Below, piece after piece: positions 1-63,517 of a stretch of DNA of 63,517 nt. The notes under the pieces are model-generated. The model searched no databases. It was not told the DNA's origin and was given only the letters and a program-made list of their open reading frames with translations. The translations under genes and the position numbers were made by a program. The stretch is from NCBI GenBank assembly GCA_016192035.1, contig JACPUW010000032.1, forward strand, positions 65,450 to 128,966, written 5' to 3'. The stretch comes from Bacteroidota bacterium (lineage in GTDB: Bacteria; Bacteroidota; Bacteroidia; CAILMK01; JACPUW01). The stretch's first letter is position 1. Each line of letters starts with the position of its first letter.

Positions 1-1
1 C

Positions 2-1612
2 TTTAAGGACAGTAATGGTGATTTTCCGGCCAGCGGATATTTGGTAGTTGCTCAATTTGAACTTATTAGAAGGGAATTGGGAGTGTCGTCATATTCATCA
101 GGCAGCAACTCATCATCTAGCTACAGTTCATCATCTTCATCGGTGGATTATACCAAGATCCGCGAAAACCTGTCATATGTAAACTCAAAATTTGCCACCT
201 ATAACGAGTACGACACCAAGTTTGAATTCAATACCACAAACGGCGTGCTCACCCTTAGTGATGAATTTGGTTACATGAAAACCCATATTTCCGAACTGAC
301 CTTTTACGCCGATTACACAAACAACTGGATAGAAGTGGCCACGGAATCAGGTGAACAATGCATGATCTATTACTCTCCGTCTGGGTATAGACAGGGTTCG
401 CACTTCGACTCTTATACCATGGGCCTTAGGTACAATGACAAACTCATTAGCGATGCCAGCACCGTTATTTCCAAACTGAATGAAATCAAGGCCATGTATG
501 CCCCTGGCACTGCGGCATATATAGAAACCGGTATTAGCTATGTCAATGAGGTCTTTTCCATTTACAATGCCTACAATACCCGCTTTGCGGTGGACCAGTC
601 TCAAAAGCTTATGGCGGTTTCTGACCAATTTGGCAGCTTTAAGAGTCCCTCATACAACACGGAATACCGGGTTGATGTGCATTTTGGCGTCTATTGCAAG
701 TCGGGAAGTGCCTGTCTGTCTAAATATGATACCTACGGCAGCCGAGAAACAGGTTCAGATAGGACCGACTATACCATGGGCTTAAGGCACAATGACACAT
801 TAATTAACGAAGCCTATGTAGTGGCACGCATCCTTAACAACATTGCCCAGGCCATAACCTCTGGGTCTGGCAGTGGCAGCAGCTATTCAGGTTCTGTTGA
901 CATCAATGCCAAACTGAACTATATCAATGGCGAGTTTGCCAAGTACAATTCCTACAATGCGCGATGGAGCGTGAACACTTCGGCCAAAACCATCACCTGG
1001 ACCAATGATTTTGGGTCGCACACAGCTTATTTGGGCGATGTGGAAATCAAAGGACACTCCGATAAAAACTGGGTGGGCGTGTACTGCAACGGCGGATCGG
1101 AGTGCATACAGTATGTAAGCAGCTCATCATCATCCAATAGCACCTATACCGAATACACCATGGGATTTGCTGACGGAAGCAGCACGCCCGCCTCCATGGA
1201 CAGTGTAATAAGTGCATTTTCTGAAATCAAATCTGCCCTATTGGGCGGGAGTAGATCCAGCACAAGTGCCCCCATCACCATTGATCAGAAAATTAGCTAT
1301 ATCAACGGCATTTTTGCGTCCAGTTCTACCTATAAAAACGTTTGGACCGTAAACCAGGCTACCAAACAGCTCATAGGCAAAACGGCTAGCTGCGAAGTGA
1401 TTATCAACCTCAATGAACTTACCGATGTGACCTACCAAGAATCAGGAGGTAAAACAGGTATTAAATTCTATTCCAAATCAAAGGGAATCAGGGAGAAATG
1501 CAACAGTTATGACAACTATGTGGAGTATTCACATGAATACCTTTACACCGCTTCAGATGCCCGAAACGTGATTGGCGAAATACTGGCGATCAGGGACTTG
1601 GTTCTTCGGTAG
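2..1612 (+). CDS. Four-module repeat protein of unknown function (5' truncated)
   Basis: The reading frame is open to the left edge of the window, so the true start lies outside. The visible protein has four tandem modules of about 115 residues at nt 155-499, 518-865, 899-1246 and 1274-1609. Each starts with a helix-like segment of the form xISYVNxxFxxYNxY, continues with likely beta strands (xFxVNxxxxxITxxxxFG, then a GVYCxxGxxCI-like stretch), carries a YTMGL motif in modules 1-3, and ends in an amphipathic helix such as SVISAFSEIKSAL. Serine-rich linkers join modules 1, 3 and 4. Module 4 is the most divergent and has lost the YTMG motif. The residues before the first linker may be the closing helix of a further upstream module. 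A hairpin terminator follows. I do not recognise the family. The protein at 15654-16106 appears to be a single copy of the same module. Secretion cannot be judged without the N-terminus. Confidence 0.85.
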   Translation, partial: FKDSNGDFPASGYLVVAQFELIRRELGVSSYSSGSNSSSSYSSSSSSVDYTKIRENLSYVNSKFATYNEYDTKFEFNTTNGVLTLSDEFGYMKTHISELTFYADYTNNWIEVATESGEQCMIYYSPSGYRQGSHFDSYTMGLRYNDKLISDASTVISKLNEIKAMYAPGTAAYIETGISYVNEVFSIYNAYNTRFAVDQSQKLMAVSDQFGSFKSPSYNTEYRVDVHFGVYCKSGSACLSKYDTYGSRETGSDRTDYTMGLRHNDTLINEAYVVARILNNIAQAITSGSGSGSSYSGSVDINAKLNYINGEFAKYNSYNARWSVNTSAKTITWTNDFGSHTAYLGDVEIKGHSDKNWVGVYCNGGSECIQYVSSSSSSNSTYTEYTMGFADGSSTPASMDSVISAFSEIKSALLGGSRSSTSAPITIDQKISYINGIFASSSTYKNVWTVNQATKQLIGKTASCEVIINLNELTDVTYQESGGKTGIKFYSKSKGIREKCNSYDNYVEYSHEYLYTASDARNVIGEILAIRDLVLR

Positions 1613-1634
1613 CCCATTAAAAATCTTACCGGTG

Positions 1635-1654
1635 AGGGCCCTTTGGGCCCTTTT
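1635..1654 (+). terminator. Intrinsic terminator after the repeat protein
   Basis: A perfect 7-bp stem AGGGCCC / GGGCCCT with a TTT loop runs into a short T tract 23 nt after the stop codon of the repeat protein. It separates that gene from the gatC promoter just downstream. Confidence 0.75.
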
Positions 1655-1685
1655 CCGTTTATGGCAACACGCGTGGATAAGTGGC

Positions 1686-1693
1686 TACTTTTG
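1686..1693 (+). promoter_or_regulatory. Bacteroidota -7 element upstream of gatC
   Basis: TACTTTTG is an exact match to TAnnTTTG and ends 23 nt before the chosen gatC ATG. It lies inside the longest possible gatC reading frame, so the GTG at 1681 cannot be the start if this promoter is used. No convincing TTG -33 element was seen at the usual distance. Confidence 0.6.
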
Positions 1694-1716
1694 CCTCGTT
1701 CACCCTTTATATGATC

Positions 1717-2010
1717 ATGGTAGTTAACGAAGAATTGGTTGACAAACTGGCCCATTTGGCTAAACTGGAATTTACCCCAGAACAAAAAGCCGACATGATG
1801 GCCGATTTCCAAAAGATCTTGGACTTTGTAGGCAAATTGGAAGAACTGGATGTGGAAGGCGTGGAACCACTCATCCACTTAACCTCACATAGCGCAAGTC
1901 TGCGCCCCGATGTGCCGCATGTCACCATTACCCATGAAGAGGCCCTAAAGAACTCGCCCCTGGCCGATTCAGATTACTTTAAGGTTCCCAAGGTATTGGC
2001 CAAACACTGA
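1717..2010 (+). CDS. gatC: Asp-tRNA(Asn)/Glu-tRNA(Gln) amidotransferase subunit C
   Basis: A 97-residue protein with the GatC pattern: [18 protein letters not shown] at the N-terminus, a central [16 protein letters not shown] helix, and a C-terminal [18 protein letters not shown] segment. GatC stabilises the GatA/GatB complex that converts misacylated Glu-tRNA(Gln) and Asp-tRNA(Asn) to the correct amidated forms in the cytoplasm. The ATG at 1717 gives the usual family N-terminus; 1711 is a possible in-frame alternative. The frame opens further upstream, but a promoter element sits there. gatA and gatB are not adjacent. The next gene starts 4 nt after the stop, so the two are probably co-transcribed. 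Confidence 0.93.
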
Positions 2011-2014
2011 GGGT

Positions 2015-2698
2015 ATGGAAACCTTAATTGTGACGGAAAACCTTTGTAAAACTTATCTTATAGGCGGCCAGCAACTTATGGCCATCAAGAATATCAATCT
2101 TGCCATTTCTGCCAATGAGTATGTGGCGCTCACGGGCCCTTCGGGATCGGGCAAATCCACCCTTATGAACCTCCTGGGCGCACTGGATAGTCCATCATCA
2201 GGCACCTATTGGCTTAACGGCAAAGATGTAAGTAGCCTCCAAGACCCGGAATTGGCGGCGGTACGCAACAAGCAGATAGGTTTTGTCTTTCAAACTTTCA
2301 ACCTAATCCCACGTTTCACCGCTTTGGAAAACGTAGCCTTGCCGCTGTTATACGCCAACATGGGCCCTGAAGATCGGATCCGAATGGCCACGGAAAAACT
2401 TTGTGAAGTAGGCCTTTCCAAGAGGCTACACCACAAGCCCAACGAACTGTCGGGCGGACAGCGCCAGCGGGTGGCCATAGCGCGCGCCCTGGTGAACAAT
2501 CCGACAATACTCTTAGCCGATGAGCCTACCGGCAACCTAGATAGCAAAACATCGGATGATATAATGGATTTGTTTGAAAACCTGCACCATGCGGGCAATA
2601 CCATAGTGGTAGTAACCCATGAAGCTGACATAGCCCAGCGCGCCCTGCGGGTGGTAAGGCTCACCGATGGCCAAATAGAAAGCGATATAATAAATTGA
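2015..2698 (+). CDS. LolD/MacB-family ABC transporter ATP-binding protein
   Basis: A 227-residue cytoplasmic ATPase. Walker [10 protein letters not shown] is at residues 41-49, the Q-loop lies in [10 protein letters not shown], the signature LSGGQ is at 145-149, and Walker B ends in D169-E170 within [11 protein letters not shown], followed by the H-loop in VVVTHE. The subfamily powers mechanotransmission transporters such as LolCDE, MacB and FtsEX. No permease is adjacent, so the partner is unknown and lolD is only one option. It sits between gatC (4-nt gap) and the cobalamin adenosyltransferase (1-nt gap), which suggests one transcript of functionally unrelated genes. Confidence 0.92.
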
Positions 2699-2699
2699 T

Positions 2700-3245
2700 A
2701 TGAAAGTATATACAAAAACAGGCGACAATGGGGAAACATCTCTTCTGGGAGGGAACCGCGTGCCCAAAAACCACCTAAGGATAGAGGCCTATGGCACGGT
2801 GGACGAGCTCAATGCCTTTGTGGGCTTGCTGCGCGACCACACCGCCCATCCCGCCTCCCGCGAACATCTTTACCAGATACAAAACATCCTGTTTGTGATA
2901 GGTAGTAACCTGGCATCGGAGCCAGGAACGCACATGATGTTGCCGCTCCTGGACCAAGGGGAAATTGAATCCTTGGAACAGGCCATTGATGAGATGGAAA
3001 CCCACTTGGAACCCCTCAAGAATTTTATCCTTCCCGGTGGCCATCAGGCCATATCACATGCCCACCTGGCCCGGTGCGTATGCAGGCGGGCCGAGCGCAT
3101 ATGCGTGGCGCTCAACGGAGATTCACCTGTTGACCCCAAGATCATCCGCTTCCTTAACCGCCTTAGTGATTATTTCTTTGTGCTGGGGCGGTTTTTGGCT
3201 AAGGAGTTAGGCGTTCAAGAAAACATCTGGCGGGGCAGGCACTAA
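2700..3245 (+). CDS. PduO-type ATP:cob(I)alamin adenosyltransferase
   Basis: A 181-residue enzyme that transfers the adenosyl group of ATP to cob(I)alamin, giving coenzyme B12. The N-terminal ATP-binding segment VYTKTGDNGETSLLGG, the trimer-core motif GTVDELNAFVGL, and the CRRAERICVALN helix with its conserved arginines are all present, and the length is normal for the family. It starts 1 nt after the ATPase gene. No other cobalamin synthesis gene is nearby, so it may serve salvage of imported cobamide for B12-dependent enzymes encoded elsewhere. A hairpin terminator follows. Confidence 0.95.
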   Translation: MKVYTKTGDNGETSLLGGNRVPKNHLRIEAYGTVDELNAFVGLLRDHTAHPASREHLYQIQNILFVIGSNLASEPGTHMMLPLLDQGEIESLEQAIDEMETHLEPLKNFILPGGHQAISHAHLARCVCRRAERICVALNGDSPVDPKIIRFLNRLSDYFFVLGRFLAKELGVQENIWRGRH

Positions 3246-3276
3246 ATTCACACTTCATAGGCTACCGTTCTTCTCT

Positions 3277-3299
3277 AGGGCTTGTGCCCTGGGCTTTTT
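3277..3299 (+). terminator. Intrinsic terminator after the adenosyltransferase
   Basis: Stem AGGGC / GCCCT with a TTGT loop, then GGGC and a run of five T. It closes the gatC-ATPase-adenosyltransferase transcript and lies just before the next gene. Confidence 0.55.
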
Positions 3300-3315
3300 G
3301 CTATCTTGCAGGCTA

Positions 3316-4968
3316 ATGGCATCCTCCACCCCCAAGGCACTCTTGTTCCTGCTGCCCTTTATCTGCCAAGCAGCACATGGCCAGGGCCTGTATGCCTTTG
3401 ACCATCCTTTTGAGGGAGCGGCGCAACGTATTTTCAAGGTAGAGGGCAATAAAATATGGCTCACCGGAGGCTGGCAAAGCGAAAAACGGGGTGATTTTGT
3501 GGGCATGACGGTAGCTACCATCTGGGGAGACAGCCTGCACCTCCAGCCCATCCATGTGCTGCACGGCGAAGAAGCCTATTTGATGCACTTTATAAAAAAA
3601 CCCAAATCGGTGATTTATATCGGACTACGATACGAATTGGGCTGCCGGTTCCTAGCAGAAGGCAATTTTATTTACAACTTTAACGAACATTTTCAGCCGT
3701 ACGGCAAGCCTGTAAGGATCAATTACTTCTTTAAAAATATAAAGGAACCCCTGAGCGAGGCGGTGTTCATAGATGACAATACTATGGCCTTTACCCAAGG
3801 CCACCTCTTGGTAAGCTATCATGTAAACCAACGCAAATCTGTGGCGTTCAATGATTCGCTAAAGAGCTTTTCCAATCTTATTCCCCTATCTGGGGGCCTA
3901 TTCGTATGTATTGAAGGGAGCAAGTTTCATATTATGGATCGCACGTGCAAGGTGGTATCAAGCAGCTATATGGGTTTGGTTCCCAAGCAAATAATGCCCA
4001 TTAAAGGGAGTCCTACGGGCTACCTGGCCCTTGCCAGTCGTAGGCTCGATGTGCTAAACGCCAGTGGGCAATCGGTATATGAACACAATTGGCAATCAGT
4101 AAGCCCGGTTTTTGACAGTCTCGACCGCATGTTTTACAATGGGGATTCCTTGTTTATCCTGGGCATGAAGGACCAACAATGGGTGTTGGCCAAGCTCAAC
4201 CACAACTTTGATTTTCTGGATACCCTTACCCTTCCTACCCAGGGCCTTTATCCCTTGGACATAGCACTTGACGGCCCCTGGGTGTATGCCGTGTTGGCCC
4301 CCGCAACTGGCCACGACCAAAGAATGGGATATTTGGGCCGCTTCCACCGAAATAAACCCATGATTCCCCCAACAGCTTATCCATCAATTACCCAAGTACA
4401 GGTAGATTCCCTTCACGGCAGGCAAGCCGGCTTAAGCCTTCACCCTATTTTTTATACTTCATTTACCCTTACCAATACTGATACCTTAGCCCTAAGGCAC
4501 ATAAGCATTTTATGGCGCAGTAGCACCGATTCTACCTGTCTTGGCCAAGAAAAAAGCCGATCATATACCCTACACCTGCTGCCCAACCAGGATACCACCC
4601 TGTATCTGGATCTAGTGGATTCCTTCCTTACCCCAAACACCCTGTATGAGCTCTGCATCACTGCAAGTTCTCCAAATGGAAAACTGGGGCTTGGAGCCCA
4701 ATCAAACGCCTGTGCCACTGTACTATTGCCCCCATTAGGTTTGGCAGAACCACCCACCCACTGGCAACCTCCTACCGCACTGAGGCAAGGGGATGCCCTG
4801 TCATTGCCAGACCAAGTAGCCTATCAGTGGCATTCGCTCACAGGTAAGTTGATGTACCAAGGCAAGGGCGGGTTCCTACACATTCCCCATCAATTGCCAA
4901 AAGGAGTGTACCTACTTGTTGTACTTATCGATAACAAACCTACCCCCTACCGGGTCCTGGTTTTTTAA
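3316..4968 (+). CDS. Secreted protein with a degenerate T9SS-like C-terminal tail
   Basis: A 550-residue protein from the ATG at 3316. A Sec signal peptide is visible (ALLFLLPFICQAAHGQG, cleavage probably after AHG). The middle consists of beta-rich segments with no recognised motif. The last ~75 residues resemble a type A T9SS sorting domain in layout: YQWHSLTGKLMYQGKG, then LPKGVYLLVVLIDNKP and a short final strand, but the usual YPNP opening is missing. The in-frame TTG at 3298 would add six residues before the signal peptide and overlap the terminator, so I reject it. Exported cargo is likely; the function is unknown. Confidence 0.8.
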   Translation: MASSTPKALLFLLPFICQAAHGQGLYAFDHPFEGAAQRIFKVEGNKIWLTGGWQSEKRGDFVGMTVATIWGDSLHLQPIHVLHGEEAYLMHFIKKPKSVIYIGLRYELGCRFLAEGNFIYNFNEHFQPYGKPVRINYFFKNIKEPLSEAVFIDDNTMAFTQGHLLVSYHVNQRKSVAFNDSLKSFSNLIPLSGGLFVCIEGSKFHIMDRTCKVVSSSYMGLVPKQIMPIKGSPTGYLALASRRLDVLNASGQSVYEHNWQSVSPVFDSLDRMFYNGDSLFILGMKDQQWVLAKLNHNFDFLDTLTLPTQGLYPLDIALDGPWVYAVLAPATGHDQRMGYLGRFHRNKPMIPPTAYPSITQVQVDSLHGRQAGLSLHPIFYTSFTLTNTDTLALRHISILWRSSTDSTCLGQEKSRSYTLHLLPNQDTTLYLDLVDSFLTPNTLYELCITASSPNGKLGLGAQSNACATVLLPPLGLAEPPTHWQPPTALRQGDALSLPDQVAYQWHSLTGKLMYQGKGGFLHIPHQLPKGVYLLVVLIDNKPTPYRVLVF

Positions 4969-4986
4969 CGCACTTTATTACCACCC

Positions 4987-5778
4987 ATGAGCAGCTATTT
5001 CCTGCGCCCATTCTTTCTTAGTGCCGTGAAAACAAAAACGCTATCCTTGGCCCTCCTGGCTATGGCCCTGTTTATGCCCTACCTTTCACAGGCCCAGGGC
5101 AAGGTGCATATCTCTGGCTATGTGTATGAAAAATCGGGAGATACCATTCGTCCGGTGGCCAACATCAACATCATCAATTTGCGGAATTTCTCGGGCACGG
5201 TGAGCAGTCCAAGCGGCTTTTTTGACCTGGCCATTAGGCAGGGCGATACCGTTCTGTTTACTTCCATCGCCCATAAAACCGATACATTCATTGCCCTGCC
5301 CAGCGAAAACCGGAGCAAACTCATCCTCACCGTGGTGCTTAAGCAGCAATACCACGAACTACATCCCGTGGATGTATATGGAAAAGATTTTGAAGGATTT
5401 AAGCACGATTTTGTATTCCTCGATGTCGAAGATACCGTGGTCATAAGGCTGGCGCCGCAGTGGAAGTTTCAGCCCATGAAACAGGGCTTCGGGGTAACCA
5501 TCAATGGGCCCCTTACCGCCCTATGGAACGTGCTGAGCAAACAGGGCCGCGAGTTGGGCAAACTGGCCGTGCTTTTGGCCGAAGACGAAGAGAACCGCTA
5601 CCTGGATTCCGTATATAAGCGCCCGGTGGTGCTCCACTTCTTGGAACTGGATGAGAAGGAAATCGAAGACCTGGTCAAGTTTTGCAACTTTTCCAAATCA
5701 TACGTGGCCAAAAGCACCGACTATGAGCTGCTCCTTGCCCTGGAGCGCTGCTATGAGGCCTATAAGGAGGGGAGGTAG
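4987..5778 (+). CDS. Secreted protein with carboxypeptidase-regulatory-like domain
   Basis: A 263-residue protein with a hydrophobic signal segment ending near LSQAQG. Residues ~38-125 form a carboxypeptidase-D regulatory-like beta sandwich: ISGYVYEKSGDTIRPVANINI, then TVSSPSGFFDLAIRQGDTVLFTSIAHK and a closing strand ending near VDVYG. In Bacteroidota this domain is common at the N-terminus of TonB-dependent receptors, but here it stands without a plug or barrel. The remaining ~135 residues are charged and partly helical and I do not recognise them. It starts 18 nt after the previous gene. No sorting tail is present, so it may remain in the periplasm or at the outer membrane. Confidence 0.82.
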   Translation: MSSYFLRPFFLSAVKTKTLSLALLAMALFMPYLSQAQGKVHISGYVYEKSGDTIRPVANINIINLRNFSGTVSSPSGFFDLAIRQGDTVLFTSIAHKTDTFIALPSENRSKLILTVVLKQQYHELHPVDVYGKDFEGFKHDFVFLDVEDTVVIRLAPQWKFQPMKQGFGVTINGPLTALWNVLSKQGRELGKLAVLLAEDEENRYLDSVYKRPVVLHFLELDEKEIEDLVKFCNFSKSYVAKSTDYELLLALERCYEAYKEGR

Positions 5779-5859
5779 TCTTTACCCTATCTCAATTCTC
5801 CAGTGCGCACACAGCCACTTGCCGCTACGGGCTAGATATTCGTACAATTACACACGCCA

Positions 5860-6147
5860 ATGTACGGATTACACAGAGGATTAAGCCTTTCATATCCTCC
5901 CAAAGCCCTAGGTGGCTTAAAGGTTTCTCACCCATTTCCCTTTACCGTATCCTGGACCAATGAATCGGGCTGGGACAAGCTGCACTATGAAGTGGAGCTC
6001 TACAATGCCCTGGGCCAGGTAGTGGCGCATATACAGGCCGGTGACCAGCACCAGGTGGACATACCGCTAAACCGCAAGGGCATATTCCTGGGCCGGGTGA
6101 AGGCCCAGGGCCAGGTCATTGGCAGTTTTACGCACATAAGTGAATAA
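5860..6147 (+). pseudogene. Orphan T9SS sorting-tail-like fragment without cargo
   Basis: The reading frame opens at 5836 and gives about 95 residues from the ATG at 5860. Nearly all of it matches the layout of a type A T9SS C-terminal domain: PFTVSWTNES, YEVELYNALGQVVAHI, a central spacer, QVDIPLNRKGIFLGRVKAQ and a closing strand. There is no signal peptide and no cargo, and an in-frame TAG stands at 5833. A sorting tail cannot act without an exported protein in front of it, so this looks like the remnant of a lost gene or an inserted cassette. It overlaps the GTG start of the next gene by 8 nt. Alternatively it could be translated as a small cytoplasmic protein. Confidence 0.5.
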
Positions 6148-9106
6148 GCTGCTCGCCTTTTTTGGGTTGGGGCTTGGCCTGGCCGGGCCGCTTCTTGGCC
6201 AGGGCAGCCTCAATTTTCAGTTCAACCAGTGGCCATTGGGTTGCCATGCCCTGGATTTCAACCATTATCCGCCAATTTTCAAGGCGATGATCGACACACT
6301 TTGGCTGGAGGAACCAGATACCTACCTAATAGAGTACAACTGCTTTAGATCGCACCGAACCAGTGTAATTGGCGACAGCGCGGGCCGCGCCCTTGGCTAT
6401 TATGACAGTCGCTCATCGACCATAGAGAGTGCTGACAAACAAACCGAAACCATTATCCCCGATTTTCGGCAGCTAGACCATTTCCTGCTCAAGGGCGTGG
6501 ATGGCGGGCGCCTGTATTTTATGGGCTACGACGATACCAGTGCGGCCTCGCTCTATATATACCGCTACCGCCAGGCCGCCGACCGCACCATGCACTCCCT
6601 GACCCTGGACACCGTCCTGAACTACCCGGACTTTTTCGAGCGCTCGCTTTATAGCAATTACTGGAATTTCAGGGACCAGTTGTACTACGGGCAAGATACC
6701 ATATACTGCCTTTTGGCCCACGACTCCACCACCGCCGTGGTGCCCAGCCCTAAGCTGCGCGCCCGGCTCTACCGGTTTAGTGAAAAAGGCCTGTGGGAAC
6801 CGCCCCTTTGGTTAGACCTGCCCCTCCCCCCCACCCCCAAGCCCTATGCCGATTGGGCGGCCCATGTGGTGTCACTGGGCCCTGTTGACAGCCGCCGCTT
6901 CCTGGTCAGGCTGCTGTATTACCCCAAAGGGGCCCAAAGCTATAAGGAGCACAGGGGCTACCTGCTGCTGGTGCGGCTAAGCCCCCGGGGCCATACCGTT
7001 CAATCCATCAGGGTGGTTGACAGTACCGCCACCAATCATTTGGGTGTTGGAACACTTTCTGGGCTCCCAATTAATGACTACGATAAAAGTTTTGTCAACA
7101 ACCACTACGCCCCCTCCCCTAGCGGGCGCTATGTCTATATACTCCACCACCTGCGCACCGGTATCAAGAAATATGACCCACATGGCCATCCGGAGTACCG
7201 TCAGCACACCGAGCTTGTCCAAATCGATACCCGCACGGGCATGGCTACCCAATTGATCCCCAATCCAGGCGATACCTTTATTTTTGGCCTACTGTGCCTT
7301 TCCCTGGCGCCCAACGGGCAGGTGTACCTGAGTGCCGGACAGCAGACCGCCGGGGGCAACAAACGCGCGTACTTTGGCGCGGTAAGCTACCCCGACAAGG
7401 GCCCCGACTCCAGTCGGCTTACCCTTTTAAGGAGGTATATGTATTTAGAGCACAGTCCGATTGGATTTAGATGGAAACAATATAACCTTGAATTTTACTA
7501 CCTGGCCAACAGTGCCCATATGCGCTTCGGCCTGTCATGGGCCTGTGGCGCGGGCGGCATAAAAGCGCGAGCACTCGACACGGGCAGCGGCCCATTTACC
7601 GCCTGGCGCTGGTACCTGGTGCCCTCCGGCGATTCCACCGTCATCGATTCGGCCACCGGCTCCACGGCCACTTTCCTCCCGCCGCGCTCTGGCGAGTACG
7701 TAGTGAGGGCCCTGGCCACCACCCCCACCGGCTACCGCAACTGGCGCCTGGACTACACCAGCTATTTCAAGCCCCCTTCCGCCCGCATCATACCCCCCGC
7801 CGCCAATGGCTGCCAGTGGGTGCCCGCCCATTTTGACCTGGAATGGCACTCGGACACCATACTGAAAGGCTCCGCCTGGTGGCACTGGGAGTTCTACCTA
7901 GGTGACAGCCTGGCCCTTGCCGCATCAGGCCAAAGGCCCAGCGTGGTTTTTCATCGCCCGGGCAGCTACCGCGTCAGGCTGGTCCACTCCAATGGCTACT
8001 GCACCGATACCGCAGTGCTCGACCGGCCATTTGTGGTGCTGCCCGCCCGCCAGGCCGGGTTCACCCTTTCCGACACCTTTGCCTGTACCCCCGCACAGGT
8101 GGGCATCCGCGCCTCCATTGCTTTTCCCGTCGATAGCCTGTCATACCTGTGGAGCGATGGGGCTTACTACCCCGGGCCTAACCTGGAGCGAACCTTCCAA
8201 AACCCTGGCCATTACTGGATTGCCCAGCGCCTATACTTCTCCAATGGCTGCGTGGTTACCGATACTGCCCAACTGCACCTGGCTCCAGGGGCCCCCTCGG
8301 TGGGCCCCACGCTATCCTACGCCACCCACCTGGGGGCCGACAGCCTGCTGGTACCGCTCCCGCCCAACACCTGGGCCGCCAGCCGGGAGTTGAAATGGCG
8401 CAATCCCCTGGGCGATACGGGCACGGCCGGGCCAATGCCAGGCCAAGCACAAGTATCCCTGCCTACCCCCAACCAACCGGGACCATATGCCTTTAGACTC
8501 AGGGGCAGGGATAGTTGCGGCACGTATTCCCCCTGGGGCGCTCAGGTTTCCACCATGTGGCTCCAGTCACAAAACTTGGACAACGAGTCCATCTTGCTCC
8601 GATGGACCCCGCCGGCGGTGGGCAAGGGTTGTTTTACCGGCCCATTTGAGGTGGCCACGGCTACCCCCCTGGGCCCTTGGACACGTACGGGCAGCCATAC
8701 CGATACCACCGCCAAAATCCCCCTGTCACTGGCCGAAGGGACCTATGGGCGCTGGGCCATCTCGGCACCGCTCACCTGTACGGGAACGGAGGTTGACCTG
8801 TGGTCAAACCAAACCTGGGGCCAGGCCCTTACCACGATTTTTATTCCTAACGCCTTTTCCCCAAACGGCGACGGCACCAATGACCTGTTCTTCGCACAGG
8901 GGTTTGGCATAGACTCCATGACCCTCGAAATCTTCTCCCGCTGGGGACAGGCCCTTTGGCTGGGCATGGGCATGGACGCACGGTGGGACGGCACCGATTT
9001 CCAGGGCCTACCCGCCCCCATGGGCGAATATTTCTTCGTGATGCGCTATACCACCCATACCGGTATGGCCAACAACCTGGCCGGCACCCTTACCCTCCTG
9101 CGCTAG
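6140..9106 (+). CDS. Large secreted PKD-containing protein with T9SS type B (gliding-associated) C-terminal domain
   Basis: A 988-residue protein using a GTG start at 6140; the signal peptide LLAFFGLGLGLAGPLLGQG follows directly, which supports that start. Residues ~20-470 are a beta-rich region that may form a propeller-like fold. Residues ~550-720 hold PKD-like sandwiches (WHWEFYLGDSLALAASGQRP; PGHYWIAQRLYF). The C-terminus from about residue 899 is the gliding-motility-associated domain: IFIPNAFSPNGDGTNDLFF, IFSRWGQALW, ARWDGTDFQG. This directs outer-membrane crossing through the T9SS and is usually linked to a PorP/SprF-type partner, which is not adjacent. The gene is markedly G+C-rich in its second half. 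Confidence 0.9.
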   Translation: MNKLLAFFGLGLGLAGPLLGQGSLNFQFNQWPLGCHALDFNHYPPIFKAMIDTLWLEEPDTYLIEYNCFRSHRTSVIGDSAGRALGYYDSRSSTIESADKQTETIIPDFRQLDHFLLKGVDGGRLYFMGYDDTSAASLYIYRYRQAADRTMHSLTLDTVLNYPDFFERSLYSNYWNFRDQLYYGQDTIYCLLAHDSTTAVVPSPKLRARLYRFSEKGLWEPPLWLDLPLPPTPKPYADWAAHVVSLGPVDSRRFLVRLLYYPKGAQSYKEHRGYLLLVRLSPRGHTVQSIRVVDSTATNHLGVGTLSGLPINDYDKSFVNNHYAPSPSGRYVYILHHLRTGIKKYDPHGHPEYRQHTELVQIDTRTGMATQLIPNPGDTFIFGLLCLSLAPNGQVYLSAGQQTAGGNKRAYFGAVSYPDKGPDSSRLTLLRRYMYLEHSPIGFRWKQYNLEFYYLANSAHMRFGLSWACGAGGIKARALDTGSGPFTAWRWYLVPSGDSTVIDSATGSTATFLPPRSGEYVVRALATTPTGYRNWRLDYTSYFKPPSARIIPPAANGCQWVPAHFDLEWHSDTILKGSAWWHWEFYLGDSLALAASGQRPSVVFHRPGSYRVRLVHSNGYCTDTAVLDRPFVVLPARQAGFTLSDTFACTPAQVGIRASIAFPVDSLSYLWSDGAYYPGPNLERTFQNPGHYWIAQRLYFSNGCVVTDTAQLHLAPGAPSVGPTLSYATHLGADSLLVPLPPNTWAASRELKWRNPLGDTGTAGPMPGQAQVSLPTPNQPGPYAFRLRGRDSCGTYSPWGAQVSTMWLQSQNLDNESILLRWTPPAVGKGCFTGPFEVATATPLGPWTRTGSHTDTTAKIPLSLAEGTYGRWAISAPLTCTGTEVDLWSNQTWGQALTTIFIPNAFSPNGDGTNDLFFAQGFGIDSMTLEIFSRWGQALWLGMGMDARWDGTDFQGLPAPMGEYFFVMRYTTHTGMANNLAGTLTLLR

Positions 9107-9122
9107 CCTTCCTTGGGCACTT

Positions 9123-9157
9123 GTGACCATTGTCACCCTTTTTCCTTGGTGACAATG
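9123..9157. promoter_or_regulatory. Overlapping inverted repeats upstream of the thioredoxin gene
   Basis: CATTGTCACC (9128-9137) and GGTGACAATG (9148-9157) form a perfect 10-bp inverted repeat with a 10-nt pyrimidine loop. The left arm also pairs with a GTGAC at 9123-9127, giving an alternative 5-bp hairpin over CATT. The two hairpins exclude each other. There is no T run on the plus strand after the long stem, so it is not a standard plus-strand terminator. It could be an operator, an mRNA stability element or a switch. Confidence 0.5.
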
Positions 9158-9189
9158 CGGAAATTTGCCCCCAGCAAAACCCACAACAC

Positions 9190-9957
9190 ATGGACTTTCA
9201 AACAGATGTAATACAACGCAGCTACCAGCTCCCGGTAGTGGTGGATTTCTGGGCACCCTGGTGCGGGCCCTGCCAGGTGCTGGGGCCCGTGATAGAAAGC
9301 TTGGCACAGGAACAAATTGGCAAATGGGAATTGGTGAAGGTGAATACCGAGACACACCCAAAACTGGCACAGGAATACCGCATAAAGGGCATACCCAGCG
9401 TGAAAATGCTTTATGAAGGACAAGTGGTGGCTGAATTCAGCGGTGCCCTGCCCAAATATCAGATAGCCCTCTGGCTCACCCAAAACCTGCCCGATCCCCG
9501 CGTTCAACTCCTCCATGCCGTGTTGGAAAAAAATGACCTACAAGGGCTGGAATCATTTGTGGTACAGCACCCCGACCTGGATTTGGGCCGATTTGAGCTG
9601 GCCTGGGCGCTGCTTGGCACCCAGCCTCTCAGGTCTATGGAATTGTTCAAGTCGGTGGAAGGCAATCCAACATTCAGCGATTTGGCCCAGAACGCCAAAG
9701 CCCTGGCAGAGATGAATATGGGCACACCTCTATCTGGTATTCCACAGGTAGATGGCCCCATAGACCTGGCCCGCTCCGCTTTTCAGGCAAATGATTTGGA
9801 CCAATGCCTCCACCAGCTCATCCTATCCATCGTGGCCGACAAAACCTACGGGAATGAATTGGCGCGGAGGGCTTGTTTGGCAATATTCAACCGTCGGGGC
9901 GAAGGACACGACGGTGTGAAAAAATACAGGCGCCGGTTTAACATGGCCCTATACTAA
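9190..9957 (+). CDS. cnoX: Thioredoxin-domain co-chaperone of the CnoX/YbbN type
   Basis: A 255-residue protein. Residues 1-110 are a thioredoxin fold with an intact WCGPC site (C25, C28) and the cis-Pro loop GIPSVKMLYEG. The C-terminal ~140 residues are helical repeats ending in a block typical of YbbN/CnoX: ARSAFQANDLDQCLHQLILS, then GNELARRACLAIFNRRGEG and YRRRFNMALY. In E. coli the family delivers chlorine-oxidised clients to refolding chaperones. The ATG at 9190 is used; the TTG at 9130 would put the inverted repeat inside the gene. The retained CxxC suggests redox activity, unlike E. coli CnoX, which lacks one cysteine. Confidence 0.85.
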   Translation: MDFQTDVIQRSYQLPVVVDFWAPWCGPCQVLGPVIESLAQEQIGKWELVKVNTETHPKLAQEYRIKGIPSVKMLYEGQVVAEFSGALPKYQIALWLTQNLPDPRVQLLHAVLEKNDLQGLESFVVQHPDLDLGRFELAWALLGTQPLRSMELFKSVEGNPTFSDLAQNAKALAEMNMGTPLSGIPQVDGPIDLARSAFQANDLDQCLHQLILSIVADKTYGNELARRACLAIFNRRGEGHDGVKKYRRRFNMALY

Positions 9958-9999
9958 CCCAGCACCCAGCTGCTGTAAGGGGCGGGAAGGCCACCACCC

Positions 10000-10007
10000 T
10001 ATATTTG
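10000..10007 (+). promoter_or_regulatory. Bacteroidota -7 element
   Basis: TATATTTG is an exact TAnnTTTG match ending 18 nt before the ATG at 10026. It overlaps the longer possible start at 10005 and so supports 10026. Confidence 0.6.
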
Positions 10008-10025
10008 ATGGCCAATTGCGCTCAA

Positions 10026-10412
10026 ATGAAACGGATCCTTATCGTATCGGGCTTGGTAGCCGTGCTCCTGATTATACTGGGTTTTTCTTTGGCCTATAAC
10101 CTGAACTATAGCGATGGCTTTCGTTCGGGTACGGTAGCCAAATTGAGCCACAAGGGAATGATATTCAAAACGTATGAAGGGCAATTGCTAAGTGGGGGCT
10201 TGGTGGCAGGTGGCGAGGGCGACGTGGCTTCCAACCTTTGGGATTTTTCGGTGGAACGCGGCGAGAAACAAGTACTTGCCGACCTAGAAAAGGCCGTGGA
10301 CGAACGCTACCCCGTGAAACTGCGCTATAAGGAAAAGTACTACAAGTTCTTTTGGCGGGGAGATACCAAGTATTTTGTGTATCAAGTAGAAAAGACCGGA
10401 GCCAAGCCATAG
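10026..10412 (+). CDS. Small membrane-anchored protein, family uncharacterised
   Basis: A 128-residue protein with one N-terminal membrane anchor (ILIVSGLVAVLLIILGFSLA) followed by a compact soluble domain with the motifs YSDGFRSGTVAKLSHKG, IFKTYEGQLLSGG, NLWDFSV and YPVKLRYKEKY. From memory, proteins of this layout occur widely in Bacteroidota, where they are often called hypothetical or wrongly labelled 6-phosphogluconate dehydrogenase. No catalytic motif is visible. The stop is 2 nt before the YdcF-like gene, so the two are probably co-transcribed. Confidence 0.85.
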   Translation: MKRILIVSGLVAVLLIILGFSLAYNLNYSDGFRSGTVAKLSHKGMIFKTYEGQLLSGGLVAGGEGDVASNLWDFSVERGEKQVLADLEKAVDERYPVKLRYKEKYYKFFWRGDTKYFVYQVEKTGAKP

Positions 10413-10414
10413 GT

Positions 10415-11176
10415 ATGTTTTTCGTGCTTTCTAAATTGCTGGCCCTGGCAGTTGCACCCGCTGTATGGATCGTTGTGGCGGGCCTGTACGGGTGGCTTAC
10501 CAAAAAGCCAAAAATGCGTAGATTGGCCTACCGCACCGCGATTGGCCTAACCTTGCTTTTTAGCAATGGTTTCGTTTTCAACGAGGTAAGAAGGCTATAC
10601 GAACCCAAAGAACGGCTGGCAAGCCAATTGGACACCGTGTACGACTATGGCATAGTGCTTACTGGCATGACCCGCCTGAACCGGGAAACAGGAAATGGAC
10701 ATTTCTCAGAAGGTTCAGACAGGTTGATGCAAGCGCTGCGGCTCTACGGACAAGGCAAGGTTAAACGATTGATAATTACAGGTGGGAGTAGCCGGATATT
10801 TCCTACAGATTACCGCGAAGCCACATTTCTACGCGAGTGGGCCATAGATATAGGTATTCCGGCCAAGGATATAGTAGCGGAATCAAATGCCAGAAATACT
10901 AGGGAGAACGCACTTTTCACCGCGCAATGGCTACAGGCCAATGGTCAAGGAAGTGCGCTGCTCATTACCTCGGCTACCCACATGCCCCGTTCGTTGGCAT
11001 GTTTTGCCAAAGTAGGACTTGTGATCGATTCCTTTCCCGCCGACCCTGCGGCTGCCCGACAAGATTATGGTTGGCAAACCTTCCTTCTGCCCAATTTGTC
11101 CATTCTGTCCAGTTGGTCTGGACTTTTTCATGAATGGATTGGTTTTTTGGCCTACCGGCTGGCGGGATATGCCTAG
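10415..11176 (+). CDS. YdcF/ElyC/SanA-family membrane protein (DUF218)
   Basis: A 253-residue protein. Two N-terminal membrane segments (LALAVAPAVWIVVAGLYGWL; the second near AIGLTLLFSNGFVF) precede a Rossmann-like DUF218 domain: DYGIVLTGM, SDRLMQALRLYGQGKVKRLI, ITGGSS, EATFLREWAIDIGIPAKDI, ESNARNTRENALFTAQWL and LLITSATHMPRS. The E. coli relative ElyC influences peptidoglycan and lipid-carrier metabolism, but the catalytic activity is not settled. The ATG at 10415 is chosen; the longer frame overlaps the preceding gene. The stop shares the CTAG palindrome with the convergent LD-carboxypeptidase gene. Confidence 0.9.
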   Translation: MFFVLSKLLALAVAPAVWIVVAGLYGWLTKKPKMRRLAYRTAIGLTLLFSNGFVFNEVRRLYEPKERLASQLDTVYDYGIVLTGMTRLNRETGNGHFSEGSDRLMQALRLYGQGKVKRLIITGGSSRIFPTDYREATFLREWAIDIGIPAKDIVAESNARNTRENALFTAQWLQANGQGSALLITSATHMPRSLACFAKVGLVIDSFPADPAAARQDYGWQTFLLPNLSILSSWSGLFHEWIGFLAYRLAGYA

Positions 11177-12075
11177 CTCATGGATAAGTAATACTGGCCA
11201 CTTTCTTGTGAAAAACCCAAAGTGTATTCGGCGCCTAACACCACCGGCCAGTTGGGGTAGGCATGGCCCGCTGAAAAACCAGTAACCACGGGTATTCCAA
11301 GCGGTTCAAATGCCTTGGCCAAAATTTCCCCCAAGGATTCGCCAAAAGGCAATTCATTGTCTTTGATTTTAGTAAAATCACCAACCAACACGGCCGCCAG
11401 CCCATCCAAGCGCCCAGAATACACCATGCCGCGCACCATGCGGTCCACCTGATAGAGGTACTCATCCACTTCTTCGAGCAATAGAATGGCTTGGTCAAAG
11501 TAATGAGGCGACAAACCTGGATATAGGTGGCTCAAGCAGGCCAAGTTGCCACCCACCAATTTGCCCCTTATAGCGCCTTCACCTTGTCCTTCGCCGCGCC
11601 AATGGTAAGTAGGTTTTTGCCCTAGAAGCATATCAACCACTAGCTGAGGCGAATCCATGTCAAGAGGCCCCTGGGCCAGGGATATGGGCATAGGGCCGTG
11701 TATGGTGCACACGCCATTGTCCACCAATGCATTGAGCAGAAAAGTAGCGTCACTAAACCCTGCTATCCATTTGGGGTATTGGAGTACGCGGTCCCAGTGT
11801 AACCCGCTTAGCAGCCGCAGGTTGCCGTAGCCACCCCTTGCCAGCCAAAGTGCTTTAATGTCAGGCCGCAGCAAGTAATCGTTCAAGGCATGGAGGCGCA
11901 CTTGGTCAGGAGCAGAGAAGGCACCCCACTGGGTACCTATGGTGTGAGGGTCGCTCAGGGGCAGCAGTCCGTTTTTGCGCAGCAAGTCCGCTCCCTTTTC
12001 GGCCTCATGGGCCAATACGGCACGGGCAGTGGCCAGTATGGCCACCTTATCGCCCTGGACCAAGAATGGGGGCAT
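11173..12075 (-). CDS. ldcA: LD-carboxypeptidase (murein tetrapeptide carboxypeptidase, peptidase S66)
   Basis: A 300-residue enzyme of the S66 family, which removes the terminal D-Ala from murein tetrapeptides during peptidoglycan recycling in the cytoplasm. From the ATG at 12075 the triad is S108 (in GFSDAT), E201 (in LLLEEVDEYLYQVDRM) and H271 (in GFSAGHAYPNW). ARGGYGNLRLL, the oxyanion segment HGPMP and GGNLACLSHLY are also typical. The in-frame GTG at 12090 lies directly beside a near-consensus -7 element, so the ATG at 12075 is preferred. It converges with the YdcF-like gene with no gap. Confidence 0.94.
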   Translation of the reverse strand: MPPFLVQGDKVAILATARAVLAHEAEKGADLLRKNGLLPLSDPHTIGTQWGAFSAPDQVRLHALNDYLLRPDIKALWLARGGYGNLRLLSGLHWDRVLQYPKWIAGFSDATFLLNALVDNGVCTIHGPMPISLAQGPLDMDSPQLVVDMLLGQKPTYHWRGEGQGEGAIRGKLVGGNLACLSHLYPGLSPHYFDQAILLLEEVDEYLYQVDRMVRGMVYSGRLDGLAAVLVGDFTKIKDNELPFGESLGEILAKAFEPLGIPVVTGFSAGHAYPNWPVVLGAEYTLGFSQESGQYYLSMS

Positions 12076-12095
12076 TTGGGTGCTTGTCACTACTA

Positions 12096-12103
12096 CAAAT
12101 ATG
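12096..12103 (-). promoter_or_regulatory. Near-consensus -7 element for ldcA
   Basis: On the minus strand this reads CATATTTG, one mismatch from TAnnTTTG, 20 nt before the ldcA ATG at 12075. It lies in the intergenic space shared with the divergent metG gene. Confidence 0.4.
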
Positions 12104-12180
12104 GCCTAAGGCAACCGGGTAAGGTGGCGTCCCGGGCGGAAACAAGCCGGTGGATGCCCAGCCAAGGCAGGGCATCCACG

Positions 12181-12188
12181 TATCTTTG
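12181..12188 (+). promoter_or_regulatory. Bacteroidota -7 element upstream of metG
   Basis: TATCTTTG, an exact TAnnTTTG match, ends 19 nt before the metG ATG at 12208. It excludes the much longer reading frame that opens at 11890 inside the opposite gene. Confidence 0.65.
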
Positions 12189-12207
12189 CCCAATTTCTCA
12201 GCCATAT

Positions 12208-14250
12208 ATGAGCGATACACAACGATTTACAGTTACCTCAGCCCTGCCCTATGTAAATGGCCCCATACATTTTGGCCATTTGGTAGGATGCTTTTTACCC
12301 GCCGATATGTATGTGAGATACCTGCGGGCTATGGGGCATGAAGTGCTCTATGTGTGTGGCAGCGATGAAAATGGCATGGCCATTACGCTCAGGGCCATGA
12401 AAGAGGGTATATCTCCAAGGGAAATCATTGACAAGTACCACCCTCTGGTAAAACAATCCCTCTCAGACATTGGAATCTCGTTTGACTGGTATTCACGTAC
12501 CTCAAGCCGAGTGCATTTTGATACCGCCCAAGAGTTTTTTAAGGTACTGGACAATAAAGGTTTGCTCCATCAACAGTCGGGCAGCCAATTGTTTGATCCC
12601 AAGTACAAACAGTTTTTGGCCGACCGGTATGTAAAGGGGACCTGCCCCAAGTGTGGAAACCCTGAAGCGTATGGCGACCAATGCGAACGCTGCGGCAGCT
12701 CCCTAAACGCCACCGACCTTATACATCCAGTGTCAACCCTGAGTGGCGAAACACCGACCCTTGAGCAAACCAACCACTGGTATTTCCCACTGAATGAGTA
12801 TGAACAATGGCTCCGCGAATGGATACTGGATGGGCATACTGAATGGAAAACCCATGTGTATGGACAGGTAAAAAGTTGGTTGGATGCCGGCCTACAGCCC
12901 CGGGCAGTAACCCGCGACCTGGAATGGGGAGTACCGGTGCCCAGGACCGATGCGGAGGGCAAGGTGCTGTATGTGTGGTTTGATGCGCCCATTGGCTATA
13001 TATCGTCCACCAAAGAGTGGGCGCAAGCACATGGACAGGATTGGGAAAAATGGTGGAAGGATCCCAAAACAAAACTGGTACACTTTATTGGCAAGGACAA
13101 CATTGTTTTCCATTGCATTTTTTTCCCCGCCATGCTCAAAGCCCATGGCGGCTTCATACTTCCTGAAAACGTACCCGCCAACGAATTTCTGAACCTGGAA
13201 GGCGAAAAATTCTCTACCTCACGCAACTGGGCCGTTTGGCTCCACGAGTACCTGCAAGAAGTGCCCGGCAAGGAAGACGTGCTTCGGTTTGTGCTTGCGT
13301 TCAATATGCCGGAGTCTAAGGATGCCGACTTCCACTGGCAGGACTATATGGACAGGAACAACAATGAGTTGGTGGCCGTATTTGGCAATTTGGCCAACCG
13401 TGTTTTTGTACTGTTGGAGAAGAATTTCGATCAAAAAATACCCCTACTTGGAAACCTGGCCCAAGCCGATCAGGTGTTTCTGGATGCGGCACACGGTTAC
13501 CCACAACGCATAGGCCAAGCCATAGAACGGTTTAGGTTTAAGGAAGCCCTGGGCGAATGGATGAACCTGGCCCGGATGGCCAATAAATTTCTCACCGACA
13601 ACGAGCCATGGAAATCTATAAAAACCGATCCATCCAGGGCAGGTACCGTACTCTATCTGGCTGCCGGGGCGCTTGGCATACTGGCCGTTACCGCTGAGCC
13701 CTTCTTGCCTTTTACCTCATCCAAACTGCGGGATGCATTGGGTATTCAAGACTGGTCATGGAAAGATTTGGCTACCCATAAGCTACGCCCCGGGGCACCC
13801 ATACACAATCCAGGTCATTTGTTTCACCTTATAGATCAATCGTTTGTGGAAGAACAGAAACAAAAATTGATGACAAAGAGCGCGGCTGTAGCGGCGGTGG
13901 CCCAAGCCATTGCCCCCAGCAAACAAGAAATCCAATACGAGGACTTTTCCAAACTTGATTTGCGGATAGGCACCATTGTTTCGGCTGAACGGATACCCAA
14001 GGCCGACAAGCTGCTGAAACTCCAGGTGGACCTGGGGCAGGAAACCAGGACAGTAGTTTCAGGCATAGCTGCCCATTACACGCCTGAGGAAGTAGTGGGG
14101 CGACAAGTAAGCCTGTTGGTGAACCTGGCACCCAGAAAATTGAGAGGGGTAGATTCACAGGGAATGATACTTATGGCGGAGGATGCAGGGGGCAAACTGG
14201 TGTTTGTGGCACCCGGCACAGCCGTAAACAATGGAAGTACAATAAGTTAG
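12208..14250 (+). CDS. metG: Methionyl-tRNA synthetase with C-terminal tRNA-binding domain
   Basis: A 680-residue class I aminoacyl-tRNA synthetase that charges tRNA(Met). The HIGH motif is HFGH at residues 21-24 and the KMSKS loop is KFSTS at 334-338. A knuckle C146-x2-C149-x9-C159-x2-C162 should bind zinc; only this one CxxC pair set is seen. Residues ~575-680 form an EMAP-II/Trbp111-like domain (FSKLDLRIGTIVSAERIPKA, LLVNLAPRKLRGV, SQGMIL) that aids tRNA binding and dimerisation. The start is set by family similarity and by the promoter at 12181. It is transcribed divergently from ldcA. Confidence 0.97.
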   Translation: MSDTQRFTVTSALPYVNGPIHFGHLVGCFLPADMYVRYLRAMGHEVLYVCGSDENGMAITLRAMKEGISPREIIDKYHPLVKQSLSDIGISFDWYSRTSSRVHFDTAQEFFKVLDNKGLLHQQSGSQLFDPKYKQFLADRYVKGTCPKCGNPEAYGDQCERCGSSLNATDLIHPVSTLSGETPTLEQTNHWYFPLNEYEQWLREWILDGHTEWKTHVYGQVKSWLDAGLQPRAVTRDLEWGVPVPRTDAEGKVLYVWFDAPIGYISSTKEWAQAHGQDWEKWWKDPKTKLVHFIGKDNIVFHCIFFPAMLKAHGGFILPENVPANEFLNLEGEKFSTSRNWAVWLHEYLQEVPGKEDVLRFVLAFNMPESKDADFHWQDYMDRNNNELVAVFGNLANRVFVLLEKNFDQKIPLLGNLAQADQVFLDAAHGYPQRIGQAIERFRFKEALGEWMNLARMANKFLTDNEPWKSIKTDPSRAGTVLYLAAGALGILAVTAEPFLPFTSSKLRDALGIQDWSWKDLATHKLRPGAPIHNPGHLFHLIDQSFVEEQKQKLMTKSAAVAAVAQAIAPSKQEIQYEDFSKLDLRIGTIVSAERIPKADKLLKLQVDLGQETRTVVSGIAAHYTPEEVVGRQVSLLVNLAPRKLRGVDSQGMILMAEDAGGKLVFVAPGTAVNNGSTIS

Positions 14251-14259
14251 TTTTTCACC

Positions 14260-14267
14260 TATTTTCG
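14260..14267 (+). promoter_or_regulatory. Variant -7 element (TAnnTTCG) upstream of gldJ
   Basis: TATTTTCG ends 16 nt before the gldJ ATG. The same T-to-C change appears upstream of the genes at 38321 and 50100, at the distance expected of a promoter. I treat it as a possible weaker variant of TAnnTTTG. Confidence 0.4.
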
Positions 14268-14283
14268 CCGCATCAAACAGCAG

Positions 14284-15651
14284 ATGAAGGGAGGCCTTCC
14301 ACTCATAAAAACCGCCTTTTTGTACGCCCTGTGCGGGGCGCTTTTGTTTGGCGTTTCCTGTAAAAAACAGTCGCTCGGCAGGCAATACGGCCAGTGGATG
14401 AAGGACAAAAAGGGAAGGAACGAAGTGCTTCGCAGTGCCCCCACCAATATGGTATATATACCCATGGGCAAGTTTGTGATGGGAGAATTGGACAAAGTAA
14501 CCAGTGGGGAGAAAAACACCCTGCCCCATGAAATGGAGGTTGAAGCCTTTTACTTAGACCGCACGGAGGTGACCAATCGCGCCTATCTGGCTTATTTGAA
14601 TTGGCTTAGCAAAATGTCGTCAGATCCACTGGATTATCTCTATGCCCTGCCCGATACCCTATGCTGGCGGCGGCCCATGAGCTACAATGAACCCATGGTG
14701 CGCGACTACCTTAGGCACCCGGCCTTTCAATTATACCCCGTGGTGGGCGTGTCGTGGGTGCAGGCCAACCTGTATTGCGAATGGCGTTCGGCCCGCATCA
14801 ATGAACTGGACTCATTGGGTGAGGACTCGGTCATAGTGCGCCTGCCCACCGAATTGGAATGGGAATACGCCGCTATGGCCAATTACGGGTATGACGCCAC
14901 TACCTTGGTCAATTTCAAATCTTTTAGCATAAGGCAACGCCTGGGATTTGGCCGCGGCATGATGATGCACAATTTCCAGCGCGGAAGGGGCGACGCTGGC
15001 GGCCTGGCACACAGGCCCAACGATGCGGGCATAAGTCCTGCACCGGTATATATGTATGAATCAAATGACTATGGCTTGTATAACATGCACGGCAACGTGG
15101 CTGAATGGGTGGCCGATGCCTATTCGGCAGTGACATTTGACGAAGTGATGGAAACCGAAAACCCGGGCAATGAGCTATATACCGATAGCCTACGGGACGA
15201 CAAGAATTTCATCACGCCCGACGAAACTTTCAAGCGGGTAATGGACTCACTGGGCATAGAGAACGCCAACCAAGCCGAGCCCGAAACGGACATAACCGGC
15301 ACCATTTTGAGGGTTTATAAGGGCGGCGGCTGGAGTGACCGGGCCTATTACCTAAACCCAGGTTCGCGCCGGTTTTTGCCCCAAACTGCGGCGGCTGACT
15401 ACATAGGGTTTAGGTGCGCCAGCCCCATACCTGAAAACCTGAAAAAGGAAAAACCCACCACCGGCACCGAAATAGGCGACTCAGTGGCCGGCAATGGCAA
15501 CGACACCGCTGCCACCGACCAGATAAGCGACAAAGAGCGGAAAAAGGCCGAAAAGGAAGCCCGCAAACAACAGAAAATAAAGGAGAAGGAAGAAAAACGC
15601 AAGGAGAAAGAATTAGGGGATAACGAAGGGCAAGAGGAAGAAGAAGGCTAG
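14284..15651 (+). CDS. gldJ: Gliding motility / T9SS lipoprotein GldJ
   Basis: A 455-residue lipoprotein with a signal peptide ending LLFGVSC and Lys-Lys after the modified Cys. The body is a sulfatase-modifying-factor (FGE) fold: MVYIPMGKFVMGE, VEAFYLDRTEVTNRAYLAYL, HPAFQLYPVVGVSWVQANLY, RLPTELEWEYAAMANYG, YGLYNMHGNVAEWVADAY, YKGGGWSD and IGFRCA. The WL segment after the TEVTN motif and the DTLCWRRPMSYNEPMVRDY block match GldJ rather than GldK. In Flavobacterium GldJ supports gliding and stabilises GldK for T9SS function. The last ~60 residues form a Lys/Glu-rich tail. porU and porV, neighbours of gldJ in Flavobacterium johnsoniae, are not next to it here. Confidence 0.87.
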   Translation: MKGGLPLIKTAFLYALCGALLFGVSCKKQSLGRQYGQWMKDKKGRNEVLRSAPTNMVYIPMGKFVMGELDKVTSGEKNTLPHEMEVEAFYLDRTEVTNRAYLAYLNWLSKMSSDPLDYLYALPDTLCWRRPMSYNEPMVRDYLRHPAFQLYPVVGVSWVQANLYCEWRSARINELDSLGEDSVIVRLPTELEWEYAAMANYGYDATTLVNFKSFSIRQRLGFGRGMMMHNFQRGRGDAGGLAHRPNDAGISPAPVYMYESNDYGLYNMHGNVAEWVADAYSAVTFDEVMETENPGNELYTDSLRDDKNFITPDETFKRVMDSLGIENANQAEPETDITGTILRVYKGGGWSDRAYYLNPGSRRFLPQTAAADYIGFRCASPIPENLKKEKPTTGTEIGDSVAGNGNDTAATDQISDKERKKAEKEARKQQKIKEKEEKRKEKELGDNEGQEEEEG

Positions 15652-15653
15652 TC

Positions 15654-16106
15654 CTATTTCTCGTAAAAAAGGTTAAGGTAGTTTATGGCCTCGGCTATGG
15701 ATGGGCCCTTTTCTTTGTAGTAGCCTTCATAGCCGCCGTCATCAAAAGCACTGCCGAGCTGAAAATCAAACCCTGGTAAATCAACCGTCTGTCCATCTGA
15801 AAATCGTACCGTGCAACACGGCTGGGCCCCAGCACAGGCAATTTTCACCAAGTGACCTGTTTTGCCCTGGTAATCAGCTTGTATTGAACCCAGTTTTATG
15901 TTGGCTTCAATAGACCCATTTGGAAAAGTCATCACGGCTTGCAGCAGGCCCGTTTGCTCATCCAATTCAAAATTGGGTGTACCCACCAACCATATATTGT
16001 TGGTATTGAGCCACTGGAGCGCTTCGGTCCTGGACGAAAAGGGATATTGGTTCCATGATAGCAAAAAGGAACAAGCACATAGCACAATCAATCGGTAAAT
16101 CTGCAT
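15654..16106 (-). CDS. Secreted small protein resembling one module of the left-edge repeat protein
   Basis: A 150-residue protein with a probable signal peptide (LIVLCACSFLLSW). The rest follows the order of the ~115-residue modules at 155-1609: an opening helix EALQWLN, strands FELDEQTGLLQAV and GSIEANIKLGSIQADY, a cysteine strand LVKIACAGAQPC, and a closing helix SIAEAINYLNLFYEK. By eye the match is weak but colinear. I do not recognise a named family. It converges with gldJ, its stop lying 2 nt beyond the gldJ stop. The function is unknown; two cysteines in the same strand as in the repeats may be structural. Confidence 0.75.
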   Translation of the reverse strand: MQIYRLIVLCACSFLLSWNQYPFSSRTEALQWLNTNNIWLVGTPNFELDEQTGLLQAVMTFPNGSIEANIKLGSIQADYQGKTGHLVKIACAGAQPCCTVRFSDGQTVDLPGFDFQLGSAFDDGGYEGYYKEKGPSIAEAINYLNLFYEK

Positions 16107-16201
16107 GGTTCAACCTGGTTAGCCCCGGCAAATAAATATGGGACATGACAAATGCTCCCGGGGCGCCATGCACAGTGGGGCCCACAAGTGGATTGGGTGT
16201 G

Positions 16202-18160
16202 CTACATCACCACAATGCCCAGGTTGGCGGCTATTTGCCTTCTGTTTTCCAACAGCTTTATGTACAGCTTGGTTTCTACTTCAAGGGCCTCGGCTTCTGG
16301 CCCCTCACCTTCGGGCAGTGCTTGAATGGTTTGCAAGATGTGGTGTATCATGCGCTGTACCAGTGCCAGTTTGTATCGGTGTATTACCCTTTCCATATTG
16401 CGTTTGTAGCCGTTATCTTCCTTTATTTCCATACCTATCCTTTTGGTCCAGTGCACACTGGCCTCAAATCTATCGGTAAGGAATCCTTGTGCGGTCTTAC
16501 GGAGGGTTTCGTCGGGGTGCCTAAGGAAACCGTCTATGTCCACCACGCCCCAACTTTCCACATGTACTTGGTATTCTTTGAGCACCATGCCCAATTGCTC
16601 ATTATCAGGGTAGGCATCATATTCTTCCAAAAAGGCCAGTACGTGCTCGGCCACGGTTTCCATCTTTTCATCGTCGTACATCAAATGGCCAAATTTGAGA
16701 ATAAACCGAACCAGGTAGGTTTCATGTTGGGCCACAAGCCCTTGTCTAAACTCTGCCGTGGATTTCGGGTGCCCCTCTACCGGGTCGCTGCCCGGTGGCC
16801 GGCCCTTTGCCACTTCTTTCTCGTCATCCAGCCATTTTTTGCCTTTATGTTCGAGTACCCTGGGCATCTGTTTGTTGAGCTCGCCCATTAAAACTTCCTC
16901 ACCTATTCCCAGCATCTTGGCTGTTTTCTGGATAAAGAGAATTCTTTTCAATCCATTGTTTACCAATGAAATTGATTGGACAATTTGTTGCAGTACCTCC
17001 CATTTCTTAAGGGGGTCATCCCCCGCCTGGGGCATGAGCAACTGGGCCTTGAACTGGATAAAATCCGTGGATTGTTCTTCAAAATATGCCTGTATTTCAG
17101 GTGGCTCCCGCCGGCGGGCAAATGAATCGGGGTCTTCGCCCTGGGGCAGCGCCAGCGCCTTTACATTAAAGCCCTCCTCCAGGGCCAGGTCTATAGCCCT
17201 CAGGGCGGCCTTAATCCCTGCCTTATCCCCATCAAACACAAAGCAGATATTGTCTGTGTACCGCCTCACCAAGCGCAGGTGGCCTTCGGTAAGGCTGGTC
17301 CCCGAGGCGGCTACCACATGGGCCAAGCCCTTTTGGTGGAGCATGATCACATCCATATACCCCTCGGTCATGTAGCACATATCCTGTGTCTTGATGGCGC
17401 GTCTTGCCTGGTATATCCCGTAGAGTATCTCGCTTTTGTGGTATAGTTCGGTCTCGGGTGAATTGAGGTATTTGGCTTCCTTCTTGTCGTTTTTCATGGT
17501 GCGCCCACCAAAACCCAGGCACCGGCCTGACAAGGAGTGGATGGGAAACATGACCCTTTCCCTAAACCTGTCAATGAGCCCGCCGGATTCTTTTTTTATG
17601 GCCAGCCCTGCGTCTATCAAGAAGTTCTCCTTATAGCCTTTGCCAGTAGCTTCTTTTACAAATGTATCCCACCCGCCTGGTGCATATCCCAGCTTAAAAT
17701 CCTCTTCACCCTGGGCCCATATCTCCCGTTCCTTGAGGTACGACTTTGCTATTTGTATCCCTTCTTCAGATTTATTGAGTTGGTCCCTATAGAACTGTTC
17801 GGCAAATTGGAGCACGATATAGAGGCTCTCCTTGTGCTGCCCGGCCTCATTGGCGGCTTGGTCAGGGCTGTCTTCAGGTATCTTAATGCCGTATTTCTTG
17901 GCCAGGTATGCCAAGGCTTCGGGGTAGCTATAGTGCTCATGTTCCATCACAAATGATATGGGATCGCCAGAGCGCTGGCAACCAAAGCACTTGAAAAAGT
18001 TACGGGCTGGATTTACCGTAAAAGAAGGCGTTTTTTCGGTGTGGAAAGGGCACAGCCCCAACAAGTTGCTCCCACGCCGCTTAAGGCCCACAAAATCACC
18101 TACCACATCTTCTATCTCAGCCCTGTCCTTTATTTCCTGTATAATATCGGCTGGTATCAT
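16202..18160 (-). CDS. dnaG: DNA primase
   Basis: A 652-residue primase that lays RNA primers at the replication fork. The N-terminal CHC2 zinc site is C37-x2-H40-x17-C58-x2-C61. The RNA polymerase core follows, with the TOPRIM domain marked by E266 (YMTEGYMDV) and D310-x-D312 (FVFDGDKAG). The C-terminal ~200 residues are helical and should bind the DnaB helicase. The ATG at 18160 (MIPADIIQEIKDRAE) is chosen over the frame opening at 18205 because a full promoter lies between the two. The sigma factor gene often found beside dnaG is absent. Confidence 0.96.
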   Translation of the reverse strand: MIPADIIQEIKDRAEIEDVVGDFVGLKRRGSNLLGLCPFHTEKTPSFTVNPARNFFKCFGCQRSGDPISFVMEHEHYSYPEALAYLAKKYGIKIPEDSPDQAANEAGQHKESLYIVLQFAEQFYRDQLNKSEEGIQIAKSYLKEREIWAQGEEDFKLGYAPGGWDTFVKEATGKGYKENFLIDAGLAIKKESGGLIDRFRERVMFPIHSLSGRCLGFGGRTMKNDKKEAKYLNSPETELYHKSEILYGIYQARRAIKTQDMCYMTEGYMDVIMLHQKGLAHVVAASGTSLTEGHLRLVRRYTDNICFVFDGDKAGIKAALRAIDLALEEGFNVKALALPQGEDPDSFARRREPPEIQAYFEEQSTDFIQFKAQLLMPQAGDDPLKKWEVLQQIVQSISLVNNGLKRILFIQKTAKMLGIGEEVLMGELNKQMPRVLEHKGKKWLDDEKEVAKGRPPGSDPVEGHPKSTAEFRQGLVAQHETYLVRFILKFGHLMYDDEKMETVAEHVLAFLEEYDAYPDNEQLGMVLKEYQVHVESWGVVDIDGFLRHPDETLRKTAQGFLTDRFEASVHWTKRIGMEIKEDNGYKRNMERVIHRYKLALVQRMIHHILQTIQALPEGEGPEAEALEVETKLYIKLLENRRQIAANLGIVVM

Positions 18161-18175
18161 GCTGCTGCGTACGGC

Positions 18176-18205
18176 CAAAGGTAGAAAGGGAGGGGCACCT
18201 GTCAA
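18176..18205 (-). promoter_or_regulatory. Complete Bacteroidota promoter of dnaG
   Basis: On the minus strand TTG (18205-18203, in TTGACAG) is followed after 19 nt by TACCTTTG (18183-18176), matching the TTG / TAnnTTTG consensus at both elements. The expected transcript start leaves a leader of only about 12 nt before the dnaG ATG. Confidence 0.75.
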
Positions 18206-18254
18206 GCCAAAGGCGGTTTAGCTTCTTTATATTACCATACGCTCATGCCTAGAC

Positions 18255-18262
18255 TACTTTTG
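18255..18262 (+). promoter_or_regulatory. Bacteroidota -7 element
   Basis: TACTTTTG, an exact TAnnTTTG match, ends 20 nt before the ATG at 18283. It probably drives the tandem T9SS cargo pair and possibly the exporter block that follows. Confidence 0.6.
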
Positions 18263-18282
18263 ATTCTTAATACACCCTGCAA

Positions 18283-19356
18283 ATGAGACCTATTATATTG
18301 TGTTTGTTATCATTAGTTTCCTTTCTGGCCACCGCACAAATTACCCTAACCCACTATGACCTGCCCTATCGGGGCGAAACGTACTACCGGCACGTAGCCA
18401 CCGGCTTTTCTTCCAGTGAAGTGCCCAGTGGGGTGTATGATTCTACCGGAAGCGCCATGTACTGGGACCTAAGCGGCATAGACGCGCCCACCGAATTGGA
18501 TACCCTACGCTACCTGTGGGTAGAGGGCACTCCGGATGTCTTTGATTTTCCCGATGCCAATATGGTGGACTATGACATAGAAAACCCCAACTCATACACC
18601 TATTTCATTAGAAACGAATCCGGCCTTTACCTGTCGGGCAACTCAGGCTCGTTTAGCGCGGGCACCATGGGCGATTTTAACATAAAAGCCGAGTTTAGGC
18701 CAGCCGTTCCCATAATAAAAACACCGGCCACCTATGGCGATGTGGTTGAAGCGGTTAGTAGGTCTTCGGTGGATATTTCGGTACTGGGGAACGTAAAGGT
18801 CACTACCCATACCCGATATTATATAAACGGCTATGGCACAGTGAAAATACCGGGTGGGGAGGAGCATGAAACCTTAAGGCTTAAGCGGATAAGCAAATCG
18901 GTGGCAATCATTACCATTAGCATAGGGCCAACTGAAATTATTGATACCTCCACCACCTTCATCACCGCCTATGAGTTTTATGGCAAGAAATACGGGGATA
19001 TGCTGGCACAGTTTACCATTTCCCGCGACGAAAGCCTTGGACTTGACCAATTTGGTTTTTTATTCAAGGACCAGATGGCACGTTCAGGTATTGAGGGTCA
19101 AACAACAAAACCTGCCAAGTTCAGCACCCGGTATTTACCTGAAAATGGCACCATATTGGTTGACAACCCATTGCTAGAAGATGGCGGCTCTATATATCTC
19201 TATAATACCTCCGGCGAATTGGTCCATGCGCACCACCGTAGCGGCGCAAGCCAATCCATACCGGTAGGAACGCTAACAGATGGCCTATACCTCATCATGT
19301 GCAATCCTATCAACGGGATACCTGAAACAAAAACCATTGTAATTCAACACCAATGA
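18283..19356 (+). CDS. T9SS type A cargo protein, first of a paralogous pair
   Basis: A 357-residue protein with the signal peptide LCLLSLVSFLATAQ, an unrecognised beta-rich central domain, and a type A sorting tail over the last ~80 residues (GGSIYLYNTSGELVHAHH, then PVGTLTDGLYLIMC and TKTIVIQ). The centre holds the block YINGYGTVKIPGGEEHETLR followed by LKRIS and YEFYGKKYGD, which recurs in the next gene as VTGHGSLTLPGDTTFQVIR, LKRV and FEFYTEGYAN. The mature N-termini also match (QITLT). The stop overlaps the next start in ATGA. The function is unknown; cell-surface or secreted. Confidence 0.85.
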   Translation: MRPIILCLLSLVSFLATAQITLTHYDLPYRGETYYRHVATGFSSSEVPSGVYDSTGSAMYWDLSGIDAPTELDTLRYLWVEGTPDVFDFPDANMVDYDIENPNSYTYFIRNESGLYLSGNSGSFSAGTMGDFNIKAEFRPAVPIIKTPATYGDVVEAVSRSSVDISVLGNVKVTTHTRYYINGYGTVKIPGGEEHETLRLKRISKSVAIITISIGPTEIIDTSTTFITAYEFYGKKYGDMLAQFTISRDESLGLDQFGFLFKDQMARSGIEGQTTKPAKFSTRYLPENGTILVDNPLLEDGGSIYLYNTSGELVHAHHRSGASQSIPVGTLTDGLYLIMCNPINGIPETKTIVIQHQ

Positions 19357-20387
19357 TTACCGCTCAAAGACTTAGCGCCTCGGCCATATTGCTCATGGTT
19401 ATGGTTTCGGGCAGTTGGGGCCAAATTACCCTTACCAAGCAAGCGTTTCCCAGGTTACACGATCGGTTTGCCGTTACATCCATTACCCTTACCAGGGAAC
19501 AAGTGCCTTATTTGTTGTTTTACCCCGGTGTAGTACAGTTTGACTACGACCTATCCTACCTCAAGCCCGGCAACCCCAAATATGAGGTGATGGAAGATCC
19601 CAAGGATTTGACCGGCGGCACCCAGGTGAAGGAAGCTGAGTATGGCTTTGAATATAGCTACGGCACTGGGTTCTTTGCCAATACCGGCGATTCGGTGCTC
19701 ATGGTAGGCCTTAGCCCCAACATTAACACGCCTATGCCGCTCACGTTTGTGTTTGATTCGGGCGTGGTGTTTATGCAGGCCCCCGTAACCTATCCTGGCC
19801 AAATGCAAGACTCCACCACCTCAAGCCTGCAAATTCCTTTTTTCTATGATATTAAGGCCAAAATGGTGGCTACCTATGAGGTTACCGGACATGGCAGCCT
19901 TACCCTGCCAGGCGACACCACGTTTCAAGTAATCAGGCTCAAGAGGGTCATGACCTTTACCGCCATTGCCAAACAACTCCTTACCCAAACCGTGGACACC
20001 CTGGTTGACTCTTTGGTAACATTTGAGTTTTATACCGAAGGGTATGCCAATACCGTGCTTAGGGCTGAGGTAGAAGTGGTGGATGATGGCCTTGGCAACC
20101 TGGACACCGTGGCAGTGCTTACTTTTTTTAATGACCCCACGGTAGCCATTAATAAGAACATTCATAATCCCTTGCGGCATTTGCACCATCAATTTGGCCA
20201 ATTGGTGGGCCAATGTGAAACGCCGGGCTTGCTCACGCTCTACAACCTGAGCGGACAGGCGGTGGCAAACGCTTCCTTAGCAAAGGGTTATGTGTCGGTC
20301 CCCATAGGCTCCCTATCATGTGGCCTATACACCGCAGTATTTCTGGGCCATGACGGTAGCACCTACACCCAGCGGCTCAGGCTCTGA
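19353..20387 (+). CDS. T9SS type A cargo protein, second of a paralogous pair
   Basis: A 344-residue paralogue of the preceding gene. The signal peptide (ASAILLMVMVSGSWG) is followed by QITLTKQAF. The central beta-rich domain shares the GHGSLTLPGDTTFQVIRLKR block with its neighbour, and the last ~75 residues are a sorting tail: LLTLYNLSGQAVANASLAKG, then VPIGSLSCGLYTAVFLGHDG. Translation is probably coupled through the ATGA overlap. The exporter block starts 83 nt downstream with no clear terminator between. No enzymatic motif is visible. Confidence 0.85.
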   Translation: MITAQRLSASAILLMVMVSGSWGQITLTKQAFPRLHDRFAVTSITLTREQVPYLLFYPGVVQFDYDLSYLKPGNPKYEVMEDPKDLTGGTQVKEAEYGFEYSYGTGFFANTGDSVLMVGLSPNINTPMPLTFVFDSGVVFMQAPVTYPGQMQDSTTSSLQIPFFYDIKAKMVATYEVTGHGSLTLPGDTTFQVIRLKRVMTFTAIAKQLLTQTVDTLVDSLVTFEFYTEGYANTVLRAEVEVVDDGLGNLDTVAVLTFFNDPTVAINKNIHNPLRHLHHQFGQLVGQCETPGLLTLYNLSGQAVANASLAKGYVSVPIGSLSCGLYTAVFLGHDGSTYTQRLRL

Positions 20388-20470
20388 ACCCAAAGGCCAG
20401 GGCCTCCTTGCCCATCCATGTATTATTTCTTATTTGGTAAAAACCATTGGGCATTTTTGCGACCATTACT

Positions 20471-21136
20471 ATGATACACCTTCAGCAGGTTTTTAAGGCC
20501 TACCCCATGGGCAAATCCAGTTTGCAGGTCTTAAAAGGGATAGACCTTCATATTGGCGCGGGGGAAATGGTGAGCATCATGGGCCCCTCAGGTTCGGGTA
20601 AATCTACCCTACTCAATATCATAGGCATACTAGATCAGCACGACAGTGGCCAGTACGTGCTGGACAATACCTTGGTATGGCGGCTAAGCGAGCGGAAGGC
20701 AGCCAAGTACCGAAACCGCTTTTTGGGCTTTGTTTTTCAGTCGTTCAATCTCATGAATTTTAAGAATGCCCTTGACAATGTAAGCCTACCGCTTTACTAT
20801 CAAGGTATTGGGCGAAAAGAACGCGAAATTCGGGCAGCGGGTATGCTCGAAAAAGTAGGTTTGCTTCCCTGGCGTTACCACCTGCCCAGTGAAATGTCGG
20901 GCGGACAAAAGCAAAGGGTAGCCATAGCCCGTGCACTGGTAACCAAACCCAAGGTAATACTGGCCGACGAGCCCACGGGAGCCCTGGATTCGGCCACATC
21001 CTCAGAAATCATGGGTTTGTTTGACCAGGTAAACCTAGAAGGAATGACCGTGGTGATAGTGACCCACGATGCCGAAGTAGCCGCACGCACCCAGCGCACC
21101 ATAAGGCTGCGCGATGGGCTAATAGAGCAGGTATGA
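20471..21136 (+). CDS. MacB-type ABC transporter ATP-binding protein
   Basis: A 221-residue ATPase and the first gene of an overlapped exporter block. Walker [10 protein letters not shown] is at residues 38-46, the signature reads MSGGQ at 142-146 (Met for the usual Leu), and D166-E167 close Walker B in LADEPTGALD, followed by the H-loop in VIVTHD. The ATG at 20471 gives the standard family start; the frame opening at 20447 is longer but does not fit. The stop overlaps the first permease by 4 nt (ATGA). It should energise the two permeases that follow. Confidence 0.95.
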   Translation: MIHLQQVFKAYPMGKSSLQVLKGIDLHIGAGEMVSIMGPSGSGKSTLLNIIGILDQHDSGQYVLDNTLVWRLSERKAAKYRNRFLGFVFQSFNLMNFKNALDNVSLPLYYQGIGRKEREIRAAGMLEKVGLLPWRYHLPSEMSGGQKQRVAIARALVTKPKVILADEPTGALDSATSSEIMGLFDQVNLEGMTVVIVTHDAEVAARTQRTIRLRDGLIEQV

Positions 21137-22356
21137 TGGGGATTTTTAATGAAATTTGGCAGAGCATCCGCCAGCACAAGCTCCGCACGGCCATTACCGG
21201 ATTTTCGGTGGCCTGGGGCATTTTCCTGTTGGTGGTCTTGCTTTCGGTAGGCAATGGCTTGGGCAACGGTGTGAGAAATGAATTTCGGGACGATGCCATC
21301 AACAGCATATGGATCTCGCCCGGAACTACTTCCATTCCATACCGTGGCCTAGGCATCAATAGGACACTACATTTTACCAATGATGACTACGGGCACCTTC
21401 GCCAGCAATTGATGGGATATGAATACCTCTGTGCCCGTTTTGACAACTGGGGTGCGCAGTACGTGACCTATGCGGGCAAATCGGCGGGATTTTCCACCCG
21501 GGGAGCCACACCTGATTACCGCTATGTAGAAAACACCCAAATAATTGCCGGCAGGTACATAAACCAAACCGATGTGGATGAACACCGCAAGGTAGCCGTG
21601 ATTGGAAAGCCCATACAAGATTTCTTTTTTGCCGATGAAGACCCACTGGGCACCTACATCTCGGTGCAGGGCATTACCTATAAGGTGATTGGCGTGTTTA
21701 CCGATGATGGCGGCGACCGCGAAAACCGCATGTTGCACATACCGCTTACTACGGCACAAATAGCCTATAACCAGCCCAATACAATTCACCGGATGATGGT
21801 AACCGTGCCCAACGGCGACCACGCGGCAAGCAAGGTGCTTGAAATGGCCGTGACGGGCCTGCTGTCAAGCCGTTTGCTTTTTGACCAAAAAGACCTAAGA
21901 GCCCTGCATGTGAGGAACAACTTTGATGAGTTTAAGAAGTTTGACGACCTGATCACCTTCCTTAAGTACTTTGTGGGTTTTGTTGGGCTTATGACACTGA
22001 TTGCCGGTGTGGTGGGGGTAGGAAACATATTGCTTATCACGGTAAAGGAAAGGACCAAGGAATTTGGCATACGGCGGGCCATAGGTGCCAGCCCAGCATC
22101 GGTTATCGGTTTAATTCTATTTGAATCTGTATTTATCACCTTTATATCAGGCTATTTGGGCTTATTGGCAGGCATGGGCCTTATAGGCATGGTCAATGCC
22201 AAGTTTGCCGATATGGGGTTTATAAAAAATCCCGATGTGGACCTCTCCATCATTACGGCGGCACTGGCCACCCTGGTGTTCACGGGAGCGCTCACGGGGC
22301 TACTACCGGCCTACAGGGCAGTGAAAGTGAACCCCATAGAAGCACTGCGCAACTAG
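21133..22356 (+). CDS. MacB-like ABC transporter permease 1
   Basis: A 407-residue permease with MacB/FtsX topology: one N-terminal membrane helix (ITGFSVAWGIFLLVVLLSVG), a large periplasmic domain (MacB_PCD, ~45-270), then three C-terminal helices including FVGLMTLIAGVVGVGNILLI. The cytoplasmic coupling motif VKERTKEFGIRRAIGASP and the terminal RAVKVNPIEALRN are both typical. Such permeases drive substrates from the periplasm outward by mechanotransmission. It overlaps the ATPase gene and is followed 2 nt later by a paralogous permease, so the pair probably works as a heterodimer. Confidence 0.94.
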   Translation: MMGIFNEIWQSIRQHKLRTAITGFSVAWGIFLLVVLLSVGNGLGNGVRNEFRDDAINSIWISPGTTSIPYRGLGINRTLHFTNDDYGHLRQQLMGYEYLCARFDNWGAQYVTYAGKSAGFSTRGATPDYRYVENTQIIAGRYINQTDVDEHRKVAVIGKPIQDFFFADEDPLGTYISVQGITYKVIGVFTDDGGDRENRMLHIPLTTAQIAYNQPNTIHRMMVTVPNGDHAASKVLEMAVTGLLSSRLLFDQKDLRALHVRNNFDEFKKFDDLITFLKYFVGFVGLMTLIAGVVGVGNILLITVKERTKEFGIRRAIGASPASVIGLILFESVFITFISGYLGLLAGMGLIGMVNAKFADMGFIKNPDVDLSIITAALATLVFTGALTGLLPAYRAVKVNPIEALRN

Positions 22357-22358
22357 CC

Positions 22359-23618
22359 ATGAACGAAATACTTGCCACCATAAAAGCCAATAAACTGCGC
22401 ACGGTGCTTACGGCCTTTGGCGTGTTTTGGGGCATATTTATGATCGTGCTTATGATGGGCATAAGCAACGGACTGGAGCGCGGCATCAACAAACAATTTA
22501 GTGGGTTGGCATCCAACAGTTTTTTCTTATGGGCAAGCAATACCACCATGCCCTATCGCGGCATGAAACCCGGGCGTTCCCTCCAATTGCGCAATTCGGA
22601 CATAGCCTATATCAGGGAAACGGTGACCCAGCTGGAGCACGTGGTGCCCATTAACCAGTTGGGTGGGTTTAGGGGAAACAACCAAGTGGTTGCGGGCAAG
22701 AAATCGGGCAACTTTTCCGTGATAGGTTCCACGCCCCCGGTGCGGCTCATACACAATGTGGAAATGACGACCGGCAGGTTTCTAAACCAAGACGATGGTG
22801 ACGAGCGCAGAAAAGTAACCGCCATAGGCAAAGGAGTGGCGCAAATACTGGGACTGGGAGAGAACCCCATTGGAAAAACACTGGTTATCAACGGGGTATA
22901 TTTTACCATCGTAGGCATGTTCAAGTCAAACAAATCAGACGACCGCGCCACCGATGAGGAAAACCAACTATATATCCCTCTGGAGACCTATCAAAGGGCT
23001 TTTGATTTTGCCGAACGGGTGGGCTGGATAGCAGCGGTGGTAAAACCCGGGTATAGTGCCAATGCAGCCATGCTACAAGTCAAGGCATCGCTTTCACCTA
23101 GGCTACATTTTCACCCAGATGATTTCCAGGCCATTGGCGGATGGAATGGGGAGGAGGAAGTGGCCAAGATGAACGGCCTGTTTACCGGTATTAAGGTTTT
23201 TAACTGGATAGTGGGGCTATTTACCCTTATTGCTGGAATAGTGGGCATAAGCAACATCATGCTGATAGTGGTAAAAGAACGGACCAAGGAATTGGGCGTG
23301 CGCAAAGCCCTGGGCGCTACCCCATCCATTATTGTTCGTATGATCCTGCTTGAGACCGTGCTCCTTACCGTGGTTTCAGGATATTTCGGCATAGTGCTGG
23401 GCGTATTGACCATAGAAAACTTTGAGCCTGCCATAGCCTTTGTGGCCCGTATGCTCCATTTGGAGTTTGGTCTGGATATGTTTCAGCAAACCGGCATAGA
23501 ACTGCGCACTGCCCTCACGGCACTCGGCATCCTTGTATTCTTTGGCACGTTGGCGGGGCTAATTCCCGCTTCGCAAGCTGTTAAAATAAACCCTATTGAA
23601 GCATTAAGAGATGAATAA
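22359..23618 (+). CDS. MacB-like ABC transporter permease 2
   Basis: A 419-residue paralogue of the preceding permease with the same order: an N-terminal helix (VLTAFGVFWGIFMIVLMMGI), a periplasmic domain, three C-terminal helices, the coupling motif VKERTKELGVRKALGATP and the end motif SQAVKINPIEALRDE. The periplasmic domains differ more than the membrane parts, as expected of two non-equivalent halves. The last 8 nt overlap the start of the adaptor gene, so expression is likely coupled. Confidence 0.94.
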   Translation: MNEILATIKANKLRTVLTAFGVFWGIFMIVLMMGISNGLERGINKQFSGLASNSFFLWASNTTMPYRGMKPGRSLQLRNSDIAYIRETVTQLEHVVPINQLGGFRGNNQVVAGKKSGNFSVIGSTPPVRLIHNVEMTTGRFLNQDDGDERRKVTAIGKGVAQILGLGENPIGKTLVINGVYFTIVGMFKSNKSDDRATDEENQLYIPLETYQRAFDFAERVGWIAAVVKPGYSANAAMLQVKASLSPRLHFHPDDFQAIGGWNGEEEVAKMNGLFTGIKVFNWIVGLFTLIAGIVGISNIMLIVVKERTKELGVRKALGATPSIIVRMILLETVLLTVVSGYFGIVLGVLTIENFEPAIAFVARMLHLEFGLDMFQQTGIELRTALTALGILVFFGTLAGLIPASQAVKINPIEALRDE

Positions 23619-24756
23619 CCAAGCACCCATTGAACAAGGCCTTCAGCGCCGGACTACCATATCCAGGATACTTAGGTGGGCCATGGCCGTCATTTTCCTT
23701 ATTGGGTTGGTTTATACCCTGCGCTACCTGTACGCCAAAGACCAGGCCCCCGAGGTGGTATTTGAAACCAAAACGGGGCAAATGAGTGATATAGTGAAGA
23801 AAACCGTGGCCACAGGCTCAATAGTGCCCCGCCAGGAGGTGGATTTGAAACCACGGGTTAGCGGCATAGTGAGCAAACTTTATGTAGCCGCTGGCCAAAT
23901 GGTGAGGAAAGGCGATAAAATAGCCCTTATTAAAATCATACCCAATGTGGTACAGCTCAATCAGGCAGAAAACCGGGTAAAGACAGCCCGCCTCAACCTG
24001 GACAACGCCCGGATGACCCTGGAGCGCAATCAATTGCTCTTGGAAAAAAAAGCCCTTTCGCCCGCAGATTTTGAACGGATAGAACTAACCTATAAACTGG
24101 CACAGGAGGAGCTCCAGGCAGCAGCCGCCAACCTAGAACTCATACAGGAAGGAAGCCTGAAAGGAGGCAGCACGGGCAACAACACGGTAGTTTCAACGGT
24201 GGAAGGCATGGTACTGGATGTGCCTGTAAAAGAAGGCGCTTCAGTAATAGAAAGCAACAATTTCAACGATGGCACCACCATAGTGACCGTGGCCAACATG
24301 GACGACATGATTTTTGAGGGCACGGTAGATGAGTCGGAGGTAGGCAAACTTAGGGAAGGCATGGTAATCAACCTGATAGTAGGCGCCATAGACGGCGAAT
24401 CGTTTACGGGAACACTGGAGTACATATCGCCCAAAGGGCAGGATGAAAACGGCACCATACAGTTTGAAATACGTGCATCGGTGGCGGTAGGCCAAGGTTC
24501 TTTTTTGCGGGCGGGCTACAGTGCCAATGCCGAAATTGTACTGGAACAGCGAAGCAATGTATTGGCCATAGAAGAATCCCTCCTGTTGTTTGAAATGGAC
24601 AAGCGGTACGTGGAGGTGGAAGTGGCCCCCCAGCAATTTGAAAAACGCGAGGTTGTGCTGGGATTAAGTGATGGGCTGCTGGTGGAGGTATTGGAAGGTA
24701 TCACCTTGACCGATCGCATCAAAATACAGGAAGCTTACGGCAAAACATTTAAGTAA
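23611..24756 (+). CDS. HlyD/MacA-family periplasmic adaptor
   Basis: A 381-residue membrane-fusion protein. One N-terminal anchor (ILRWAMAVIFLIGLVYTL) precedes a lipoyl half-motif (GSIVPRQEVDLKPRVSGIV, then AAGQMVRKGDKIALI), an alpha-helical hairpin (~110-170), the second lipoyl half (VVSTVEGMVLDVPVKEGASV), beta-barrel and membrane-proximal segments. It should bridge the permeases to an outer-membrane exit channel. No TolC-type gene is adjacent, so the channel would be encoded elsewhere. A histidine kinase gene follows after 22 nt. Confidence 0.93.
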   Translation: MNNQAPIEQGLQRRTTISRILRWAMAVIFLIGLVYTLRYLYAKDQAPEVVFETKTGQMSDIVKKTVATGSIVPRQEVDLKPRVSGIVSKLYVAAGQMVRKGDKIALIKIIPNVVQLNQAENRVKTARLNLDNARMTLERNQLLLEKKALSPADFERIELTYKLAQEELQAAAANLELIQEGSLKGGSTGNNTVVSTVEGMVLDVPVKEGASVIESNNFNDGTTIVTVANMDDMIFEGTVDESEVGKLREGMVINLIVGAIDGESFTGTLEYISPKGQDENGTIQFEIRASVAVGQGSFLRAGYSANAEIVLEQRSNVLAIEESLLLFEMDKRYVEVEVAPQQFEKREVVLGLSDGLLVEVLEGITLTDRIKIQEAYGKTFK

Positions 24757-24778
24757 GCGCGGGCCCATAACTTATTTT

Positions 24779-26827
24779 GTGCAAAATCAATGCGCCATCA
24801 ACCCTACCCGAAACACGGTTTACTTGATATATAAATGTCTCTTTATAGGCATTTTATGCGTATTGAATACCCCTTCCATATTGGCCCAGGAGGGCAAAAC
24901 CACTGCCGCTCCGCCAACCGCCGGCCTTAGCGCGTTGGGGGCTCAAAAGGCACTCAAAAAAGACCTTCAGGGCATAAACAAAAAGGCTGATCCGCAGGGT
25001 TATCTAAGTATTGGCGTGCAACTGGGATATGCGTACCTACGGGCACAGACCCTAGATTCAGCACTTGGCCTGGGCTGGAAACTCCTACACTACGGAAAAA
25101 TGGCCCCACTGGAGCAGCGCGTAGAAGTGTTCCAGCTACTGGGCAACACCTATATAGCACTATATCTCTCTGACAGTGCGCTTTACTACTATGAACTGGC
25201 CCACAGCGAAGATGCTGGATTGCCTGCCGGCAAACGCATGGAATTGCTGGAAAAACTAAGCAAACTGCACCTGGACAATGGAAGCCTGTCACATGCACAA
25301 GACTACTGCATAGCGGGGATCAGGTTGGCCGATTTGGCCACCAACAATACCTACAAAGCCTTGTTTAACACAAGGATAGGCATGATATATGAAAAAGAAA
25401 CCAACATAATAAAGGCCAAGGAGTACTATACCACTGCCATGAACACCTATGCCACTCTAAATGATGAAAAAGGGCTGGCCATGGCCCTGGCTCACCTGGG
25501 CAATGCTTCAAAACTGATGGGAGAGTATGCCCTGGCTGCCAAGCACTATAACGAAGCCAAGTCACTCTACACCAAGCTGCGCGACAATACCGGCATAGCA
25601 TGCATGCTCGATGGCTTGGGTGAATTGGAATACCTTAAGGGTAGGTATAACGAGGCCACCGCCCTACAGCACCAGGCATTGAGCATCAGGGCGATAAACC
25701 GAAACTATGGCGAACTGCCCCAGAGTTACGTAAACCTGGCCAATTCATACCTAAAACTTAAGCGCTATGATGACGCGCTGGAACTTACCCGAAACGGAAT
25801 AGGGCTCACCAAAAAAACAGGGGCCGATGTGCAGCTCTTAGACTTGTACAATCAATTTTACCTTATTTACAAAGACTTAAACTATAAAGACAGTGCCCTT
25901 TGGTACCACGAGCGGTACGCCAAACTCAAGGATTCACTTGACCGGTTGTCAAACGACGAATGGCTCATCAGGCTTCAAAATGCTTTTGATACAGAGCGAA
26001 GGGAGGTAGAACTGGCCGAGGTAAAAAGGGAAAAGGAAGTGCAGGACGAACGCCTGAGGTATTACCAGAAATTGGAAACAAAAGACAACGCGTTAAAAAT
26101 CTTGCTGGTGAGCGTCATCATCATCCTTATTGTCGTGGCCCTGCTTTTTTTTAGCCGATACCGCATAAAGAGCAAGGCCAACCAAGAAATTTATAGAAAA
26201 GTCAAAGAAAATGAACTGCTTCTCAAAGAATTGCACCATAGGGTAAAAAACAATCTCCAGTTTATTACCAGCCTGTTTTCAATTAAACTTGATAAAATAA
26301 AGGATCCCGATGCCCAGGTCATCCTGCATGAAAACTTGCAGAAAGTTAAGGCCATGTCGCTGGTCCACAATCAGCTAAACTCCTATGGGTCGAGCGATAA
26401 AAGCCTCTTCCTTGGTGATTTTGTGGCAGGCCTAACCCAGTCTCTGGCCCTATCCCTTGGGCTTGACCCCGACCAACTATCGCTGGTATATCGCTGGCGC
26501 AAAACTTCCTTTGACCTAGACTCTTACAACGCCATAGGACTGGTAATCAACGAGATGATAACCAATTCGGTTAAACACGGCAATCCGGAGGAACTGCAGA
26601 TAAGAATAGGTTTTTATGAAAATGAAAAATACAAACTCATGCGCTACGCTGACAACGGGCCCGGTTTGAACCCTGATTTTTTTACCAGCGACAAGCAAAT
26701 GGGCATTTCACTCATGAAGCTCATGGTGGAAGACTTTGGCGGATCACTTAAATACCTTCGCCCTAAAGAAGGTGAAAACGGCATACGCATAAATATAAAC
26801 ATACGCAAAACAAAACACAATGGATAG
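24779..26827 (+). CDS. TPR-containing sensor histidine kinase of the HisKA_2 type
   Basis: 682 residues from a GTG start. The start is uncertain: no ATG occurs near the N-terminus, and TATTTTG (a 7-nt near-match to the -7 element) abuts the GTG; a TTG at 24824 is the alternative. A signal-like hydrophobic stretch (CLFIGILCVLNTPSILAQ) is followed by ~330 residues of TPR helices in the periplasm, a coiled coil, one membrane helix (ILLVSVIIILIVVALLFFS), then HisKA_2 with LHHRVKNNLQ (HH at 486-487) and an ATPase domain (VINEMITNSVKHG, ADNGPGL). The gene overlaps the response regulator by 8 nt. The TPR array may sense a protein or envelope signal linked to the exporter. Confidence 0.92.
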   Translation: MQNQCAINPTRNTVYLIYKCLFIGILCVLNTPSILAQEGKTTAAPPTAGLSALGAQKALKKDLQGINKKADPQGYLSIGVQLGYAYLRAQTLDSALGLGWKLLHYGKMAPLEQRVEVFQLLGNTYIALYLSDSALYYYELAHSEDAGLPAGKRMELLEKLSKLHLDNGSLSHAQDYCIAGIRLADLATNNTYKALFNTRIGMIYEKETNIIKAKEYYTTAMNTYATLNDEKGLAMALAHLGNASKLMGEYALAAKHYNEAKSLYTKLRDNTGIACMLDGLGELEYLKGRYNEATALQHQALSIRAINRNYGELPQSYVNLANSYLKLKRYDDALELTRNGIGLTKKTGADVQLLDLYNQFYLIYKDLNYKDSALWYHERYAKLKDSLDRLSNDEWLIRLQNAFDTERREVELAEVKREKEVQDERLRYYQKLETKDNALKILLVSVIIILIVVALLFFSRYRIKSKANQEIYRKVKENELLLKELHHRVKNNLQFITSLFSIKLDKIKDPDAQVILHENLQKVKAMSLVHNQLNSYGSSDKSLFLGDFVAGLTQSLALSLGLDPDQLSLVYRWRKTSFDLDSYNAIGLVINEMITNSVKHGNPEELQIRIGFYENEKYKLMRYADNGPGLNPDFFTSDKQMGISLMKLMVEDFGGSLKYLRPKEGENGIRININIRKTKHNG

Positions 26828-27530
26828 GCTAAGAGTGCTCATAGTTGAAGACAATTCGTTGATAGCTTTTGAATTAAGCAAAAATATAGCAAGCATGGGC
26901 CACCACGTGGTAGATACGGTTTCTACGGCCTACGGTGCCGAAACGGTGGTGGAACAACAGGCCGTGGACATGGTGATACTTGACATAAACCTAAAAGGTG
27001 ACCGCGACGGAATTTCAGTAGCTAAATTTTTAGACGGCAAACAGATACCCTTTATTTTTCTTACTTCATACTATGATGAGGCCACCCTTGACCGCGTGAA
27101 AGAAACCCATTTTGCGGCCTTTATAGCTAAGCCTTATACGGAACTCGACCTAAGGCTCAACATAGAGTTGGCCCGAAGGCGCAACCAACCGGTAATGGAG
27201 GGGCACAACACCAAGTTTTATACCTACACCGATAATAAAATGACCAAGAAAATCTACTATCAAGATGTCTTGTTCATTAAATCTGAAGACAATTACTCCA
27301 TATTTCACACCAAGGAAAAGAAGGAAATCATAGTGCGGATACCGCTAAAAAACCTGGCGGACGAGTTGGGCGACAAACGATTTTTTAAGATACACCGCTC
27401 CTATATTATCAATGTGGACAAAATCCAGTCATTCTCTAACAACACGGTGGTGATTGAAGGCCTTCAAGTACCCATTTCCAGCTCACATCGCAAAGAGTTT
27501 AAGGAGTTTATCAATGACCTGTGGTCATAG
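26820..27530 (+). CDS. LytTR-family response regulator
   Basis: A 236-residue two-domain regulator. The receiver domain (~1-120) has the acidic pocket (IVEDN), phospho-acceptor D55 (VILDINLKGDRDG), the Ser/Thr switch (FLTSY) and a conserved Lys (AKPY). Residues ~135-236 form a LytTR DNA-binding domain with IKSEDNYSIFHT, RIPLKNLADELGDKRFFKIH and RSYIINVDKIQS. LytTR proteins bind paired short direct repeats as dimers. The gene overlaps its kinase by 8 nt. The likely target is the upstream exporter or cargo promoter, which is inference only. Confidence 0.95.
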   Translation: MDRLRVLIVEDNSLIAFELSKNIASMGHHVVDTVSTAYGAETVVEQQAVDMVILDINLKGDRDGISVAKFLDGKQIPFIFLTSYYDEATLDRVKETHFAAFIAKPYTELDLRLNIELARRRNQPVMEGHNTKFYTYTDNKMTKKIYYQDVLFIKSEDNYSIFHTKEKKEIIVRIPLKNLADELGDKRFFKIHRSYIINVDKIQSFSNNTVVIEGLQVPISSSHRKEFKEFINDLWS

Positions 27531-27541
27531 CAAACCCACAT

Positions 27542-30106
27542 ATGACCAGGAAACCCATTGCGCTCTTGCCGCCCGTGCTCTCCCTTTTGGCCCTGGGTGC
27601 TTTTCTCTTCTATGCCGCGTTTCAGGCCTTGCCAAACAACTGGCACGGATTCTTGCTCGGTGGGCCTAGCCAGGTATGGGCCGATTTCTTTCCCTTAGCC
27701 CCCTTGGTCATCAAGTGGCTAAACCCCAACCCGGTATATGCCAATGGCTTTAGCGGCCTCCTGCCCCTCCACTTGGTCTCGGCTACAGCCGCATTTATGG
27801 CTTTTGCGCTGTTCTTTTCCCTGCCAGCCCTCCGTCGGCAACCGTACTATTCCTTTATTGCGCTTTTGGCATTTATTGGCCAGCTCAATAGCCTCTGGCT
27901 TATGTCATTCTCTTTGGGCATATCCCTTTCGCTACTGGGTTTAGCCCTCATTATCAAATCATTTACCCTTTCCAATGCAACTACTACCCGCCCAATCCTG
28001 GTGCCGGTTTGTGCCTTTGCCGGATATGTAGCCCTGCTAGGCGCCTCGCCCCTGGCGCTTCCATTGGTGGTTGCAGGTATCGTGTTTGGCCTTCTGCGCC
28101 GGCAGTTTATGGCATTTGTTTTACCCATAGTGCTTGCCATGGTGGCCTGCCTGCTCATTTGGCCCTCCTACATAGACCAACTTTTGGATTACTATACCCA
28201 AATGGCCCAGCTCCCCATGGCCCACCGGGGCGCTATGGTTCCTGGTGCATCATTGCCCTTTTATTATGGATTTGCCGCATTTATCCGCTCGGCCAATCCA
28301 CTTGTATGGGCCCTCCCTCTGGCAGCACTGCCATATGCCGTAAGGAATAAAAAAACCATCAGGAAAAATCCACTATTCTTGGGCGCACTGGCCGTGACGG
28401 GTGTGCTTGCCCTACTACCGGAGGCAGCCGGTAAATCAGCCCATTTCCTTATGCCACTGTCCCTTCCCTTGTTGTATATCGGTGTGCTGGGCATTCACAA
28501 AACCGCACTTATCCGCAATAAGCGGAGCGGCATATGGGTGCTCTTATTAGCGTCCGTACTGTTGAGTTATCCAGGGTGGTGGGGCCTGGCCCGGCTTTCG
28601 CCCTATCAGTACCTAGTGCCCGGTGCCCCATTTGCCTCCCTTCCCAAACAATTTAGCCAGCATTCAGGCGACTACCTCAACATGGCTGGAAACACCTTGC
28701 TCCTCAAGGAAATATCAACCTTACACCCTACCGATACCCTGGCTACCAATTTTGATTTTGGCGCAATGAAAAGCCCATTAAGGGCCCGCCAGGTTTGGCC
28801 CTACAACACTTCGAGGATCAAATACACCCGTGCGGTACTCACCCGTGCGGTTTTGACCCCTGCTGTGAATGCCAGCGCCGCCTTTCCACCGCCCCAGGTC
28901 ATGGCCACCGAAAGCTACGCTGGCATCAGCTTGGCCGTGAGTACCAAGCCTATCAAAAAGGTCCGCCAGGCTTTTCAACTCCTCGATAGCATCAAATATG
29001 GCGAGGCCGTCACCCGTTTCAAGGAATTGACAGCCAAATATCCATCAAGCCCTGAGGCCTATTACGGCCTGGCCAAGTCTAAGTTTTTGTTCAACTTGTG
29101 GGATGAGGCCATGCAGGCCGCCCAGGTAGGCTTAAGCCTTTTCCCGGCTTCCTTGGAATTTCAGGTGCTGCAAGGGGAGGTGTACCGCAAACAAAACCGA
29201 AACGCTGAGGCCACCGGCATATGGAGAAAGGTACTCAAACAAGACCCACAACACCAACGCACACTTTGGCTTATGGCAGAGTATTGTTATCGGTCAGACT
29301 CTATGGCACAAGCCGAAAGGTATGCGGCCGCAGCCAGCACAGTGCGGGGCCACATGGGTGACAGGATACAAAAATTCCAACAGTTGCTCAAGGAAAGGGC
29401 CACCGACCCCCGGTTTGCCGAGGGCGTAGAACGGTATTTTATCAAGCAAATCAATACGTTTAGAACTATAGGGCAGGATAGCACACGGGAGCGGCTCAGG
29501 ACTATAAGGCAATCCATTAAGCAGTACATAGACCTCGACAGCACCAATGCCCCGCTTAGGTCGCACTTGGGCATCACTTTCATGATGTCAGAACACTTCC
29601 CTCAAGCGGCACTGGCGTTTGACAAAGCCATAGAAACCAATCCCAACTATCCCCAGATGCGCGAGTACCTGGCCATAGCCCGTATGAACTGGGCAGCCAT
29701 GTCACTGGAACATGACAGCGCGGAGGCTGCCATATTCCATTATCAAATAGCACTGGACTACCAGCCCAACAACCCCGACATAAAAACCCACATAGCATTG
29801 GCTTACAACCGAATGGCAGAAAAATATATGAACGCCAATGACCTTAATACGGCATACGGTAACCTACGCGCAGCCCTTTCATATGACCCCAACCATGCCG
29901 CTTCTTACCTCACCATGGGCCGGCTACAACTGGCCATAAACCAAGAAGATAGCGCCGAAATAGCCTTTGTGAGAGCGTATCAATTGGATAAAAGGAATCA
30001 GGCCTGTATAGAGGCACTCATAGATTTCTATGGCAAAAGGGGCGATGCCTATAAGGTGAAAGTGTATGCCGCCCGGCTGCAAGAGGCCAAACGCAAGCGC
30101 AAATGA
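27542..30106 (+). CDS. Multi-pass membrane protein with C-terminal TPR array
   Basis: 854 residues from the ATG at 27542. The first ~340 residues contain eight to ten hydrophobic helices (for example SLLALGAFLFYAAFQAL and LPLVVAGIVFGLL), resembling GT-C-type membrane proteins, but the catalytic acidic motif was not identified. From about residue 480 the protein is TPR-like with many repeats (EAVTRFKELTAKYPSSPEAY, ALSYDPNHAASYLTMGRLQL). A 15-bp triple repeat lies between the two parts. It follows the response regulator by 11 nt and overlaps the cyclo-ligase gene by 4 nt. The function is unknown; a role in envelope polymer assembly is possible. Confidence 0.8.
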   Translation: MTRKPIALLPPVLSLLALGAFLFYAAFQALPNNWHGFLLGGPSQVWADFFPLAPLVIKWLNPNPVYANGFSGLLPLHLVSATAAFMAFALFFSLPALRRQPYYSFIALLAFIGQLNSLWLMSFSLGISLSLLGLALIIKSFTLSNATTTRPILVPVCAFAGYVALLGASPLALPLVVAGIVFGLLRRQFMAFVLPIVLAMVACLLIWPSYIDQLLDYYTQMAQLPMAHRGAMVPGASLPFYYGFAAFIRSANPLVWALPLAALPYAVRNKKTIRKNPLFLGALAVTGVLALLPEAAGKSAHFLMPLSLPLLYIGVLGIHKTALIRNKRSGIWVLLLASVLLSYPGWWGLARLSPYQYLVPGAPFASLPKQFSQHSGDYLNMAGNTLLLKEISTLHPTDTLATNFDFGAMKSPLRARQVWPYNTSRIKYTRAVLTRAVLTPAVNASAAFPPPQVMATESYAGISLAVSTKPIKKVRQAFQLLDSIKYGEAVTRFKELTAKYPSSPEAYYGLAKSKFLFNLWDEAMQAAQVGLSLFPASLEFQVLQGEVYRKQNRNAEATGIWRKVLKQDPQHQRTLWLMAEYCYRSDSMAQAERYAAAASTVRGHMGDRIQKFQQLLKERATDPRFAEGVERYFIKQINTFRTIGQDSTRERLRTIRQSIKQYIDLDSTNAPLRSHLGITFMMSEHFPQAALAFDKAIETNPNYPQMREYLAIARMNWAAMSLEHDSAEAAIFHYQIALDYQPNNPDIKTHIALAYNRMAEKYMNANDLNTAYGNLRAALSYDPNHAASYLTMGRLQLAINQEDSAEIAFVRAYQLDKRNQACIEALIDFYGKRGDAYKVKVYAARLQEAKRKRK
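28826..28870 (+). repeat. Three imperfect 15-bp tandem repeats within a gene
   Basis: Units at 28826-28840 and 28841-28855 share the first 11 bases (ACCCGTGCGGT), and a third, more diverged unit covers 28856-28870. They encode TRAVL-TRAVL-TPAVN at the junction between the membrane part and the TPR part of the host protein. The in-frame length keeps the gene open, so copy number could vary without inactivating it. Confidence 0.7.
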
Positions 30107-30675
30107 ACCAACAAGACAAAGGACCCATACAGACTGAACGGGCACAGAAAAAGGCCCTACGGTCTGCCATATATGAATTGGCAAATGGATGTGCCGACAC
30201 TTCCTTTGATGAATGGGATAAAGTATTGTTTGATAAGGTATTGTCACACCCCAGGGTTTTGCGTGCGCAGCACGTGCTCAGCTATTGGTCCATGCCGCGT
30301 GAGGCCGGTACCCAAGCATTGAATGAAGAGCTAAGCCTAACCAAATCAGTGTATTTGCCGGTAATTGAACCCCAGGGATTGGTGGTAAAGCGGTTTACCG
30401 GACATGGAAACATGGTAGTAGGGCCAAAATATGGCATAAAGGAACCGGTAGGCCCAGTCTTTAATGACCTTCATCTTATTGATTTAGTGTTGGTACCTGG
30501 GGTAGCATTTTCCACTGAAGGATTGCGCTTGGGCCACGGCAAGGGGTATTATGACCGCCTGCTGCCCACCCTTACCCATGCCTATACCCTGGGCTTGTGC
30601 TATCATTTTCAGGTAGTAGGTTATGTACCCACGGGCCCTTTTGACTTCACCCTACATGAAATTATAGCCGCCTAA
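30103..30675 (+). CDS. 5-formyltetrahydrofolate cyclo-ligase
   Basis: A 190-residue enzyme that converts 5-formyl-THF to 5,10-methenyl-THF with ATP, returning stored folate to one-carbon metabolism. The family motifs are present: KKALRSAIYEL at the N-terminus, VLSYWSMPREAGT, KYGIKEPVG, and the phosphate/folate loop LVPGVAFSTEGLRLGHGKGY followed by YDRLL. The length is normal. It overlaps the preceding membrane protein by 4 nt and is 3 nt from the FAD oxidase gene, so the three are co-transcribed. No functional link to these neighbours is evident. Confidence 0.95.
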   Translation: MNQQDKGPIQTERAQKKALRSAIYELANGCADTSFDEWDKVLFDKVLSHPRVLRAQHVLSYWSMPREAGTQALNEELSLTKSVYLPVIEPQGLVVKRFTGHGNMVVGPKYGIKEPVGPVFNDLHLIDLVLVPGVAFSTEGLRLGHGKGYYDRLLPTLTHAYTLGLCYHFQVVGYVPTGPFDFTLHEIIAA

Positions 30676-30678
30676 GCC

Positions 30679-31980
30679 ATGGGCCATTCAAAAATTCTAA
30701 GCGGATGGGGGCGATACCCACGGGTGCATACCTCACTTGGCCGGCAGGGCATTGACGAGGGCCATGGCCAGGTGATACATAGGGGTTTGGGCCGGAGCTA
30801 TGGCGACCAAGCCGTATGTGAAGGGGGAACCACCCTGGACAACCGTTTTGAAAACCGGCTAATAGCCTGGGAAGGAAATACGGTGGTGGCGCAGTCTGGG
30901 CTAAGCCTACAAGAACTGCTTGCCCTGGCCCACCCACGGGGATATACGGTGCCCGTATGCCCTGGCACCCAGTATGTCACCCTGGGCGGCTGTTTGGCCA
31001 ACAATGTACACGGCAAGGGCCACCACCGCGATGGCAGCTTTATTGACTCAGTGCTGTGGTTTGACCTACATACCGCTGGAGGTGAAACCCTTAGATGTAG
31101 CAAAGAAGTAAACTCCGACCTGTACTGGGCCAATGCCGGTGGCGCTGGCCTTTTGGGCTATATAGGTCAAATGGCACTGCGCCTCGCGCCCATCAAGCAA
31201 CCCCTGTTGCGTACCACTACCTATGCCGCCCCACACCTGGAGGCCCTCATGGGCCTACTTGACACCAAGGGCATGGAACACCACTACTCGGTGGGCTGGA
31301 TCAATACGGCAAAAAAAGGCTACCCTGGCGTGCTAACTTGTGGTGAATGGGCAACCGCTAACCCAGGCTCCCTTCCCATATCTCCCAGTATGCCGGTCAA
31401 GTTCTCATCGATCAGTGTGCCATTTGCCCCGCCATTCAATGTCATCAACCCAGTGAGCCTGGCGGTACTCAATGGATTCATTTCCCGGAGCATGAAACAA
31501 AAAAGTGGGATTCAACAACCCGGCAAATTCTTTTTCCCCCTTGACGGCATACTCCATTGGAACCGTGCCTATGGCCCACATGGCCTCTTGCAGTTTCAGT
31601 GCGTGCTCCCAATGCATCGGGGGGTCGAACACACCCAACTGCTCCTCAAGGCAATAACCCTATCGGGATGTTTGCCATTCCTGAATGTCATCAAGCGGTT
31701 TGGCCCCAGCACAGGGCGGTTTTTGTCGTTTCCCATGGAGGGTTATACCATAGCCCTAGATTTTCCCGTCAACCGTTCATCCATAGCCCTTTGCAAGCAC
31801 CTAAGCACCCTGGCCCGCAAACTGGGCGGAAGGGTATATCTGGCCAAAGACGCAGTAATGACACCCGATCAATTGGCGCCCATGTATCCTGAACTGGATG
31901 CCTGGAAGGGCATAAAACGCCAAATGGACCCTTCAGGAAAGTTTGCCTCAGCCATGTCTAGGCGCTTGAAAATTGATTAG
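30679..31980 (+). CDS. DprE1-like FAD-dependent oxidase
   Basis: A 433-residue flavoprotein of the vanillyl-alcohol-oxidase fold. The FAD-binding part shows RGLGRSYGDQAV, PVCPGTQYVTLGGCLANNVH and the DprE1-like block GKGHHRDGSFIDSVLWFDLH. The C-terminal part ends in GGRVYLAKDAVMTPDQLAPM, YPELDAWKGIKRQMDP and KFASAMSRRL, as in decaprenyl-phosphoryl-ribose 2'-oxidase. DprE1 oxidises the 2'-OH of a polyprenyl-linked ribose and works with the reductase DprE2. No dprE2-like gene lies nearby, so the true substrate is open; a lipid-linked sugar is plausible. Confidence 0.85.
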   Translation: MGHSKILSGWGRYPRVHTSLGRQGIDEGHGQVIHRGLGRSYGDQAVCEGGTTLDNRFENRLIAWEGNTVVAQSGLSLQELLALAHPRGYTVPVCPGTQYVTLGGCLANNVHGKGHHRDGSFIDSVLWFDLHTAGGETLRCSKEVNSDLYWANAGGAGLLGYIGQMALRLAPIKQPLLRTTTYAAPHLEALMGLLDTKGMEHHYSVGWINTAKKGYPGVLTCGEWATANPGSLPISPSMPVKFSSISVPFAPPFNVINPVSLAVLNGFISRSMKQKSGIQQPGKFFFPLDGILHWNRAYGPHGLLQFQCVLPMHRGVEHTQLLLKAITLSGCLPFLNVIKRFGPSTGRFLSFPMEGYTIALDFPVNRSSIALCKHLSTLARKLGGRVYLAKDAVMTPDQLAPMYPELDAWKGIKRQMDPSGKFASAMSRRLKID

Positions 31981-32102
31981 ACATACAACCGTTTGGTTCT
32001 TTTGTGCATCTATTGCCCGTTTATCGGTACTCAGCATTGAATTTCATACCTTAGCGGTCATTTTCAATTCGCTGAAACACCTGGCCCATAATCCTCCCAA
32101 TT

Positions 32103-35100
32103 ATGCCAATTTACCACTCCTTGTTTAGGACAATCCTGTTCCTTTTTGTAATTCTTGTTCACCACGAACTCTTTGCCCAGTGTACATCCGTAAATTTTAC
32201 GGCCAATAAAACCCAAGGCTGTGCCCCACTGGGCGTGGTTTTGGTAGCCACCGGCGTACCGGCAGGTGCCCGCATGGAGTGGAACCTGGGCGGCGGATTT
32301 ATCAACGGCAAAGACACTGCCTTTAAGTACTTTACCGGGCAAGGAAAGACCACCATTTCCCTTAGGATTACGGAAAGCGGCAAAACCACGCCCTGCACCA
32401 CCGTGGTAAAAACCGATTACATAGAAGTGTTGCCCAAACCCAAGATCAAGCTGTACCGAAGCGATAGCCTACTATGCAGCGGCACCAAGAGCGTTACCAT
32501 CATAGACAGCACGGTGGGGGTTACCACCAGGACCTGGATCTATGATGGCACGCAGGAGAGTACCACCGGCGCTACCCTTACCAAGGCCCCATCGCTGGGC
32601 GACCATGACCTTAGTTTGCTGGTAAAGAACAGTTTTGGTTGTGAAAGTGTGTACAAGAACAGCAAGGCTATTTCGGTTTACTCATCCGTGAGCATAGAAA
32701 TATGCGGCAATTTGGTGGAAAAACCCTCAGAAACAGTTGGCAGTTTTACGGGCAATGTACTGAACAGCAGCCTAAAAGTAACGGGGTATAGCTGGTCATT
32801 TCCTGATGCCAGCCCCAGCAGCAGCACTTCATCCAACCCCAAGGGCATTACCTACAAGGCCCCCATTGGCGGGTCTGACGTTACCCTGAAAATGACTTTT
32901 GAAGGTGGCTGTACCTATACCGACACCAAGTCCGATTTTGTGGTGCCCTTTCTCACTGCCGACGATGATTCGGTATGCATAAAGCAGGAAATAAAAATAA
33001 CGAACCTGGCCTCGGGAGGTGGAAGAAAAGATTTTAGCATGGGTTTTCCTGGGGCCAATTTTCTAAGCGGCGACATTAAATCCGATTTCAAAATATCATA
33101 CACCAGTACCGGCAGCAAGACCATAGATTATTCCTATAAATACAATAGCGGGGACAAGGCATGCCAAACCACGGTAAAAGCCGAAAACCTTATAGAAGTG
33201 ATGGGGCCGGTGGCGAGGGCCTTTTCCAATGACCGAAACGACTGCATATTGGACTCGGTGCTCCTACAGAGCAGCAGCATAGTACCTACCACAGGCACCA
33301 ACCTTTATACCTGGCGCGTGTACAACAAGCACGGCAAATTGGTGGCCCCCACCCCAAAAGGCCCGGGCAAAAACCTGGGCAAATACAACATCATGATGCC
33401 TTCACTGGGGGTGTACAGCGTCACTTTGATAGTGGAGAATACCAAAAACGGCTGCCTGGACAGTACCTACCTAAAAAATTACTTGCGACTAAAAAAACCA
33501 GATGCCCGCATCAAGTTTAGCGACAGTGTACTGTGTGCAGATGACGCGCTCACCATGGAATCAGTCTCCCTTCCGCCGCCTTCTTCCGGCAACCCTTATA
33601 CCTATTCATGGCTGGTGCAGCACGCCGACAGCACTGCCATAAAGTTTGATGCCGCTACCCAAAAGTTCTCCAGAAGGCTGCGCGTACCTGGCAAATACCA
33701 TGTGCGCCTTATAGTAAAGAGCAATTCCACCTGCGCCGATACCATAACCCTGCTCAACCATGTGGAGGTACAGGGTATTTTGGCCACCATAAAGGTGAAA
33801 GACAAGGTGGGATGCCCTGTATTTACCACCGATGTATCATCTGCCGTTCAATTTATCTACCCACCCACCAGCACGCCCAATTACACCTATCAATGGGAGG
33901 TATTTCCTGACAAGCACACCTCAATAGCCGATGACAATGCCGACAAGACCAGCGTAACCCTTAGCCGCACAAAATGTTACAATATAAAGCTCGCCATTAG
34001 TGATGTATATGGTTGTAAAAAGGAATTGGAGAAAGGCGGGATTTGTATTGGTGCCAAGGCCAATTTTGGCTGGGATCCCGATTCTTTGGAGGTTCTCTGC
34101 CTCAACAAGCCTTTTCCCTTGGTTGACAGCTCTATGTACAACGCCAACATCTATTTATGGAGCGTGGACAAACCCGGGTTGAAGTTTTCTGATAGCTCGG
34201 CCAGGGCGCCCAAAATAACTTTTACCTCATCGGGTAAATATAAAATAAAACTTGTGGTAAAATCTGGCGCTCCTGCATTCTGCGCCGACAGCATAGAACG
34301 GGAGATAGAAATCATAGCTCCCGAAGCTAAATTTAAGGTTGACAAGCCGTTGACCAATTGCGCGCCGCAACAGCTCACTTTTACCAATGAATCGGTCAAC
34401 GCCGATACCTATAAATGGATTTATGGCGACGGAAATACCTCAACCAATGCCAATAAAAATCACAGCTATGTATATACCAAGAATAGCATTTCAGGATTTT
34501 TAGTGAAGCTGGTGGCCTATAATAAAGCCTCCATGTCATGCGCCGACACCTTTGAGCTTCTTTCAAAGGTTAAAATTGTAGGCCCCAGCCCGCTATATAG
34601 CGCCGATACACTATTTGGCTGTGATACACAATTGGTGACCTACTACAACCTCACCAATCCCATAAATGCAGAATATGTATTTGATTATGGCGATGGCTCG
34701 GCACCCGACAGCAACCGGATTAGGCCACACACCTATGTGTTTAACGGTGCCCCGGGCGAGGATTCGGTCATGTATTTCCCCACCTTGGTAGCCTCCTCGT
34801 TTGGCTGTGATGCCTACTACACCGATACCGTTATTATTTATCGCGCGCCAAAGGCTTCATTTATAGCCGATACCATGGAAGGCTGCCGCCCACTTCAGGT
34901 GGTGTTCACCAATACCAGCAGCAACTACCAGCGCTTTTATTGGGATCTGTGGAACGACAACACCAAAGATTCCATAAACAAAGACATAGTAAGCCTGCTC
35001 ATAGACACGGTGGGCAAGTTTGGTGTTTCGCTCACCGCCAAAATGGGTACCTGTTTCAGTACCATGCGGCTTGACAGTGCCATACGGGTTGATGTAGCCC

Positions 35101-38100
35101 CGAGGGCCCGCTTTGCCATGTCGCAAGACCAGGGATGCGATACCATGACCGTGCTGTTTACCAACCAAACCTTTCCATCAAAAGCACAGGTAATCATAGA
35201 TTTTGGCGATGGTACACCGCCCGACACGAATAACATGGGAAAACACCTATATACTTATCCATCAAGCCATCCTGACGACTCGGTGTATTTCTACCCTAAG
35301 GTAACCGCCTCTTCATTTGGCTGCTCCAATGTTTTCACCGACACCATTTTACTCTACCGGGGCGCCGTGGTGGATTTCAGTATAGATACCATTATTGGCT
35401 GCCAACCACTGCAAGTGGAACTGGTATATAGGGGCGGAGTGAATTTTGGGTATGAATGGGACATATATAACGATGGCATAATAGAAGCGCAAAATCAAGA
35501 CACCTTGCGCATTACACTTGATACTTTTGGTTATTTTGCCGTGCGGGCCAGTGCCCTATATAAAGGTGGATGCGTGACCAACAAGATAGTGGACAGCCTC
35601 ATAAGGGTAGTGGATATTCCCAAGCCTGGGTTTGCTATGGACATTAGGCAGGCCTGCGACTCCTTAACCGTACAGTTTACTGACCTCACCAACCCGGCCT
35701 TTACTTCTTACGCCATGGACTATGGAGATGGCAGCCCATTGGATTCCAACGTCATAAACAATCATACCTATCGCTTGCCCACGGGCTACACCGGCGATTC
35801 AATGGTGTTTTACCCTACCCTGAGCGGCACCCGGGTGCTGTGCCCCGCTACCTTCCGCGACAGCGTGGTGGTGTATCGTTCGCCCAAAGCCAACTTTAGC
35901 ATTGACACTACCAGGGGTTGCCAAGAAGCTGCTTTCCTACTTATAGACCAATCCACAGCCGTAATTACCAAGAAATGGGATATTTACCGCGATGGTACCA
36001 TTGATGGCCTGAACGTGGATTCCGTGGCCTTTTTGTCAGACACGGTGGGCCACTGGGGCGTATCACTCTGGGTAGAACACCTGGGCGGCTGCACCGATAG
36101 TTTGTTAATTGACAGCCTGTTTGAGGTGCTAAAGAGTCCCAAACCCAAGGTAAAATATGCCTCCCTTCAGTCATGTGACACGCTCACCCTGCGGGTACGC
36201 ACCAACAACCCCCTGGATTCCTTTGTACTGGATTATGGCAATGGAAAGGTGGACAGCAATAAAACATCAAAGATGTTTTATGAAATACCCAGTCAGTGGC
36301 CTCACGACACCTTTGCCTATATCATTACCTATAAAGTATTTAACCCCAAGCTATCCGTTTGTCAGGGCATAAGGAAAGACACCCTACTTTTGTTTCAAGG
36401 GCCCGCCATAGGATTTATGGCCGATACCCTTCAGGGGTGTTCTCCCCTCACCGTAACGTTTACCGATACTACCCAGCGGGGCCTAAGCTATGCCTGGGAT
36501 TTTAATGGAGACGGCAATACTGACGATACCAATAAGGTAGCCACCGCCAACCTGGAAGCCGGTTGGGCTCCCATACAACTCTCCGTTACCACCGTGGAAG
36601 GCTGTACCGATTCCATTAGCCAAAGCCGCTACATCAGGGTATTCAGGTCACCAGAGATACGCATAGTACAGTTGGCCGAAAAGGGATGTGCCAACAGAGG
36701 CATTCAGTTCCTGGATTCCAGCCTGGTAGATACCCATGTGATGTACAGAAAATGGGGATATGGGTTTGCGGTACACCCTGATCTTGAAGTGGTTCCCAAC
36801 CCAACGGTATCCTTTCCCGGCACCGGCACCTACACGGTCAGGTTGATGGTAGTAGATTCACATGCTTGCCAGGGCATTGATTCGGTATCCATTGACATAG
36901 TTAACCTAGATACGCCCCAGGCCAACCATTTCCAACGCCTGTGGCATACCGGCGAACAGCAAGTGGAACTTCAGTGGATTGCGCCCGTTCAACCTGATTT
37001 TGAAAGTTTTACCATATACAGGGTATTGAACGGGGATTCCACCCTGATTCCAATCAATACGGGCGGATACAGCGATGTACTGGACGACAGGCTTGACCAG
37101 GCCACTTATTATTTGCAGTGGATAGACACCTGCGGCAATAGATCAGAGATATCAGAACCCTTGTACAACATAGTATTGGGTGGCGACAATTTATTGGAAA
37201 ACGTGCTTCGATTGCGCTGGACTACCCTGGGCGTAGCCCTGTTCAAAGAATACCGCATTTATCGCCGTGAGCCCGGTGAAACGGCCTGGTCTTTACTGGG
37301 TAGCGCGGTGGCGGGTGCCAAATCCTATATAGACAGCGCGGCCTGCAAGGCGTCATATGAATATATGGTTGAAGGCGTTACGCCCCAGGGCGTTACCTCA
37401 GGTTCCCACTGGATAAGGCTTACCGGGCAGTTTAAGGAAAAGGCCCTTCCCCTGGCACTACAACTGGCCACAGTGGTAAATGACGACAGTGTGATGGTGG
37501 TATGGGAGCGAAACGACCACCCGGCCCACAAGCAGTACTTTATTGACCGTCAAGACGCACAAGGAGTATGGCACATACGAATTGATAGCACATTGTCAAA
37601 CAGGTATATGGATACTGCGGTGAATGTGGCAGCCGAATACTTTAGGTATAGGGTATATGCCCAAGATGCCTGCGGCAACATCAACCCCGTGTCAAACACC
37701 GGAAGCAGCATACGCCTGCTGGGCCACTCCAAAACCGGGCGCATAGTGCTCACATGGAATGACTACCAAAGCTGGCCGGAGGGATATGCTTTCTTGGTGC
37801 AGGCCCGATTTGGTGCAGGGAAATTTGAAGATATGGCGGTATTGGCGGCTGACAGTATTCGATACATTGACAACAACTTACATGAAGGAGCTGATACCCC
37901 GTGGTGTTATCGGGTGGTGGCCCTGCGCCTAGGGCCCAAAGCCGACTCATCGGTAAGCAACACCTACTGCGACTTTTTCTCCTACAATTTCTTTATTCCC
38001 AACGCCTTTTCACCCAATGGGGATGGTATAAACGAGACGTACGGCATTTCTGGTGAATCGATTAACCGTCCAGACTTGGGCCATATTGTGGCGTTTGAAC

Positions 38101-38279
38101 TCAAGATTGTGAACCGCTGGGGCCAAGTGATTTTCTACACCACCGACCCCAGGGAGCGATGGGACGGCACCCATGCTGGCCTTGAAGTTTCAGATGGTAT
38201 ATACCAATATCAACTGTATATCAAGACAAAGACCGGAACGGAACACGTGCTCAGCAAACCAATTTTTATCTTGAGGTAG
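32103..38279 (+). CDS. Giant PKD-repeat surface protein with T9SS type B C-terminal domain
   Basis: A 2058-residue protein. The signal peptide (ILFLFVILVHHELFAQ) precedes many PKD-like sandwiches. Residues ~825-1518 consist of four tandem units of ~174 residues, each a pair of PKD-like domains with recurring CDTxxVxFTN, DYGDGSxxDSN, SSFGCxxxxTDTVxxYRxP and GCxPLQVxFT motifs. Residues ~1600-1950 hold fibronectin-like domains (VELQWIAPVQPDFESFTIYR). The end from residue ~1963 is the gliding-associated domain: FIPNAFSPNGDGINETY, VNRWGQVIFYT, RWDGTHAGL. Export through the T9SS and adhesin-like surface display are expected. It is the largest gene in the window. Confidence 0.93.
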   Translation: MPIYHSLFRTILFLFVILVHHELFAQCTSVNFTANKTQGCAPLGVVLVATGVPAGARMEWNLGGGFINGKDTAFKYFTGQGKTTISLRITESGKTTPCTTVVKTDYIEVLPKPKIKLYRSDSLLCSGTKSVTIIDSTVGVTTRTWIYDGTQESTTGATLTKAPSLGDHDLSLLVKNSFGCESVYKNSKAISVYSSVSIEICGNLVEKPSETVGSFTGNVLNSSLKVTGYSWSFPDASPSSSTSSNPKGITYKAPIGGSDVTLKMTFEGGCTYTDTKSDFVVPFLTADDDSVCIKQEIKITNLASGGGRKDFSMGFPGANFLSGDIKSDFKISYTSTGSKTIDYSYKYNSGDKACQTTVKAENLIEVMGPVARAFSNDRNDCILDSVLLQSSSIVPTTGTNLYTWRVYNKHGKLVAPTPKGPGKNLGKYNIMMPSLGVYSVTLIVENTKNGCLDSTYLKNYLRLKKPDARIKFSDSVLCADDALTMESVSLPPPSSGNPYTYSWLVQHADSTAIKFDAATQKFSRRLRVPGKYHVRLIVKSNSTCADTITLLNHVEVQGILATIKVKDKVGCPVFTTDVSSAVQFIYPPTSTPNYTYQWEVFPDKHTSIADDNADKTSVTLSRTKCYNIKLAISDVYGCKKELEKGGICIGAKANFGWDPDSLEVLCLNKPFPLVDSSMYNANIYLWSVDKPGLKFSDSSARAPKITFTSSGKYKIKLVVKSGAPAFCADSIEREIEIIAPEAKFKVDKPLTNCAPQQLTFTNESVNADTYKWIYGDGNTSTNANKNHSYVYTKNSISGFLVKLVAYNKASMSCADTFELLSKVKIVGPSPLYSADTLFGCDTQLVTYYNLTNPINAEYVFDYGDGSAPDSNRIRPHTYVFNGAPGEDSVMYFPTLVASSFGCDAYYTDTVIIYRAPKASFIADTMEGCRPLQVVFTNTSSNYQRFYWDLWNDNTKDSINKDIVSLLIDTVGKFGVSLTAKMGTCFSTMRLDSAIRVDVAPRARFAMSQDQGCDTMTVLFTNQTFPSKAQVIIDFGDGTPPDTNNMGKHLYTYPSSHPDDSVYFYPKVTASSFGCSNVFTDTILLYRGAVVDFSIDTIIGCQPLQVELVYRGGVNFGYEWDIYNDGIIEAQNQDTLRITLDTFGYFAVRASALYKGGCVTNKIVDSLIRVVDIPKPGFAMDIRQACDSLTVQFTDLTNPAFTSYAMDYGDGSPLDSNVINNHTYRLPTGYTGDSMVFYPTLSGTRVLCPATFRDSVVVYRSPKANFSIDTTRGCQEAAFLLIDQSTAVITKKWDIYRDGTIDGLNVDSVAFLSDTVGHWGVSLWVEHLGGCTDSLLIDSLFEVLKSPKPKVKYASLQSCDTLTLRVRTNNPLDSFVLDYGNGKVDSNKTSKMFYEIPSQWPHDTFAYIITYKVFNPKLSVCQGIRKDTLLLFQGPAIGFMADTLQGCSPLTVTFTDTTQRGLSYAWDFNGDGNTDDTNKVATANLEAGWAPIQLSVTTVEGCTDSISQSRYIRVFRSPEIRIVQLAEKGCANRGIQFLDSSLVDTHVMYRKWGYGFAVHPDLEVVPNPTVSFPGTGTYTVRLMVVDSHACQGIDSVSIDIVNLDTPQANHFQRLWHTGEQQVELQWIAPVQPDFESFTIYRVLNGDSTLIPINTGGYSDVLDDRLDQATYYLQWIDTCGNRSEISEPLYNIVLGGDNLLENVLRLRWTTLGVALFKEYRIYRREPGETAWSLLGSAVAGAKSYIDSAACKASYEYMVEGVTPQGVTSGSHWIRLTGQFKEKALPLALQLATVVNDDSVMVVWERNDHPAHKQYFIDRQDAQGVWHIRIDSTLSNRYMDTAVNVAAEYFRYRVYAQDACGNINPVSNTGSSIRLLGHSKTGRIVLTWNDYQSWPEGYAFLVQARFGAGKFEDMAVLAADSIRYIDNNLHEGADTPWCYRVVALRLGPKADSSVSNTYCDFFSYNFFIPNAFSPNGDGINETYGISGESINRPDLGHIVAFELKIVNRWGQVIFYTTDPRERWDGTHAGLEVSDGIYQYQLYIKTKTGTEHVLSKPIFILR

Positions 38280-38298
38280 CGCCCACCATATTTCTCCA

Positions 38299-38306
38299 TA
38301 CATTCG
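38299..38306 (+). promoter_or_regulatory. Variant -7 element (TAnnTTCG)
   Basis: TACATTCG ends 14 nt before the ATG of the lipoprotein gene at 38321, in the same position as the variant elements upstream of gldJ and the ChaN-like gene. Confidence 0.35.
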
Positions 38307-38320
38307 CATAAACTGCCATT

Positions 38321-38890
38321 ATGACAACACGAATTCTCCTATTCCTTGCGGCCTTTACCGGGCTGCTGTTCATGGGCGCCTGTGACAAACCCGACCCTGA
38401 CGATCCCGATGACGATCCAAAAGATCAATTTGTTCCCCCATCTACGGCGGCTGAATTTGCCGAAATGCTGGGCGGGGATTCAAAAGACTCCGTGGTGTGG
38501 ACCGGGCTGCATTGGTACCAACGCGCCTGGGACCCGAGAAAACTGGATTACAGCGATGAAGAGAAGGAAATAACCAATGACCCAGGAATAAAATTTACCG
38601 AACACTGGATATACTTCAAAAGCGACAAGTACAACAGCGATAGGCTGGGGTATCCCGTGGGCAAGGGCAAATGGACTGACCCTTTGGGCAAAACAGGGTT
38701 TTATTATGAGATGGACAATGGGGTAATTGACAAGGTTTTCATAAACCGCTTTGAGGATTACCCTCCAAATGGCGGGCGCCAAGATTGGTTTGAGGCAAAA
38801 ATGACCAAAACGACCTTTGAGTACCAACGAGACTGGGTTTCTGGAAAGACTAAAGTGCGCGAGCGCTTTGTGTGGCAGCGCAAGCCATAG
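38321..38890 (+). CDS. Lipoprotein of unknown function
   Basis: A 189-residue protein with a signal peptide and lipobox (GLLFMGAC), followed by an Asp/Pro-rich spacer (DKPDPDDPDDDPKDQ). Aspartates right after the lipid-modified Cys are also known from surface-exposed lipoproteins in Bacteroidota. The remaining domain is rich in aromatic and charged residues (WTGLHWYQRAWDPRKLDY, WIYFKSDKYNSDRLGYPVGK) and looks like a small beta sandwich; no family is recognised. It lies 41 nt after the giant PKD gene and is closed by a strong terminator. Confidence 0.85.
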   Translation: MTTRILLFLAAFTGLLFMGACDKPDPDDPDDDPKDQFVPPSTAAEFAEMLGGDSKDSVVWTGLHWYQRAWDPRKLDYSDEEKEITNDPGIKFTEHWIYFKSDKYNSDRLGYPVGKGKWTDPLGKTGFYYEMDNGVIDKVFINRFEDYPPNGGRQDWFEAKMTKTTFEYQRDWVSGKTKVRERFVWQRKP

Positions 38891-38915
38891 CCTTACAGTA
38901 ATTAAATAAGCCAAT

Positions 38916-38948
38916 AGCCCCCAGGTGCATATCTGGGGGCTTTTTTTT
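38916..38948 (+). terminator. Strong intrinsic terminator
   Basis: An 8-bp G+C-rich stem GCCCCCAG / CTGGGGGC (9 bp with the flanking A-T pair), an 8-nt loop and eight T follow 26 nt after the lipoprotein stop. This is the clearest terminator in the window and ends the PKD/lipoprotein unit. Confidence 0.9.
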
Positions 38949-39037
38949 GCCCTGGGCGTACCGCTGGGCACCTAGACACGGGATTGGCTTTCAAGCCAAA
39001 ATAAAACCTATTGCCGCAATCTTGCCCCTAAGTATTG

Positions 39038-39068
39038 GTTGGCCAACACCAAAAATTGGCTTACTTTG
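39038..39068 (+). promoter_or_regulatory. Putative formate dehydrogenase promoter with overlapping palindrome
   Basis: TTG (39039-39041) and, after 20 nt, TACTTTG (39062-39068, a 7-nt near-match to TAnnTTTG) form a candidate promoter 37 nt upstream of the NuoE/NuoF-fusion ATG. The -33 region is covered by the perfect palindrome GTTGGCCAAC (39038-39047), and CCAA-aaa-TTGG (39049-39059) follows. A repressor or activator site is plausible. Confidence 0.45.
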
Positions 39069-39105
39069 ACCTTTGAATTCAACGCTGAAACGGAAACACC
39101 ACGCC

Positions 39106-40770
39106 ATGTCAAAAAACCTAAGTGAACTTACTGGCAGAAAAGGATTGAAATACAATCTCTTTGACAAACTGGGCAACTTATCGCTGGAAACCGGGACCCC
39201 CAGTAAGGAAGCCCTTTCGAGCGCTGCCGAAGATTTTCTGATTGGTAAGGCAAATACCTATGGCACGGCCACCTTTTACGATTTTATGCGGCCTGAAAAC
39301 CAGGGGAAAAAGGCGTATGTATGCAATGGAAGTGCGTGTTTGTGTGCAGGCACGCAAGAAGGGGTGCGCCACGAACTGGAGAAGCATTTTAAGGAAAACG
39401 AAATAGGGGAAATGTGCTGCCTGGGCCGCTGCCATGAAAACGGGGCATTTCATATCAACGGCAAGAACTACTCGGGGAAAGCAGCCAATGAAATTGCCCA
39501 GATAGCTACCGAAGGCCGACAAAACGGGACCCAGGGAAACACCGACAGGTACCGCGTACACTGCCATGGCACGCAGGTACTCACCGGGCCCATGCCGGGT
39601 ATTGATGCCTATTTCGGCATATTGTTGTCGCACATAGGCCTAGGACAAGACACCTGTTTAGAACAAGTGAAGCTTTCCAATATTCGGGGCCGCGGTGGGG
39701 CGGGCTTCCCCATGTGGATCAAACTGGACGGCTGTCGCAAGGCCCTGTCTGACCAAAAATTCATAGTGTGCAATGCCGATGAAGGCGACCCAGGTGCTTA
39801 TACCGATAGGTATCTACTGGAGCAACAACCCTTTGCGGTGCTTTGGGGTATGATGATGGCCGGCTTTATCACCGGATCCGACTACGGGGCCCTGTATATC
39901 AGGGCCGAATATCCCGAATCGGTAGAAGTTATTGAAACCGCCATAAGACAGCTAGAATCACTGGGATGGCTTGGCGAGAACATCAAAGGAAGCGGTTTTT
40001 CCTTCCATTTCAAAGTGATAAAAGCCCAGGGTGCCTATATATGCGGGGAAGAAACGGCCCTGCTCAACAGCATAGAGGGCCAGCGCCCCGAGGTGCGGGT
40101 AAGGCCTCCCTATCCGGTGGTGCAAGGCCTGTTTAACAAGCCCACCGTGGTAAACAACGTAGAGACCCTGGCCGCCTTGCCCTACATACTGAAACATGGT
40201 GGCGCACACTATGCCTCCATAGGAAGGGGAAAATGCACGGGCACCAAATTGCTTTCGCTGGATAGCCATTTTACCAAGCCTGGGGTTTATGAAGTTGATA
40301 TGGGCACCCCACTTCACACAGTGGTATATGAATTGGCGGGGGGATTTGCCAAGGCTGTAAAAGCGCTGCACATAGGCGGCCCCCTTGGCGGATTGGTCCC
40401 TATGCACATGATAGACAAACTTACCATTGATTTTGAATCGTTTGCCGAGGCCGGGTTCCTACTCGGCCATGCCTCCATCATTTGTGTGCCCCATGATTTC
40501 CCTATGGTGGCCTATTTGGAACACCTCTTTGCCTTTACCTCACATGAAAGTTGTGGCAAGTGTTTTCCCTGCCGATTGGGCGCCAAACGAGGGGCTGAAA
40601 TGTTTGCCAAGGCAAGGGAAGGAAGCTATAAAATAGACCGGACACTTCTTCATGACCTGATCCATACCATGGAAACCGGTTCGCTATGTGCCCTTGGCGG
40701 GGGCGTACCCCTGCCCATTAGGAATGGCCTTGCGTATTTTGAAGAGGAGCTACGGGGTTATTTGGCTTAA
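39106..40770 (+). CDS. NAD-dependent formate dehydrogenase beta subunit (NuoE-NuoF fusion)
   Basis: A 554-residue diaphorase subunit from the ATG at 39106; the upstream TTG at 39073 lies too close to the promoter. Residues 1-140 are a NuoE-like domain with [2Fe-2S] ligands C73/C78 and C105/C109. The NuoF-like part has the FMN/NAD loops GRGGAGFP, NADEGDPGAYTDR and YICGEETALLNSIEG, and the [4Fe-4S] motif ESCGKCFPCRLG. The protein passes electrons from the molybdenum subunit to NAD. Fused NuoE/NuoF subunits occur in soluble formate dehydrogenases and hydrogenases; the FdhA-like downstream gene points to formate. Confidence 0.9.
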   Translation: MSKNLSELTGRKGLKYNLFDKLGNLSLETGTPSKEALSSAAEDFLIGKANTYGTATFYDFMRPENQGKKAYVCNGSACLCAGTQEGVRHELEKHFKENEIGEMCCLGRCHENGAFHINGKNYSGKAANEIAQIATEGRQNGTQGNTDRYRVHCHGTQVLTGPMPGIDAYFGILLSHIGLGQDTCLEQVKLSNIRGRGGAGFPMWIKLDGCRKALSDQKFIVCNADEGDPGAYTDRYLLEQQPFAVLWGMMMAGFITGSDYGALYIRAEYPESVEVIETAIRQLESLGWLGENIKGSGFSFHFKVIKAQGAYICGEETALLNSIEGQRPEVRVRPPYPVVQGLFNKPTVVNNVETLAALPYILKHGGAHYASIGRGKCTGTKLLSLDSHFTKPGVYEVDMGTPLHTVVYELAGGFAKAVKALHIGGPLGGLVPMHMIDKLTIDFESFAEAGFLLGHASIICVPHDFPMVAYLEHLFAFTSHESCGKCFPCRLGAKRGAEMFAKAREGSYKIDRTLLHDLIHTMETGSLCALGGGVPLPIRNGLAYFEEELRGYLA

Positions 40771-41232
40771 AATGTTTAAGTTAAAAGTGTAGATGGGTGA
40801 GATAATGTCCATACAAAATGTTCAGGAAAGGCCGAATGAATGTAAGCCTAGCCACACTTCCCTTGGCATTTTCAAGCCATGGGCCTCCATTCAAGGCCCT
40901 CAGCGCAGCTTTTATTTTGGAATTTCTCCCCTTTTCATTCCAGGAATTACCGGTTTTGAAAACCCCACCGCCAATGGCTGCCAAAAACAACCGTGTATGG
41001 ACCAGCATTCAACTGCCGGGGCAGAATGGGCCAATTCTCAAACACATAAGGCAAGCTACCATGACAAAGGCCAGGGGGCTGGCCCAACTTCACACCCATT
41101 GGGGACACCAAGGAGTTTGGGGCATGATTGCAATTTTTCAGAAACTACAGACCCGAAATTCTTGGGGCCAAGCACTTCGGTAACATCCCAAGAATGTTTA
41201 GAACCAATTACTTGTAACTAAAAAATTTGACC
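40771..41232. other. Intergenic spacer between the two formate dehydrogenase genes
   Basis: 462 bases without a recognisable gene. Frames open across part of it (for example 40818-41183, plus strand, 121 codons), but the translations are low-complexity in pattern, resemble no family and lack a promoter or start signal. No tRNA, terminator or repeat was seen. Such a gap is unusual between subunit genes of one enzyme. It may hold a regulatory leader or a decayed small gene. Confidence 0.5.
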
Positions 41233-43980
41233 ATGTCAAAATTTGCCTACATCAACGACCGCCCCTTTGCCATAGAAGAAGGGGAAACCATACTGGGTTT
41301 TATACGCCGCTACCATGGCAGCAAATCGGTGCCCACGCTGTGTGATGCGCCCAACCTTGAACCCTTTGGCTCGTGCAGGGTATGCTCGGTGGACGTGGCC
41401 TTGGAGCGCGGAGGCAAAACCAAGTCGCAAGCCAGTTGCCACACCCCAGTGAGTGCCGGCCAGTACATCTACCCCGAATCTGACAACATACAGCGGCTGC
41501 GCAAGAATATTATTGAATTGGTGCTCACCGACCACCCCCTTGACTGCCTTACCTGTGAGGTAAACGGCAACTGCGAGCTGCAAGACGTAGCTGCCAGGGT
41601 GGGTATCAGGCAGGTGCGCTACCCCGAAGGTGAAAACCACCTGCACCGGAAAAAAGACCTAAGCCACCCATACATGACCTCTGACCTAAGCAAATGCATC
41701 AATTGCTACCGCTGTGTGCGGGCCTGTGATGAGGTGCAGGGCCAGTTTGTGCTCAGCATGGCGGGCCGGGGATTTGACAACAGGATAGTGAAAGGCATGG
41801 ACCAAACCTTCTTGGAGAGTGACTGCGTGAGCTGTGGGGCTTGTGCACAGGCCTGCCCCACCTCGGCCATTTCTGATATTTTTGAGAGCAAGGCAGTAAA
41901 GGCCACCAAGAAAACCCGGACCGTGTGCACTTACTGCGGTGTGGGCTGCAACCTGGATGTAGCCAGTGTGAACGGGCAAATAAAAAGCATACAAGCCCCT
42001 TACAACGCCGAAGTAAACCAAGGCCATACCTGCCTTAAGGGACGCTTTGCCTTTTCATTTTACAACCACCCCGATAGGATCAAATCGCCCCTGATAAAAC
42101 GAAACGGGAAGTTTGAACCTGCTTCCTGGGACGAGGCGTATAGCCTTATGGCGAACAAATTCAGGGAGTTGATTTCGACTCAGGGGCCAGACTCCATAGC
42201 CGGTATTTCATCGGCCAGGTGTACCAATGAGGAAAACTACCTCATGCAAAAGTTTATGCGGGCGGTAGCCGGCACCAACAACATAGATGGCTGTGCCCGC
42301 GTATGCCACTCACCCACAGCCCTGGGCATGCAGCGCACCTTTGGCACCGGAGCGGCTACCAACAGTATAGAAGACATACAACACGCCGACTGTATTCTGG
42401 TGATAGGCGCCAACCCCACCGATGCCCACCCAGTGACCGGGGCCAAGCTCAAGCAGTTTGCCATGAAGAGTGGCCATGCCAGTATAGTGATAGACCCACG
42501 CCGCACCGAACTGGCCAAATACGCCACCTACCACATAGCCCTAAGACCGGGCACCAATGTAGCGGTGATGAATATGATGCTGTATTACATAATACAAGAA
42601 GGGCTTGTGGACCAAAACTTTATTGACAACCGAACAGAAGGGTTTGAAGGCTTTAAACAGCAGGTAATGTCAATTGACATAGATGAAATGGCCCATGTGG
42701 CAGGGGTGGACAAAGCACTGGTGCGCCAGGCGGCCATAGCCTATGCCACCGCGCCCAATGCCATGAGTTTCCACGGACTGGGTGTTACCGAACATTCCCA
42801 AGGCACTTTTGCCGTGATACAAATAGCTGATTTGGCTATGATTACGGGCAACATAGGCCGGCCTGGCGTGGGCGTGAACCCGCTCCGGGGGCAAAACAAC
42901 GTACAGGGCATGGCCGACATGGGCGTGCAGCCACACCAGGGCGCCGGGTACCTTGACGTGACCGATCCCGAAATCAATGCGCGGTATGAGGCATTTTATG
43001 GCCGCCCCGTGCCCAAAGTAGAGGGATATAAGATACCCGACATGTTTGATGCCGCCCTGGATGGCAGGCTCAAAGCCATGTGGATCATAGCCGAAGATGT
43101 GGTACAGACCGACCCCAATACCCTAAAGGTGAAAGAAGCCCTTTCAGCCCTGGATTTATTGGTAGTGCAGGAGATATTTATGACCCCCACCGCAGAAATG
43201 GCCCACATTATATTGCCCGGGGCGTCATTCCTGGAGAAAAGCGGCACATTTACCAATGGCGAGCGCCGCATACAAAAGGTGCAGGCTGTGGTAGCCCCGC
43301 TGCCCGGCACCAAGGTGGATGGACAAATTGTAGTGGAAATGATGAACCGGATGGGATACCCACAGCCCGACTACGACCCAGAAACCCTGCTTGACGAAAT
43401 TTCACAAATAGTGCCATTCTTTGCCGGGGTGAAATGGAAAGAACTGGGTGAGAACGGAAAGCAGTGGCCCGTGAAGCCCGATGGCACCGATACCAAAATC
43501 CTACATACCGAGTCATTCAAAATTGGCAAGGGCCAATTTATATTCAACCCTTTTAACGAAACCCGTGAAATAGTGGAGAATGGCAGGGAATACCCCTATA
43601 TACTCACCACCAACCGGGAGTTGGAACACTATAACTGTGGCACCATGACCCGCCGCACCAACAACGTGAAAATCCTGACCGAGGACGTGGTAATGGTGAA
43701 CCCCGTGGATGCGGAATTGAAAGGGGTCAAAAATGGCGATTTTATTTGCCTTCAATCGGCCAGGGGCAAGATAGACTTGCGCGCCCGCATTACCGACGAA
43801 GTACGCCCAGGCGTGCTCAGCACCACTTTCCACTTTCCTGAAATCATGGTTAACGAACTCACTGGCGACATACACGACAGCGAAGCCAAATGCCCCGAAT
43901 ACAAGGTGGTGGCCATCAACTTTAGGAAATCAAAAAAGATGGAACAGCGAAAGGCCGGTGCGATGCAGGAGGTGAGGTGA
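41233..43980 (+). CDS. Molybdopterin formate dehydrogenase alpha subunit (NuoG-like N-terminus)
   Basis: A 915-residue catalytic subunit oxidising formate to CO2. The N-terminal iron-sulfur part resembles NuoG: [2Fe-2S] ligands C37, C48, C51, C69; a His-Cys3 [4Fe-4S] set H101, C105, C108, C114; then two ferredoxin clusters (CINCYRCVRAC and CVSCGACAQACP). CTYCGVGC binds the cluster next to the cofactor. The metal ligand is C358 in ARVCHSPTAL with H359 beside it, so this is the cysteine form, not selenocysteine. MGD-binding and C-terminal molydopterin domains follow. FdhD-type accessory genes are not in the window. The ATG at 41233 is chosen over the TTG two codons earlier. Confidence 0.93.
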   Translation: MSKFAYINDRPFAIEEGETILGFIRRYHGSKSVPTLCDAPNLEPFGSCRVCSVDVALERGGKTKSQASCHTPVSAGQYIYPESDNIQRLRKNIIELVLTDHPLDCLTCEVNGNCELQDVAARVGIRQVRYPEGENHLHRKKDLSHPYMTSDLSKCINCYRCVRACDEVQGQFVLSMAGRGFDNRIVKGMDQTFLESDCVSCGACAQACPTSAISDIFESKAVKATKKTRTVCTYCGVGCNLDVASVNGQIKSIQAPYNAEVNQGHTCLKGRFAFSFYNHPDRIKSPLIKRNGKFEPASWDEAYSLMANKFRELISTQGPDSIAGISSARCTNEENYLMQKFMRAVAGTNNIDGCARVCHSPTALGMQRTFGTGAATNSIEDIQHADCILVIGANPTDAHPVTGAKLKQFAMKSGHASIVIDPRRTELAKYATYHIALRPGTNVAVMNMMLYYIIQEGLVDQNFIDNRTEGFEGFKQQVMSIDIDEMAHVAGVDKALVRQAAIAYATAPNAMSFHGLGVTEHSQGTFAVIQIADLAMITGNIGRPGVGVNPLRGQNNVQGMADMGVQPHQGAGYLDVTDPEINARYEAFYGRPVPKVEGYKIPDMFDAALDGRLKAMWIIAEDVVQTDPNTLKVKEALSALDLLVVQEIFMTPTAEMAHIILPGASFLEKSGTFTNGERRIQKVQAVVAPLPGTKVDGQIVVEMMNRMGYPQPDYDPETLLDEISQIVPFFAGVKWKELGENGKQWPVKPDGTDTKILHTESFKIGKGQFIFNPFNETREIVENGREYPYILTTNRELEHYNCGTMTRRTNNVKILTEDVVMVNPVDAELKGVKNGDFICLQSARGKIDLRARITDEVRPGVLSTTFHFPEIMVNELTGDIHDSEAKCPEYKVVAINFRKSKKMEQRKAGAMQEVR

Positions 43981-44176
43981 CCAGATGGATGAACCGGTCA
44001 TGTGCCCAATGATGAAGCGAAATTCGACCATTGATGGCGCTCAGGTAGCCATGATATATAGGTAGTTTTTTGTGTACCAAACATAGGATTGCGGTTTGAC
44101 GCACCCTTTTTCCAATAGGAATCTTCTTTATGGCCTGGACATGGTGCCATTTGGGCCATAACTATTTCTATCATCC

Positions 44177-44638
44177 CTAATCCTTAGTACAAGTACTTGT
44201 GCATTCTTCAGGCTCAACACAAGGATAATAAAAGGTTTCGCAGGCCGTAAAAGAAACGATCAGGGTATTATCTGCCAAATAACCAGTGCCTTCATAGGTT
44301 ATTCCGGCATGTTCGTCCTTAAAACTTATATCCGTTCCGTTCACCTGTACGCGCAAACTCTCGTTGGCACCGAATAGGTTATTCAATAGAATTTCATTGT
44401 CCTTTGGCCCGGCTGTTACCCTAAGCGTATAGGTAGAGTCGTTTTCAAACACGCAAGAGCGATTTACATCAAAAGTGCCAATAAACTTCTCGCGGGCTAA
44501 TTGACAACTGCCATCATCTTCCTTTGCTTCCTGGTCAAAATTATCGGCATACTCATTGGTGCAGCCTTGCTTTTGACAGGCCGAAACCAATGCAAACAGT
44601 CCTACCCCAAAAGCCAGTCTTAAAACAATGTTACTCAT
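44177..44638 (-). CDS. Cysteine-containing lipoprotein
   Basis: A 153-residue lipoprotein with a signal peptide and lipobox (GLFALVSAC). Right after it comes GCTNEYADNFDQEAKEDDGS ending in Cys, a Cys-bounded Asp-rich motif frequent in Bacteroidota surface proteins and thought to bind calcium. The remainder looks like a small beta barrel or lipocalin-like fold: FIGTFDVNRSCVFEND, YTLRVTAGPKDNEILLNNLF, TDISFKDEHAGITYEGTGYL. A Cys-rich tail (CVEPEECTSTC) may form disulfides. The gene has its own well-formed promoter and stands alone between the formate dehydrogenase and a barrel-like gene. The function is unknown. Confidence 0.87.
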   Translation of the reverse strand: MSNIVLRLAFGVGLFALVSACQKQGCTNEYADNFDQEAKEDDGSCQLAREKFIGTFDVNRSCVFENDSTYTLRVTAGPKDNEILLNNLFGANESLRVQVNGTDISFKDEHAGITYEGTGYLADNTLIVSFTACETFYYPCVEPEECTSTCTKD

Positions 44639-44970
44639 TCTCTATTCTTTGTACAATGCATTTTTGCAAACATACCGTCAATCCCATAAAGGCTCCAAAA
44701 ACCCGAACAGGCATTCTATCCCTATAATTTCATCTTGGATTTCAATCTTTATAGTCATCTACCCTTCTTAAACAAATAACCCAAAAAATAAAACAAATGG
44801 CTACCCATAAATAACCCCAGTCATTAGTTAAACTTAGCAAATTGCCGAAGCCATGGCCCACCCGCGTTTGGTAGTTTCACTTGGTCTCCACCCCAAATGC
44901 CAATCACAAGCCAGCCACCCTTAACATTTTGCAACCACGTACAGAATTCATGTGCCCATACCCTACCAGC
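44639..44970. other. Intergenic region with the lipoprotein promoter
   Basis: 332 bases, A+T-richer than the surrounding genes, between two minus-strand genes. It contains the lipoprotein promoter (44667-44698). Nothing else was identified: no tRNA, no open frame of note and no strong hairpin terminator for the barrel-like gene that ends at 44971. Confidence 0.6.
44667..44698 (-). promoter_or_regulatory. Complete Bacteroidota promoter of the lipoprotein gene
   Basis: On the minus strand TTG (44698-44696, within TTTTGG) is followed after 21 nt by TATGTTTG (44674-44667). Both elements match the consensus, and the ATG at 44638 is 28 nt further on. Confidence 0.75.
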
Positions 44971-45663
44971 CTACTCACCCAAGCTGGGGGCCCAGTAAAC
45001 AGCCAGCGACAATGAAGTCATTTCTATCTGAAAATCAATGTAATTGGTATAATCATGGTAGATGATCTTAGCTACGGGATAATGCAGCATGGGCCTAATT
45101 TCAAATTTGCCAATCTTATATATCACATAGAGGTTCAGCCCATGATACAAGGCACCCCAATGCGGAAATGGCAAAAAATCAACCGTTTCTACATACATCT
45201 TATAGTTTGCCTTATCAAACTCCTCCTTAGCCGCCCTTTTCATTTTAAGTTTAAGGGAGCCAAATTCGTAATTCAAGCCTATCAATACTTTAGACTCAGT
45301 GGTACCGTAGATAAAACCCACCTGGTGCAGGTTTGATTTCATGCGGTAGGTAGCCAGTTCTCCCAGGGCATCAAAATACACCTCATTGGTACCCACCTTT
45401 CTTACCTGACGCACATATTCCACCCCAATGGGTATATCCTCATTGTCTGATATGCCGCGGATCCCAATAAATACACCGCGTGTAAAGGAACCCATTTTCA
45501 CCGCATCATCAGAACCGCTTAGGCTTAATTCCTGCTTCACATGAAAAAAAGGCTGCGGTTGCTGGGTGAGATAGCTGCTGCTGTACCCTAGGTATAAATT
45601 GGCCTGGCCCATGGCCAAAACTGGGGCCAATAACAACCCAAAAACCGCTGTCATCCTTGCCAT
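44971..45663 (-). CDS. Outer-membrane beta-barrel-like protein
   Basis: 230 residues from the ATG at 45663. The signal peptide (VFGLLLAPVLAMGQA) is followed by alternating hydrophobic/polar strands typical of a small barrel: TRGVFIGIRGI, IGVEYVRQVRKV, HQVGFIYGTTESKVLIGLNY, LNLYVIYKIGKFEIRPMLHY, MTSLSLAVYWAP. No named family is recognised. Two upstream in-frame starts (45702 and 45672) are rejected because a -7 element covers 45680-45687. The gene ends near no clear terminator, and the trans-sulfuration gene upstream is 60 nt away with its own start. Confidence 0.8.
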   Translation of the reverse strand: MARMTAVFGLLLAPVLAMGQANLYLGYSSSYLTQQPQPFFHVKQELSLSGSDDAVKMGSFTRGVFIGIRGISDNEDIPIGVEYVRQVRKVGTNEVYFDALGELATYRMKSNLHQVGFIYGTTESKVLIGLNYEFGSLKLKMKRAAKEEFDKANYKMYVETVDFLPFPHWGALYHGLNLYVIYKIGKFEIRPMLHYPVAKIIYHDYTNYIDFQIEMTSLSLAVYWAPSLGE

Positions 45664-45679
45664 TTTTTCCATATATAAC

Positions 45680-45687
45680 CAAAGGTA
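45680..45687 (-). promoter_or_regulatory. Bacteroidota -7 element for the barrel-like gene
   Basis: On the minus strand this reads TACCTTTG (exact TAnnTTTG), 16 nt before the ATG at 45663. It lies inside the longer reading frame and so decides the start. Confidence 0.6.
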
Positions 45688-45722
45688 ACAATTTGAAGAC
45701 ATGCCATTATTGTTTAGGTTAA

Positions 45723-46868
45723 CTACTTCCTATCCAGTGCCTTTGCTAGGTCTTCTATTAAGTCGTCGGCATCTTCTATACCCACGCTCAGGCGGATGGT
45801 ACTGTCCATCAACCCCACCTTCCAGCGCTCTTGCCGGGGAATGGACGCGTGGGTCATGCTTGCCGGATGGCCTATGAGCGATTCTACCCCGCCCAAAGAC
45901 TCAGCAAGTGAAAAAAGATGGGTTCCCGACAAGACCTTAATGGCCGCTTCCTGGCGATCGTCCTTAAGGGTAAAAGTGACCATTCCCCCAAATCCATCCA
46001 TCTGTGATTTAGCGAGTTCATGGCCTGGATGCCCTGGCAAGCCCGGCCAGCGCACCGACCCTACCGATGCATGTGACCCTAAGAAACGTGCCACTTTTTC
46101 AGCGTTTTCACAGTGCGCTTTCATGCGCAAGTGCAAGGTCTTGGTACCCCTGAGCACCAAAAAAGCATCCATAGGGCCACATACCGCCCCTGAAGCATTC
46201 TGTATAAAAGCCAGCTTGGCAGCCAATTCGGCATCTTTTATGGCCAAGGCGCCCATCACCACATCGCTATGCCCCCCCAGGTATTTGGTGGCTGAGTGCA
46301 TCACCACGTCGGCGCCCAGCTCCAGCGGGCGCTGCAAGGCCGGTGAAGCAAAGGTGTTGTCCACGCACAGCATGGCACCGGCCTCACGCGCTATCATCGC
46401 AATTTGCCGAATATCAATAATTTGGAGCATGGGATTGGTAGGGGTCTCTACCCATAGCAGCTTGGTATGCCCGTTTATGGCGTTGCGCACTGCATCATGG
46501 TCTTGCATGTCCACAAACCTGAATACGATACCATAGTGAGAAAATACTTGGGTAAACAAGCGGTAGGTGCCGCCATAGATATCGTTGCCCGACACCACCT
46601 CATCGCCAGGCCTTAGTGTTTTGAGCACCGCATCAATGGCCGCCAGGCCAGAACCAAAGCAAAGGCCATAATTGGCACTCTCCAGGGCGGCTATGTTGTG
46701 CTCCAGGGCGCGGCGGGTAGGATTTCCGGTACGCGAATATTCGTATCCCTTATGCTTTCCTGGCGCTTCTTGCACATAGGTGGATGTTTGATAAATGGGT
46801 GTCATGATGGCACCGGTGGCAGGATCGGCTTGTTGGCCTGCATGAATGGCCTTGGTGGCAAATTTCAT
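45723..46868 (-). CDS. Cystathionine gamma-synthase/gamma-lyase family PLP enzyme
   Basis: A 381-residue trans-sulfuration enzyme. The PLP lysine is K195 in MHSATKYLGGHSDVVMG. Other family markers are TIHAG-like KAIHAGQQADPATGA, YQTSTYVQEAPG, YEYSRTGNPTR, GDIYGGTYR-like GNDIYGGTYRLF, ETPTNPMLQIIDI and SLGGVESLIGHPASMTHASI. The enzyme either makes cystathionine from an activated homoserine or splits cystathionine to cysteine; sequence alone does not separate these. Length and pattern are close to bacterial gamma-lyases (MccB-like). It follows pepD by 47 nt on the same strand. Confidence 0.95.
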   Translation of the reverse strand: MKFATKAIHAGQQADPATGAIMTPIYQTSTYVQEAPGKHKGYEYSRTGNPTRRALEHNIAALESANYGLCFGSGLAAIDAVLKTLRPGDEVVSGNDIYGGTYRLFTQVFSHYGIVFRFVDMQDHDAVRNAINGHTKLLWVETPTNPMLQIIDIRQIAMIAREAGAMLCVDNTFASPALQRPLELGADVVMHSATKYLGGHSDVVMGALAIKDAELAAKLAFIQNASGAVCGPMDAFLVLRGTKTLHLRMKAHCENAEKVARFLGSHASVGSVRWPGLPGHPGHELAKSQMDGFGGMVTFTLKDDRQEAAIKVLSGTHLFSLAESLGGVESLIGHPASMTHASIPRQERWKVGLMDSTIRLSVGIEDADDLIEDLAKALDRK

Positions 46869-46915
46869 TATATTGATTATCTATTATTTACAGTAAAAAA
46901 ACGAAAGGTGGTGCG

Positions 46916-48376
46916 CTAAAGGTTGGGTATATGCGCCAAGGTATGGGTGAGCATCCGCCAAAACTTGGCTACCGATGGTATATGTACCTTTTCGTCAGGT
47001 GAATGGGGACCGCGGATGGTGGGCCCAAATGAAATCATGTGCAAACCCGGGAAATGTTTCCCTATTATGCCGCATTCCAAGCCCGCATGGCAAGCCCTCA
47101 CATGGGGTGCCCCTCCAAACAACTCGGTGTATAAGTCTTTCATGGTATGTAGGATAGGCGCGTTGGGCAGCGGCTCCCACCCTGGGTATTCCCCACCCTG
47201 CACCACCTGAGCGCCAATAGCCTCAAATGGAGCCCTTATGGCATTGGCCAAATCCATTTTGGCTGAATATAAGGAGCTTCTCTGCAAGCTCTGCGACATA
47301 AACTTGCCCTGGGCCACCTGCACCCGGGCAAGGCTTGAAGAAGTTTCTACCAGTCCCTCTATGCTGGGGTGCATGCGGTAAACCCCGTTGTGCACCGCAT
47401 AAAGGGCAGCCAGCAGCCGGTCTTGTGCCTGCAAGGCCATGGCCTTGCTACCGCTAGTGCAGGGCACTGCCTCTATCTGTATGCCCGGGTCACTTATCTT
47501 AAACTCTGCCTTGATATCCAAGGCCAGGGCAGCAACATGCTTGACAAATGCATCGCCCTGGTGTACCAGTACCACGGCTTCCGATTCCCTTGGTATCGCG
47601 TTGCGGAGCCCGCCTCCCTCTATGGATACTATGCGCAGCCCAAACAATTCCCGTGTTTTATAGAGCAGCCTGTTCATCAGTTTGTTGGCATTTGCCCGGC
47701 CCAGTATGATGTCCATACCCGAATGGCCTCCTGCCAAACCTTTAACTACCACCGTGTACGCACTGCCCTGTGCTTCGGTCTCTTCATATTCCCAGCTCAC
47801 ATTGGTGTCAATGCCACCGGCGCAACCTATGCAGAGTTCGTCATCGTCTTCGGTATCTAGGTTCAGAAGGATGGCGCCCTCAAGACCCAATTTATTGTTG
47901 TCCAAATATTTGGCGCCTGTCATACCTGTTTCTTCGTCTATGGTAAACAGGGCTTCTATGGCCGGATGCACCAAGCTCTTATCGCTTAGCACGGCCATGG
48001 CAGCAGCCACGCCCATGCCGTTATCGGCTCCCAGGGTAGTCCCCTTGGCCCTTACCCATTCCCCATCTATGTATGATGCTATGCCCTGGGTATCAAAATC
48101 AAACAGCGTATTGCCGTTTTTCTGGTGTACCATATCCAAGTGGGTCTGAATGATTACCGGAGGCCGGTTTTCCATACCCTTGCTCGCCGGTTTCTTTATC
48201 ACCACATTGCCCAGGCCTGGCGCTACGCAGTCATCGCATAGGGTAGTGAGGCCCAGGTTCTTTCCGAAATCCATGATCCAGGCCACCACCCGTCCTTCCT
48301 TTTTTGATGCCCTCGGCACCTGGTTTAAGTCTTCAAAGTAGTTCCATATGGCCTGTGGTTCTAGGTTGCGTACCAT
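46916..48376 (-). CDS. pepD: Aminoacyl-histidine dipeptidase (cytosolic non-specific dipeptidase)
   Basis: A 486-residue M20-family metallopeptidase that splits dipeptides, including Xaa-His, in the cytoplasm. Metal-site residues are visible as H79 (QTHLDMV, with D81), D118 (LGADNGMG), E148/E149 (IDEETGMTGA) and the acid cluster in NLDTEDDDE. The start LEPQAIWNYFEDLNQVPRAS and the end FGPTIRGPHSPDEKVHI are family-typical, and the length is normal. It may supply amino acids from peptides; sharing a strand with a sulfur amino-acid gene could be chance. Confidence 0.96.
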   Translation of the reverse strand: MVRNLEPQAIWNYFEDLNQVPRASKKEGRVVAWIMDFGKNLGLTTLCDDCVAPGLGNVVIKKPASKGMENRPPVIIQTHLDMVHQKNGNTLFDFDTQGIASYIDGEWVRAKGTTLGADNGMGVAAAMAVLSDKSLVHPAIEALFTIDEETGMTGAKYLDNNKLGLEGAILLNLDTEDDDELCIGCAGGIDTNVSWEYEETEAQGSAYTVVVKGLAGGHSGMDIILGRANANKLMNRLLYKTRELFGLRIVSIEGGGLRNAIPRESEAVVLVHQGDAFVKHVAALALDIKAEFKISDPGIQIEAVPCTSGSKAMALQAQDRLLAALYAVHNGVYRMHPSIEGLVETSSSLARVQVAQGKFMSQSLQRSSLYSAKMDLANAIRAPFEAIGAQVVQGGEYPGWEPLPNAPILHTMKDLYTELFGGAPHVRACHAGLECGIIGKHFPGLHMISFGPTIRGPHSPDEKVHIPSVAKFWRMLTHTLAHIPNL

Positions 48377-48486
48377 GTGTTGGGGGTGTTATTGTTTTAC
48401 TGTTCAAATAACCTCCATTTTTTATGGATTTGCCCCTATCGGGCGGTTTCAGCGACTGCCCTGGGTACGGTCACATGGCCAAACGG

Positions 48487-48494
48487 TACTTTTG
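48487..48494 (+). promoter_or_regulatory. Bacteroidota -7 element for the GT39-like gene
   Basis: TACTTTTG, an exact match to TAnnTTTG, ends 28 nt before the TTG start at 48523 and supports that unusual start codon. Confidence 0.6.
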
Positions 48495-48522
48495 GCGGGC
48501 AATCCTTTAGGAAAAATCCCCT

Positions 48523-50010
48523 TTGATTCGGTCATTATTACAGCGCAAATCCTTCTGGTACTTACTCTTTGGCATTGTTGTGTACTTCTTGGTCTTTCAT
48601 CAACTGGGCAGCCATGCCATATACACCTGGGATGAGTCGCTCTTTGCCATGCGCGCTTTTTATTGGGCCCACCACGGCACCTTTTTTACCTCTTGGTCCC
48701 AAGTGGATTTTAACGTGATGGCCCACCCCAATACCAAACCCCCGCTGGTTTCCATCATTCAGGCCGCATTTCTCCATTTCACTGATTATCATAGAATAGG
48801 GCTTAGAATCCCCATAGCCATTCTAGGCCTGGCTGCCGCAGCGGCCATTATCCGGTTTTTTTCACGCATGGGGCTATTTGCCACTGGCCTTGTGGCTGCG
48901 GTGGTACTCTTGGTAAGCCATGGATATAACCAGGCCCACATGTTGAGGAGCGGAGACCAAGACGTGGCCGTTAGCTTTTTCCTGTTAATAAGCATATTGG
49001 CTTACCACCAATTCTGGGAAAATCAAGACAAAGGGCCTAGAAACCTATATATTTTTTTCATTTTCACGGCACTGGCAGTGCTTACCAAGAGTATTGCCGG
49101 GTTTTTTATGTTGCCACCCTTGGCCCTTTATACCCTGCTTTTTGCCCCTTGGAAAAAACTATTGACCAATCCACATTTCTACCTAGGCTCAGGCCTTATG
49201 GTATTGCTTATAGCCATAAACTATGGCACAATGGAATGGATGAAACCGGGTTTTCTTCAAATGGTTTGGGACAATGAGATAGGCGGGCGCTATGGCAAAA
49301 GCATAGATGGCCACGTGGAGCCATGGTGGTTTTATCTGGGTTTGATGTTTTCCAAGTCCTTTATGCCATTCTCCCTTTTTTCCTTGGCGGGTATTTTTTT
49401 CGGGTTAAAAACGCAGGAAACCAAAATAAAAAGGCTGGTTATCCTATTGACCATTAGTATAGTTACCTACGTACTGGTGCTTAGTGCCGGTTCTACCAAA
49501 CTCTATTGGTACCTGGCCCCGGTCTATCCCCTTGCCGCCATCCTGTCGGCCCTGGGCCTATATGGCATGGCCATACATTGGCTCCACCCCTTAGCTACAA
49601 AAAAATGGCCCGGCGCCCAGCCACGGCGCGTATTTGCACTCGCAGCCATTGCCCTACTGGCATGGCCCATTGCCCACAAGGCCATAGAAAACAGCAATAC
49701 CCACACCGACTATGTGATGGAAAGGCATGAATTGGCCCTTGATAAAATACGCGAGCAGCTTCCACAAATCAAGCAAATTAGCATTCACACACGCAATGAC
49801 TGCTACCCCAACCTATCCTACCTGGCCAATGTGTACCAGAAGATATACGGGTATCAAATTTCACTTATCTCAGGGGTAGATGGCCTTGGGGCGGGCGATT
49901 ATGTGCTGGGTGAGTACCACCCGCGCATGGATGTCTTGTCCCTTGAAGAAATAGCCGTTTTTGGGGAAATAAAACTCTATAGGGTACAGGCCAAACGTAG
50001 CAACGGCTAA
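48523..50010 (+). CDS. Membrane glycosyltransferase of the GT39/ArnT type
   Basis: A 495-residue integral membrane protein. The first loop has the acidic motif TWDESLFAMRAFYW expected of GT-C enzymes, in which the Asp-Glu pair contacts the polyprenyl-phosphate sugar donor. Around ten membrane helices follow (such as VLTKSIAGFFMLPPLALYTL and LVILLTISIVTYVLVLSAGS), then a short soluble C-terminus. A TTG start at 48523 is used; no ATG occurs before residue ~40, which would remove the first helix. The enzyme probably adds a sugar to a lipid or protein outside the inner membrane. It is transcribed divergently from pepD. Confidence 0.87.
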   Translation: MIRSLLQRKSFWYLLFGIVVYFLVFHQLGSHAIYTWDESLFAMRAFYWAHHGTFFTSWSQVDFNVMAHPNTKPPLVSIIQAAFLHFTDYHRIGLRIPIAILGLAAAAAIIRFFSRMGLFATGLVAAVVLLVSHGYNQAHMLRSGDQDVAVSFFLLISILAYHQFWENQDKGPRNLYIFFIFTALAVLTKSIAGFFMLPPLALYTLLFAPWKKLLTNPHFYLGSGLMVLLIAINYGTMEWMKPGFLQMVWDNEIGGRYGKSIDGHVEPWWFYLGLMFSKSFMPFSLFSLAGIFFGLKTQETKIKRLVILLTISIVTYVLVLSAGSTKLYWYLAPVYPLAAILSALGLYGMAIHWLHPLATKKWPGAQPRRVFALAAIALLAWPIAHKAIENSNTHTDYVMERHELALDKIREQLPQIKQISIHTRNDCYPNLSYLANVYQKIYGYQISLISGVDGLGAGDYVLGEYHPRMDVLSLEEIAVFGEIKLYRVQAKRSNG

Positions 50011-50070
50011 CGGCTACCTACAAGGGGTGCCTACGGCAAATCGAAAATGACCGAGGGCCGGCCCAGGGCC

Positions 50071-50078
50071 TATTTTCG
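50071..50078 (+). promoter_or_regulatory. Variant -7 element (TAnnTTCG)
   Basis: TATTTTCG, identical to the element before gldJ, ends 21 nt before the ATG at 50100. Confidence 0.4.
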
Positions 50079-50099
50079 CGCTACACCTAGCATAGATCC

Positions 50100-50957
50100 A
50101 TGAAACGCCTTTTGCTGGCCACCATAGCTGCCATATCCAGCCTTTCAGCCCAATTGCCTGCATATCAACTATATGAAATAGGCGGGAAATCAATTGATTT
50201 TGATCAACTTGTAGCAGCAGCAGCCAGGGCTGACGTAGTCCTTTTTGGCGAATTGCACAACAATGCCATAGCCCACTGGCTAGAACTAGAATTGGCCAAA
50301 GCCCTCGAGGAAGAATTGGGGCAGCGGCTGGTAATGGGTGGCGAAATGTTTGAGACCGATGGACAATTGCTTATGGACGAGTACCTAAGCGGCCTGGTAG
50401 CCGAATCGTATTTTGAAAAGGAAGCCAAACTCTGGAACAACTATGCCACCGACTACAAACCACTGGTTGTCTTGGCAAAAGACAAGGGTTTGCCTTTTGT
50501 GTGTACCAATATCCCGCGCCGGTATGCCGGCATGGTGGCCAAAAACGGTCTGGAAAGCCTTGACCATCTTGAAAAGGCCGCCAAGGGCCTCATTTGTCCC
50601 TTACCCCTTGTGGTTGATCCCGACCTGCCCGGATATAAGGCTTTGCACGCCATGGGCATGGGCGGGCATGGATCGGGTGAAAACCTGATGAACGCACAGG
50701 CCATAAAAGATGCCACCATGGCCCACCACATACTGGCAAATCGCGATAAAGATCAAGTATTTCTGCACGTTAACGGTGCCTACCATAGCAACAACCATGA
50801 AGGCATAGTCTGGTACTTGCTACAGAAAAACCCTAAACTCCGCATTATCACCATTAGCACCATAGAGTCAAGCAATCCTCAAGTTCTGGATGAAGGACAC
50901 CATTCCCTGGCCGATTTTATTGTCAATATTGATGAAGATGTTACCAAAACGTATTAA
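50100..50957 (+). CDS. ChaN-like haem-binding uptake protein
   Basis: A 285-residue protein with a short signal peptide (LLATIAAISSLSAQ). The ChaN/Tiki-superfamily domain shows VVLFGELHNNAIAHWLELEL, VMGGEMFETDGQLLMDEYLS and LHVNGAYHSNNHEGIVWYL, with conserved Glu and His residues placed as in haem-binding ChaN. ChaN is an outer-membrane or periplasmic iron-regulated lipoprotein in Campylobacter; here the lipobox Cys is missing, so the protein is probably soluble in the periplasm. Its last 20 nt overlap the next gene. No iron-box site was identified. Confidence 0.88.
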   Translation: MKRLLLATIAAISSLSAQLPAYQLYEIGGKSIDFDQLVAAAARADVVLFGELHNNAIAHWLELELAKALEEELGQRLVMGGEMFETDGQLLMDEYLSGLVAESYFEKEAKLWNNYATDYKPLVVLAKDKGLPFVCTNIPRRYAGMVAKNGLESLDHLEKAAKGLICPLPLVVDPDLPGYKALHAMGMGGHGSGENLMNAQAIKDATMAHHILANRDKDQVFLHVNGAYHSNNHEGIVWYLLQKNPKLRIITISTIESSNPQVLDEGHHSLADFIVNIDEDVTKTY

Positions 50958-51480
50958 CCCCTTGGTATTTTACGCGTTGGCGTGGTATTCATGCCAGTCC
51001 AACCAAACAGCCCAGCCAGTAGCAAGCCCTGAAGTGCAAGAACTGGCACTACTGGAAGAAAAACTCCAGGAATCAACAGGCAATGCCGCCAAGCAAGAAG
51101 CGGCGAAAGAGTTGGAGGCCAAGCTGGTGCGCTATTCGGTAAGCCATAGGGCCGATACCATGTCGGCGGCCTGTTTGTATAAGGCTGCCAGGATCAACGA
51201 AACTTACCTTTTGCGGTATGAAGAGGCTTTTGGGCTATACGAGTCCATTACCACCGACTACCCCAATTCACGTTTTGCCCCGGTGGCCATATTTAAAAAA
51301 GGCCTGCTCATGGAAACCCATTTTGAAAAGGGCGACAAGGCCATATACTACCTGGATGAGTTTCTGAGAAGGTATCCTGACCACAAATTGGCCCCCATGG
51401 CCATTGAATTGGTACAAAGCGCCGGTGTGGATGCCGACGTGCTATATCAACGCATAAGGCAGGGTGTAGTCCAGCCCTGA
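50938..51480 (+). CDS. TPR-type lipoprotein, possibly BamD/YbgF-like
   Basis: 180 residues from the ATG at 50938 (50932 is equally in frame). The signal peptide INPLVFYALAWYSC ends in a Cys that could be lipid-modified. A coiled-coil region (LALLEEKLQES, KELEAKLVRYS) is followed by TPR motifs: AACLYKAARINETYLLRYEE, ALGLYESITTDYP-like FGLYESITTDYPNSRFAPVA and YYLDEFLRRYPDHKLAPMAI. This layout resembles outer-membrane assembly or Tol-Pal accessory lipoproteins, but it is shorter than BamD. It overlaps the ChaN-like gene in another frame, suggesting coupling. Confidence 0.78.
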   Translation: MLPKRINPLVFYALAWYSCQSNQTAQPVASPEVQELALLEEKLQESTGNAAKQEAAKELEAKLVRYSVSHRADTMSAACLYKAARINETYLLRYEEAFGLYESITTDYPNSRFAPVAIFKKGLLMETHFEKGDKAIYYLDEFLRRYPDHKLAPMAIELVQSAGVDADVLYQRIRQGVVQP

Positions 51481-51518
51481 CCCGCCGCCCTTTTCCCCAA
51501 ACCTTTTGTGTTACCTTT

Positions 51519-51944
51519 ATGCGGCCAATGGGTAAGTCAGCAATTTTTGTTTGTCTTTGTATGGGCTTGGGAATGACCCTGCCCCAAAAAACGCTAAACC
51601 TACCCACTGAAAACATTAGCGAAATAGCCTTGTTGCTGTGTGATCAATTCAGCGGCAATACACTGGAAACCTATGTGTTAGATGAGTCTAAGAGGGCCAG
51701 TTTCATGCTTGAGCTAAACGCCTCGCAAACCAACACCACCATCAAAATGAACATAGTATGCTACCGGTATCGCATTTCCTATCACCACGGCGAAACCATT
51801 GTCCTGCCTACCAATGGCAAGGGCATTGGGCCCACCAGTTCAGGCTATTATCTCTCTGGCAACAATCTAATTTTTAAGTACTTTCCTATTACATCGGCCA
51901 ATTATTGCAAACCCCTAAACGGAAATGGCAACGGCGCATTCTAG
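51519..51944 (+). CDS. Secreted small protein of unknown function
   Basis: A 141-residue protein with a hydrophobic N-terminus (SAIFVCLCMGLGMTLP). The ATG at 51519 or the in-frame ATG at 51528 could start it. The rest contains polar beta-strand-like segments (ISEIALLLCDQFSGNTLETY, IKMNIVCYRYRISYHHGE, GYYLSGNNLIFKYFPI) and no recognised motif. It follows the TPR lipoprotein by 38 nt and converges with the Usp gene, overlapping it by 4 nt at the 3' end. A real gene is likely on size and signal peptide, but no homologue is known to me. Confidence 0.6.
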   Translation: MRPMGKSAIFVCLCMGLGMTLPQKTLNLPTENISEIALLLCDQFSGNTLETYVLDESKRASFMLELNASQTNTTIKMNIVCYRYRISYHHGETIVLPTNGKGIGPTSSGYYLSGNNLIFKYFPITSANYCKPLNGNGNGAF

Positions 51945-52828
51945 GATCCGTTTCCATCGGCCTGGGCCAGCGGGAAACTCAGTACCGGTATGGCCGCGTG
52001 GTTAATCACGCTTTCGGTCAAGCTGTTGTAAAATATCCTTTTGAGTCCCGTAAACCCATGGGTAGCCAGCACGGCCAAGTCTATCCCATATTGCTCTATA
52101 CTTGACAATATGCCCTCCTCTATACTGCTGTCATTATATACGGTCCACTCGTAGTTGGTGGGCGACACCGAATCTATAAAATTTCCAAACCGTTTATTCG
52201 CCTCCGGGGTTTTCACAAAATGAGAGGGGGTGTTTATCATCACAAAATGGGTATGAAATTCCTGTCCGGCAAACACTTGCCTAAAACGGTTATATACGCC
52301 GCGCTCTCCCTTTTGGCTAAAAGTAGAAAAAAAAGCAACCCTCCTGGGCGTATCCAATTCCGACTTTCCTTTAATGACCAATACCGGCAAATGGCTGTAC
52401 CTTACAAATTTCTGGGTATTGGAACCGATTAAAGTCTCTTCAAGCCCCTTGCTGCCCTGTGATGCCATTACCACCAGGTCGCAACCCTGGCTTTCGGCAA
52501 ATCCAGCCAGGACCTCAAAATCGTTGCTATCAATTTTATGGGTTACCAGCTCAATACCCTTGTTGGTAGCTTCCTTGTTCATTTGGGCAAAATTGTCGGC
52601 AATCAGTTGCTCCCTAAGATTCACAAAATCATGTATTTGTTCGGGGCTCATGTTGCCAGGCAAACCCTGAAAAGGGCTCACAAAATCGCTGGCTATCACC
52701 TCTGCGTTCAGGCTGAAACCATGGGCCACGTGTACACGGGCGCCATAGAGCTGGGCAAAGCGCAGGGCCGAGCGGAAAGCTACGGCGCTGTCTGAGGAGA
52801 AATCGCTGGGCACAAAGATGTTGTTCAT
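51941..52828 (-). CDS. Tandem universal stress protein
   Basis: A 295-residue protein made of two UspA folds. The first (~1-152) opens NNIFVPSDFSSDSAVAF and ends with the loop VVMASQGSKGLEETLIGSNT, close to the ATP-binding GxxGx9GS pattern, plus VLVIKGKS. The second (~160-290) is more diverged but has AVLATHGFTGLKRIFYNSLT and AAIPVLSFPL. Two-domain Usp proteins respond to energy or oxidative stress in the cytoplasm. A TACTTTG near-match to the -7 element lies on the minus strand at 52850-52856, 22 nt before the ATG. Confidence 0.93.
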   Translation of the reverse strand: MNNIFVPSDFSSDSAVAFRSALRFAQLYGARVHVAHGFSLNAEVIASDFVSPFQGLPGNMSPEQIHDFVNLREQLIADNFAQMNKEATNKGIELVTHKIDSNDFEVLAGFAESQGCDLVVMASQGSKGLEETLIGSNTQKFVRYSHLPVLVIKGKSELDTPRRVAFFSTFSQKGERGVYNRFRQVFAGQEFHTHFVMINTPSHFVKTPEANKRFGNFIDSVSPTNYEWTVYNDSSIEEGILSSIEQYGIDLAVLATHGFTGLKRIFYNSLTESVINHAAIPVLSFPLAQADGNGS

Positions 52829-52888
52829 GGTAGGTCAAAATTTTACAGCCAAAGTAAACCCAATCCCCAGGCATTAAGATGACCTATG

Positions 52889-54346
52889 TCACTTGGCCCA
52901 GGGCTTTTTTCTATAGGCCAAGTAGGTAATGAAAATGCTCATGAAGGGGCTTATCAAATTGAAAAAGCAATAAGGCAGATACATGAGTGGATTCACACCC
53001 AACACGCTGTGGTGATAGGCCCCGCAAGAATTCCAGGGCACCAGCACAGAGGTAACGGTGCCCGCATCTTCCAGGGAGCGGCTTAGGAGCTGCGGGGGAA
53101 GCCCCTTGCGCGCATACACATCAGAGAACATCCTACCCGGCACCACTATGGACACGTACTGCTCGGATGCGGTGAGGTTAAAGAAAATGCAACTGCCCAC
53201 CGTGGCCGTGACCAGTGAGGTGGTTCCCTGTACTTTCTTTATCAGGGCTTCTACCAATACCTGTAGAAAATGGGCCGATTCCATCACCCCGCCAAATACC
53301 ATGGCCGTGATTACCAGTAAGATCACGAACATCATGCCCATCATGCCCTTTGCCTTTAGGAGTCCGGTCACCACCTCGTTGTCACTGCTTATGCCCACCT
53401 CACCATACATGGATAGGGTTATGGCGCTGAAATACCGTTCCCAAGTAGCATATCCTTCGCCCAGCGGGCTTATGGATTCCAACAACTGCGCCTGGCCCAG
53501 CCATCCCTGAAAAACCACCGCAAAGGCAGCCCCCAGCAACACCCCTACCAATAGGGCGGGCAATGCAGGTACTTTTCTGACTATAAGGAAAATAACCACG
53601 GCAGGTACCACAAACAACATGGGTGAGATGTTGAAATGCTGGCTTATGGCCTGTTGCACGGCATCTATCCCTGCCTGGTCGGCCTGGCCTGTGCGGGTAA
53701 ATCCCAGTATGGCAAACAATACCAAGGCAATGACCATACTCGGGATGGTAGTGGCGGTCATGGCCCTGATATGGGTAAATAGGTCGGTGCCGGCCATTGC
53801 GGGTGCCAGGTTGGTGGTATCGCTCAGCGGCGACATCTTATCGCCAAAATAGGCGCCTGAAATAATGGCCCCAGCCACCAAGCCTGGATGTACTTGCAGC
53901 GCCTGGCCTACCCCCATAAGGGCTACCCCCACGGTGGCCGCCGTGCTCCACGAACTGCCCGTGGCCGTGCTCACCACCATACATACCAAGCAGGTGGCCA
54001 ACAAGAAAACCTTGGGTGTCAAAATATTGAGTCCATAATAAATCATGGCGGGCACTATTCCGCTTATGAGCCAGGTGCCCGCCAGTGCCCCTATAAGCAG
54101 CAATATGAGGATGGAAGGCATGGCGTGGTTGATGCTCTTGAGTATGCCTTCCATGATGTCGTTCCACTGCAGGCCCTGCCGGTAGGCCAGCAAGCCGGCT
54201 ACCGAAGCGGCCAAGAGCAAGGCTATTTGATTGGGGCCATATGAAGCATCCGCCCCAAAATACAACACATTGAGCACCAATAGCCCTATAAGGGTAAGTA
54301 TGGGTACGGCGGCATACATGACCGTGGGGGGCTTGCTCAGGCTCAT
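52889..54346 (-). CDS. nhaC: NhaC-family Na+/H+ antiporter
   Basis: 485 residues from the ATG at 54346. About twelve membrane helices are visible, with the NhaC signatures LIGALAGTWLISGIVPAMIY, VSTATGSSWSTAATVGVALM, GAIISGAYFGDKMSPLSDTT followed by NLAPAMAGTD, and the late ASEQYVSIVVPGRMF block. It should expel sodium in exchange for protons at the inner membrane. The longer frame to 54391 is rejected because a -7 element lies at 54351-54358. That element leaves almost no leader, so ATG 54319 (MYAAVPIL) or leaderless translation from 54346 are both possible. Confidence 0.93.
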   Translation of the reverse strand: MSLSKPPTVMYAAVPILTLIGLLVLNVLYFGADASYGPNQIALLLAASVAGLLAYRQGLQWNDIMEGILKSINHAMPSILILLLIGALAGTWLISGIVPAMIYYGLNILTPKVFLLATCLVCMVVSTATGSSWSTAATVGVALMGVGQALQVHPGLVAGAIISGAYFGDKMSPLSDTTNLAPAMAGTDLFTHIRAMTATTIPSMVIALVLFAILGFTRTGQADQAGIDAVQQAISQHFNISPMLFVVPAVVIFLIVRKVPALPALLVGVLLGAAFAVVFQGWLGQAQLLESISPLGEGYATWERYFSAITLSMYGEVGISSDNEVVTGLLKAKGMMGMMFVILLVITAMVFGGVMESAHFLQVLVEALIKKVQGTTSLVTATVGSCIFFNLTASEQYVSIVVPGRMFSDVYARKGLPPQLLSRSLEDAGTVTSVLVPWNSCGAYHHSVLGVNPLMYLPYCFFNLISPFMSIFITYLAYRKKPWAK

Positions 54347-54350
54347 TGGC

Positions 54351-54358
54351 CAAATATA
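54351..54358 (-). promoter_or_regulatory. Bacteroidota -7 element for nhaC
   Basis: On the minus strand this reads TATATTTG, an exact TAnnTTTG match, only 4 nt before the ATG at 54346. The expected transcript would start at or within a few bases of that codon. Confidence 0.5.
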
Positions 54359-54429
54359 GGCCCCTGGCCAAAATGCACCCTGAAGAAACAAATTGTTAAC
54401 TTATCATCAAGCCCAAAATTTGGATGTGC

Positions 54430-54437
54430 TAGCTTTG
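54430..54437 (+). promoter_or_regulatory. Bacteroidota -7 element for the lytic transglycosylase
   Basis: TAGCTTTG, an exact TAnnTTTG match, ends 25 nt before the ATG at 54463. It faces away from the nhaC element, so the two promoters are divergent. Confidence 0.6.
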
Positions 54438-54462
54438 TTATGCTTGCAAAGCCCCAAGTCCC

Positions 54463-55377
54463 ATGTCAAAAACCATCCCTGCCTTGCTCATCCTACTGGT
54501 GGCGGCCTTGTCCACCAGCTTGGTTCCCCGCAGCCTTACCGCACCGCAGCCCTCTGTCGCCGGCCCCAAGCCTCTACAGGAGGTGTCAAGCCCCCCGGTG
54601 CCACTTAAAATGACCTTCGCCGGAGAAGAAGTGCCCCTCCACGACCCAGATATAGCCGAACGTTTGGAAAAAGAAATCTTGAGCAATACTTTTTATCACT
54701 CCAAGACATTGCAAATCATCAAATTGGCCAACAGGTGGCGGGCACCCATGGAAAAAATCATGAAAGAGCACAACCTGCCCTCCGATTTCTTTTACCTGGC
54801 CGTGGCCGAAAGCGCGCTTGACGAAAATGCCATTTCTTCATCCAATGCGGTGGGCATGTGGCAGTTTATGGCCAGTGCCGGACAAGAATACAAATTGGAA
54901 ATTAACACCTACGTGGACCAGAGGCGCGACCCCTATCTGTCAACCATGGCCGCCGCCAAGTATATCAATGACCTAAAAGCCACTTTTGGCACCTGGACCA
55001 ATGCCGCAGCGGCCTACAACAGGGGCAAATCAGGCCTCCAAAATGCCATTGAAAACCAAAAGGTAGATTCCTACTATGACCTATTCCTAAATCCTGAAAC
55101 CTATAGGTACGTTTTTAGGATCCTGGCCTATAAGGCCATCATGGAATCGCCTGACAAATATGGCTTTGCCCTTGGAAAAACCGATCTTTACCCCGCCCTG
55201 GAGTATGAAGAAATACAGGTGGACACCACCATCAATGACCTGCCCCAGTTTGCCAAAGACCACCGCACCACATACAAGATGCTCAAAAAACTCAACCCCT
55301 GGATGGATGTGAATGCCAAGTACATGCTGCTGGTGCCCAGCGGCAAATCATATACCCTCCGCATTCCCAAGAATTAA
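54463..55377 (+). CDS. Lytic transglycosylase with SLT domain
   Basis: A 304-residue protein with an N-terminal hydrophobic signal/anchor (ALLILLVAALSTSLVP). The goose-lysozyme-like SLT domain (~85-240) has catalytic E116 in FYLAVAESALDENAISSSNA followed by VGMWQFM, then YVDQRRDPYLSTMAAAKYIN, AAAAYNRGKSGL and YVFRILAYKAI, as in MltD-type enzymes. The C-terminal ~60 residues (YKMLKKLNPWMDVN, MLLVPSGKSYTLRIP) match a single LysM-like peptidoglycan-binding region. It cuts the glycan backbone in the periplasm with formation of 1,6-anhydro-muramic acid. The TPR gene starts 28 nt later. Confidence 0.93.
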   Translation: MSKTIPALLILLVAALSTSLVPRSLTAPQPSVAGPKPLQEVSSPPVPLKMTFAGEEVPLHDPDIAERLEKEILSNTFYHSKTLQIIKLANRWRAPMEKIMKEHNLPSDFFYLAVAESALDENAISSSNAVGMWQFMASAGQEYKLEINTYVDQRRDPYLSTMAAAKYINDLKATFGTWTNAAAAYNRGKSGLQNAIENQKVDSYYDLFLNPETYRYVFRILAYKAIMESPDKYGFALGKTDLYPALEYEEIQVDTTINDLPQFAKDHRTTYKMLKKLNPWMDVNAKYMLLVPSGKSYTLRIPKN

Positions 55378-55405
55378 CCGGGACATCAACTCCCACTTCC
55401 ATACC

Positions 55406-56332
55406 ATGTCCATCCACCGCCCCGATAAACCACAATCCACTTGGCACCTTGTGGCCATGGCCCTGGCCCTTGGCGGGGTAGTCTATCTATTGTTGGCCAA
55501 ATGGATACCCGGAAATGTCCCTTCACAGACTGGGCCCGGGCAGCTCCTCAACCCCACCGCTATGGCCCAGAGCAGCCAGGATACACCTGCCAACCTCCCA
55601 ACCAAACCTTTAAAATATTCCCTCCCTGCCTATCGCAACCTGGTAAGCAAGGAGCGCTACGCCATACGGAGGATCGATTCGGCCATGGGCCAGGCAGGTA
55701 GGCTCCCCGCCAACGACCCCATGCGCCGGGCCCTGCTGGAAAGCACTCTCTTGGCAATAGACAGTGCCCTCACAGGCACGGACAATCCCTATTTTTTGGT
55801 AAACAAGGGCGATGTGTTGCTCATGCTGGGCAAGCCCATTGCCGCCGAAGGATATTACCGGCAGGCAATGGCCCAACTCCCCGGTGTGGCACCGCTGCGG
55901 CGCAACCATGCAAAAGCCTGTGCCGATGGGGCCTATGAGGCCCTGGCCCTGGGTGATTCTGATCAGGCCATTAGGCTGCTCCACCGCTATGCGCTGGCTG
56001 ACGACTCCAATAGACAGGCCATTAACCTGCTCGTGGACTGGTCATTGCGCCGTGGGGTGGGCCTGCTGCGCGCCCATAAGGATGACCTGGGCAAGCGCAC
56101 CTTGCGGCGGGCCTATGCCTGGCAACCCAATCACTACATGGTGCAGCTCAACCTGGGCATAGCCCACTACCGCATGCAGGGTTTTGACAGTGCCATATTC
56201 TACTTTGCCCGCTGTGCCCAATCCAACGCAAATGACAGGGCGCCTGCCAATTACTTAAACATGATTTATACCCGGATGGGCAAGCCTAAGGAAGCCGCCA
56301 AATACGCCCCACCCGGCCTAGATGGCCAATAA
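55406..56332 (+). CDS. Membrane-anchored TPR protein
   Basis: 308 residues from the ATG at 55406; the longer frame runs back into the transglycosylase gene. One membrane helix (VAMALALGGVVYLLLAKWI) is followed by a Pro/Gln-rich spacer and then TPR-like helices (NPYFLVNKGDVLLMLGKPIA, QPNHYMVQLNLGIAHYRMQG, APANYLNMIYTRMGKPKEAA). No enzymatic motif is present. Placement just after a lytic transglycosylase suggests a scaffold role in peptidoglycan remodelling, which is inference only. Confidence 0.82.
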   Translation: MSIHRPDKPQSTWHLVAMALALGGVVYLLLAKWIPGNVPSQTGPGQLLNPTAMAQSSQDTPANLPTKPLKYSLPAYRNLVSKERYAIRRIDSAMGQAGRLPANDPMRRALLESTLLAIDSALTGTDNPYFLVNKGDVLLMLGKPIAAEGYYRQAMAQLPGVAPLRRNHAKACADGAYEALALGDSDQAIRLLHRYALADDSNRQAINLLVDWSLRRGVGLLRAHKDDLGKRTLRRAYAWQPNHYMVQLNLGIAHYRMQGFDSAIFYFARCAQSNANDRAPANYLNMIYTRMGKPKEAAKYAPPGLDGQ

Positions 56333-56427
56333 GGGCACCAACAAACCCGTATGCAAGTTTTTTTAACCCTTTGTTTGGCAATCTTTTCTTTCTTGCGCCA
56401 TTAATATTGCCTTAAATACACACCCAC

Positions 56428-56664
56428 ATGAAACGAACCCTTTTAGCCCTAAGCATGTCAGCTGCCCTAATCCTGGCCGGAGCCGGTACCGGCATGGCGG
56501 TGGCCCAACTAGACAGCACCCCAACCGAAACAGTATCAAAGACCGACAAGGAAAAGAAAGACAAAAAGCGCGACAAGAAAAAGGAGGCCTGTGGCCCTGA
56601 TGCCAACAAGGAGGCGGGTTGCGCCAAAAAAGGCGAAGGCGGCGGTTGCTGCCACAAGAAGTAG
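56428..56664 (+). CDS. Small secreted Lys-rich, Cys-containing peptide
   Basis: A 78-residue protein with a clear signal peptide (LSMSAALILAGAGTGMAVAQ). The mature ~52 residues start with a Ser/Thr stretch, continue with a Lys/Asp/Glu-rich block (KTDKEKKDKKRDKKKEA), and end in a Cys/Gly cluster with C-x8-C and a terminal CCHKK. Four cysteines and one histidine near the C-terminus could bind metal or form disulfides. The gene is monocistronic with its own strong terminator. I recognise no named family. Similar small charged secreted proteins are often missed in annotation. Confidence 0.75.
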   Translation: MKRTLLALSMSAALILAGAGTGMAVAQLDSTPTETVSKTDKEKKDKKRDKKKEACGPDANKEAGCAKKGEGGGCCHKK

Positions 56665-56686
56665 CCACAAAATGCCCCAATACGTG

Positions 56687-56714
56687 AAACCGCCCCCAGC
56701 AGGGCGGTTTTTTT
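56687..56714 (+). terminator. Intrinsic terminator after the small secreted peptide
   Basis: Stem AAACCGCCC / GGGCGGTTT with a 6-nt loop and a run of seven T. It starts 22 nt after the stop codon and is one of the two best terminators in the window. Confidence 0.88.
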
Positions 56715-57253
56715 ATGCCCAGAGGGTTAGGGGCATTAAAGCACTAATGACTTGATTCTCTATACAATTGAAGCAGTATTAGCATTGTATTACCCTAAAT
56801 ACCAATGCGCAAATAAGCATCAGTTTACTTGGGTAAAATATTTTTCAATCATCTAAATCGGCTTTCTTACTTCTTTCCACTTTTACTATTTAGAATCAAT
56901 ATCCATTCATTCTACTGGCAGTTTTTTCATGAGATTTGGTAAAAAAACGTTCTTACTTTTTGCCAGCGTTTGGTACACGGTATTTGAAAAACACCCTTTA
57001 GGTTTGTCGCATGAATAAGTATCTATGGAAAGCCTGTATGCTGAGGCGCTTGTAAGAAATGAACTTGGGCCCGGTGCCAGGCATCATTCCCTGCACCACA
57101 GCGGCCATCTGCGGGTGGTTGCGCCGCTAGGTGTAGCTTGGTGTAGCTGGCAAAAGCCCTATCCCACCGGGCGCCTACCTGTGGCATGTGCTACGCGGAC
57201 ACCATATCATTGGCAAATTTGCAACAATCTAATCAACAACTAAATAAACCACC
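56715..57253. other. A+T-rich intergenic region ahead of the metalloprotease gene
   Basis: The first ~290 bases are clearly A+T-richer than the preceding genes and have no gene. A -7 element lies at 56999-57006. After it come a 14-codon frame from ATG 57011 and a 72-codon frame 57025-57243, neither resembling a known protein; the latter spans a G+C-richer patch. The region may be a long regulatory leader or a boundary of acquired DNA. No tRNA or insertion sequence was seen. Confidence 0.5.
56999..57006 (+). promoter_or_regulatory. Bacteroidota -7 element in the leader of the metalloprotease unit
   Basis: TAGGTTTG is an exact TAnnTTTG match. TTTGG at 56969-56973 could be its -33 element, though the 25-nt spacer is long. 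The transcript would begin near 57010, about 370 nt before the metalloprotease ATG. Confidence 0.45.
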
Positions 57254-57370
57254 ATGAACAAAAGTCCCCCTTACCATGCTCCGGACTATGAACTACGGGA
57301 ATCTGTTTTTCAAAAAAAAACAAGCTCAGTCTCTGCTGAAACTTCGACTGAGCTGTCTTCACTTCATTAA
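57254..57370 (+). CDS. Possible 38-residue peptide upstream of the metalloprotease
   Basis: An ATG at 57254 opens a 38-codon frame ending in TAA 11 nt before the metalloprotease start. It encodes MNKSPPYHAPDYELRESVFQ followed by a Lys pair and a Ser/Thr-rich end (TSSVSAETSTELSS). A 9-bp inverted repeat lies inside its second half. There is no signal peptide or known motif. It could be a leader peptide affecting translation of the next gene, an unannotated small protein, or chance. Confidence 0.3.
   Translation: MNKSPPYHAPDYELRESVFQKKTSSVSAETSTELSSLH
57323..57354. other. 9-bp inverted repeat in the leader of the metalloprotease gene
   Basis: AGCTCAGTC (57323-57331) and GACTGAGCT (57346-57354) form a perfect 9-bp stem with a 14-nt loop. 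On the minus strand it is followed by nine T (complement of the A run at 57312-57320), the form of an intrinsic terminator for leftward transcription, although no minus-strand gene lies to its right. On the plus strand it ends 27 nt before the ATG. Confidence 0.6.
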
Positions 57371-57381
57371 ATACAAGCGAA

Positions 57382-60300
57382 ATGTTCAAATTTAAGTTAG
57401 CTCTCTCACTTTTTATGTTGACCTTGTCAACTGCCATTGCACAAACCTGGGAGTGTGTTGTACTAGAAGACACCACGCAAGACACTTCATATGGTTTTTC
57501 CGAGATTCTTGCACCTTATCAATGTGGCGATGCCGTCGATTATGGACCTATTCCAAAATATGCCAGTCACACCCCAATCAAGAAAATTAGGGTAGTACTT
57601 CATATTATTCAAGATGAGAATGGGGATGGCAACTTCGATGACATTGACATTAACAACCAGTATCACAACTCACAGAGTGAATATTGGGTTAAACTTTTTA
57701 ACGATCTGAATAACAGATATTCAACCCTTAAACATGAGACTAGGCAACATCCCAATCATCCAACGCCGATTATGAAGGATAGTCGTATTCGTTTTGTGCT
57801 AGAACAAGAGAATATCTACTATCACGAAGACCCAGATTTTGACGACTACGATGCCGGAACACCAGAACCAAACGGGAATTACTTGCCAGACCTAAGGCTG
57901 GGTAAGGTTTTTCCCAAATTTGTGACTGACAACCCCAATATGCCATTCAAGGACAATGCTCTCCATGTTTTTTGCTTTCCGCTCGTATATGGTAACACGA
58001 CGAATTGGGCCTTCCTTAACTCAAATTTATTGGCCCTGAATGGGAACTATGAAAATTTCACCTCTCATGGCCCCAATAGTTGGTATATGCAATCTAGCTC
58101 AATTGCCCATGAAATTGCACATTGCCTAGGATTGGTGCATACTAATAGAACTGATGGAGGTAACTGTTCGACCTCTCACGATGACGGCTGCGATGACACA
58201 CCTCGTATGGGCCCGCGAAATCCCTGCCCTTGTTGGGACGGAATTGCATCTAGTCATGGTCATACTGGCGATAACGACTCATGTTCCACCAATTTGATGA
58301 CGTATAACAATAAACAGCATGCCCTTACCCGGGGCCAAGTTGGAAAGATCCATTATTCTCTTATGCACCATCTATCTGTAAACAAATACTGGATTAACGA
58401 CTACTGTGAACACGATGCCAGTGAAACAATTACCATTTCATCGGGCACAAACATTGTTTGGGAAAACTCTCGATACTTAAAAGGCGATTTGGTAATTGAA
58501 AGCGGAGCCTCGCTTACCATTAAGTGCTATTTGTCCTTGCCAAATGGTGCGGAGATTAAGGTAAAACCGGGAGGTAAATTCATCATTGACGGTGGACGGG
58601 TAGGTAATGTTTGCGGAGAAACATTTGCGGGTATCCGTGTTTATGGCCACACTAACCTTTCCCAAACTCAGGCCAACCAAGGATGGGTCATTCTGAGAAA
58701 TGGTGCCATCATTGAGAACGCTCACGTAGGCCTAAGCTTGATTGGACTTGATGCCAATGGAGAACTTGATTGGGGTGGCAGTGGTGGAATTGTGCATGCT
58801 ATAAATTCTACGTTTAGAAATAACGGAAAGGATGTGGAGTTCATGAGCTACCATCCTAAAAATTCCTACGGACAGGAATTGTTTAACAGTTCTTACTTTC
58901 AGAACTGTACGTTTGTTACTACTGACAACGTAGTATTTGCAAACAGTGCCCTTAAGGAACATGTTACCATGTGGGATGTGAACGGAGTAAAATTTTTGGG
59001 CTGCTCTTTTTATGAACAAAGGGGGGGCTTATTGCCTTCTGCCAGTAGGATAGGAATATACTCCATTGACGCAAATTTTACAGTAGATCAACTATGCGCT
59101 ACTTCTCCTTGCATCAACCCAGACCAAACAGAATTTACTGGTCTTAAAAACGCCATTATGTGCTTTGGGAACGGCTCCAAGGGCCTAATACGTATTGAGA
59201 ACACCCTATTTGAATCTCATCAAGGCGTGTATCTCAATGGCACATTTGTAAGCCAGGTCCGCGCCAATAATTTTAATATAACGCATGGACTATTGGGCGG
59301 CGGGCCTAGCGACGATATTCCTTATGGTTTGTACCTTGATCTTTGTGAAGGGTTCAATACAGAGGGGAATCAGTTCAATGGCTTGGGCAGTGCAGCCACC
59401 GGAAGCGCCGCTGGACTGGTGGTGCGCAACGCTGGGGAAACCATCAATGAATTTTACCGTTCCGAATTCAACGACCTTAGGGTAGGTTCAGAAGCTATTG
59501 GCTTTAACCGGAATCCAATTTCATTTGATGGCCTAATTTTCAGGTGCAACGACTACGAAAATGGATTTGACGATCTGTACGTGGTAGAAAATGACGACCC
59601 TTGGAGCGTTTATGGCCCTTTGTGGTGGGGGATGGCTGAAAGGCAAGGTATAGCAGGAAATTGGTACCCCGACAACGTCTTTGGCAACAATAGTTCACTT
59701 CTTAACTTCAATGCCGAAAACCTATGCCTGAGAATGGACTATCTCTACGACGGAGCCCCAATACAGTCCAACCGATACTATCCTTATGTGGTTACTACCT
59801 CTACTTTTTATAGATTGGGGTATCCACACGATAAACCATGTCCTGATTTAATTGACGGCTACGGTAGTGAAACCGGGTCATTAGTAAACAACATGATGGC
59901 CTTGATTAATGAGCTTTCAGACAAAAACAACGAAGTAAGCGAACTAACCGATGGTGGTGATTCCGAGCATTTTCTAGCTATAATAGAACAAGCCACCTAT
60001 GGCGATAAGGACTTTGTATTTAGTGAACTGTTTGCCGCCTCACCCTATCTGAGCAATCGGGTATTGGCCGAGATGGCGCAGAAAGAAGCCCCCTTTAGTC
60101 AAGTACAGGTACGTGACCTTTTGTTGGCCAATCCCCATGCTGCGCGCAATGCGTTTGTAATGGAGCTGCTAAATGGCCGCAGTGATAATTTTCCTCAGGA
60201 ATATATCAACAGCATAGAGGCTGTTAAGGAGTCTTACACCCATCGCGATACCGTGCTGTCCGAACTGGCGGCATTGGAGTATGCCTACGACGGCTATCTG

Positions 60301-61008
60301 AGGGAGTATCTAGCTGGCAAACTGGCCGATTCCACCACTACCACCATGCAACTGCACCCTTTTTTGAAGCATCCCACACAGCCCTCTTATCATTATCGTC
60401 TGGCCGACAGATACTTTGCCCAAGGTAAGTTTTCACAGTTTAGCCATGTAAAGGACAGCATCCCCATCCTCTTTGACCTAAACGAGCGACAATTGGCCTA
60501 TCACGACAGCTACAACCAATTGCATATCGCCATGCAGAATTGGTATGCTGCCGACAGCACTGTACACCGGGCTGATACGGGTAGGTACAATTATCTGCTC
60601 ACTTTTAGCGGCAATTACGCGGTTCTGCCGCCAGCCTATTACGCCATGATGGCCATAAATGACAGTTTGGCCCTGGGGCACGAGGTGTATATACCTGAAA
60701 CCGGCAGTTTGCCCCAAGGGGGAGGAAATATGGTTGAAGAGTTGCTGCAAGCCGAGAATGAGGCATCGGCCATAAACCTCTATCCCAATCCGGCCAACAA
60801 TACGGTTGCACTCGAATGGAAGGCGGGGTTTGTCCAAAGTCAAGTGAGCGTGTTTGATGCCGCAGGACGCCAGGTGTATCAGCGCCAGTGGAGCCACGAG
60901 CTTTCCCTGCATATGGACACTTCAAACTGGCCTAGCGGGAGCTACTTGATACGGATACAGACCGATACGGGACAAGTGTATAAACGAAATCTTATGATTA
61001 ACAAGTAA
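57382..61008 (+). CDS. Secreted M43-like metalloprotease with beta-helix region and T9SS type A sorting domain
   Basis: A 1208-residue protein. The signal peptide (LALSLFMLTLSTAIAQ) precedes a zinc-protease domain with HEIAHCLGLVH (H243, E244, H247, H253), the CDDTPRMGPRNPCPCW segment and the Met-turn region CSTNLMTYN, as in pappalysin/cytophagalysin-type M43 enzymes. Residues ~355-800 look like a right-handed beta helix (LVIESGASLTI, GAEIKVKPGGKFIIDGGRVG, STFRNNGKD, NCTFVTTDNVVF). A helical stretch follows, then the sorting tail from ~1130 (INLYPNPANNTVALEW, VFDAAGRQVYQ, WPSGSYLIRIQTDTG). Hand-counted G+C rises from ~42% in the protease to ~50-55% after nt ~60000. The likely role is extracellular or surface proteolysis. 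Confidence 0.9.
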   Translation: MFKFKLALSLFMLTLSTAIAQTWECVVLEDTTQDTSYGFSEILAPYQCGDAVDYGPIPKYASHTPIKKIRVVLHIIQDENGDGNFDDIDINNQYHNSQSEYWVKLFNDLNNRYSTLKHETRQHPNHPTPIMKDSRIRFVLEQENIYYHEDPDFDDYDAGTPEPNGNYLPDLRLGKVFPKFVTDNPNMPFKDNALHVFCFPLVYGNTTNWAFLNSNLLALNGNYENFTSHGPNSWYMQSSSIAHEIAHCLGLVHTNRTDGGNCSTSHDDGCDDTPRMGPRNPCPCWDGIASSHGHTGDNDSCSTNLMTYNNKQHALTRGQVGKIHYSLMHHLSVNKYWINDYCEHDASETITISSGTNIVWENSRYLKGDLVIESGASLTIKCYLSLPNGAEIKVKPGGKFIIDGGRVGNVCGETFAGIRVYGHTNLSQTQANQGWVILRNGAIIENAHVGLSLIGLDANGELDWGGSGGIVHAINSTFRNNGKDVEFMSYHPKNSYGQELFNSSYFQNCTFVTTDNVVFANSALKEHVTMWDVNGVKFLGCSFYEQRGGLLPSASRIGIYSIDANFTVDQLCATSPCINPDQTEFTGLKNAIMCFGNGSKGLIRIENTLFESHQGVYLNGTFVSQVRANNFNITHGLLGGGPSDDIPYGLYLDLCEGFNTEGNQFNGLGSAATGSAAGLVVRNAGETINEFYRSEFNDLRVGSEAIGFNRNPISFDGLIFRCNDYENGFDDLYVVENDDPWSVYGPLWWGMAERQGIAGNWYPDNVFGNNSSLLNFNAENLCLRMDYLYDGAPIQSNRYYPYVVTTSTFYRLGYPHDKPCPDLIDGYGSETGSLVNNMMALINELSDKNNEVSELTDGGDSEHFLAIIEQATYGDKDFVFSELFAASPYLSNRVLAEMAQKEAPFSQVQVRDLLLANPHAARNAFVMELLNGRSDNFPQEYINSIEAVKESYTHRDTVLSELAALEYAYDGYLREYLAGKLADSTTTTMQLHPFLKHPTQPSYHYRLADRYFAQGKFSQFSHVKDSIPILFDLNERQLAYHDSYNQLHIAMQNWYAADSTVHRADTGRYNYLLTFSGNYAVLPPAYYAMMAINDSLALGHEVYIPETGSLPQGGGNMVEELLQAENEASAINLYPNPANNTVALEWKAGFVQSQVSVFDAAGRQVYQRQWSHELSLHMDTSNWPSGSYLIRIQTDTGQVYKRNLMINK

Positions 61009-61015
61009 ATTAACC

Positions 61016-61056
61016 AAACCCGCCCGGCACACACCCAAGTAGTGTCGGGCAGGTTT
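61016..61056 (+). other. Hairpin between two T9SS cargo genes
   Basis: AAACC plus GCCCG-CAC pair with GTG-CGGGC and GGTTT around a 9-nt loop, with small bulges. Only a weak A/T stretch follows, so it may be a partial terminator or processing site between the metalloprotease gene and the next cargo gene (ATG 13 nt later). Confidence 0.45.
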
Positions 61057-61068
61057 AATATTTAAGAA

Positions 61069-62691
61069 ATGAAACATTTTGTACTTTCTCTATTATTGAT
61101 AGCTGCAGGTCTTCACGCCCGTGCACAGGGCGGTTGGATCCAATTACAGCCTGGCATGAACAATATGAGTATGTTACTTCTTGGCGATACTATCATTACG
61201 GCCGGAAATTCCGGTGATTTTGACTTTAATTACATTCATGTGAATTTTGCTGATTGGAAAACTGGAAGTCTATTGAGAAATGACTCAATATTATATAAAC
61301 CAAAGGATGCTGATATAGTATATCTCTGGAATACCATGTATTTCAATAATTGCATTATGATCTACATGAATGATATACTTATTGGCCTTAATTATTACAA
61401 CATATCGGGTTCATCAATCAAATGGCAGATTGGTGTTTTTTCATTAAATCAATACAATTTGCTCGATTTAAATTTAGCAGAAGATACCTTTAAGCACTAT
61501 TTTGCTGGAGGTTATGTCTTTGATGACAAATTATACATTATTAACCGATGGATGGATCCAGACAATGAAAAAGCTATCTATCCCAATTTTGAAATATTGT
61601 CAATAAATACTGGCAGCCGGAAAAAATCAATTTTCAAAGCCTTTAACAGAACACTGAAATACTGGAACATGATACGGGACCTATTGGATGACAACCAATC
61701 TGATAATACCTTTTTTGTTAACAGAGAGTTGGCTTGGGATTTTAGGGGGGTGCCCATGGCGTTTGAAAACTATATCTGGAAAATGGACACCACGGGAAAC
61801 CTGGTATGGTCTGCCCCGCTCTACTACAACGATTCGCTTAACATGGCGGGATGCCATATTGTGCAAAAAAACAAGGGCAACCTGCTGGCCATGTGGAACA
61901 ATTTTCAATACAAGCCCTATAGGCATCCTGAATGGCGTTCGATAGAAGCCCAACCAAACGACAGCAGCACCCTGTGCCTGGCCGAAGTGGACTATGAAAC
62001 CGGGGCGGTTATAAACCGGCGCAGTTATAGAAAGTACTTATTTAAGCACATGACCCACAGCGGATCGTTTCCTAAAAGTGAAACCGTTCAAGATTTTTTA
62101 TTAATGGATGTACTAAAAGTAACTGACGGCATTATTTGGGCCGGAACCAGGACTTTATTTCAGTATGTAAAGCCATATACCATCAACATGCCATTCCTCT
62201 TCAAAACCGATTTTAGCGGCAAGCCATTGTGGTATAGGGATTATATTGTTTTTCCGGATAGCGAAACCGACGAAGGCATGTTGCTAAACGCTATTGTACA
62301 TACACCCGATGGCGGTTTTGTAATGGCGGGAGAAAACCGCGACTTTGGGCGCTATGATGTGCAAAGAAGCATTCTGGTTAAGGTAGATAGTTTTGGCTGC
62401 TTGATACCCGGCTGCCAGAAGAGGGACAATATCAATGAAACGGTCAAATTGAAGTGCGGCATTTATCCCAACCCCGCAAACTCCAGCCTAGCGGTAACGC
62501 TGCCGCCGGGTGACGGCAACTGGGTTTACCAAATAACCGATGCCACCGGCCGCTTGCTCCTACAGGGCAGCCTAAGCCGCGAGACCAACCAAATCCCCAC
62601 CCATGGCCTGCCCGTGGGCATTTATCAACTTCACTTGCAAAACACTAAAAATCAATACCATGAAAACCATTCCTTTGTTGTTGTTAGGTAG
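61069..62691 (+). CDS. T9SS type A cargo protein of unknown function
   Basis: A 540-residue protein with the signal peptide FVLSLLLIAAGLHARAQ, a central region of ~430 residues with repeated beta-strand and aromatic segments that may form a propeller, and a sorting tail from about residue 460 (CGIYPNPANSSLAVTLPP, QITDATGRLLLQGSL, LPVGIYQLHLQN). Hand-counted G+C is as low as ~27% near 61.45 kb and ~44% just before the tail, then ~63% in the tail itself. It probably shares a transcript with the metalloprotease gene. No catalytic motif is seen. Confidence 0.87.
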   Translation: MKHFVLSLLLIAAGLHARAQGGWIQLQPGMNNMSMLLLGDTIITAGNSGDFDFNYIHVNFADWKTGSLLRNDSILYKPKDADIVYLWNTMYFNNCIMIYMNDILIGLNYYNISGSSIKWQIGVFSLNQYNLLDLNLAEDTFKHYFAGGYVFDDKLYIINRWMDPDNEKAIYPNFEILSINTGSRKKSIFKAFNRTLKYWNMIRDLLDDNQSDNTFFVNRELAWDFRGVPMAFENYIWKMDTTGNLVWSAPLYYNDSLNMAGCHIVQKNKGNLLAMWNNFQYKPYRHPEWRSIEAQPNDSSTLCLAEVDYETGAVINRRSYRKYLFKHMTHSGSFPKSETVQDFLLMDVLKVTDGIIWAGTRTLFQYVKPYTINMPFLFKTDFSGKPLWYRDYIVFPDSETDEGMLLNAIVHTPDGGFVMAGENRDFGRYDVQRSILVKVDSFGCLIPGCQKRDNINETVKLKCGIYPNPANSSLAVTLPPGDGNWVYQITDATGRLLLQGSLSRETNQIPTHGLPVGIYQLHLQNTKNQYHENHSFVVVR

Positions 62692-63517
62692 TTTGATGCT
62701 TAACCCTTGCCCACCAAAAGCCACCGCACAAGTGCAAATTCAAGCATTGAATTATTGGATGTTCTGGAGTGGCAATAGCCCTAATACCGTCAGCTTTAAA
62801 GACAGCCTCCATGTACTTACTAGCGTTAATGATTCTGTCATTTTTTCGATTAGCCATTCCATAATCAATAAATACTCTGGTACAGACACATTTTTGTACG
62901 CCAACGGACAAATCATAAAATTATCGGGTAAAAAGCGGTTGATTTTTGACGAAAATCTTTCAGTTGGAGATACCATTTTTTTTGGCAATTATTATCATTC
63001 GTACAGAATAATTGATGTTAAGGACACCACATTGAAAGATGGTGTGGTAAGAAAGACTTGGAACATGCTAGCCAACGTTGGTAGCCCTTGGTACTACCCT
63101 GCTACTTGGATACAGGGCATTGGAGAAAAAAGACAGGGATTTAATTGGAACCCTGTGGTTAGCACCGCACCCATTCCACATATAATCGCTATTTGCAATG
63201 ACGATTCCCTCATCGTTTGGTATCCGTACTTTTATCCGGATATAGTTACCCCTTCCTGCGATTTTGATTATTTGGATACCTATCTGGGTATCAACCCTAC
63301 AGCAACAAAATCAATGGATTGCAGCCTCTACCCCAACCCCGCCGACGATGGGCTTACCCTTGACCTGGGCGGCCTTGCGGGCGGACCAATAACGGAGGTG
63401 GCCATACTGGACCTGGAAGGCAAGGCCCAAACGGGCTTTACGTTCCGGCAAGAAGGCACCGGCCGCCTGGGCTTCTACCACCTAGAGGGCCTGGCAGCCG
63501 GTTCCTACCTTATCCAA
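62660..63517 (+). CDS. T9SS type A cargo protein, 3' truncated at the window edge
   Basis: An ATG at 62660, inside the last codons of the previous gene (32-nt overlap, different frame), opens a frame that stays open to the window end: 286 codons. The signal peptide (IPLLLLGSLMLNPCPPKATA) is followed by an unrecognised aromatic-rich cargo domain (VQIQALNYWMFWSGNSPNT, SLHVLTSVNDSVIFSISHSI, WNMLANVGSPWYYPATWIQG). The sorting tail begins near 63315 (CSLYPNPADDGLTLDLGG, VAILDLEGKAQTGF, GLAAGSYLIQ) and lacks only its last strand. G+C jumps from ~40% to ~63% where the tail begins. Confidence 0.85.
   Translation, partial: MKTIPLLLLGSLMLNPCPPKATAQVQIQALNYWMFWSGNSPNTVSFKDSLHVLTSVNDSVIFSISHSIINKYSGTDTFLYANGQIIKLSGKKRLIFDENLSVGDTIFFGNYYHSYRIIDVKDTTLKDGVVRKTWNMLANVGSPWYYPATWIQGIGEKRQGFNWNPVVSTAPIPHIIAICNDDSLIVWYPYFYPDIVTPSCDFDYLDTYLGINPTATKSMDCSLYPNPADDGLTLDLGGLAGGPITEVAILDLEGKAQTGFTFRQEGTGRLGFYHLEGLAAGSYLIQ

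Follow-up and report, generated by a model that had tools for sequence, protein, structure and literature searches.

Type IX sorting tails as probable recombining modules among the cargo genes of a Bacteroidota genome

The sorting tail of about 76 residues that closes cargo proteins of the type IX secretion system (T9SS) appears to act as a recombining module that is copied between cargo genes, a reading to which we assign a probability of roughly 0.7; of two neighbouring genes considered here, gene 3 has most likely had its tail replaced and gene 2 apparently has not. The window (the whole stretch of 63,517 nucleotides that was analysed, C21:65450–128966) belongs to a draft genome of 2.98 Mb in 44 contigs (G000, hereafter the focal genome). 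In genomes of this group, one loosely conserved sorting tail is found on about 90 to 150 cargos, and how new proteins acquire such a tail had been open. In engineered fusions, the T9SS type A sorting domain (PF18962/TIGR04183) works as a signal that can be transplanted. The candidate events described below are recent and sharply bordered, one of them with a likely donor and recipient, and a simple scan of synonymous G+C finds them, so that cases in which a protein becomes secreted by capturing a tail can be counted directly. They also warn that the history of sorting tails should not be assumed to be that of their cargos.

The window ends in three T9SS cargo genes, listed here with their tails (the first position of each tail is its border) and the junction between the second and third:

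57382–61008, forward strand: gene 1, M43-like secreted metallopeptidase cargo with a T9SS type A tail (PF05572, and PF18962/TIGR04183 over cut-off)
60778–61005, forward strand: sorting tail of gene 1
61069–62691, forward strand: gene 2, cargo without a known domain and a T9SS tail (PF18962, 35.7 bits; TIGR04183 cut-off also passed)
62461–62688, forward strand: sorting tail of gene 2, ending YHENHSFVVVR (GC3 0.60 against 0.42 in the cargo)
62660–62691, forward strand: 32-base dual-coding junction of the gene 2 tail end and the gene 3 start, an overlap common to six genomes
62660–63517, forward strand: gene 3, signal peptide, small A+T-rich cargo and T9SS tail, cut by the contig end and going on into C40, where it ends in LRIDNQTHAFAFVKN before the stop
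63326–63517, forward strand: sorting tail of gene 3, probably replaced (GC3 0.67 against 0.39–0.42 in the cargo)

All three genes are predicted T9SS type A cargos by their PF18962/TIGR04183 matches, and the genome encodes the T9SS translocon component SprA (C39:30140–37234, 2474 bits). Contig C21 stops where the window stops, cutting gene 3, whose tail, as truncated in the window, falls below the profile cut-off; the window's final 27 bases are repeated as C40:1–27, and gene 3 joined to C40 has a complete tail (TIGR04183, 33.1 bits, cut-off 23). A second copy of the three-gene block lies on C29 and contains paralogues of gene 1 (C29:6047) and gene 2 (C29:4377), each with 50% identity in the tail and 57% in the cargo; judged against its paralogue, gene 1 gives no sign of tail exchange in its sequence. 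Homologues of gene 2 were found in six other genomes (G001, G002, G005, G108, G224 and G249), and homologues of the gene 3 cargo on C29 and in G001, G002, G108 and G244. Among these, G001 is a relative from the same genus, itself a draft of about 160 contigs, such that both assemblies compared most closely below are fragmented.

The sequence-only reading had described a jump in G+C content at the tail border of both gene 2 and gene 3, and had taken it to suggest that A+T-rich cargo was fused to a native tail acting as an exchangeable cassette. In a formal sliding window, gene 3 rises in a clean step from 0.41 (63125–63274) to 0.65 (63350–63499). Gene 2 varies between 0.28 and 0.51 inside its cargo, begins to rise near 62225, has its maximum of 0.60 at 62450–62599 and returns to 0.43–0.50 before the stop, a profile that is a ramp with a bump and not a clean step. 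Because amino-acid composition had to be avoided as a cause, changepoints were sought at synonymous third positions only (GC3), with permutation P-values. The changepoint of gene 3 falls two codons from the tail border (0.39 to 0.67, P = 0.002); the best changepoint of gene 2 lies 265 synonymous codons upstream of the border, inside the cargo (P = 0.002), and the step at the border itself is weak (P = 0.010). The described jump therefore holds for gene 3 and is not well supported for gene 2. A compositional shift said to precede the tail of gene 1 by some 350 residues does exist, at a shorter distance (the best GC3 changepoint is about 185 codons before the tail), and the tails do not match the bulk composition as had been stated, since their G+C (0.53 in gene 2 and 0.59 in gene 3) is slightly above that of the window (0.50).

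Evidence for exchange that is independent of composition came from matching the 3′ parts of 94 tail genes of the focal genome against one another, a comparison of tails among themselves that the sequence-only reading had proposed and that returned three cases of nucleotide similarity starting at the tail border. The closest pair, C43:19059 and C43:21983, is 99.2% identical over 241 bases that begin one codon ahead of YPNP and extend a single base beyond the stop; neither flank can be aligned, and the cargos are of different kinds (BNR-like and a DUF5122 propeller, respectively). C1:2925 and C2:79, also with unrelated cargos, are 90.5% identical over 264 bases, from the exact tail border into downstream sequence. 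The third case involves the window: the tail of C29:3518, which has a gene 3 cargo, is 82.9% identical at the nucleotide level to the tail of gene 2 over 245 bases, beginning 11 bases before the border, and the cargos are again unrelated. Polarity can be proposed for two of these cases. The orthologue of C43:19059 in G001 is 61% identical in the cargo and 49% in the tail, the best match of all tails, and since the cargo–tail pairing is thereby kept, C43:21983 is the likely recipient; similarly, gene 2 cargos retain their own tails, which makes the gene 2 tail family the likely donor and C29:3518 the likely recipient.

Comparable pairs occur in relatives. In G244, the tails of the gene 3 homologue and of the next gene downstream are 90% identical over 207 bases, with borders at YPNP and the stop, and gene 2 of G108 shares its tail with a neighbour at 85%, the last ~115 bases being about 98% identical and the first half clearly less, a mosaic of the kind expected of a conversion tract. 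No recent tail exchange was detected at the nucleotide level among the 144 tails of G001 or the 74 tails of the complete genome G294, which points to an episodic process, and the C43 tail was found in no second genome among 30 relatives, apart from one 33-base match. A greater likeness of neighbouring tails is suggested in the focal genome (P = 0.017, a result driven by two pairs) and absent in G001, so it was rejected as a general feature. Mis-joined contigs could in principle fake such cargo–tail fusions in a fragmented genome, and several tails do lie near contig ends, with C1, C15 and C17 sharing end sequence. We consider an assembly artefact very improbable, as the C29 block and the pairs of C43, G108 and G244 are all internal to their contigs, the reading frames are intact, and the tail copies differ from each other and so are not one collapsed repeat.

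We then related exchange to composition across the genome stretches around tails, from which both 85 tail genes and 235 control genes were taken. Averaged over the 85 tail genes, tail GC3 exceeds cargo GC3 by 0.012 (P = 0.82), so there is no general rise near tails, although GC3 variance is greater in tail genes than in controls. A rise of at least 0.2 over the last 76 codons was seen in 6/85 tail genes and 0/235 controls (Fisher P = 3e-4), and a significant upward step at the border in 10 and none, respectively. A general increase of G+C towards gene ends or at all tails was thereby ruled out by the control genes; the sequence-only reading had named such a rise, irrespective of a tail, as what would undo its proposal. 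The other outcome that it had named, steps vanishing under formal analysis, did not occur either, apart from the poorly supported step of gene 2. The six tails with a close counterpart on an unrelated cargo hold GC3-step ranks 1, 2, 3, 6, 7 and 9 of 85 (P = 1e-7, the six forming three pairs and hence only three independent events), a strong link by which composition steps mark exchanged tails. Separately, significant internal GC3 changepoints are present in 19/85 tail genes and in 10/235 controls, which makes cargo genes of the focal genome compositional mosaics (5/130 in G001).

The height of these steps is explained only in part by the joining of foreign cargo to a native tail. Exchanged tails have a GC3 of 0.61–0.76, above both the average tail (0.554) and the control genes (0.553), and C43:19059 steps from 0.56 to 0.76 with its native tail, while its G001 orthologue is flat (0.43 and 0.42); this argues that the high G+C of exchanged tails goes beyond origin alone. 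Such values would suit a local process acting on tails, either GC-biased gene conversion between copies or codon selection, that raises G+C without any joining of differently composed sequences. As a full account of the steps we find it rather unlikely, given that the exchanged tails of G108 and G244 have no step and that most tails of the focal genome show no rise; biased gene conversion is nevertheless one possibility for the elevated G+C of tails that have been exchanged.

If tails are copied between cargos, homologous cargos should at times carry unrelated tails, and gene 3 provides such a case. Its orthologue in G001 (B_C125:3976) has a cargo that is 52% identical and an unrelated tail that ranks only 97th. 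Across the gene 3 cargo family (window, C29, G001, G002, G244 and G108), the six tails give 0/15 pairs above the 99% null level, as against 20/28 pairs among gene 2 tails from a comparable phylogenetic range. From these comparisons, gene 3 of the window probably carries a replaced tail. A search of 395 genomes for the donor of this tail returned no close match outside the contigs of the focal genome except 48 bases at 78%. The same comparisons led us to reject the idea that the gene 2 tail is foreign to its cargo: the pairing is conserved in most relatives, and its tail, as judged from these sequences, is not an exchanged one. The idea of an exchangeable cassette is thus upheld, with probability, for gene 3 and for other loci of the genome, through near-identical tails on unrelated cargos and unrelated tails on homologous cargos, and fails for gene 2, whose tail family stays with its cargo and whose largest compositional shift is internal.

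Genome-wide, 50 reciprocal-best cargo pairs were recovered between the focal genome and G001, of which 26 keep the best-matching tail; in 15 of the 50 the orthologue's tail ranks worse than 10th among all tails. Some part of this discordance may be divergence, as tails diverge faster than cargos. Taken to its limit, this consideration would dispense with exchange altogether, the tails of homologous cargos having diverged in place so fast that they now look unrelated, and many orthologous pairs in which cargos are 50–67% and tails only 23–35% identical, yet still best-matching, show how far such divergence goes. It cannot, however, yield tails that are 83–99% identical on unrelated cargos, and gene 2 tails are conserved over a phylogenetic range similar to that in which gene 3 tails are not. 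In-place divergence is therefore contradicted for the near-identical pairs named above and possible for single discordant orthologues; as a general explanation we hold it to be quite unlikely.

The boundary between genes 2 and 3 is itself unusual, in that two secretion signals are read from the same bases. In one frame, positions 62660–62691 supply the final ten codons of the gene 2 tail and its stop; in a second frame they hold the start of gene 3 with the signal-peptide residues MKTIPLLLLG. This 32-base overlap is present in six genomes from several families (G000 in both copies, G001, G002, G005, G108 and G249). A degenerate junction pattern found 10 sites in 7 of 395 genomes of the class (G000, G001, G002, G005, G108, G244 and G249), and a reversed control pattern found 0 sites in the same 395; read on both strands, the junction pattern gave rows with a site in 9 genomes. 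The overlap may explain why the gene 2 tail is conserved.

These observations allow for an exchanged unit that is the junction and not the tail, with repeated junctions flanking small cargos and homologous recombination between junctions moving or deleting them. Several findings fit: besides the spread of the overlap over six genomes, with the tail copies of C29 gene 3 and of the G108 neighbour came the hidden start and the signal peptide, behind which the frame has decayed; B_C128:39474 keeps the junction after loss of the upstream gene; and the two ends of contig G002:C326 (3256 bases) carry the same stretch of gene 2, as would be expected if genes 2 and 3 formed a tandem or circular unit. 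The C43 and C1/C2 pairs have no such overlap, and 5′ breakpoints at YPNP in gene 3 homologues would go unexplained, for which reason we see junction-driven exchange as possible though doubtful. A combined version, in which small cargos are shuffled by a dual-coding junction that serves as a portable recombination module and often-recombining tails gain G+C by biased gene conversion, seems improbable to us; if true, composition steps would be a readable record of exchange. Downstream of C29 gene 3, on the minus strand at about 3313–3519, lies the frame-shifted start of a fourth cargo gene, an intact relative of which is found in G001 (C128:39474–40448).

In the reading that we prefer, exchange of the tail itself, the tail-coding DNA of one cargo gene would from time to time be copied onto another, often a neighbour. 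The 5′ breakpoint would fall at the YPNP-coding start of the tail and the 3′ end at the stop codon or within homologous sequence that closely follows it, these borders lying where homology begins (the YPNP codons) and ends (the stop or shared downstream sequence). The recipient gene would keep its cargo and gain a new, presumably working export signal, and the products would survive because the translocon presumably accepts any type A tail. A donor and a recipient of unlike composition would leave a synonymous G+C step at the border. As the mechanism we infer an event seeded at YPNP, either gene conversion or homeologous recombination, although YPNP breakpoints could partly reflect selection for working fusions instead of the recombination mechanism.

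The nearest precedents are two published systems. In Tannerella forsythia, the KLIKK proteases are clustered, unrelated secreted protease domains with virtually identical T9SS C-terminal domains (CTDs), for which the authors suggest a recent common origin and fusion, note that a sister taxon has a homologous protease with a different CTD, and state that the origin of the identical CTDs requires further research (PMC4404884). The focal genome is similar in bearing near-identical CTDs on unrelated domains (C43, 99.2%; C1/C2, 90.5%; C21 gene 2/C29 gene 3, 82.9%). It differs in the unit, which is larger in KLIKK proteases (signal peptide, propeptide and C-terminal extension) and here runs from YPNP to the stop or just beyond; in the tail ends, which are LMVE, RVAKE and FVVVR and not KLIKK, with no shared upstream extension and similarity that stops at the border; and in the orthologue-inferred polarity of one event together with a composition step at the border. 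In Porphyromonas gingivalis, gingipains and HagA are T9SS cargos of a single genome between which recombination exchanges domains, and these cargos have a common conserved C-terminal domain of about 80 residues (PMC5266723); what varies among them is the adhesin modules that precede the CTD, whereas in the focal genome the CTD itself would change partner. Polymorphic toxins have their C-terminal parts replaced by recombination with cassettes (PMC3482391), the toxin being the variable end. In the present genes it is the export tail that changes while the cargo stays the same, and they do not qualify as polymorphic toxins, for the variable end is a sorting domain and neither a toxin nor an immunity gene was recognised in the block. 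A literature search, largely without subscription papers, found no report of T9SS tail gene conversion beyond these precedents. All tails discussed resemble the type A domain, to whose portability a natural, DNA-bordered transfer is added here; relative to KLIKK proteases and gingipains, what is new is the sharp borders, the polarity, the compositional marker and the conserved overlap of tail and signal peptide.

Further observations concern the surroundings of other tails. At C15:28237–28490, at a contig end, lies a truncated tail without cargo that aligns with the C1:2925 tail over 254 bases at 96% identity, and C1 and C15 both finish with the sequence that opens C17 (123 bases). A dispersed repeat (beginning GGGCTTCGACTGCGCYCAGCCACC; seen, for example, in C17:1–200) lies 3′ of the C1/C2 tails and recurs at several other sites in the genome. 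Finally, the paralogues C2:13110 and C26:1553 are about 80% identical at the nucleotide level over roughly 850 bases of cargo, a similarity that is lost about 125 bases before the tail, and their tails are 34% identical.
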